Assembly: GCA_025356095.1 (NCBI GenBank)
Contig: JANXUR010000098.1
Span: 1-32,744 of the forward strand
Source of the DNA: Acidobacteriaceae bacterium
GTDB taxonomy: Bacteria > Acidobacteriota > Terriglobia > Terriglobales > Acidobacteriaceae
Length of the DNA stretch: 32,744 bases
Direction: 5' to 3'
A program made the position numbers and the translations under genes. The notes beneath the pieces were generated by a model. That model made no database searches. It was not told where the DNA came from and was given only the letters and a program-made list of their open reading frames with translations. Shown here in pieces: positions 1 through 32,744 of this stretch (position 1 is its first letter; every line of letters begins with the position of its first letter).

Positions 1-539
1 TCCGCTTGAGCCCTCCTCGCAGCGGCAATGGCGCGTGGAGCAACACGGTGCTGTACTCAATCAATTGCTCGATTATCTGCAATTCAAAAGGGTCGCTGGT
101 GTTGGACGGCGGCGGTACGCTTTACGGAACCGCGGGGTTCGACGGCGGTAATGGCGGGGGCGTCTTTAGCTTGACTCCGCCGAGCGGCGGTGGCACGAGT
201 TGGTCCTTTGCTACCCTGTACTCGTTTGTAAGTGTCTCCAATGGGCAAACCCCCCTGGCTGGCGTAATCCGCGATGCAAGATCTGGCGCCCTCTACGGCA
301 CGGCCGTAACCGGCGGCGTGGAGAATCAGGGCGTGGTATTTAAACTGATGCCGCCCACGTTGGCGGGGGGGGCTTGGACCGAGACGGTGCTGCACTCCTT
401 CAACTCCAGCACGGATGGTTCATATTTATTCGCGCGTTCACTCGCGCCGCTCGTGCTAAACCAGCACGGAGTGTTGTTCGGCACGACTACCTCCGGAGGG
501 GCGAATCGGGACGGGACATTCTGGTCGGTGGTTCCGTGA
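1..539 (+). CDS. GloVer-type tandem-repeat surface protein, C-terminal part (5' end outside window)
   Basis: The frame is open from the first bases of the window to a TGA at 537-539, so only the C-terminal part (about 178 residues) is present. It holds three copies of a repeat of about 60 residues, each with a core LYGT or LFGT, then a Gly-rich turn and a GxVFxLxPP-like strand (cores near residues 39, 95 and 158 counted from the TTG at position 6). This pattern is known from the long choice-of-anchor GloVer repeat proteins common in Acidobacteriota, which are predicted to be exported beta-propeller-like surface proteins. No enzymatic motif is visible and the substrate or partner is unknown. 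The last repeat ends at the stop with no anchor segment after it. The TTG at position 6 is unlikely to be the true start because the frame is open upstream of it. Confidence 0.75.
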   Translation, partial: RLSPPRSGNGAWSNTVLYSINCSIICNSKGSLVLDGGGTLYGTAGFDGGNGGGVFSLTPPSGGGTSWSFATLYSFVSVSNGQTPLAGVIRDARSGALYGTAVTGGVENQGVVFKLMPPTLAGGAWTETVLHSFNSSTDGSYLFARSLAPLVLNQHGVLFGTTTSGGANRDGTFWSVVP

Positions 540-565
540 GACAAGAATCGTCAGGCGGCTGGTAG

Positions 566-597
566 CCCACTCAAGCCTGCAAGTTGGCTTGAGTGGG
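566..597 (+). terminator. Hairpin after the GloVer gene, possible terminator
   Basis: A perfect 12-bp inverted repeat (566-577 with 586-597, 8-base loop) lies 27 bases after the stop codon. No T tract follows, so intrinsic termination is not assured. It may instead protect the mRNA 3' end. Confidence 0.4.
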
Positions 598-1009
598 GGC
601 AGCAGAGATTAGCGCCGCGAACCGCATCTCTCGCCCCGCTCCAGACATAGGCTCTCGCATCCCAATCACCAATCCATGGTGCCCCATCCTCCTCCGGCGC
701 ACGTTGCCGGACGAGGATGGGATGCAGGCTGCCCCCAATTGCCCCGTCGCGGGCAGATAAAGGTGTCGCCTGTGGGTGGAGCAGGGCTTCCTAACCCTGC
801 ATTTCAGACCCTCAAAAACCTCGGGCTTCAGCCCCAGAGGTACCGTTTTCCCTCATCCGTTTTCAAAAAACACGTCGCCACAACCGAAAATCGCATTCCG
901 TAGACTCCGACCAACTAAGCCCCTGCCCTTCAATCACTTCCCACGCTTTGTAGACGATGTCAAAAATTGCAATCGTTCGCGTTTTTCGCACTTTCGCGCA
1001 TTTCTCGCC
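598..1009. repeat. Gene-free stretch with clustered hairpins, possible dispersed intergenic repeat
   Basis: No convincing gene lies here. The short open frames at 676-1117 have atypical composition and no start context. The stretch contains a two-tier hairpin at 683-721 (outer 9 bp CCCATCCTC/GAGGATGGG, inner CCGGC/GCCGG), a 6-bp stem at 781-800 (GCAGGG/CCCTGC) and a stem at 819-840 built from CCTC-GGGC, loop TTCA and GCCC-GAGG. Hairpins of the type GGGCTTCAGCCC are frequent in intergenic DNA of Acidobacteriota as I recall, so this may be a member of a dispersed repeat family. The segment from about 840 to 1009 is AT-richer than its surroundings and shows nothing I can name. Confidence 0.4.
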
Positions 1010-1061
1010 GCCAAAACAAAATGCCCCTGCCTCTCGCGATTCCAGCGAGAGACAGGGGCAT
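1010..1061 (-). terminator. Intrinsic terminator of the inositol-phosphate synthase gene
   Basis: On the minus strand a 17-bp stem (1061-1045 with 1037-1021, 7-base loop) is fully paired if one G-T wobble is allowed, and it is followed at once by TTTGTTTTGG. It starts 24 bases after the stop of the minus-strand gene, which is the expected place for a rho-independent terminator. Confidence 0.8.
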
Positions 1062-1085
1062 GTCCTAAAGTAACGTGCTGTTTAC

Positions 1086-2426
1086 TTAGTCGTAATACTC
1101 CAGCCCTAAATGGGTAATCAAGTTCTCACCAGAAATATGCCGCAGCGTGTTCTTCAGTTTCATTGATTGAATGAACAGGTCATGCTCGGGATACAGCCCC
1201 GCAGGCGTCATCGGCGACTTCAGGTAGAAGCTCAGCCACTCCTGTATGCCGATGCCTTGCAGCTCTTTGGTCCGCGCAGCCAGATCCATGAATAGCACCA
1301 GATCCAGTGCAATCGGTGCCGCCAGAATCGAGTCCCGGCACAGAAAGTCCACCTTGATCTGCATCGGATAACCCATCCATCCGAAGATATCAATGCTGTC
1401 CCAACCCTCTTTGTTATCACCACGTGGCGGATAATAGTTAATGCGAACCTTGTGGTACAGATCCTTGTAAAGCTCAGGATAAACATCCGGCTGCAGAATG
1501 TGCTCCAGCACGCTCAGTTTCGACTCTTCCTTGGTCTTGAATGACTCGGGATCTTCCAGCACTTCCCCGTCGCGGTTGCCCAGAATGTTGGTGGAAAACC
1601 AGCCGCTCATGCCCAGCATCCGCGCCTTGAAGCCCGGAGCCAGGATCGTCTTGATTAGCGTCTGCCCGGTCTTGAAATCCTTGCCGCAGACAGGGGCCTT
1701 GTTGTCGCGCGAAAGCTGAATCATGCAAGGCAGATCCACCGTAAGGTTCGGCGCGCCATTGGCAAACGGCACCCCTTCCTTCAACGCCGCGTAAGCGTAA
1801 ATCATCGAAGGCGCGATGGAGTGGTCATTGGCAACCATCGCCTTTTCAAAGCTTTCCAACGTTTCGTGCGCGGGGCCGCGTGTCAAAAAAATCTCAGTAG
1901 ACCCGCACCAAATCATCACCAGCCGGTCGGCACCGGACGACTGCTTGAAGTTGCGAATATCTTGGCGAACCTGCTCGGCCAGCTCCATCTTGTTGGCACC
2001 CTTTTTCACGTTGGGGCCATCGAGCTTCTTCACATATTGCTGGTCAAATACGGCGGGCATGGGCTGGATGGATTCCAGAAACGGCCGAATCTGCTCCAGC
2101 GTTTCTTTTTCTAGCACACCAGCCTTGCGAGCGGCCACATACATATCGTCGGGAATCGGATCCCATCCGGCGAACACCAGATCATTGAGATCGGCGAGCG
2201 GCACAAAGTCCTTGATTTTAGGCGAGTTATTGTCCGTCCGCTTGCCCAGACGAATGGTTCCCATCTGCGTAAGCGACCCAATAGGAGAAGCTAGGCCTTT
2301 GCGGACGGCTTCTACGCCCGCCACGAAGGTGGTGGCGACAGCGCCCATACCGGGGATCATGATGCCTAGTTTGCCCTTGGCGGGCGCGATGTTGCCGGTG
2401 ACATTTGCAGGTTTAGTATCAGTCAT
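1086..2426 (-). CDS. ino1: Inositol-3-phosphate synthase
   Basis: The 446-residue product matches myo-inositol-1(3)-phosphate synthase, which isomerises glucose 6-phosphate to inositol phosphate with bound NAD. The N-terminal dinucleotide-binding loop reads GIMIPGMGAVATT (about residues 21-33). The catalytic half carries the block CGKDFKTGQT, then the conserved GNRDGEVL and KEESK region that in the family binds substrate and supplies catalytic lysines. The start at 2426 has no close Shine-Dalgarno; an AGGAGA lies about 40 bases upstream, too far for normal use. No other in-frame start precedes the NAD loop except this ATG. It is transcribed alone, divergently from the SDR gene, and ends at a strong terminator. 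In bacteria the product feeds inositol phospholipids or inositol-derived solutes; which applies here cannot be read from the neighbours. Confidence 0.9.
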   Translation of the reverse strand: MTDTKPANVTGNIAPAKGKLGIMIPGMGAVATTFVAGVEAVRKGLASPIGSLTQMGTIRLGKRTDNNSPKIKDFVPLADLNDLVFAGWDPIPDDMYVAARKAGVLEKETLEQIRPFLESIQPMPAVFDQQYVKKLDGPNVKKGANKMELAEQVRQDIRNFKQSSGADRLVMIWCGSTEIFLTRGPAHETLESFEKAMVANDHSIAPSMIYAYAALKEGVPFANGAPNLTVDLPCMIQLSRDNKAPVCGKDFKTGQTLIKTILAPGFKARMLGMSGWFSTNILGNRDGEVLEDPESFKTKEESKLSVLEHILQPDVYPELYKDLYHKVRINYYPPRGDNKEGWDSIDIFGWMGYPMQIKVDFLCRDSILAAPIALDLVLFMDLAARTKELQGIGIQEWLSFYLKSPMTPAGLYPEHDLFIQSMKLKNTLRHISGENLITHLGLEYYD

Positions 2427-2627
2427 GGAATCAATCGTGGCGCAAACTGCACGCCTCTTCTTTCTCTCCTAATGGGTATCTCCACGGAAATGCGTCGGGG
2501 GATGCCACTCATGTTGCATCAGAGCTATTGCAGCAAACATCTATGGTCTCGTATTAGGGTACTGTAATGCAACCACAGCGGAGTGAGCGGCACCGTGAAC
2601 GATGGAATTGCAGAAAAGCGAGGCGGA

Positions 2628-3497
2628 ATGGCGAAGAGCATGGGGACAAGCGCTGGCAAGATCGCATTGGTGACGGGAGCATCGAGCGGCATTGGGCTGC
2701 TGTCGGCAGTGGAACTGGCGCGACGCGGCATGACAGTGGTGGCAACGATGCGGAATCCCGAGCGGCGTGGGCGACTGGAAGACGCGGCACGAGCGGCTGG
2801 CGTCCTCGAACGCATGGACGTTCGGCAACTCGATGTCACCGACTTTGACGCGATCCCCGGTGTGTTCGAGAAGGTCGCCGCCGACCACAAGCGGATTGAC
2901 GTGCTGCTCAACAACGCGGGATTCGCCGTCGGCGGATTTGCCGAAGACATCCAAATGAGCGAGCTGCGGCATCAGTTCGAGACGAATTTTTTTGGCAATG
3001 TGGCCACCACAAAAGCGGCGTTGCCCATCATGCGGCGGCAGCGGGCGGGCCACATTCTTACGGTGACGTCCATTGGCGGGCGAATTGGCCAGCCGGTGGT
3101 ATCCAGCTACACGGCGTCGAAGTTCGCGCTGGAGGGCTGGACGGAATCGTTGCGACTGGAGTGCGCGCCGCTAGGCATCAAGGTGGTGCTGATTGAGCCG
3201 GGCGCGTTTGCCACCGACATTTGGGAGCGCAACTCGGAGTTGGGCGCGAATGTGACGCAGGCAGATTCTCCGAACTATGCCCGGGCGCAGCGGTTCCAAA
3301 AAGAGGTAATAAAGCAGATACCACAAGCCGATGCAACCGAGGTGGCGACGCTGATCGCAGACGCGGCGGAAGATCCGAACCCGCGGCTGCGATACATGAT
3401 TGGCAAAGATGCGAAGATCCAGTGGGCAATGCGAACGATATTGCCGTGGAAGTGGTATGAGCGAATTCTGGTGAATTATTTGAAGCTGAGGGATTAA
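2628..3497 (+). CDS. Short-chain dehydrogenase/reductase (SDR)
   Basis: The 289-residue protein is a classical SDR: cofactor loop TGASSGIG near the N-terminus, the structural NNAG motif, a catalytic Ser in the VTSIGG segment and the Tyr-x-x-x-Lys pair in SSYTASK. After the catalytic domain it has a C-terminal extension typical of oxidoreductases acting on larger or lipid-like alcohols, but the substrate cannot be named. I chose the ATG at 2628, just before the Rossmann strand, with AGGCGG immediately upstream. A GTG at 2583 in the same frame would add 15 residues that no SDR needs, and an ATG at 2640 is also possible. It is divergent from ino1 and convergent with the exported protein at 3656. 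The 158-bp gap after it has a weak GC-rich hairpin near 3592-3606 without a T tract. Confidence 0.85.
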   Translation: MAKSMGTSAGKIALVTGASSGIGLLSAVELARRGMTVVATMRNPERRGRLEDAARAAGVLERMDVRQLDVTDFDAIPGVFEKVAADHKRIDVLLNNAGFAVGGFAEDIQMSELRHQFETNFFGNVATTKAALPIMRRQRAGHILTVTSIGGRIGQPVVSSYTASKFALEGWTESLRLECAPLGIKVVLIEPGAFATDIWERNSELGANVTQADSPNYARAQRFQKEVIKQIPQADATEVATLIADAAEDPNPRLRYMIGKDAKIQWAMRTILPWKWYERILVNYLKLRD

Positions 3498-3655
3498 GCC
3501 AGTAATACAGTCAGCCTAGAAGCTATTTCTATTTAAACGACAAAGCTTGCAACGTTTCTGGATTCTGGTGAATGATATGCCCCTGGGGCCCCTGCCACGG
3601 GGGCAGAAGTCCAACAGAGCTAAAGAAGAATCGTGCGGTATTAACCCGCTTCCCA

Positions 3656-4165
3656 CTATTTCGCGTCCAAGTCCACTTCGTGCACGGGAACATCGCTGTG
3701 CGAGAGCAGAATCTCGAAGCGGCGCTGCTCTTCTTTCTTAAACGTGGCCTGATCCGGATAAAGTTCCTTGGTGATGGCGGCGCTGGCAGAGTCGTCGCCG
3801 AAGGCGGCCAAATTCTTGAAGGTGATGGTGACGCGGTAGTCCCATCGAGCGTCCTCAGAGGCATGCAGACGCGGAGCTTCCACCTTCACGCTGAGGATGC
3901 GGCCTGAAGCAATCTGCTTGCGGAGAATCGGCAAGTGGTTCTTCTTGAAGAGTTTGAGGAACTCGTCGGCGTGTCCCCACTGGGTTTTGTAGTAGTACTC
4001 AACCACGTAGGGCTTGTCATTGGGCGAGGAAGAAGACTGCGCCGACTGCGCCGACTGTGCCGATTGCGCCTGGGCGCGGGGCATTGCGGGCAAGACAGCC
4101 AAAACGACGGCAACGGCCAGCACAGCTGCGAATACGATGAGAGCGAGACGAAGGCGACGGGACAT
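3656..4165 (-). CDS. Small exported protein of unknown function with SAQ repeats
   Basis: The product is 169 residues. It begins MSRRLRLAL, followed by a hydrophobic stretch and an Ala-rich region ending around AQAQ, which looks like a signal peptide or N-terminal anchor. Next comes a low-complexity SAQ repeat and then about 115 residues rich in aromatic and charged residues (VEYYYKTQWG, a run of Lys/Phe, EEQRRFEIL). The order of strand and helix is reminiscent of small dimeric alpha/beta-barrel proteins, but no motif proves it. The start at 4165 is fixed by AAGGAG nine bases upstream; the open frame continues to 4276 but that part would precede the signal peptide. It lies 92 bp downstream of the acetyltransferase gene on the same strand and may be cotranscribed with it. 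No catalytic residues can be proposed. Confidence 0.7.
   Translation of the reverse strand: MSRRLRLALIVFAAVLAVAVVLAVLPAMPRAQAQSAQSAQSAQSSSSPNDKPYVVEYYYKTQWGHADEFLKLFKKNHLPILRKQIASGRILSVKVEAPRLHASEDARWDYRVTITFKNLAAFGDDSASAAITKELYPDQATFKKEEQRRFEILLSHSDVPVHEVDLDAK
4035..4070. repeat. Four 9-bp tandem units (coding, SAQ repeat)
   Basis: Four units of the form GACTGCGCC (third and fourth with one or two changes) lie head to tail. On the minus strand they encode SAQ three-residue repeats right after the signal peptide of the exported protein. Length changes here would stay in frame. Confidence 0.8.
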
Positions 4166-4257
4166 GAGTGAGGCTCCTTGGGCCATAGGCGAGTATTTCG
4201 CTTGAGATTCTGCAAAGTCAAGGTAAAAACTTGATGAAAGCGGGAAGGTGCACGTGT

Positions 4258-5064
4258 TTAGATTTGCAACCGCCACTTGGTGCGGGTGTAAGCAGTGCGA
4301 AAGCCCTGACGCTCGGCATTGCGTTGCGAGTTGCTGCCGGGAATGGCGACCATTTCGGCGACGTCACATCCTTGCTCTGCGGCATAGCGCATACGCTCCT
4401 GCAGTAGCGCAGCTTGCAATCCCCGGCGGCGAAAGGCGGGCACCGTAGCAGCGCCGCCGAACAGTGCGACGCCCTGGTGCAAACACAGCACCCCCGCCGC
4501 TCCGGGAACGCCATCCCATTCCGCCAGAAAGCACGGACTGTGCTCGCGCGCCGTGATGACTGAGCCCAACTCGTGCATAAATTCGCGTAACTCGGGATGC
4601 TCGTGCGACCAGCCCTGTGCGCTGACCTCGCACCACACAGCCGCTTCCCCCGGCTCGATGCTGCGGACAGTGATGCCGGGCAGAAGCGCCTTGGCGGGCA
4701 CCTCCACGGGCCGGAAGAGAACGTTGCTGACCTCCATCGGACGGTAGCCGCGCTCGCAGAGCAATTCCAGTGCCGCAACGCCAGCAAATGGGCTGACCTC
4801 GTGCATCACGGGCGCATTGCGCTCACGAAAGAAGCGTTCGATGGAGTCGAGGCCAGCAACGGTCAGTTCCTCAAACAGGCCCAGACCGAAGGTTTGAGTG
4901 ACGGGCGACTCCGGGCCGTCGAAAATCGCGCACGCGCCTGCCAGTTCAGTCCATTCCGCGCGACTGGCCGGTTGCACGTGCCGCCGGGCCTGGGCAAACC
5001 GCGCGGCAGCAAAGCCTTCGGCCCGTTCCAGCCGCTTACTGAGCTCGATGTCGGCAAAGATCAT
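4258..5064 (-). CDS. GNAT-family N-acetyltransferase
   Basis: The 268-residue product has a C-terminal GNAT domain: a beta-strand with GAAGVLCLH, the acetyl-CoA pyrophosphate loop in ATVPAFRRRGLQAALL (R-x-x-G-x-x type motif A) and the following helix, then NSQRNAERQGF, which is typical of the last helix and strand of the fold. The N-terminal half resembles a second, degenerate GNAT-like domain, as in tandem GNAT proteins. The substrate is unknown. I chose ATG 5064 (MIFADIEL); the ten extra residues to 5094 (MCPWPGYHTC) look spurious. It is divergent from the membrane-anchored gene at 5258 and followed on the same strand by the small exported protein. Confidence 0.82.
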   Translation of the reverse strand: MIFADIELSKRLERAEGFAAARFAQARRHVQPASRAEWTELAGACAIFDGPESPVTQTFGLGLFEELTVAGLDSIERFFRERNAPVMHEVSPFAGVAALELLCERGYRPMEVSNVLFRPVEVPAKALLPGITVRSIEPGEAAVWCEVSAQGWSHEHPELREFMHELGSVITAREHSPCFLAEWDGVPGAAGVLCLHQGVALFGGAATVPAFRRRGLQAALLQERMRYAAEQGCDVAEMVAIPGSNSQRNAERQGFRTAYTRTKWRLQI

Positions 5065-5257
5065 GCAGGTATGGTAACCGGGCCAAGGGCACACATCAAA
5101 CTTTGGAGCAAACCTTGGCCTATTCAGCGGAACCGACTGGCCTGTGGACGGTGTGTGCGCCCGGTCACTTTTCTATGTATCCTAAGCGGCGTATATTTTG
5201 GTCGGTTGCAGTTGAGCAAGAATTTGAATCAGCTATCAGTTCCTGTGGAGGGGCAGC

Positions 5258-5938
5258 ATGTTTGAAGAAGATCTGGAATTAGAAAAGAAGCAGTCTTCGA
5301 TTATCCCGATGGCGCTGATTGCCATTCTGCTGTGCGCGATCGGCTACGGCGTGTACTACGTGATCCATGACAGCCAACGCAAGCTGACGGTAGAAGAAGC
5401 AACGCCGCTGGCACAAGCGGCGGTGACGGCTATGAAGGCACCCACGTTGGAGTTCCACACGGGCACCGTGGTGTATGGCATGAAAGAGAACCCGTCAGAC
5501 CCACACTTTAAGCTACTGGCCAAAGCCGGACTGGTAACGGTGAAGCCAGTGGGCGACCCTCGCCTGAAGATTAACGTGGCGCTGACGGAAAAGGGCAAGG
5601 CGTTGATCGAAGGCGTCCCCGGCATGACCAAGAAAGCCGACAAAGATACGGTGGACTACTTGGTACCGCTTGCCACCCATAAGTTCAACAAGGTAGAGGG
5701 CGTGACCATGCAGGGCACCACCCACGCCATTGTGGGGTATAGCTGGACATGGGAACCCAACGACTTAGGCAAGGTGCTCGACTCCGACAGCCCGCTGGTG
5801 AAGAGTATGGGTAGTTATGAGCGACAAACTTTAATTGATAAGTATGGCGCGAAGTTCTATGGTAGCGCTGGCCCGCAAAAGACGCGGCTGGCAGCCGAGT
5901 TCACCAGCGGCAAAGGCTGGGCACTGACGCAACAGTAA
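5258..5938 (+). CDS. Membrane-anchored protein of unknown function
   Basis: The 226-residue product has a short acidic cytoplasmic start (MFEEDLELEKK), one hydrophobic segment (about residues 16-36) and then an outside domain of about 190 residues rich in Thr, Lys and Val. The outside part contains LTEKGKALIEG, which looks like a winged-helix-style helix end but lies outside the membrane here, and strand-rich segments such as VEGVTMQGTTHAIVGYSWTW. I do not recognise a named family; similar single-pass proteins are common in Acidobacteriota as far as I recall. The start is well supported by GGAGGGG seven bases or so ahead of ATG. A possible -10 element TATATT is at 5192-5197 but no good -35 goes with it. 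The gene is monocistronic and ends at the perfect hairpin at 5986-6027. Confidence 0.75.
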   Translation: MFEEDLELEKKQSSIIPMALIAILLCAIGYGVYYVIHDSQRKLTVEEATPLAQAAVTAMKAPTLEFHTGTVVYGMKENPSDPHFKLLAKAGLVTVKPVGDPRLKINVALTEKGKALIEGVPGMTKKADKDTVDYLVPLATHKFNKVEGVTMQGTTHAIVGYSWTWEPNDLGKVLDSDSPLVKSMGSYERQTLIDKYGAKFYGSAGPQKTRLAAEFTSGKGWALTQQ

Positions 5939-5985
5939 TAACTAGAAGATCGAGTGGCAGTTATTCATGCTATCCGATAAATGCG

Positions 5986-6027
5986 CAGCACGAAGGCCCA
6001 CCCGCCAGCGGATGGGCCTTCGTGCTG
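5986..6027. terminator. Bidirectional hairpin terminator between convergent genes
   Basis: A perfect 15-bp inverted repeat (5986-6000 with 6013-6027, 12-base loop that itself can pair CCGC with GCGG) lies between the stops of the convergent genes at 5938 and 6037. Only short T runs follow on either side. Confidence 0.7.
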
Positions 6028-6036
6028 ACACCCTGT

Positions 6037-6663
6037 TTACTCTCCGCGCTTTATGCGGTGCGACCAGTGGTTCCAGATGAACCAGATTGCGCCAACGACG
6101 ATGACTGCGCCAATCACAGCATCGAACTTGTGGAAATAGTCGCGAAGGTAGTCCCAGTTAGCGCCCGCTTTCATTCCCAGATACGCGAGGGCAAAACACC
6201 AAGGCCACGAGCCGAGAAAGGTGTAAAGGTGGAACCGGCCTTGCGGCATACGGGCGATGCCAGCGGGCAGCGCGATAAACGTTCGGACAACGGGCAGCAG
6301 CCGGCTGATGAAAACGGCCGAATTGCCCCACTTGGCGAAGAAACGGTCGGCCCAATCGAGCTCGCGTGCGCTCATAAAAACATAAGAGCCGAAACGCTCG
6401 ACCAGCGGGCGGCCTCCGTAATACCCGACGGCGTAGGCAACAGCAGAGCCGATGTTGCAGCCGATGGCTCCGGCGGTGGCGACCCAGAATAGCTCGAAGC
6501 GTCCGGTGAAAACGAGGTAGCCGGAAAACGGCATGATGACTTCTGATGGCAGCGGAATGCATGCCGATTCGATGGCCATGAGCACCGCGATGCCGGCGTA
6601 GCCTCCAGCGGAGATGACGGCGATGATGAAGCAGCTAAGCGCGGCGAGAATTTTTGAGACCAT
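6037..6663 (-). CDS. DedA-family membrane protein
   Basis: The 208-residue protein has the DedA (VTT/SNARE-associated) signature: an N-terminal hydrophobic helix, the re-entrant loop ESACIPLPSEVIMPFSG (Glu, Pro-x-Pro and Glu conserved), GCNIGSAVAYAVGYYGG, and after an amphipathic stretch the second motif FISRLLPVVRTFIALPAG with the conserved Arg residues. Four or five further membrane segments follow. Members help move undecaprenyl phosphate or phospholipids between membrane leaflets and influence cell division and envelope stress. The start at 6663 is the first Met before the first hydrophobic helix. It is divergent from nth with 92 bp between the start codons and convergent with the gene at 5258. 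The exact lipid substrate cannot be inferred. Confidence 0.9.
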   Translation of the reverse strand: MVSKILAALSCFIIAVISAGGYAGIAVLMAIESACIPLPSEVIMPFSGYLVFTGRFELFWVATAGAIGCNIGSAVAYAVGYYGGRPLVERFGSYVFMSARELDWADRFFAKWGNSAVFISRLLPVVRTFIALPAGIARMPQGRFHLYTFLGSWPWCFALAYLGMKAGANWDYLRDYFHKFDAVIGAVIVVGAIWFIWNHWSHRIKRGE

Positions 6664-6714
6664 AGTGGAGAAGACCCTTCGAACCCGTGGCTCAGAATGC
6701 CGGAATTGCCGAAA

Positions 6715-6743
6715 TTGATGAGACTCAAGCTAGGATATAGGAT
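6715..6743 (+). promoter_or_regulatory. Possible sigma-70-type promoter of nth
   Basis: TTGATG (6715-6720) and TAGGAT (6738-6743) are separated by exactly 17 bases; each matches its consensus at four of six positions. The start codon at 6756 would leave a leader of only about six bases. Confidence 0.35.
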
Positions 6744-6755
6744 TCAGAGAGCAGC

Positions 6756-7607
6756 ATGGGGGATGGCGTGGGGCAAGCGCGCAAGGCAAAGTCGGCGGCG
6801 GGGCGCAAAACAGGCGGAGAGCCGCAGTCCACAGCGCCTACGCGGCCGGTCGCGAAACCGAAACGGGCGACAGGTACACAGACAAATAAGAAAGCAGCGA
6901 CCCGCACGGCGAAGGCTGAAAAGGGCTACAAGCCGCTGGCACCGGAGCGCGTAAAGGCGATTTTAGCGGAGCTTGACCGCCTTTATCCCAAGGTGAGGTG
7001 CGCGCTGCATCACAATTCGGCTTGGGAACTGTTGGTGGCGACGATTCTTTCAGCGCAGTGCACCGACGCGCGGGTGAACATGGTGACGCCGGTGCTATTC
7101 AAGAAGTATCCGACGCCGCAGCACTTTGCCGCGCTGCAGCCGGAGGCACTGGAGCCCGACATCCGCTCGACAGGATTTTTCCGCAACAAGGCCAAGAGCT
7201 TGGTGGGTGCGGCCAAGAGGATTGAGCAAGAGTTTGGCGGCAAGGTGCCCGCCGACATGGAAAAGCTGCTGACCGTTCCGGGCGCGGCGCGCAAGACGGC
7301 AAACGTGGTGTTGGGCTCGTGGTTCGGCATTGCTGTGGGCGTGGTGGTGGATACCCATGTACACCGCATCTCGCGACGGCTGGAGTTGGTGGGCAAAAGC
7401 TCGAACGATCCGGTGAAGATTGAGCGCGACCTGATGAAGGTACTGCCACAGAGCCGCTGGATTGATTTTTCGCATCAAATCATCCACCACGGGCGCAGCC
7501 TGTGCGTAGCGCGCGGGCCGAAGTGCGTGGAGTGCCCGATGGAGCCGCTGTGCCATGCGACGGATAAGACGTGGAGCACGGTAGAGATGCACAAAAATGC
7601 GCGGTAG
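6756..7607 (+). CDS. nth: Endonuclease III (DNA glycosylase/AP lyase)
   Basis: This base-excision repair enzyme removes oxidised pyrimidines and cuts at abasic sites. The helix-hairpin-helix reads VPGAARKTANV, with the catalytic Lys at residue 180; the catalytic Asp is D199 in VDTHVHR. The C-terminal iron-sulfur cluster ligands are complete with spacing C-x6-C-x2-C-x5-C (C250, C257, C260, C266). The protein is 283 residues, roughly 70 longer than the E. coli type, because of a basic N-terminal tail rich in Lys, Arg, Ala and Thr (about residues 8-56) before the glycosylase domain. The tail is probably disordered and may bind DNA. A later start is possible but no internal ATG or GTG with a Shine-Dalgarno is obvious. 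It is divergent from the DedA gene and is followed by the S9 peptidase after about 200 bp. Confidence 0.93.
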   Translation: MGDGVGQARKAKSAAGRKTGGEPQSTAPTRPVAKPKRATGTQTNKKAATRTAKAEKGYKPLAPERVKAILAELDRLYPKVRCALHHNSAWELLVATILSAQCTDARVNMVTPVLFKKYPTPQHFAALQPEALEPDIRSTGFFRNKAKSLVGAAKRIEQEFGGKVPADMEKLLTVPGAARKTANVVLGSWFGIAVGVVVDTHVHRISRRLELVGKSSNDPVKIERDLMKVLPQSRWIDFSHQIIHHGRSLCVARGPKCVECPMEPLCHATDKTWSTVEMHKNAR

Positions 7608-7805
7608 TAATAAGAACGTAGCCACCGAGGATGCAGACCTCCTCGAACCTTGCGAGGATATTTGATGCGTCTCCGCCTTCTCCAATTCGTTTTGCTGGGT
7701 ATGCTCACGAGCCTGCTCTACGGGGAAGATGCAACAACGCGGAGAGCACTTGGCCCTAACGCCGTCGCTGCCTTACCCTTCACTCTTCAAGAGGCAAAGT
7801 ACTTC

Positions 7806-9797
7806 ATGCTCAAGTTCGCTCTCTTCTTCTCTGTTATGTTTCTAATTATGAGTGCTGAATCGTCTTCCGCCCAAACGCCCATGCAGCCTATTACCGACCC
7901 TAAACTCATCTCTAGCAAAAACAAGCTGGAGGTTCAGAAGCTTTCCATTGAAAAGCTCTATATGACCCGCAGCGTCGGCGGAGCAACTTGGTCGCCGGAC
8001 GGCAAGCAAGTGGCATTCATCACCAATATCAGCGGGCGCAACAACCTGTGGACGATTCCGGCGGACGGCGGTTGGCCTACGCAACTCACCGTGAGTGACC
8101 AGCGCCAGGCACATCCGACGTGGTCCGCCGATGGAAAGTGGATTGCGCTGATGAGCGACTACGATGGCGACGAGCAGTGGGACATCTTCCTAGTCTCGCC
8201 GCAGGACGGCACTGTCTTCAACCTGACCAATACGCGGGAGATTTCAGAAACATCGCCGACATGGTCGCCGGATGGCAAGCGGTTGGCGTATGAATACAAA
8301 CCCAAGACTTCGTCCAGCACCGAGATTCATGTGATGGATGTGCTGACGCGGCATGTAGAGAAGGTTACCGAGAATACCGCGCCGGGGCTCTCTAACTACG
8401 GGCCAATTTGGAGCCGCGACGGTAAGCGCGTCCTATATACCCAGAGTAATGCGACGGGCAAAGATTTAAATGTATTTCTGGCAGAGTTTGTTGGCGAATC
8501 GGTAAAGAAGACGGTGAACCTGACGCCGCACACTGGCGAGCATAGTTATAACGCCAGCGCACTCTCGCCGGATGGCAAGCTAGTACTCATTACTTCCAAC
8601 GCCAAGAATGGTTACGACAACGTCGGCTTGATTGATGTCGTGACCAAGCAGATTCATTGGTTGACTGAAGATAAGTGGGAGATTCATGCGGGCGAGTTCA
8701 CTCCCGATGGCAAATGGGTTACTTGGAACGCGAACATTGACGGTGCGACCAATATCTTCTTCCACGAGCTAACCGGCGGTAAAACTAGTTCTCTTCCCTT
8801 GCCGATTGGTGTAAATGGCGCAGCGGGCAGCGACTCGGCCTTCACGCGCGATGGCGGGCGGATGCTGTATTACCACAATGGACCCACTTCGCCAAACGAT
8901 TTGTGGATTTATTCGCTGGCGGATGGCAAGTCGCACCAACTTACTCATTCGCTGATGGGCGGCATCCGCACCGAAGATATGGTAGAGCCGTTTTTGGTGC
9001 ACTTTCCAAGTAAAGATAGTAAGTTTACACTCTCGGCGCTGCTGTATGTGCCGCACAGTGCGCCGAAGAGCGGCCAGCACGCAGGGATCGTCTATGTGCA
9101 TGGAGGGCCAGCGGCGCAGACGGAGAATTCGTTCAACCGCATCGTGCAGTATATGGCGAATCAAGGTTACTTTGTGATTGCGCCGAACTACCGGGGCTCG
9201 ACCGGTTACGGCAAGGAGTTCGAAGATGCCAACATTCGGGACTTCGGCGGCCAAGATATGGAAGACGTGGTGGCAGCGGCGGACTTCCTGAAGGCAACCG
9301 GCTTTGTTGATCCGAAGAAGATCGCCCTGATGGGCGGCAGTTATGGTGGCTATCTAACGATGGTAGGAGTGACCAAACATCCTGAAATGTGGGCGGCGGG
9401 TGTGCCCATCGTGCCGTTCGTCAACTGGTTTACTGAGATCGAGAATGAAGATCCGTTGTTGCAAGAGTATGACAAGGTGATGATGGGCGACCCAGCGAAG
9501 GAAGCCGACCGGGCTCTGCTGCATGAGCGGTCGCCGATTTTCTTTGTAGATAAAATCAAGGCGCCGCTGCTGATTCTGGCAGGGGGAAATGATCCGCGGT
9601 GCCCTAAGTCAGAGTCGCAGCAAGTACTGGACGCGATAAAAAAGAACAATGGCGTGGCCGAGCTTAAGATCTATGGGAACGAAGGCCACGGTTTTGCTCG
9701 CGTGGAAAATCAGATTGATGCGTACAAACGCGTGGCTGATTTCTTAAAAGCGCACGTACCGCCCGCTCCGTGCGGGTGTAACTTAAACGAACAGTAA
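7806..9797 (+). CDS. Secreted S9-family (prolyl oligopeptidase-type) peptidase
   Basis: The 663-residue product has a signal peptide (MLKFALFFSVMFLI, cleavage probably near SSAQ), a TolB/WD40-like beta-propeller with repeated WSPDGK or SPDGK motifs (about residues 50-400), and a C-terminal alpha/beta-hydrolase domain. The catalytic Ser is S512 in GGSYGGY, the Asp is about D596 in GGNDPRC and the His is H628 in EGHGFA. This matches dipeptidyl- or acylaminoacyl-peptidase relatives that cut short peptides in the periplasm or outside the cell. The start is uncertain: an ATG at 7665 in the same frame has a better placed GAGGA and its own hydrophobic stretch, and would give 710 residues. I prefer 7806 because it yields a normal signal peptide. 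It is convergent with the heme operon; no clear terminator is seen in the 72-bp gap. Confidence 0.9.
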   Translation: MLKFALFFSVMFLIMSAESSSAQTPMQPITDPKLISSKNKLEVQKLSIEKLYMTRSVGGATWSPDGKQVAFITNISGRNNLWTIPADGGWPTQLTVSDQRQAHPTWSADGKWIALMSDYDGDEQWDIFLVSPQDGTVFNLTNTREISETSPTWSPDGKRLAYEYKPKTSSSTEIHVMDVLTRHVEKVTENTAPGLSNYGPIWSRDGKRVLYTQSNATGKDLNVFLAEFVGESVKKTVNLTPHTGEHSYNASALSPDGKLVLITSNAKNGYDNVGLIDVVTKQIHWLTEDKWEIHAGEFTPDGKWVTWNANIDGATNIFFHELTGGKTSSLPLPIGVNGAAGSDSAFTRDGGRMLYYHNGPTSPNDLWIYSLADGKSHQLTHSLMGGIRTEDMVEPFLVHFPSKDSKFTLSALLYVPHSAPKSGQHAGIVYVHGGPAAQTENSFNRIVQYMANQGYFVIAPNYRGSTGYGKEFEDANIRDFGGQDMEDVVAAADFLKATGFVDPKKIALMGGSYGGYLTMVGVTKHPEMWAAGVPIVPFVNWFTEIENEDPLLQEYDKVMMGDPAKEADRALLHERSPIFFVDKIKAPLLILAGGNDPRCPKSESQQVLDAIKKNNGVAELKIYGNEGHGFARVENQIDAYKRVADFLKAHVPPAPCGCNLNEQ

Positions 9798-9869
9798 CAA
9801 TATGGTTTAGGTTTCGGGTTGCTGATGGAGGCTGACAGCTTCGTCTTCTGGTCGGGCGAACTCTCAGGG

Positions 9870-10688
9870 CTAACGCTTCTTCATTGCCTTCACAATGGCT
9901 TCGGTCAACCCCGTCACAGTGGATTGCTTGGCGCGGATGTGAGGTTCGAGGCCGAAGCCTCGCAGAGTCGCGGAAGTTACTGGCCCAATGGAAGCGAAGC
10001 GTGTGGCCGAGAATGCCTTGCTCTTCGCAGCACGCTTGCCCACTAATGCGACGAAGTTCTGGACGGTCGAAGAACTGGTGAAGGTGACAATGTGCGGCAT
10101 CTTCTGAGGATGCTGCATGAGGCGCGCCATGCGCTGCCGCGAGCGCTCTGGCACGACCGTTTCGTAAGCTTCTACGATGGTTACTTGTGCTTCCGCCTTG
10201 CGTAGTTCGTTGGGGATAACGTCTCGCGCTACCTTGGCGCGGACTAACAATACGCTCTTACCTCTCACCAGCTTGCGTAGACTACGCACCACGGACTCCG
10301 CGATGTATTCGTCGGGCACCACGTCCACCTCTAACCCGTGTTTTACGAGGGCCCTTGCAGTAGCAGGCCCAATCGCCGCCACTTGTAAGTGATTGAGGTT
10401 AGCGAATGGAACATTGCGTGTCTGAGCGCGAGCAAAGAGTGCGTCTGCAGCATTCGCACTGGTAACGATCAGCCAGTCGTATTCCGCGATCCGATCGAGG
10501 GCTTCATCCAGCGGACGATAACTAGCAGGCGAGCGTACTTCGATGAAAGGAATCTCGATGACTTGCGCCCCGAGCTGCTTCAGTTCCGCTGCGAACCCAC
10601 TCGCCTGCGACTTAGCGCGACTCACAAGGATGCGCAGACCAGCCAGGGGAATGATTTCAACCGGGGATGAGATTTTACGACGGGGCAT
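9870..10688 (-). CDS. hemD: Uroporphyrinogen-III synthase
   Basis: The 272-residue protein closes and inverts ring D of hydroxymethylbilane to give uroporphyrinogen III. It has the bilobed pattern of the family: [12 protein letters not shown] at the first strand, [26 protein letters not shown], then [41 protein letters not shown] and [16 protein letters not shown] in the usual order. The family is poorly conserved in sequence, but this set of motifs and the position after hemC make the call firm. Its start overlaps the hemC stop by 14 bp, which implies translational coupling. It is the last gene of the minus-strand heme operon. Confidence 0.92.
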
Positions 10689-11616
10689 GGGCGAATCCTT
10701 GACTGTACACGGCGCGGAGAATCGCTTCAGCGCCGGCTCTCAGCAGCGCTTCGCCAACGCGGGTGCCGAGTTCGACCGGGTCGGCGCCAGTGGCGGTTTC
10801 GCGGAGCAGCACCGAGCCATCGGGATGGGCGACGATTGCGTTGAGCCGCAATTGACCACCATCTTCCGCGCGGCGTTCGGCGAAAGCCCCAATGGGTACC
10901 TGACAACCGCCGCCGAGGCGACTGAGCACGGTTCGCTCGCAAGTAACGGCGTCGCAGGAATCATGATCGTTCAAGAAGAGTAAGTGCTGCAGTGTAGCCT
11001 CATCGCCTTCGCGTATTTCAATTGCCAGCGCTCCTTGCCCCGCCGCCGGACACATAACTTCGACGGGGATGCGTTCGCGAATATGTTCTGTAAGACCGAG
11101 GCGAGTAAGTCCAGCAGCAGCCAGAATCACTGCGTCGTATTCCCCTTCCAACATCTTGCGCAGGCGAGTATCTACATTGCCGCGTAAGGGATGAATGTCG
11201 AGATCGGGACGAATGGCCTTGAGTTGGGCCTGACGGCGCAGGCTGCTTGTGCCCACACGCGCGCCTTGCGGCAAGCTAGCGACTGCGTGGTACTTCAAAG
11301 AAACAAAGGCATCGCGCGGGTTCTGTCGCTCAGTGATCGCAGCAATGGCGAAGCCGGGCGGCAGTTCAGTGGGCAAATCCTTTAGGCTGTGCACGGCAAG
11401 GTCAATTTCTCTGGCGGCCAGAGCCTCTTCTATCTCTTTGGTGAACATACCCTTGGTGCCGACTTTTGCCAACGCTACGTCCTGAATCTTATCGCCGGTG
11501 GTTCGAATAATGGTTAGCGAAACGGTATGACCGTGGGCGCGCAGCAAGTCAGAAGTGTGATTGGCTTGCCACAGGGCAAGCTGCGATCCGCGCGAGCCAA
11601 TGCGAAGGTGAGCCAT
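10675..11616 (-). CDS. hemC: Hydroxymethylbilane synthase (porphobilinogen deaminase)
   Basis: This cytoplasmic enzyme joins four porphobilinogen units into hydroxymethylbilane. Family motifs are intact: [13 protein letters not shown] at the N-terminus, VHSLKDLP with the catalytic Asp (D80), [11 protein letters not shown] and [11 protein letters not shown] for binding the growing chain, [10 protein letters not shown], and [12 protein letters not shown] with C238, the residue that carries the dipyrromethane cofactor. At 313 residues it is the normal length. It starts one base after the hemA stop and overlaps hemD, so the three genes are almost certainly read from one mRNA. hemB, which supplies its substrate, is not in the window. 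Confidence 0.96.
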
Positions 11617-11617
11617 C

Positions 11618-12967
11618 TTAGCGGCGCTCCTGTGGTGCCGAGGCGGTCACAGGTTCGGTAGAAGAATCTTGGGGAGGCTCAATTCGAGTTGGCTGATTTA
11701 GAGTTACAGATACCTCATGCAAGTTGAACAGCTTTCTTACTAAGTCCACGACTGTAGTAGATTCCGGCGCGCGGGCGGCGCTTTTCAGTGTCGTAATCGG
11801 TGTGTGCATGATCTTATTAATAATGCCTTTGGTAAGCGCATCCATTGCCAACTCTTGCTCCGGCGAAAGCTTACCCATGCGTCCGCGCACGCGATCTATC
11901 TCGGCTTGGCGAATAGTTTCCAGATGATCTTGTAACGAGACGATGGTGGGCACCACGTCGAGCATTTGCAGGCGCGACTGGAAGCGCTGGACCTCTTCCT
12001 GCACAATGGCCTCGGCGTGTTCGGCTTCTTTGCGGCGGTCGGCCACGTGGCTAGAGACGACCTGCTGTAAGTCATCAATGTCATAGACGAAGATGCCATC
12101 TAGCTTATTGCATTCGGGAGCTACGTCACGGGGTACGGCAATATCAATAAAGAACATGGGGCGGCTTTTGCGCTTGGCGAGAAAGCGCTCGCAGTGTTCT
12201 TTCTTGAAGATGTGGACGGGCGCGCCAGTGGAGGTGATGACGATATCTGCGGTAGCGGCAGCGTCGTAGAGCGCGTCGAAGCGAATGGCTTGTCCGTTGA
12301 ATTTGCGCGCGAGTGCTTCAGCCCGTTCGTAGGTACGATTCGCCACAAAGATGGAGCCAGCACCATGCGCAATCAGGTGACGGGCAGCGAGTTCGCTCAT
12401 CTTACCCGCCCCTACCAGGTACACATTCTTGCCCTGCAATGTGCCGAATATCTTCTTGGCGAGTTCGACGGCAACCGAGGCAACTGACACCGACGAACTT
12501 CCAATCGCGGTCTCGGTTCGCACGCGCTTGGCTACAGCGAAGGCGCGGGTCATCAGGCCTTCGAGGCTGCCGTGCACAGTGCCAACGGCGCGGCCGGTGG
12601 CGTAGGCTTCCTTCACCTGCCCCAGAATCTGCGCTTCGCCCACCACCAGCGAATCGAGGCTGGCAGCCACGCGGAAGAGGTGACGCACCGCTTCTTCGTC
12701 ACGATATTCATAAAGATGGGGCTCGAACTGGCGCGTCTCCATCTGAAAGTAGTCTTGCAAAAAGCTGCGAATATCGGCGAGGCCGGTCTTTTGGGCGACG
12801 ATCAATTCCACGCGGTTACAGGTGGAAACGATGATGCTCTCTTCCACGTCTGGTAAGGCGCACAAGCGCTGCAACGCGTCTGGCAGACGCGATTCGGCGA
12901 TGGCGAAGCGTTCGCGAACCTCCAGGGGAGCCGTATTGTGGTTGATGCCAAGCACCCGAATCTTCAT
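11618..12967 (-). CDS. hemA: Glutamyl-tRNA reductase
   Basis: This enzyme makes the first committed intermediate of the C5 tetrapyrrole pathway, reducing glutamyl-tRNA to glutamate-1-semialdehyde with NADPH. The 449-residue product shows [13 protein letters not shown] at the N-terminus, the catalytic Cys C50 in [21 protein letters not shown], the NADPH loop [11 protein letters not shown] and [13 protein letters not shown], and a C-terminal helical dimerisation domain. Its ATG overlaps the stop of the upstream membrane gene by four bases (ATGA), and hemC starts one base beyond its own stop. The partner HemL is not in the window. Presence of HemA shows that the organism uses the tRNA-dependent route to heme. 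Confidence 0.96.
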
Positions 12968-13779
12968 GGCTGCACGTACCTATGCATGGCGCTGAAGAAG
13001 TTGGCGGCCCACGCCACCACCGCGATGGTGAAGGCGAAGGTGGCCATGTAGGCGGCACGGCGTCCGCGCCAGCCGCTGTTCCAGCGCGCAAAGAGCATGA
13101 GCAAGTAAACACACCACATCAGAAGCGAGAGCAAGACCTTGGAATCTAAAAAGAACGTCGGGCCAAAGCGCGCTGCGGCCACCACCGAGCCAGCGACCAG
13201 CCCCGCAGTCATAAACGGGAAGCCGATCAGCAGCGAGCGGTAGCTGAGTTCGTCAATCACTTCCAGCGCGGGCAGCTTACCCAGCAACTCGCTGGGACGC
13301 TTGGATTTAAGGTTGCGTTCCTGAATCAGGTAGAGCAAGCTGGCCCCAAAGCTGAGCACCAGCGCGGCATAGCCGGTAAAGATGAGTGCAATGTGACCGA
13401 TCAACCAGCCTGTCCGTACTCCCTCGCTGTCAAAAAAAATGGGCTGCTGGCCGAGCGCGGCGAAAAAGGTCAGCAGAAATACCAGCGGAAAGGCCACGAT
13501 GCCCAGCGACATAGTCCGATAGATGAGCCACGCAGCTAAAAAGGCCAGCATGGTGACGAATGCCAGCAGCGAAAGCGAATTGTGGATGGAGGCGGTGAGC
13601 AGGTGGCCCGCTGCAAGAGTGGCTTCAGTGAGCGAAACAAAATGGAATATGGTGCCAGCAAATACGGCGGGCAGCACCAATCGGTCGAGCCATTCATTCC
13701 GGCGGCTCATCACCAGCAGGGCGTATAGCATCCCCACCGCGTACAGCGCCACCGCCAACCTCAACCAAAGCATGGACAT
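12964..13779 (-). CDS. HemX-like membrane protein of the cytochrome c assembly (CcsA/CcmC) family
   Basis: The 271-residue product has about eight hydrophobic segments and belongs to the CcsA/CcmF/CcmC heme-handling superfamily. The region that in CcsA holds the tryptophan-rich WWD heme-binding loop reads RFGPTFFLDSKVL here, so the Trp residues are lost, while the downstream RWNSGWRGRRAAY is retained. This fits HemX, which in Bacillus subtilis sits ahead of hemA and lowers HemA protein level, better than a cytochrome c heme lyase. Its stop overlaps the hemA start (ATGA). The start is chosen at ATG 13779 (MSMLWLRL), the first Met before the first membrane helix; the frame is open to 13929 but that part is hydrophilic and lies across a likely promoter. 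The Shine-Dalgarno is poor. Confidence 0.8.
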   Translation of the reverse strand: MSMLWLRLAVALYAVGMLYALLVMSRRNEWLDRLVLPAVFAGTIFHFVSLTEATLAAGHLLTASIHNSLSLLAFVTMLAFLAAWLIYRTMSLGIVAFPLVFLLTFFAALGQQPIFFDSEGVRTGWLIGHIALIFTGYAALVLSFGASLLYLIQERNLKSKRPSELLGKLPALEVIDELSYRSLLIGFPFMTAGLVAGSVVAAARFGPTFFLDSKVLLSLLMWCVYLLMLFARWNSGWRGRRAAYMATFAFTIAVVAWAANFFSAMHRYVQP

Positions 13780-13854
13780 AGCGTCTATGGTAAAGCCCCT
13801 GAGGCCGATCGGACATACTTCAACGTTTCGATCCGATTCCGATTCTAAAGTCTG

Positions 13855-13860
13855 ATTATA
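13855..13860 (-). promoter_or_regulatory. Possible -10 element of the heme operon
   Basis: A perfect TATAAT on the minus strand within GCTATAATC lies about 75 bases ahead of the HemX-like start. No good -35 is seen at 16-18 bases. Confidence 0.4.
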
Positions 13861-13959
13861 GCGGGGGGCATGGTGGGGATGGCGTTGCGCGCGGTCACAG
13901 GCGGTTGTGACGAAGCGCACAAGGGGCAACCGGCGCCTTGCGGCTGCTGTCTAGCCGCC

Positions 13960-14943
13960 CTAGCGATTGCCGCTATTTTTCGGCGAAATCACTCGACCGT
14001 ATTCAGAGGCGCGACCGAGGCGGTCGAAGGTTCTGTAGGCGGCTAAGCCTACCCGGCCAATGGCATCTTCCGCCGCCCGTTCATCGCTGTCGTAGGTGGT
14101 CATCACGCAAATGACGAAGGGCCGGTGGCTGGCGTAGACGATGCCGGAGGAGTTGCGGACGCCTTCCAGCGCACCGGGCTTGGTGGCGGTGCGGACTTCG
14201 TCGGGCATGGCGCGCGAGATGTAGTCGTCTTTGTGGGTGGAGAGGACAGCGAAGAAATCCTTGGTCAGTTCGGGCCCTAGCAGTTTTCCTCGATAGAGGA
14301 TGTCAAGTAGCAGCATCATCTCGCGCGGCGTGGAGACGTTTTCGCGGCCATCACTGGCAGCTTTCAAGTCCATCATTTTGCGGCGCAGGCGGGTTTGGTG
14401 CAGGCCGAGGCCGTCCAGCATGGCGTTGACGTTCTCTATGCCGACGCGGTCTATGAGGACGTTGGTGGCGGAGTTGTCGCTCACGGCGACCATCATGGTC
14501 GCAAGGTCGCGATTGGTGGTCTTGGTGACGCCGGGGGTGAAGCCTCCCATGATGTCGCTATCGGGGACGAGATCGGCAGCATTGACGGTGTAGAGGTCGT
14601 TTAGGCGGGCTTTGCCTGAAGTACTGCGGGCGGCTTCCCTTGCCTGCTGCTCCTGCCGGTAGAGCTCGGCGAGCACCGCGATTTTGATGGAGCTGGCCTG
14701 CGGAAAGACGGAGTCAGCATGGTGGGTTAGCATTTGGCCGGAGGTAAGGTCTAGGATGGCTACGCCCATTACTCCGTCGAGATTGCGGTCGGCGTCGGCA
14801 ATCACGTCGCCGAGCTTCTGCCAGAGGGCGTCCTGCTTTTCGGTCTTGGCAGGATCAGGCGCGGGAGTGGGCGCAGCGGATTGAGCTGGCGCGGAGGCGA
14901 GGGTCAGGAAGAAGATGACGGCAACGCAGAGCAGGGTCTTCAT
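13960..14943 (-). CDS. Exported class A beta-lactamase-like serine hydrolase
   Basis: The 327-residue product has a signal peptide (MKTLLCVAVIFFLTLASAPA) and the class A penicillin-recognising fold motifs: S84-x-x-K87 in ASSIKI, S155-D156-N157 in VAVSDNSATN, and a KPG triad (K255) where most family members have KTG or KSG. An omega-loop-like segment GRENVSTP (E201) follows, but the typical ExxLN is not clear. It acts in the periplasm, either as a beta-lactamase or as a peptidoglycan-cleaving relative; the sequence does not decide this. No Shine-Dalgarno precedes the ATG; instead a TATAAT sits six bases ahead of it. It lies 103 bp downstream of the GalT-like gene on the same strand. Confidence 0.85.
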   Translation of the reverse strand: MKTLLCVAVIFFLTLASAPAQSAAPTPAPDPAKTEKQDALWQKLGDVIADADRNLDGVMGVAILDLTSGQMLTHHADSVFPQASSIKIAVLAELYRQEQQAREAARSTSGKARLNDLYTVNAADLVPDSDIMGGFTPGVTKTTNRDLATMMVAVSDNSATNVLIDRVGIENVNAMLDGLGLHQTRLRRKMMDLKAASDGRENVSTPREMMLLLDILYRGKLLGPELTKDFFAVLSTHKDDYISRAMPDEVRTATKPGALEGVRNSSGIVYASHRPFVICVMTTYDSDERAAEDAIGRVGLAAYRTFDRLGRASEYGRVISPKNSGNR

Positions 14944-14949
14944 GACGGG

Positions 14950-14955
14950 ATTATA
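14950..14955 (-). promoter_or_regulatory. -10 element placed for a leaderless transcript of the serine hydrolase
   Basis: A perfect TATAAT on the minus strand ends six bases before the ATG at 14943, so transcription would start at or next to the A of the start codon. No Shine-Dalgarno is present in between and no strong -35 is seen. Confidence 0.45.
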
Positions 14956-15046
14956 GAACCGAGCCTACATCCCACCCTAACCGCAAAGAATGCGATGAGG
15001 GTGAGTGTCAACCATTGTTCCTGCTCGTTGCCGGGGCGCGGGACGC

Positions 15047-16039
15047 CTACTCGCCCGTTGGGCCTTCGCGCAGTCGTTGGGCGGCGGTCTCTGGACTGAT
15101 GGGCGAGTAATACACTTCTTTGAAGGTGTATGACTTTACTTTGTTGCCCAGAATCGGAGTGATCTCGATGTGCCAGTGATAGTCCTCGTCAATGGTGCGC
15201 CAGTAGCCGAGCGTTTCCGACGAGCGCGGATTGGGCGAGGTGTGCACGACCAGATGAAAAGCGTCGGCGACCGAAAGGATGCGATTCAGGGTGCGACGCA
15301 GCAGCGCTGCCAGGTCGCGCAACTGAGGCATCCGGGTGAGTGCTGCCTGCTCGAAGCTGGCATGATGGATGCGGGAAATCAGCCAAGTTTCGTAAGGTAC
15401 GCGCGGGGCATAGGGGCTGAGTGCCAAAAAATCGCCACGCTCTTCGATGATGCGGGAGCGCTGCTTTTCTTCTTGCGCAATGATGTCACAAAAGACGCAA
15501 CGCTCTTTGGTCTTGAAGTATTCGCGTCCGGAGCGCAACTCATACAGAACGCGGCGGGGCACGAATGAGGAAGCAACCAGCGACGAGTGAGGGTGGGCAA
15601 ACTCTTGCCCTGCTTGCTCGCCGAAGTTCTTGAAGACGCAGACGTAGCGGTAGCGAGGGTCGCCCTTGAGATCTTGAATGCGATGCGCCGCGAGCAGCAG
15701 AAATTGCACAATCTCGGCATCGGACCTCTGCCACAGCTGACGGTCGTGGCCGGGGCCTTCCACCAAAATCTCGTGAGCCCCAATCGAGCGCATGCGGTCA
15801 TAGATGCCATCGCCGCGGCGGTCGGGCTCGCCTTCCGCGTGGTAAACGGGCGCGGGATGCGCGACTGCGCGGGACGACCAAGGGCCGCCATCCACGGCAG
15901 GCATGCTGGAAAGCACAGCAGGCTCCATCGGCGCGTCGCCACAAAAGCGGCAGAAGGGTTCGCGGCTGGGGTTCCATTCGGGCGCATCGTCACCGGTGAC
16001 GACCCAGGAGCGGGTGATGGGATCTTTACGAAGTTCCAT
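15047..16039 (-). CDS. galT: Galactose-1-phosphate uridylyltransferase-like protein (HIT superfamily)
   Basis: The 330-residue product has the GalT architecture: ELRKDPITRSWVV at the N-terminus, a CxxC zinc-type pair (C30, C33), FKNFGEQAG before the active-site HPH, a second CxxC (C181, C184), and the C-terminal YHWHIEITP strand. The nucleophilic His lies in HPHSS (residues 149-153). Canonical GalT has HPHxQ, so the Gln is a Ser here; nucleotide transfer may be altered or the substrate may differ from galactose 1-phosphate. The start at 16039 is fixed by homology of the first residues; the open frame to 16345 runs through a stop-free 12-bp repeat and is not coding. It is divergent from mutS. 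No other Leloir pathway gene is adjacent, although a GHMP sugar kinase lies at 30143-31162. Confidence 0.85.
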   Translation of the reverse strand: MELRKDPITRSWVVTGDDAPEWNPSREPFCRFCGDAPMEPAVLSSMPAVDGGPWSSRAVAHPAPVYHAEGEPDRRGDGIYDRMRSIGAHEILVEGPGHDRQLWQRSDAEIVQFLLLAAHRIQDLKGDPRYRYVCVFKNFGEQAGQEFAHPHSSLVASSFVPRRVLYELRSGREYFKTKERCVFCDIIAQEEKQRSRIIEERGDFLALSPYAPRVPYETWLISRIHHASFEQAALTRMPQLRDLAALLRRTLNRILSVADAFHLVVHTSPNPRSSETLGYWRTIDEDYHWHIEITPILGNKVKSYTFKEVYYSPISPETAAQRLREGPTGE

Positions 16040-16099
16040 AGATATAGCAGACAACATTGGGCGGGCAGCGTCAACCCCGGCAGGGGCAGGATGCGTGTT

Positions 16100-16108
16100 T
16101 GCTATACT
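16100..16108 (+). promoter_or_regulatory. Possible extended -10 promoter of mutS
   Basis: TG-C-TATACT (16100-16108) is an extended -10 element. Transcription from about 16115 would give a leader of about 210 bases that contains the whole 12-bp repeat array before the mutS ATG. No clear -35 is present, as is usual for extended -10 promoters. Confidence 0.4.
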
Positions 16109-16151
16109 CCGCGATATTCTTGATTGTTCTTTTCCACGGCGCTGGAGCAGG

Positions 16152-16319
16152 ACTGAACCACAGAACGAAGCACAGAACGAATCACGAAACGAATCACGAA
16201 ACGAACCGGCAAACGCAGCCGCACATGCAGCGGCAAACGAACCACCAAACGAACCACCAAACGAAGCACAAAACGAACCACCAAACGAAGCACAAACCGA
16301 ACTCCAAAGAAGCGCACGA
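16152..16319. repeat. 14-unit 12-bp tandem repeat in the galT-mutS intergenic region
   Basis: Fourteen head-to-tail units of 12 bp, consensus near AACGAACCACCA, fill 168 bp without gaps. Exact or near-exact copies are units at 16176 and 16188 (AACGAATCACGA), 16236, 16248 and 16272 (AACGAACCACCA), and 16260 and 16284 (AACGAAGCACAA); the outer units and two central ones (16212, 16224) are diverged. The array ends eight bases before the mutS ATG and leaves no room for a Shine-Dalgarno. All six frames of the consensus are free of stops, which explains the spurious long open frames on both strands. Confidence 0.95.
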
Positions 16320-16326
16320 TTCAACC

Positions 16327-19005
16327 ATGACGGAAGCCTCCACACCCCTGATGCGGCAATACGCCGCGATTAAGAAAGAACATCCGCAGGCGCTGCTGTT
16401 CTTCCGGCTAGGGGATTTCTACGAACTTTTTTTTGAAGATGCCAAGACGGCTGCGCGTGAGCTGCAAATTACGCTGACCTCACGCAACAAAGAAAAGGGT
16501 GAGCCGATCCCTATGTGCGGGGTGCCTTACCACGCAGCCGAAGGCTATTTGGCTAAGCTGATTCGCAAGGGCTACAAAGTGGCCATTTGCGAGCAGATGG
16601 AAGCGCCAACTCCGGGCAAGAAGCTGGTGCGGCGCGATGTGACCCGCGTGGTAACGCCGGGGACGGCAGCAGACGCGAGCCTAAGCGCCGATGAGAACAA
16701 CTTTCTGGCAGCAGTGGCGGAAGTGGACGAGGTGTTTGGGCTAGCCGTGCTGGATGTTTCCACCGGCGAGTTTCGCGCGGCGGAGTTTGGCGGTGCGGAC
16801 GCTGGTCGCAGGCTGCGGGATGAGCTGGAGCAGTTTCGTCCGCGCGAGGTTTTGTATGGTAGTGCTGCGCCTTGGCAGGAGCGCAGTGCAGCGCGGGCGT
16901 TGCCTCTTGGCGAACCAGACAGACGCGAGAGTGGTACAGGCGCAAAGCCACAGGCGGCGGGCTCGCTTTGGGCGGAGACACCGCTGGAAGATTGGGTCTT
17001 TACCGCAGCTCACGCGGTGCCGTTGCTGGAAGGCCACTTTGGGGTGCTGTCGCTGGAAGGCTTTGGATTGGCAGCGCATCCGGCAGCAACCGCAGCTGCA
17101 GGCGCAATTCTGCACTACGTGCGGGCGACGCAGCGCGGTTCGTTGGAGCACGTGGATCGCATCGCTTACTACGAGCGGCAGCAGTTTCTGATGTTAGACG
17201 CGGTGACGGTGCGCAACCTTGAGCTGGTTGAGCCGCTGTTTGCCGATGCGGGACGCGATGTGACGCTATTTCGCGCATTGGATGCGACAACCACGCCGAT
17301 GGGCAAGCGGATGTTGCGCTCGTGGATTCTGCGTCCGGCAATTGAGTTGGCAGAGATCGAGCTGCGGCTGGAGGCGGTGGATGCAGGGGCACGCGACACC
17401 ATAAAGCGCGAAGAGTTGCGGCGCGCCTTCGAAGGCATTTTTGACTTAGAGCGGCTGCTGAGCCGGGTGACGCTGGAGGCGGCAACCCCGCGCGACTTGC
17501 TGGCCCTGGCCAATTCGCTCGACCGGGTACCGGGCGTAAGGACCGCTATGGAGCGGCTAGGAGCTGAGCGGATCACAACCCTGAGGACGCAGATAAGTGA
17601 GTTGGGCGAGCTGCGCGCGACCATTCGAGAAACGCTGGTGGAGGAGCCTCCAATTTTCATGAATGACGGCGGAGCGATTCGCCGAGGTGTGGATGGCGAA
17701 CTCGACGAGCTGCGCGACATCAGCCAAAACAGCAAGCAGATATTGGCTCAGGTGGAAGAGCGCGAGCGTCAGCGCACCGGCATCACTTCGCTCAAGGTGC
17801 GGTTCAACTCGGTGTTTGGCTATTACATTGAAATTTCTAATGCGAACAAAGCCCTGGTTCCTGCGGACTACGATCGCAAGCAGACGCTGGTGAATGCCGA
17901 ACGATTTACCACGGCGGAGCTGAAGGAGTATGAGTACAAGATACTTTCGGCGCAAGAGAAGATCGTTGCGATTGAGAAGCGGCTGTTCACCGAGTTGCGC
18001 GCCGCCGTTGTCGCAGAAGCCAAGGCGATTCGCCACACCGCACAGGCACTCGCGGAAGTGGATATTCTGGTGAGTTTCGCGCACTTGGCTGCAACTCGCG
18101 GCTACTGCCGCCCGAGCTTTACAGACGACGGCGCAGTCGAGGTAAGCGAGGGGCGGCATCCGGTGATTGAGCAGCAGGAAGCACTGGCTGCGGGCGAACG
18201 GTTTGTTCCTAACGATTTGTATTTGAACCAGACCACGCACAACGTGCTGCTGTTGACCGGGCCCAACATGGGCGGCAAGTCCACTTACCTGCGGCAGATT
18301 GCGCTGATCGCCATCATGGCACAAATGGGCTCATTTGTGCCCGCAACAAGCGCGCGGCTGAGTTTGCTCGACCGCATCTACACGCGGATAGGCGCGAGTG
18401 ACAATCTGGCGCGCGGGCGTTCCACCTTCATGGTGGAAATGACGGAAACAGCGGCGATCTTGAACACGGCGACGCCGCGGTCGTTAATTCTGTTGGATGA
18501 AGTGGGTCGCGGAACCTCCACCTACGATGGGCTGGCGATTGCGTGGGCCGCAGTGGAGTATTTGCACGGACGGGTGCGCGCCAAGACGCTGTTTGCCACG
18601 CACTATTTTGAGTTGACTCAATTGGCGGAGCAGTTAAGCGGCGTGAAGAACTATCATGTGACGGTCAAGGAAGCAGGCGGAAGCGTCGTCTTTCTGCGGA
18701 AGGTGGCACCGGGAGCAGCCGATCGCAGCTATGGTATTGAAGTTGCAAAACTGGCGGGATTGCCGGGCGAAGTGGTGGGACGGGCTCGCGAAGTTTTGGC
18801 TGAGCATGAAAGCGCAGAGCGCGGCGCTGCCGGACACTTGGCAAAGGAGTTTGGCGCGGTGGCGGAGCGGCCAGCAAAAGTGCAGCTCACAATGTTTACG
18901 CCATTGAGTGAACAGATTGTGGAGCGGCTACGCACGGCAGACCTGAACCGGCTGACGCCGCTGGAAGCAATGAACCTGCTGGCAGAGCTAAAGCAACAAC
19001 TGTAG
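16327..19005 (+). CDS. mutS: DNA mismatch repair protein MutS
   Basis: The 892-residue product recognises base mismatches and small loops and starts methyl-independent or strand-discriminated repair with MutL. The mismatch-binding Phe-x-Glu lies in [11 protein letters not shown] near residues 30-40. The connector, lever and clamp domains follow, and the ATPase has Walker [11 protein letters not shown] (about 644-653), the ST-rich loop [10 protein letters not shown] and Walker [13 protein letters not shown] (about 719-730). The C-terminal helix-turn-helix region ends in LLAELKQQL. The start at ATG 16327 matches the usual MutS N-terminus. In-frame upstream starts (ATG 16225, TTG 16120) would add a basic TNHQ/KHKT tetrapeptide repeat. 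It is followed after 24 bp by nagZ, so the two are probably cotranscribed. Confidence 0.96.
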
Positions 19006-19029
19006 GGTACGAGCGAGGATTTTCGACGG

Positions 19030-20250
19030 ATGGCAGTGAAGACGAACACAAAAGGCAAGAAGGCAAGCGCCAAACCGCCAGCCAAGGAGGTGGCAAGGCG
19101 CTCGCGGCAGCTCACCCCGCGTGGGCTTGCCGCAGGCAGGGCCGAGGTGGGTACGCTGCTGGTGATGGGGCTGCCGGGGCCTGAGCTAGACGCGGAGTCG
19201 CAGGCGTTACTGCGTGAGTCGCAGCCCGGCGGGATCATTCTGTTTAAGCGCAATATCACCGGCGCGGCGCAAGCGTTCGACTTGCTGCAAGCCTGTTCCA
19301 GTTTTCTTAACGGGCCACTGCTCCAGTGCGTGGATCTGGAAGGTGGCACTGTGGACAGGCTGCGCGATGTTTTCGGGCGAGAGCCATCGGCGGCCAGCGT
19401 CTTCGCCACGCGTGATGCAGGGCTCTATCGCCGACACGGCGAGGTGGTTGGGCGGTCCACGGCGGCGGTGGGCTTCAACGTTGACTTCGCGCCCGTACTC
19501 GATCTGGCGCGACCCGCGTCGCTTAGCGTGTTGGGTTCGCGCGCGGTTTCTCCTGACCCAAAGCAAGTGGTGGCGTATGCGCGCGAATTCTTGCGGGGAA
19601 TGCGGGCAAACGGGGTGATGGGATGCGGTAAACACTTTCCCGGATTGGGCGAAGTCAGCTTCGACACTCACCACGTGCTGCCGACCATTGACAAGCCATG
19701 GGCGCGACTTTGGGAGGAGGACATCCTTCCCTATCGCCTGCTGCGGGCGCAACTGCCGACGATCATGCTGGCGCACGCTTCTTATTCGGCCGTCACCAAG
19801 AAAGTAGAGCCGGTTTCAATTTCCGCAAAGTGGTTGCGGACTATTCTGCGCGAGAAGATGGGCTATCGGGGGCTGGCGATTACCGACGATCTGGACATGG
19901 GCGCGGTGCAAGAGGCAGTTGGTGGCAGCGCGAGTGACGCTGCCATTCGCACGATTACTGCCGGAGGTGATATTTATCTGGTGTGCCAGCATCCGGAACA
20001 TGCGCCACAGATCCAAGCCGAAGTGTTGCGCAAGTACGAACGCAGCGCAGTGTTTGCCGAACATGTGAAGCGCGCGGCCAGCCGGGTGCGGCGAGTGCGG
20101 ACGCGCTTGGTAGCGGCGCACGCGAACACGCGGCGTCCGACCGATGCCACGGTGCGGAGGCTCACCAATTTGGTGACATCGCTGCGCGAGGCGGTGGAAC
20201 GCGCAGTTCCAGCGATGGAAGCTAAGAGCGCTCCCGCTGGAGAGGTTTAG
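19030..20250 (+). CDS. nagZ: Glycoside hydrolase family 3 beta-N-acetylhexosaminidase
   Basis: NagZ removes GlcNAc from anhydromuropeptides during peptidoglycan recycling. The 406-residue product has DLEGGTVDRL (usually DQEGG), the NagZ-specific loop KHFPGLGEVSFDTHH with the Asp-His acid/base pair (D212, H214), and the nucleophile D286 in ITDDLDMGA. No signal peptide is present; the N-terminus is a basic Lys-rich tail of about 30 residues, so the enzyme should be cytoplasmic as in Gram-negative recycling. A C-terminal Arg-rich extension of about 60 residues follows the catalytic barrel. It lies 24 bp after mutS and 12 bp before anmK. The pairing with anmK, whose substrate it generates, strongly supports the role. 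Confidence 0.93.
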   Translation: MAVKTNTKGKKASAKPPAKEVARRSRQLTPRGLAAGRAEVGTLLVMGLPGPELDAESQALLRESQPGGIILFKRNITGAAQAFDLLQACSSFLNGPLLQCVDLEGGTVDRLRDVFGREPSAASVFATRDAGLYRRHGEVVGRSTAAVGFNVDFAPVLDLARPASLSVLGSRAVSPDPKQVVAYAREFLRGMRANGVMGCGKHFPGLGEVSFDTHHVLPTIDKPWARLWEEDILPYRLLRAQLPTIMLAHASYSAVTKKVEPVSISAKWLRTILREKMGYRGLAITDDLDMGAVQEAVGGSASDAAIRTITAGGDIYLVCQHPEHAPQIQAEVLRKYERSAVFAEHVKRAASRVRRVRTRLVAAHANTRRPTDATVRRLTNLVTSLREAVERAVPAMEAKSAPAGEV

Positions 20251-20262
20251 AAAGCGACGCGC

Positions 20263-21474
20263 ATGGCAACGAAACCCAAGCTCCAACCGAAGCGGCGCAT
20301 GCTACGGGGCGCGAATGCGCCGATGATGGTAGCTGGCGTCATGAGCGGCACCTCCGCCGATGGCATTGATGTGGCTCTGGTGCGGATTCGTGGCCGTGGC
20401 GCGGCCGTACCTGCATTCGAACTAGCGGGCCATGCGGCATTCCCTTACCCGGCAGCGGTACGGCGCGCGATTTTGGCGGCGATGAATGCGGCGAGCGCCT
20501 GCGTCGCTAATTTGGCTCGGCTGAATTTTGTGCTGGCGGAACTCTATGCTGACGCGGTGGCGGCAACTGCTGAGAAGTTCTCAGTGAGCATTGATCTGGT
20601 GGGCTGCCATGGGCAGACGCTGTATCACCAAGGCGAAGTGGCAGCATGTTTGGGCCGCAAAGTTGCGGCGACCTGGCAGACGGGCGATGGCTCGGTGGTG
20701 GCGCAGCGGTTGGGTGTGCCGGTGGTGAGCGACTTTCGGCCCGCCGATATGGCGGTAGGGGGAGGCGGTGCGCCGTTGGTTCCCTTCCTCGACTATCTGC
20801 TCTATCGCGACGCCACGATAGGACGCATTGCACTCAATATTGGTGGTATCGCGAATATCACGGCGATACCTGCGGGCGCGACGCAAAGTGCTGTGATTGC
20901 TTTCGACACTGGCCCCGGCAACATGGTGATGGACGCGCTTTGCGAGCATTTCTTTCAGAAGAAATATGACCGTAGCGGACGGATTGCGGAGCAGGGCAAC
21001 GTACATGCTCCGCTATTGCGCAGGTTGCTGGCGCTGCCGTATTTTGGCCAGCCGTACCCTAAGACGGCGGGGCGAGAGCAGTTTGGCAGCGAGTATGTGA
21101 ATCGGTTGCTGGCGCGCTGCGCGGGCATAAAGCCGGAAGATGTAATCGCAACGGCTACAGCTCTTACGGTGCACTCGATTGTGAAAGCGGTGGAATCGCT
21201 TGGAGGATCTGGAACGAAGTCTAAGTTCGCGGAAGTCATTGCTTCTGGCGGCGGCACGCGTAATGCAACTATGGTGCGCTGGCTGTCCGAAGCGCTAGCA
21301 TCACGCGGCATTCGGCTGCGGCCATCCAGTGAGTTTGGCATCCCCAGTGAAGCCAAAGAAGCCGTAGCCTTTGCACTGCTGGCCTACCAAACATGGCATC
21401 GGCGGCCATCGAATATTGCTTCTGCTACCGGAGCAACTCGGCCTGTGATTTTGGGCAAGGTCTCCTATGTTTAG
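20263..21474 (+). CDS. anmK: Anhydro-N-acetylmuramic acid kinase
   Basis: AnmK opens the anhydro ring of 1,6-anhydro-MurNAc and phosphorylates it, giving MurNAc 6-phosphate for reuse of the cell wall sugar. The 403-residue product has the first phosphate loop VMSGTSADGIDVALV (about residues 26-40), SIDLVGCHGQTLYH, DFRPADMAVGGGGAPLVP with the catalytic Asp region, LNIGGIANIT, FDTGPGNMVMDAL and the C-terminal SGGGTRN. The first 22 residues are a basic extension not needed for the fold; the ATG at 20263 follows a purine-rich stretch and no closer start with better context is obvious. It follows nagZ by 12 bp, and its last 8 bases overlap the next gene. The etherase MurQ is not in the window. Confidence 0.95.
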   Translation: MATKPKLQPKRRMLRGANAPMMVAGVMSGTSADGIDVALVRIRGRGAAVPAFELAGHAAFPYPAAVRRAILAAMNAASACVANLARLNFVLAELYADAVAATAEKFSVSIDLVGCHGQTLYHQGEVAACLGRKVAATWQTGDGSVVAQRLGVPVVSDFRPADMAVGGGGAPLVPFLDYLLYRDATIGRIALNIGGIANITAIPAGATQSAVIAFDTGPGNMVMDALCEHFFQKKYDRSGRIAEQGNVHAPLLRRLLALPYFGQPYPKTAGREQFGSEYVNRLLARCAGIKPEDVIATATALTVHSIVKAVESLGGSGTKSKFAEVIASGGGTRNATMVRWLSEALASRGIRLRPSSEFGIPSEAKEAVAFALLAYQTWHRRPSNIASATGATRPVILGKVSYV

Positions 21475-23008
21475 CACTGCGGTGCAGCGGGGTTCGAGGG
21501 CAGCGGTATTTGCCTTGGCGATGGCTAGCCTGTTTGCGATGCTCTCGTGCGCCAGCCAAAATCCTGACCTCGACACGTTTGTGCTGATGATCGAGAACAG
21601 CCCGCAGAATCTCGACCCACGCGTGGGAGTAGATGCGCAGTCCGAGCGCATTGACGAACTACTCTTCGATGCTTTGGTGCATCGAAACGAGCATTTCGAG
21701 CTAGAGCCGTGGCTGGCGGAGAGCTGGGAGCAGCCCGATTCCCACACTTATGTTTTCCACCTGCGGCAAGGAGTTCGCTTTCATGATGGCCACACCCTCT
21801 CTGCACGGGATGTGAAGTGGACGTTTGATTCGCTGCTGAGCGGCAAGGTTCGGAGCGCCAAGACGGGCACGTATCAGCATGTGGCGAGCATCGAGGCGCG
21901 CGATGATGCGACGGTTATCTTCCATCTGAAAGATGCTGATTCTGCGCTGCTGTGGAACCTTTCGGATGGCGCGATTGGCATCGTGCCCGAAGGTAGCGGC
22001 GAGGAGGTGAGCCGTCATCCGACCGGCACGGGGCCGTTCCGCTTTGTGCGCGCGGAGGCCGACAACGAAGTGGTAGTGGAGCGCAATCCTGACTATTGGG
22101 GCGAAAAAGCCAAGCTGCTCCGGGTGCGTTTTGCTGTGGTGCCAGACGTGACCACGCGCGCGCTGGAGTTGCGCAAAGGCAGTGCGGATGCTTGCATCAA
22201 TGCACTGACGGCAGACATGGTAAATGTGTTGCAGCGGGATCCCGCCGTGGAGGTGCTGCGCGCGCCGGGCAGTATTTACGCCTATCTTGCACTGAATCTG
22301 CGAGATCCTATTTTGCGTGACGTGCGTGTGCGGCAGGCAATGGCTTATGCGATTGATCGCGAGCCACTAATCCACAACTTGTGGCGTGACCAAGTTCGCC
22401 TCGCTCCTAGCATTCTGCCGCCGCAGAGTTGGGCCTTCACTGCGGACGTCCCTACCTACCCGCATGACTTGGCAAAGGCGGCGCAGTTGCTGGATTCTGC
22501 CGGGTACCCGCTGCGCCACGGTGAGCGCTTCCACATCACCATGAAGACGTCGTCGGAGGAAGGTCCGCGGTTGATTGCGTCGGTGCTGCAACAGCAGTTG
22601 CGAGAAGCTGGCATCGTGCTGGAGATTCGCACTTTCGAGTTCGGCACGTTTTTCGCCGACGTCACCAAAGGCGCGTTCCAGATGTATTCCCTGCGCTGGA
22701 TTGGCGGCAATCAGGACCCGGACATCTTTCAGACTTTCCACTCATCGCGGTTTCCTCCCCAAGGGACGAATCGTGGTTTCTATTCCAATCCTAAGGTGGA
22801 TGCGCTGATTGATGCGGCGCGCGTGGAGCCGGATATGGCGAAGCGGCGGACCTTGTACATCGCGTTGCAGAAGATACTGGCGGAGGAATTGCCATACCTC
22901 AACCTCTGGTATTTCGACAACGTATTGGTGCATACACAACGAGCCAAGCATCTTACCCTGAGCCCTTCCGGAAGCTACGACTTTCTGCGCACGGCCACGC
23001 TGGAGTAG
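21467..23008 (+). CDS. ABC-transporter solute-binding lipoprotein, family 5 (peptide type)
   Basis: The 513-residue product has a signal segment ending AMLSC, with C28 as probable lipidated residue, and then the family 5 fold used for di- and oligopeptides, nickel or murein peptides: SPQNLDPR near the start, LAESWEQPDSHTYVFHLRQGV, FHDGHTLSARDVKWTFDSLL, TGPFRFV, and MAYAIDRE. It is held at the outer face of the inner membrane. Its ATG lies inside the last codons of anmK (8-bp overlap) with AAGG six bases ahead, so the two are translationally coupled. No permease or ATPase gene is adjacent. By position it may bind a cell-wall peptide like MppA of E. coli, but the ligand cannot be read from the sequence. 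Confidence 0.88.
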   Translation: MFSTAVQRGSRAAVFALAMASLFAMLSCASQNPDLDTFVLMIENSPQNLDPRVGVDAQSERIDELLFDALVHRNEHFELEPWLAESWEQPDSHTYVFHLRQGVRFHDGHTLSARDVKWTFDSLLSGKVRSAKTGTYQHVASIEARDDATVIFHLKDADSALLWNLSDGAIGIVPEGSGEEVSRHPTGTGPFRFVRAEADNEVVVERNPDYWGEKAKLLRVRFAVVPDVTTRALELRKGSADACINALTADMVNVLQRDPAVEVLRAPGSIYAYLALNLRDPILRDVRVRQAMAYAIDREPLIHNLWRDQVRLAPSILPPQSWAFTADVPTYPHDLAKAAQLLDSAGYPLRHGERFHITMKTSSEEGPRLIASVLQQQLREAGIVLEIRTFEFGTFFADVTKGAFQMYSLRWIGGNQDPDIFQTFHSSRFPPQGTNRGFYSNPKVDALIDAARVEPDMAKRRTLYIALQKILAEELPYLNLWYFDNVLVHTQRAKHLTLSPSGSYDFLRTATLE

Positions 23009-23093
23009 GCAGCGTTCGTTGGCGGGTTTGGCCGGGTTGCAGTGATACCATCGAAGTACCCCATGTAATCTTCCTGAGAGTTGAGGCACCGTT

Positions 23094-23900
23094 TTGCGCA
23101 TTCTTTTTATTGGTGATATTTTTGGCCGTCCGGGACGGACGATTGTGCGGCAGAACCTGCCGAGTCTGGTGGCCCGGCATCAGCCCGATTTGATCATTGC
23201 CAACGGAGAAAATGCAGCGGCGGGCTTCGGAATCACGCCTTCGCTAGCGGATGAGATCTTCGACCTCGGTGTGCACGTGATTACCACCGGCAACCATGTG
23301 TGGGATAAGCGCGAAATCATTGACTACTTTCACTCGGTTGAGGGCAATCCGTATAGCCCTGCCCGGCGGGTGCTGCGTCCGGCAAATTATGCACCGGGCC
23401 TTGCTGGCACTGGGCTCTACGAAGGCACCACCAAAGCGGGCGTGCCCTACGCTGTAATGAACCTGCAAGGCCGCGTTTTTATGGGCCCGTGCGACGACCC
23501 ATTTCGCGCCGCAGATGCCTTGCTGGCGCAGGTGGAAAAGGCGCGGGTGGTTTTTGTGGATGTTCATGCCGAGGCGTCGTCGGAAAAAATAGCCTTGGCG
23601 TGGCACCTCGATGGCCGGGTGACGGCGGTGATTGGCACCCACACCCACGTGCCGACTGCGGATGAACGCATCCTGCCGGGCGGAACTGCCTTTCAAACCG
23701 ATACCGGCATGACCGGGCCCTACGAGAGCGTAATTGGCGTGAAGCGCGATGCTGTGGTGGAAAAATTTCTGACCGGAATGCCGGCGCGTTTCGAGCCCGC
23801 CACCGGCGACGTGCGGCTGTGTGGCGCAGTGATTGACTGCGACGAGACTACAGGCAGGGCCCGCTCGATTGAGCGCATTATGCTGCGGGAAAGCGACTAG
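23094..23900 (+). CDS. ymdB: YmdB-family metallophosphoesterase
   Basis: The 268-residue product belongs to the calcineurin-like YmdB family (TIGR00282), cytoplasmic phosphodiesterases that in Bacillus subtilis act on cyclic nucleotides and influence motility and biofilm choice. Motifs run in order: ILFIGDIFGRPGR (metal ligand D8), IIANGENAAAGFGI, TTGNHVWDK, VDVHAEASSEK, IGTHTHVPTADE and DTGMTGPYESVIG. The start is a TTG at 23094, decided by the conserved first residues MRILFIGD and by GAGG seven bases ahead. It lies 85 bp after the solute-binding protein on the same strand and may belong to the same transcript or have its own promoter. The partner gene rny, often linked to ymdB, is absent here. 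Confidence 0.92.
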   Translation: MRILFIGDIFGRPGRTIVRQNLPSLVARHQPDLIIANGENAAAGFGITPSLADEIFDLGVHVITTGNHVWDKREIIDYFHSVEGNPYSPARRVLRPANYAPGLAGTGLYEGTTKAGVPYAVMNLQGRVFMGPCDDPFRAADALLAQVEKARVVFVDVHAEASSEKIALAWHLDGRVTAVIGTHTHVPTADERILPGGTAFQTDTGMTGPYESVIGVKRDAVVEKFLTGMPARFEPATGDVRLCGAVIDCDETTGRARSIERIMLRESD

Positions 23901-24006
23901 CTCGCGCCTAGCCCTAGATGCGAACCAAGGGAACCGTTGGTACCAAAGGTTCCGGGTGCTTTCCCTTCTGGCTGCAATTCGTCTAACGCGCAGTAGAATC
24001 AAGGTG

Positions 24007-25881
24007 ATGCAACTGTGGTGCTCCATTTCGCGAAAGGCCTTGCTGCTTTGCGCTCTGCTGCCGGTCATGGTGTCGGCTAAGGCGTCTCCGTCAGCAAAGG
24101 CACCGGCCACGTCCGGCGTTCTGTGCATCACGCAGCAGGCGCAAATGGGGTCGTGTCAGGTGCCGGCAGCGGCCCTTGCTGCGGGGCGCAAGAGCTTCGA
24201 TGAAGGCATGAAGCTGGAAAAGCAGGGGCAGTCCGCTGCGGCGCTGCAGCAGATGGAAGATGCTGCCGACAAAGTTCCGCAGAGTATTGAATTCACCACA
24301 GCCCGCGAGGTGATTCGGCAGCGACTGGTGTTTCAGCATGTGCAGACGGGCACCGATCTAACGGCACAAGGGCATTTGGTGGAAGCTGCCGCCGAGTACC
24401 AGACTGCACTTTCCATTGACCCGGACAACATCTTCGCCAAAGAGCGGCTTACGGAAACAATGGCCCCGGAGCCGGTGGCCAAGCGACTGCCGCCGCAATT
24501 GATTGAAGATCGCGGAGTGCTGCAAGTGGAACCTTCTGCAGAGAGACACGAATTTCATCTAAAGGGCGACTCGAATGATCTGCTGACCCGAATCGCAGCC
24601 ACGTATGGGATGTCAGTCGTATTAGACGAAAACGTCAAGGGCCGGCCGATTCGTTTCGATTTGGACGCGACTGATTTTTATACCACCATGCACGTGTTGG
24701 GCCAGATGACCAAGACCTTTTGGACGCCACTGGATCGGAACCAAATCTACATTGCGCCGGAAAGCGACCAAAACCACAAACTCTACGACCGGATGGTGTA
24801 TCGGACATTTTCGCTGCCCGGAATGCCCGCGCAAGAGATCAATGACCTCATCTCCGCACTCAAGACGATTCTGGAGCTGAAATTCGTCACCGCAGAACCG
24901 GCGGAAGAAACGCTTTCTGTGCGCGGCCCTCAACGGTCAATGGAAGCGGTGCAGCAACTGGTAGAAGAGGCGGGCGTGGGACGGCCGCAATTAGTGCTCG
25001 ACGTGCAGATTCTTGAAGTCAGCGGCGACTTCACACGCCGCCTTGGACTGAACGCCAGTCCGCAATTTACGCTGCACAATATTCCCCCCAGCGCACTGGC
25101 GGGATTATTGGGGGCAGGCTCGCAAGACCTGCTCAACCAACTTCTGCAATCGGGAGTCAACAGCCAGGCGGGCATGGCGGCGTTGGCCGCTTTGCTGGCG
25201 CAGCAACAGGGTCAGCAGAACTCGCTATTCTCGCAGCCCCTCGCTACGTTTGGAGGTGGCGCTACCTTGTTCGGCTTGTCCCTCCCATCTGCGGGGCTTA
25301 ATTTTTCAGTGAGTAAGTCCGATGTTCGTAGCTTGACGCGCTCCACCCTTCGCGCCGCGCAGGGTGACACTGCGAGTCTGCATATTGGCTCACGCTATCC
25401 AGTGTTAACTTCTAGTTATACAGCCAACTTCGGCAACTTACCGGTCTCGGGGCTTTTCTCAAGCGGCGTGGTTTCGGCTCCGCCCCCCTCTGTCAACTTT
25501 GAGGATCTCGGTTTGGTGGTGAAGGTAAAACCTTATGTGCAGGCGGGCGACGAAGTGACCATGGAGATGGAGTTGGAACTGAAGGCGCTAGGGCCAGTGA
25601 GCCTGAACGGGATTCCTGTCATCTCGAATCGGCAGTATAAGGGGACGATCCGGCTGGCTGAGGGTGAACCCGCGTTGATGACGGGGATGGTAACATCATC
25701 GGAACAGAAGGGCTACAATGGGGTGCCGTTTTTAGGTGAGCTACCTTTATTGAAAGAGTTAACCAGTAATAGCTCACGCGAGGAGACCGACAACGAGATT
25801 CTTGTGCTGGTTACTCCGCACGTGATTCGCGAAGGTAACACCAACGCAGGGCGCGAAGTCTATCTAACACCGGCACGCTGA
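24007..25881 (+). CDS. Secretin-family outer-membrane protein (GspD/PilQ-like) with N-terminal TPR
   Basis: The 624-residue product has a signal segment (about 1-25), a helical region with TPR-like repeats (about 55-150; SFDEGMKLEKQGQSAAAL and a second copy around 115-140), an STN-type N0 domain (about 180-252), a short N1-like domain (about 260-345) and the secretin core from about 355. The core shows the LDVQILEVS strand, DLGLVVKVKPYV, and EILVLVTPHVI at the end. Such proteins form rings in the outer membrane for type II secretion or type IV pili. A Gln- and Ala-rich insert (about 375-420) sits near the start of the core. No other secretion or pilus gene is adjacent. The ATG at 24007 has a poorly spaced AAGG; the frame is open to 23833, inside ymdB. 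Confidence 0.85.
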   Translation: MQLWCSISRKALLLCALLPVMVSAKASPSAKAPATSGVLCITQQAQMGSCQVPAAALAAGRKSFDEGMKLEKQGQSAAALQQMEDAADKVPQSIEFTTAREVIRQRLVFQHVQTGTDLTAQGHLVEAAAEYQTALSIDPDNIFAKERLTETMAPEPVAKRLPPQLIEDRGVLQVEPSAERHEFHLKGDSNDLLTRIAATYGMSVVLDENVKGRPIRFDLDATDFYTTMHVLGQMTKTFWTPLDRNQIYIAPESDQNHKLYDRMVYRTFSLPGMPAQEINDLISALKTILELKFVTAEPAEETLSVRGPQRSMEAVQQLVEEAGVGRPQLVLDVQILEVSGDFTRRLGLNASPQFTLHNIPPSALAGLLGAGSQDLLNQLLQSGVNSQAGMAALAALLAQQQGQQNSLFSQPLATFGGGATLFGLSLPSAGLNFSVSKSDVRSLTRSTLRAAQGDTASLHIGSRYPVLTSSYTANFGNLPVSGLFSSGVVSAPPPSVNFEDLGLVVKVKPYVQAGDEVTMEMELELKALGPVSLNGIPVISNRQYKGTIRLAEGEPALMTGMVTSSEQKGYNGVPFLGELPLLKELTSNSSREETDNEILVLVTPHVIREGNTNAGREVYLTPAR

Positions 25882-25909
25882 GCGTTTCGAGCATGAGTGG
25901 ACAAACCGA

Positions 25910-25937
25910 AGCGCCGCCCGAATGACCGGGCGGCGCT
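25910..25937. terminator. Bidirectional terminator between secretin and DsbA-like genes
   Basis: A perfect 11-bp GC-rich stem (25910-25920 with 25927-25937, 6-base loop) is followed on the plus strand by TTCTTCATT. It lies 28 bp after the secretin stop and 39 bp from the stop of the convergent minus-strand gene. Confidence 0.8.
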
Positions 25938-25976
25938 TTCTTCATTCCTGATCACTTATATTGAGCTACCTTTTCA

Positions 25977-26846
25977 CTACTTCTTAGCCGACATCTCTTT
26001 GACGTTGAAATCCACAATCCCCTTCATCACCTCGTAGGGCGCATCCGCAATGGCCTGAATGCGGCGGCCATTGATGAATACTGTAGGCGTGCTGGTCACG
26101 TCCATGGTGGCGCCAAACTCGAGCGACTTCTGCACCCGCGTCGTAGTCTCTGGAAGGGCAGCGCAAGCAGCGGTGGCTACAGCATCACCACCAGCCTTGG
26201 TAACCGCAGCCTTCAGCTTGTCATCAGCCGTCGCTTCGGTGATGTTTTCCTGATCATCGAACACCGCTCCGAGATAGGCCAGTAACTGGTCGGGATTTTT
26301 GCGTCCCACGCAATCAGCGTAGTTGGCACCCTTCGCCGCCCAGTTGTGCATGGGGAGCGGAAAGTTCTGGAAAACAAAGCGGACGTTGGGCTCATCCTTC
26401 AGCAGGTGCTCAACTACTGGATGCGCCTTTTTACAATGCGGACATTGCAGGTCGCTAAATTCAACAATGGTTACCGGAGCATCTTTCGGGCCAACCACAA
26501 TGCCATTCACCCCAGAAAGTTTGGCCCGGTCAGCGGCAAATGGATCGGCACCGAACGGCATCAAGTCTCCACTCATGGCGTACTTACCATCTTCACCGAC
26601 CTGAATTACCCATTGTTGCTTGTTGCCATCCGGCAATGAAACCAACACTGTAACTTGCATCAAGCCTTTCAAAGTCGAAGGCTTAATGGAAACTACCTTC
26701 CACTGCAACGTGGCATCCTGCCCAAACATCCAGTGCATAAAAGAGTTGACGGTGTCTTCCGTAACGACCGTGGATTGCGCAGCCACCGGCAGCGCGAACA
26801 ATGCGGCAAGTAAAACAACGACAGACAAGAATTGTAACTTACGCAA
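25977..26846 (-). CDS. Periplasmic DsbA/DsbG-like thiol:disulfide protein
   Basis: The 289-residue product has a signal peptide (about 1-24, ending VAAQ), an N-terminal domain of about 90 residues, and a thioredoxin-fold domain with helical insert. The redox centre is C135-P-H-C138 in SDLQCPHCKK, and the cis-Pro loop reads TSTPTVFING. Two further Cys (C179, C228) in the helical part could form a structural disulfide, as in BdbD-like proteins. It probably forms or repairs disulfides in exported proteins. The start is TTG at 26846, supported by AAGGGA six bases upstream and by the signal peptide; the longer frame to 26954 would run into the end of nadE and bury the signal peptide. It is 52 bp downstream of nadE on the same strand. 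Confidence 0.85.
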   Translation of the reverse strand: MRKLQFLSVVVLLAALFALPVAAQSTVVTEDTVNSFMHWMFGQDATLQWKVVSIKPSTLKGLMQVTVLVSLPDGNKQQWVIQVGEDGKYAMSGDLMPFGADPFAADRAKLSGVNGIVVGPKDAPVTIVEFSDLQCPHCKKAHPVVEHLLKDEPNVRFVFQNFPLPMHNWAAKGANYADCVGRKNPDQLLAYLGAVFDDQENITEATADDKLKAAVTKAGGDAVATAACAALPETTTRVQKSLEFGATMDVTSTPTVFINGRRIQAIADAPYEVMKGIVDFNVKEMSAKK

Positions 26847-26898
26847 GTTAGTTCCCTTTCGAATGCAAAAATCAATGTCAAAATCGTGATTCAACCAA

Positions 26899-28587
26899 CT
26901 ACTGGTTTGCCACATCTGACTTGGCGGCAATAGGAAAGCGGCGGCCACTGCCAAAGGCCTTGCCAGAAATTTTTAATCCCGGCGCAGCCTGCTGACGCTT
27001 ATACTCGGCGCGATCAACCATGCCCACTACCCGCCTCACTAAATCGGCATCAAATCCACGCTCGCGGGCAATTTCCGCCGCAGCCTTCGACTCTTCCACA
27101 AAATCTTCCAAAATTGTGTCGAGTAAATCATACGAGGGCAGCGAGTCGGTGTCTTGCTGGCCCGGCCGCAGCTCCGCCGATGGGGGCTTGGTCATAGTAG
27201 ATTCAGGAATCACAGGCTTGCCGTCGCGCGGACGATGCTCGTTGATCCACTGGCAAACGCGATAGACCAGCGTCTTGGGCACGTCAGAGATCACGGCGAG
27301 CCCGCCGCACATATCGCCATAGAGCGTGCAATAACCGACCGCAAGTTCGCTCTTGTTACCCGTGCTCAACACCATCGCGCCAAATTTATTGGAGAGTGAC
27401 ATCAGCAAGGTCCCCCGGATGCGCGCCTGGATGTTCTCCTCAGTTACGTCGGCGGCGAGCCCAGCAAATGCGGGCGCGAGCGCATCGGTGAACGCGCGGA
27501 ACATAGGTTCGATGGGAATCAGCTCAAATCGGATGCCCAGCCGGCCCGCCAAGTCACGAGCATCGTCAATGCTGCCGGGGGACGAATACTGGCTCGGCAT
27601 CCCGACCCCAATCACGTTGTCGCGGCCAATGGCTTCGACGGCGATGGCCGCCGTCAGGGCTGAATCTATACCACCGCTCAGTCCGATGATTACTTTGCTG
27701 AACCCGCATTTGCGGACGTAGTCGCGGGTACCCAGCTCCAGTGCGTGGAACACGCTGGCTTCTTCGCCCATGACCTGGGGGTGCATGTCACCGCGCAGTG
27801 TCGGGGAGCCGTCATAGTCAAAACAGACCAGATCTTCCTCGAACGATTTCGCCTGCGCCACCACGTTACCGTCTGGAGCCAGCACAAAGCTGGAGCCATC
27901 AAAGATTAGGCCGTCGTTACCACCCACCTGATTCACAATCACCACCGGCACTTGATACTTACGCGCGATGGCAGCCAGCATTTCGCGGCGCAACTGTCGC
28001 TTGCCCACCCAGAAGGGTGACGCCGAAATGTTCAGCAGAATTTCGCCGCCATGCCCTTGCCCGGTTTCGTGCAGCAGAGCTTCTACCGGGTCTGCTTTAT
28101 ACAGGCGGTGCTTCCAAAAAGTCTTGTCGTTCCAGGCATCCTCGCAAATGGTCAGAGCCATGCGATGGCCGCCAATCTCCCAAAGTTGCTGACTTGTTGC
28201 TGGCGCAAAGTTGCGAGCCTCGTCGAACACATCATAGGTCGGCAGCAGCATCTTGGACTGGATGAAGCGAATCTCGCCATCTTCCAGCAAAGCGGCGGAA
28301 TTCATCACTTTTTTGCCGGTATTGCTATGCGCGGGGGTTGGCAACCCAACAATCACGCGGATGCCTCGCGTGGCTTCCGCAATCTGCGCGGTGGTTTGCT
28401 GGCAATGGTCAAGAAACGAGGCGCGCTCCACCAAGTCGCGCGGCGGATAGCCACAGATGGCAAGCTCCGGAAAAAGAATTAGCTCCGCACCAACGGCTTT
28501 GGCCCGGCGGGCGAAGTCAATGATCTTGGCGGCGTTGCCGCGAAAGTCCCCTATCGTGGAGTTGATCTGCCCAAGCGCGATCTTCAC
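26899..28587 (-). CDS. nadE: Glutamine-dependent NAD+ synthetase
   Basis: This cytoplasmic enzyme makes NAD from deamido-NAD and ATP with glutamine as ammonia donor. The 562-residue product has an N-terminal nitrilase-type glutaminase domain with the Glu-Lys-Cys triad (E41 in PELAICGY, K112 in SKMLLPTYD, C148 in LTICEDAW) and a C-terminal synthetase domain with the ATP loop SGGIDS (304-309), VLSTGNKSELAVGYCTLYGD and GLAVISDVPKTLVY. The two-domain form marks the glutamine-using class. The start at 28587 gives the standard MKIALGQIN beginning. The DsbA-like gene follows after 52 bp. The 187-bp stretch before its start contains two copies of GCGAAGACGG (28621-28640) and no recognisable gene. Confidence 0.96.
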   Translation of the reverse strand: MKIALGQINSTIGDFRGNAAKIIDFARRAKAVGAELILFPELAICGYPPRDLVERASFLDHCQQTTAQIAEATRGIRVIVGLPTPAHSNTGKKVMNSAALLEDGEIRFIQSKMLLPTYDVFDEARNFAPATSQQLWEIGGHRMALTICEDAWNDKTFWKHRLYKADPVEALLHETGQGHGGEILLNISASPFWVGKRQLRREMLAAIARKYQVPVVIVNQVGGNDGLIFDGSSFVLAPDGNVVAQAKSFEEDLVCFDYDGSPTLRGDMHPQVMGEEASVFHALELGTRDYVRKCGFSKVIIGLSGGIDSALTAAIAVEAIGRDNVIGVGMPSQYSSPGSIDDARDLAGRLGIRFELIPIEPMFRAFTDALAPAFAGLAADVTEENIQARIRGTLLMSLSNKFGAMVLSTGNKSELAVGYCTLYGDMCGGLAVISDVPKTLVYRVCQWINEHRPRDGKPVIPESTMTKPPSAELRPGQQDTDSLPSYDLLDTILEDFVEESKAAAEIARERGFDADLVRRVVGMVDRAEYKRQQAAPGLKISGKAFGSGRRFPIAAKSDVANQ

Positions 28588-28774
28588 ATTTCTAGTTTAC
28601 GGCATGGCGGGTAGTCGGGGGCGAAGACGGGCGAAGACGGGCACAGTGGAGCCATGAGGGACTTAGATCGGCTCGCCATGCAGAGTCGAAAAAGCATCAC
28701 CGTCGCACCCCAGATGTCAGGGAGATATGGGCAGCCCGTCGTAATTGTCCATTTTGTTGCCCGCTTCCCTGAGG

Positions 28775-29911
28775 CTACCGCGTTCCTGTGGCTGCCGTGT
28801 AGTGCGGCGGGGGGGCGTCAGGAGGCGGGTCGCCCTGCGTACTTGGCGGGCGTAGCACCGGAACCTTTTCCGTCTTGCCCAGATCGGCGTTGGGGTCGGT
28901 TTCACCGGGACGGCGCAGTGTCGGCTTGGTGGTGCCGGGACTATTCCACACCGCCAGCGACGCCGGGTCAAGCGTACTGGGGACAGCCTCGGGGCCGGGC
29001 AACGTCTTGGCGACTTCCACTTCGCGGTCGGTGCGGACTTCCTTCTGCCCACTCACCTGCATAATCTCCAGGCGGATTACTTCGTCGCCGACTAGGCGCA
29101 CAAACTCCACTGGCTGCGGCGGTGCGCCGTAAATCCACTCCTCGAATTCCACGCCGTCGGCATCTTTCTCACGCAGTTTGCGGTCGGGCCGACCCTTGGC
29201 ATAGTTCACCATCTCACGATTCATGCCCACCAGCACCTTGTGATCTCTGACCGCCTGCTTGACGGCGGGCGGCACGGTCTCCAGATAGGACTCGATGGGA
29301 GATTTGGCGTCAAAGTCGAAGACGGGGCGGAGCAATACCTTGAGCTGTGCGGGAGTCAGATCGGGCACCTTGTCACTAAAAACCAGATCTACATAGGAGC
29401 CGCGCGCGTTGGCGCGCGAATCATTGGGGGCGATGGGGGTGAATCCGCCACCGCCGCCCACCTCAATTTTTTGGTACCACTTCTCTTTTTTCACCGGCCC
29501 GCCGTTGATCTCAAGTCGGATGGCGTGGTCTTTGATGAAAATATTGCTGATGCGGGCCTGGTCGCCGGGCTTCACCGAAGGGCCATCCGTTGCCAACATC
29601 CGTTCGAGGTCAACCCCACCGGGGGTGATCGTTCCGTCTTTGAGTGAAAGACCCTTGGTACCCAACGGGAACGCGGTGCGGATGTAGACCAACTCAGATT
29701 CCAGCGCACGATAGATGGCGTAGCGCGACTCTTTGGTGAGGCGCCTAGTGAGATCTACCGGGGGCGGCGGCGGTGGAGGTGCCGTGCTAGTGACAGGCTG
29801 GGTCGCGGGTGGTTTAGAGGGCGACGCCTCTGTTACAGCGGCACAGAAAAGCATTGCCAGCGGCAGAGCAAACAGGCTGGCTGAAACGATCGTTACACGC
29901 AGGCGGAGCAT
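28775..29911 (-). CDS. Exported protein of unknown function with Pro-rich ends
   Basis: The 378-residue product has a signal peptide (MLRLRVTIVSASLFALPLAM, cleavage near TEAS), a Pro-rich linker with seven consecutive Pro, a central domain of about 240 residues, and a Pro-, Thr- and Asp-rich tail. The central part has a Gly-rich block (EVGGGGGFTPIAPNDSR) and strand-helix segments such as SYVDLVFSDKVPDLTPAQLK and FEEWIYGAPPQPVEFVRLVGDEVIRLE, the latter reminiscent of small SmpA/BamE-like lipoprotein folds, but this is only an impression. I know of no named family. The start at ATG 29911 is supported by GAGGGGG about six bases ahead; a GTG at 29917 overlaps that site. A perfect TATAAT lies 33 bases upstream. 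It seems to be a single-gene unit. Confidence 0.75.
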   Translation of the reverse strand: MLRLRVTIVSASLFALPLAMLFCAAVTEASPSKPPATQPVTSTAPPPPPPPVDLTRRLTKESRYAIYRALESELVYIRTAFPLGTKGLSLKDGTITPGGVDLERMLATDGPSVKPGDQARISNIFIKDHAIRLEINGGPVKKEKWYQKIEVGGGGGFTPIAPNDSRANARGSYVDLVFSDKVPDLTPAQLKVLLRPVFDFDAKSPIESYLETVPPAVKQAVRDHKVLVGMNREMVNYAKGRPDRKLREKDADGVEFEEWIYGAPPQPVEFVRLVGDEVIRLEIMQVSGQKEVRTDREVEVAKTLPGPEAVPSTLDPASLAVWNSPGTTKPTLRRPGETDPNADLGKTEKVPVLRPPSTQGDPPPDAPPPHYTAATGTR

Positions 29912-29943
29912 AGGCACCCCCTCAAACCGAAATCCTTGGGGCG

Positions 29944-29949
29944 ATTATA
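29944..29949 (-). promoter_or_regulatory. Possible -10 element for the exported unknown at 28775-29911
   Basis: TATAAT on the minus strand within GCTATAATC, 33 bases ahead of the start codon. TTGAGA occurs 23 bases further upstream, too far for a normal -35. Confidence 0.4.
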
Positions 29950-30095
29950 GCGCGGAATCGCCAACGGAAGTGTCTCAATTTGTTCTTCTTTTGCACTTCT
30001 GTGGAGTCTGGTCAGGTGCGAATACAAAGGTTCCCGCCACCGCCTTCGCCTTGCTTGGCTCAGGTCACTTGGGTCGGCATGGCCCCTTGATGACA

Positions 30096-30147
30096 CATTT
30101 GGGGGGCACTTGGGGGTTTCACTTGGGGTTTCATTTGGGGTTTCATT
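30096..30147. repeat. G-rich 12-bp tandem repeat at the 3' end of the GHMP kinase gene
   Basis: Four units of 11-13 bp, consensus CAYTTGGGGTTT, plus a partial fifth (CATT) lie head to tail. On the plus strand there are four G tracts of 6, 5, 4 and 4 with spacers of 5, 8 and 8 bases, which allows an intramolecular quadruplex. The kinase stop codon (30143-30145) lies at the right end of the array. Confidence 0.85.
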
Positions 30148-31162
30148 CGATCGTCAGCCCCTTGGTGTCGAGCGTGGCGGGCAGTAAGATGCCGCCCGCG
30201 GCAGCAATGGCCTCAGTAACACGCTGTTTTGCGTCTGGTTCGGTCAGAAAGACGACACAGCCGCCGCCGCCCGCTCCACAGACCTTGGCCGCACGTCCGC
30301 CTTGCTTGGCCGCAGCGGCAATCAGCGTGTCAATCAGCGGGGTACTGATGCCGGGGGCATTCGTGCGGCGCAGCTTCCACTCCTCGCGCAGCAACCGCGC
30401 CACCTCGCTCCAGTCGTGACTCAGGACAGCGGAGCGCATACCTGCCGCGATGGCGGCAATATGGTCAAAATTGCGGAAAACACGCTTGTCACCGTTGATG
30501 TGAGCTTGGAATACCTGCCAGTTATTGATGCCTGACTGCCGAGGTTTTCCGGTGTAGGCGATGAGGAAACGCGCGTTGAGTTCGGCGGAGGGAACGGGTA
30601 GCACTTCGTGGCGCACACCGCTGGGCTCCAGATGGATGGCGCTTACGCCGCCATGGAGCGCTGGGTAGTAATCCTGCAGACCGGCGGGGACCCGAATGAT
30701 CTGGGTTTCGACGTTTTGAGCAACCTCCCGAAGTTGCTCTTTGCTGAGCTTGCGGCCGGTGAAGCGCGCGAGGGCGGCGGTAGTAGCGATCATCAGTGCC
30801 GATGACCCGGAGATGCCCGCGCCTGCGGGCGACTCCGAGTTCGTTTCCAGCAAGAATCCGCCGTCGGGCTGGAAGAACTTGACCAGCATGGCGGCGAGCG
30901 AGTGCTGGTATCCCTTAGCCGCACCCAGGGCCACCAAATTCGCAAAGCGGTCTTCCCTGCCCGTATCCAGCGACTTCAGATGAATGGTGGCATCCGCAGC
31001 GGTCGCATTGGGGGTAATGCGGCACGAGGTGCGGATGCTGAGAGCAAAGTTGACCGTGACCGCAGGCTGGTGGAACAGATAGAGCGGCCAAAGGTCGAGG
31101 GTGCCACCTGCAAGGTCGGCGCGGCAGGGAGCGATAGCGAGAATGGAGTTAGAGGAAGGCAC
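30143..31162 (-). CDS. GHMP-family sugar kinase
   Basis: The 339-residue protein has the three GHMP kinase motifs: an N-terminal RADLAGGTLDLWPLY, the glycine- and serine-rich phosphate loop SPAGAGISGSSALM (111-124), and the C-terminal KVCGAGGGGCVVF. The RADLAGGTLD form is nearest to D-glycero-D-manno-heptose 7-phosphate kinase (HddA) and fucose or arabinose kinase relatives rather than to homoserine or mevalonate kinases. It probably phosphorylates a sugar or sugar phosphate in the cytoplasm for envelope glycan synthesis. The start is a GTG at 31162 with no visible Shine-Dalgarno; the ATG at 31170 is in another frame. No heptose pathway genes are adjacent. The gene ends inside a G-rich repeat. 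Confidence 0.85.
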   Translation of the reverse strand: MPSSNSILAIAPCRADLAGGTLDLWPLYLFHQPAVTVNFALSIRTSCRITPNATAADATIHLKSLDTGREDRFANLVALGAAKGYQHSLAAMLVKFFQPDGGFLLETNSESPAGAGISGSSALMIATTAALARFTGRKLSKEQLREVAQNVETQIIRVPAGLQDYYPALHGGVSAIHLEPSGVRHEVLPVPSAELNARFLIAYTGKPRQSGINNWQVFQAHINGDKRVFRNFDHIAAIAAGMRSAVLSHDWSEVARLLREEWKLRRTNAPGISTPLIDTLIAAAAKQGGRAAKVCGAGGGGCVVFLTEPDAKQRVTEAIAAAGGILLPATLDTKGLTIE

Positions 31163-31278
31163 CGATTCATTCTAAGCGCAGCCTAGACCCCGAGAGCAAG
31201 CCCACACGCGCAATCTTTCTTGACAAACAGTCCAAACAGTGTCACTCTCCCGGAGCAAGACATTCTGCTTGTCATGAG

Positions 31279-32744
31279 GTGTCCGATGAATCCCCCCCCA
31301 GCAACTCACTTGCCAAACAGCTGATTGCTGCCCTAACCTTGGCTCTGACTCTGATCAATAGCAATGTAGCCATGGCTGACGTTCAGTATCCTCTCTGCGT
31401 CCAAGGATGCGTGCTTTCCTGGCGAGGGTACGCTATATGGAACCAAGCAACTGGCACCCTTACTACGGACAACACTCGGCAGGGCGTGAATCCCTACGAG
31501 ACGATCCTGAACGCAGGGACGATTGCAACTTCCACATGCAAGGCGCAGACCAGCTTCACGACGGATGGACAGATCTACGCCCAACCGCTCTACATGAGCG
31601 GCTTACCATCGGATTACATAAGGAGCGGGACTGGCGATGCACTATTCGTGGCCACTGAGCATGGTAGCCTCTACTCCCTCGAAGGCAAATACCTGACTCT
31701 GATCTCGCAACATAGCGTGATGGCGGCAGGAGATACTGCAGTACCCAGCGCACAACTTCCTGGGAGCTGTTCGAATATCACTTCTGAGGTTGGCATCACC
31801 AGTACCCCGGTCATTGATCCCGCCCCTCCTTCTTCCACCGGCAATCCCATTCTTTTCGCGGTGGCAAAATCAGTCACGACGGCGACGAGTAACTATCGCT
31901 TCATGATTCATGCGTGGGATTTCGTCGGCAACTCAGCAACCGACATATCTCAGGATGTCGGTAGTCTTCTGGGCTGGTCGTCCGCCCAGGCGCTTGTGGA
32001 AAATCAGCGGGCAAGTCTTGCGCTCAGCCATGACTCTAGCGGCAACGCCATCATCTACGTGGCCTTTGGCTCACACTGTGACACCGGCACCGCCAGCGCC
32101 AGCTTTATGGGGACTATGGTTGCGCTGAAGTACACGTATTCAACCAGCAAGTTTTCTCTGTTGGGTACATTCACGCCTGAACTGTCCACCGGCAAAGCGG
32201 GTGGAATCTGGATGGCTGGCGCGGCTCCGGCCGTTGACGATGCCAGTGGCAATGTCTATGTGGTCACCGGCAATGGAAACTATGTAGCAAACAGCAGCTT
32301 CGGTCAAAGCGTCGTTCAACTAAGCCAGTCCTTAACGCCTGTCGGCTCTTACACGCCCAACAAGTGGGCGATCTTCAACAACGGTTCGTCTAACAATGCA
32401 ACGCCACCAAACTTGTGCGCCAACTTAGTCACAATCCCCTCGCCGAATTCAGCGAGCGCATGCCTTATGAACGACCAGGACTTTGGCTCGGGCGGCCCCG
32501 TGCTGGCTCACCCCACCAACCAGACCATCAATTCGTTGGGTTTTGAGGTCATGGCTGCGGGCAAGTTGGGCATTGAGTACCTGCTGGACCCCACCAAGAT
32601 GGGCCAAGGCCTCACCAGCGGCGCTGATTCCGCCGACCCATGCGGAACCCAGAGCTTGCAGTGCTTCTCCGCCATGACCCTGTCCGCACCAGGAACAACC
32701 GGCGTCATCCCCGACGGTAGTGGTGCGCGCTCTGCCCCGGTCTT
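31279..32744 (+). CDS. Exported PQQ-like beta-propeller protein, N-terminal part (3' end outside window)
   Basis: The frame is open from 31153 to the last base of the window with no stop, giving at least 488 residues from the GTG at 31279. A hydrophobic segment LIAALTLALTLINSNVAMA followed by DVQYP is a good signal peptide. The mature part repeats beta-propeller blade signatures: GQIYAQPLYMSG, LFVATEHGSLYSLEG, VGITSTPVID, AIIYVAFGSHCD, GNVYVVTGNGNY, GGPVLAH. These match the PQQ-like repeat proteins frequent in Acidobacteriota. Function is unknown; a cell-surface or periplasmic role is likely. The start is uncertain: GTG 31279 is in frame, but ATG 31286 has a better ribosome site (GAGGTG) and is thrown out of frame by an eight-C run. 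TTGACA at 31220-31225 could be a -35 element, with no clear -10. Confidence 0.8.
   Translation, partial: MSDESPPSNSLAKQLIAALTLALTLINSNVAMADVQYPLCVQGCVLSWRGYAIWNQATGTLTTDNTRQGVNPYETILNAGTIATSTCKAQTSFTTDGQIYAQPLYMSGLPSDYIRSGTGDALFVATEHGSLYSLEGKYLTLISQHSVMAAGDTAVPSAQLPGSCSNITSEVGITSTPVIDPAPPSSTGNPILFAVAKSVTTATSNYRFMIHAWDFVGNSATDISQDVGSLLGWSSAQALVENQRASLALSHDSSGNAIIYVAFGSHCDTGTASASFMGTMVALKYTYSTSKFSLLGTFTPELSTGKAGGIWMAGAAPAVDDASGNVYVVTGNGNYVANSSFGQSVVQLSQSLTPVGSYTPNKWAIFNNGSSNNATPPNLCANLVTIPSPNSASACLMNDQDFGSGGPVLAHPTNQTINSLGFEVMAAGKLGIEYLLDPTKMGQGLTSGADSADPCGTQSLQCFSAMTLSAPGTTGVIPDGSGARSAPV

Follow-up and report, generated by a model that had tools for sequence, protein, structure and literature searches.

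When a tandem repeat fills the leader of a mismatch repair gene, is it a switch of that gene or the local trace of a process that acts on the whole genome? We addressed this question for mutS of an Acidobacteriaceae bacterium, using a stretch of 32,744 nucleotides (hereafter the window) that forms one contig of a 3.53-Mb genome assembled in 120 contigs. A sequence-only reading of the window had proposed that a 12-bp repeat regulates mutS, with the repeats of Salmonella mutL as a parallel and with a conceivable feedback between repeat length and repair. We consider another explanation probable, at roughly 0.77: the array is a minisatellite born in place in the mutS leader through a genome-wide duplication process that is largely indifferent to sequence.

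The array and the mutS leader

The mutS gene occupies positions 16327 to 19005 of the forward strand and encodes an 892-residue protein with all five MutS Pfam domains, whose best named matches come from metagenome-assembled Acidobacteriaceae and Candidatus Angelobacter (67–70% identity). A galT-like gene lies divergently on the reverse strand at 15050–16039 (ATG at 16037–16039, a start set by eye from the relatives' stretches); its matches to the Pfam families GalP_UDP_tr_C and GalP_UDP_transf are barely over the cut-offs. Judged by eye, the same divergent pair is also present in several relatives.

Upstream of mutS, TRF called a tandem array at 16155–16302 with a period of 12 bp, 12.3 copies and 75% matches, and a second call on the same array, at 16155–16313, had a period of 24 bp and a score of 143. 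In exact register, the array runs from 16151 to 16306 on the forward strand and consists of 13 head-to-tail units that match the consensus AAACGAACCACC at 6 to 12 of 12 letters. Fourteen contiguous units had been described before; the array stands, and the count comes down to 13, with the candidate 14th unit (16307–16318) matching at only 5 of 12 letters. Self-identity over 16151–16306 was 0.78 at lag 12, 0.72 at lag 24, and 0.66 at lag 36, and ranged from 0.22 to 0.40 at the remaining lags from 3 to 36. The repetition is above chance: when the interval was resampled 2000 times under a first-order Markov model, identity reached at most 0.53 at any lag from 8 to 24. With 71 A, 52 C, 28 G, and 5 T in 156 nt, the array is A/C rich.

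The units beginning at 16235, 16247, and 16271 are identical, those at 16259 and 16283 are identical to each other, and the 24-mer at 16247–16270 recurs at 16271–16294. These two 24-bp blocks (16247–16294, forward strand) are probably the youngest duplication. Recent copying, which identical units had already suggested to the earlier reader, is a fair reading of this pattern, and many of the units are diverged. At 159 bp, it exceeds in length all the other arrays among the 81 that we found in the sampled parts of the genome, with the caveat that the window was chosen for it.

An extended -10-like element, TGCTATACT, is present at 16100–16108 on the forward strand, where a possible promoter had been suspected, and relatives share this promoter-like site, with TATAATCCGC-type sites 7–51 nt before mutS. 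A scan of 15980–16400 found neither a sigma-70 promoter with both hexamers nor a terminator. The distance from the -10 to the start is 218 nt in the window versus 7–51 nt, with a median of 21, in 23 relatives, as measured from the nearest hexamer; in L007, L017, L021, L022, L024, and L027, the start used differs from the ATG found at the shared position. These 23 relatives remained from a set of 38 loci that also included the window, six loci without the searched protein motif, seven with the motif and without a -10-like hexamer, and L020, whose sole hexamer lies 193 nt off. The array thus does sit between the -10 and the mutS start, as had been claimed, and it accounts for most of the excess distance: without its 156–159 nt, the leader of the window would measure 59–62 nt, slightly above the relatives' range. 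We saw no Shine-Dalgarno sequence by eye before ATG 16327, in agreement with the earlier description. Given the short -10-to-start distances of the relatives, a short mutS leader that lacks a Shine-Dalgarno sequence is probably the ancestral state, and its absence in the window would then not be due to the array.

None of the 39 relatives' upstream regions carries the mutS-leader array, which therefore lacks a counterpart at the same place, as a minisatellite of local birth would. This comparison drew on 28 of 30 mutS loci from one search and 12 of 80 from a second. Within 300 nt upstream of mutS, arrays with a TRF score of at least 50 were found at two of these 40 loci, namely the window and G038, a genome of the same order. 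Downstream of mutS, our control, arrays were likewise found at two of the 40 loci, which indicates that mutS leaders are not singled out. The upstream array of G038 (L025:1409–1506) has a 15-bp unit, ACCACCGCAATCGAA, runs over the mutS start codon, and is unrelated to that of the window; the same genome carries an additional 14-bp array just downstream of mutS.

Tandem arrays across the genome and its relatives

The sample of the window genome comprised the window and 20 further stretches, 363,265 bp in all; six of the stretches, from contigs C55 and C93, had been picked after earlier pattern-search hits. It holds 81 arrays (TRF score of at least 50), against four in the same sequence after Markov resampling. 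This amounts to about one array per 4–5 kb, and several family members have almost none. Extrapolated from this sample, taken as typical, the total for the genome would be roughly 800. Leaving out the window, C55, and C93, we counted 47 arrays in 210,521 bp (22.3 per 100 kb), including 32 whose units measure 10–16 bp; 20 relatives yielded 97 arrays in 1,964,764 bp, 54 of them in that size class. The rate of 10–16-bp arrays is thus 5.5 times that of the relatives (binomial p 7e-12, with arrays taken as independent), and a looser exclusion of L130, L131, and the window only (49 in 290,521 bp) gave a ratio of 6.1 for this class. The relatives' densities derive from 20 of 60 relative genomes, each sampled at 80–100 kb; for 16 of the 20, one long contig supplied the whole sample.

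Among the relatives, the density of 10–16-bp arrays spans 0 to 10.1 per 100 kb, the richest being G010 (L232–L236, 10.1) and G006 (L152–L156, 9.0). The overall array density of G010 (17 in 89 kb) is nearly that of the window genome, and the excess is therefore not unique. Neither G010 nor G006 groups with the window genome on the MutS tree, on which the array-rich genomes (the window genome, G010, G006, G029, and G038) are scattered, with 8 of 28 inner branches left open.

The size of the units depends on where the arrays lie. Gene calling followed a plain longest-ORF rule, which makes tests of position rough, and the p values here, too, take arrays as independent; strict gaps gave 29 intergenic arrays and a looser rule 36. 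The units of the 29 intergenic arrays peak at 13 bp and are multiples of three in 8, compared with 40 of the other 52 arrays, which lie in or mostly in called ORFs (Fisher p 2e-5). The intergenic peak together with the multiples of three in ORFs points to a process that makes units of about 11–15 bp and to a sieve, through selection for the reading frame, of the arrays in coding DNA. The concentration at particular genes or start regions that marks phase-variable loci was not seen: a start codon is no more than 20 nt away for 10 of the 29 intergenic arrays versus 7.7 expected, no clear enrichment, and divergent gaps showed no excess (7 arrays in 7.9 kb, versus 18 in 15.0 kb of co-directional and 4 in 4.5 kb of convergent gaps). 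Placement is not wholly random, and stop codons are somewhat overrepresented at the same distance, with 9 of the 29 arrays versus 5.0 expected (95th percentile 8). A/C-versus-G/T skew and purine skew are slightly stronger in the arrays than in their flanks, and GC content is lower (p about 0.01 each, uncorrected).

Further arrays illustrate these positions. A second 12-bp array in the window, of the same class with about three units, overlaps the stop codon of a GHMP-kinase gene (30107–30147), and a 9-bp array of four units, GACTGCGCC, lies within an ORF at 4035–4070 and encodes an AQS-type repeat. In the RecJ frame, an in-frame 12-bp array (L246:3020–3084, at about 59020–59084 of contig C61) follows directly after the TDHH motif and encodes the peptide DHPADHAADHPADDAPDDAPDAPD. 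RecJ, a nuclease, probably contributes to the stability of tandem repeats.

The arrays are mostly unrelated to one another. When all 81 were compared with one another, 5 of the 3,240 pairs proved similar at an E value of 0.01. Two of the five include the mutS array, paired with a C55 array (81% over 43 bp) and with a 12-bp match in L146, so that some sequence preference in array formation is possible. When 17 other 12-bp units were compared with the mutS unit, one matched at 9 of 12 letters and the rest at 8 or fewer, the mean of shuffled units being 6.3. A pattern search of the genome hit C55, window position 30107, and one lone C93 site, and nothing else; a reversed control pattern gave one match per strand. 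On these comparisons we rejected a single dispersed repeat family, with the C55 array as a possible exception. That array, which resembles the mutS array, has the 12-bp unit ATTTCGCGGTTC and extends over 140 bp between a TATAAT and the following ATG; immediately upstream of the TATAAT lies a 14-bp array, GTGCCCACAGCGAT, of 6.4 copies (L130:5186–5465, about 120186–120465 of C55). The closest pair in the sample, L131:302–349 and a stretch near 9765 of L136, is 97% identical over 35 bp on different contigs.

Two candidate causes in the repair machinery were also considered. Loss of MutL, RecJ, XseA, or PolA as a simple cause was rejected, as all four profiles match stop-free open frames, that of RecJ with an array insert; this search covered the four proteins named. 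An unusual decay of MutS was rejected as well: its best full-length identity to relatives is 73%, close to those of NadE (71%) and HemC (72%), two proteins named by reading of ORFs. A MutS fragment in G035 is 83% identical to the window MutS, and the branch of the window genome in the MutS tree is long (0.6 versus a median end branch of 0.26).

Alternative readings of the mutS array

The array could be a contingency device, in which unit number would set leader length and, through it, MutS output, so that one population would hold both mutator and non-mutator cells. Its location between promoter-like site and start codon would suit such a device, the identical units and the 24-bp duplication indicate recent change, and there is a precedent in the repeats upstream of fpg1 in Mycobacterium tuberculosis, whose length tracks the mRNA level, longer repeats accompanying higher mRNA (PMC2734929). 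Like the mutS array, the fpg1 VNTR precedes a DNA-repair gene and occupies the space between that gene and its neighbor, but isolates differ in its length, and the mRNA level goes along with it (PMC2734929). For the mutS array, a search of the genus returned the window genome alone. We nevertheless judge the device, and with it the regulatory switch of the sequence-only reading, unlikely, since such arrays occur genome-wide without a clear concentration at starts and any array was present in just two of the 40 mutS upstream regions, the window included. Many units are also diverged, and divergence among units slows slippage.

Neither the proposed feedback nor the parallel with mutL is supported. 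A feedback loop is unlikely, because MutS reportedly has no effect on units longer than about 5 bp (PMC3477136). In the E. coli tolA work described there, contraction of 15-bp repeats was RecA-dependent, raised in uvrD, and not significantly altered in mutS; VNTRs with units over 5 bp are cited as likewise unaffected by mutS loss, and this independence is attributed to repair acting on bulges of 1–4 nt (PMC3477136). The tolA repeats share with the mutS array a unit of more than 10 bp and, unlike it, are coding and confined to a single locus (PMC3477136). Salmonella mutL resembles our case in that a mismatch repair gene is again affected by a tandem repeat, but that repeat is coding: its three 6-bp units fall at the lid of the ATP pocket of MutL, and a change in their number yields a defective protein (PMC2955026). 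The mutS array, by contrast, consists of 13 diverged 12-bp units and precedes the conserved start at ATG 16327, rather than lying inside conserved coding sequence.

A translated array appears quite improbable. The mutS frame does include both ATG 16225 and TTG 16120, as had been stated, and a near-leaderless start at the latter (16120–16122, forward strand), 11 nt after the -10, would extend MutS by a tail of 69 residues in which TNHQ and KHK repeats abound; the frame is open, all 13 units are in register, and the spacing is near the 15–20 nt of L017, L021, and L022. Against such an N-terminal tail, which we do not favor, an ATG stands at the place of ATG 16327 in the MutS alignments of 22 of 39 relatives, with a GTG in three more, and MutS domain I begins at residue 6 counted from this ATG. 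The tail would moreover start with UUG, whereas leaderless translation prefers AUG. An open frame through the array comes cheaply, as the unit is free of stops in every forward frame, and the differences among units alter residues (N becomes K; Q becomes K, E, or R), with no constraint visible at the protein level. In L017, L021, and L022 themselves, MutS begins 15–20 nt after the -10 with an N-terminal extension of low complexity, a hint that mutS messages of that group may be near-leaderless.

That the array serves as a binding platform for a regulator or RNA-binding protein, such as a host factor preferring A/C-rich single strands, seems very improbable to us. Its composition would suit such a factor, and the leader RNA shows no more structure than shuffled versions of it (fold z +0.91, with 163 of 200 shuffles at least as stable), but the promoter-like site is retained in relatives without the array, and the leader-positioned array of C55 reads as T/G-rich on the strand of the ATG that follows it. 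Tandem repeats are a known cause of assembly errors (PMC6868369), and the exact unit number of the mutS array could be wrong in this 120-contig assembly; an artefact as such has a negligible probability, given that the units are diverged, that nearly all arrays differ from one another, and that 40 of the 52 arrays not in clear gaps keep the reading frame.

Origin of the array and its meaning for the genome

The reading that we prefer, a minisatellite of local birth, would run as follows. The array would have begun in the mutS 5′ leader and grown as one or two 12-bp units at a time were duplicated, through a process that duplicates stretches of about 11–15 bp largely independently of their sequence, which would make it one of probably several hundred arrays. 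Selection would then purge arrays that disrupt reading frames, and the mutS leader, with no frame to break, would have left room for growth. We infer both this mechanism of duplication and the transcription of the array, which would add about 160 nt of A/C-rich RNA, unstructured beyond shuffles, between promoter and start codon. Its effect on MutS would be nearly neutral or at most a modest change; a modest effect of leader length on mutS expression is possible.

Prokaryotic genomes rich in unrelated satellites are already known, and the window genome is a further case, in Acidobacteriota. It shares with Methanobrevibacter ruminantium and Methanosarcina the many tandem arrays scattered over one genome, and it differs from these cases in its phylum and in its short units of narrow size range, about 11–15 bp (PMC6749651). 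In M. ruminantium, the arrays are described as mutually unrelated and at least half of them as non-coding (PMC6749651); the word Acidobacteria is absent from the main text of that paper. A further report, PMC12699852, treats repeat units of one to nine bp. Among the publications that we surveyed, mostly by titles and abstract openings, we found no report of this array or of a comparable burst in Acidobacteria.

More tentatively, the arrays may stem from a lineage-specific mutational process with a built-in ruler of about 11–15 nt, seeding hundreds of mostly unrelated minisatellites; we regard this as possible, if doubtful. Mis-processed primers or flaps about 11–15 nt long would be candidates for the ruler. 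If such a process exists, it has struck both the mutS leader and the RecJ frame and so may have altered the very repair functions that restrain it. With or without such a ruler, on the reading that we prefer the apparent switch of a repair gene becomes a sign of a genome-wide process. The peak in unit size and the sharp contrast with many relatives are the part that specialists would pursue. With this peak and its clean frame filter, the genome offers a natural test case for the birth of minisatellites in bacteria, and it carries a caution: repeats elsewhere in the same genome should be counted before regulation is inferred from one.
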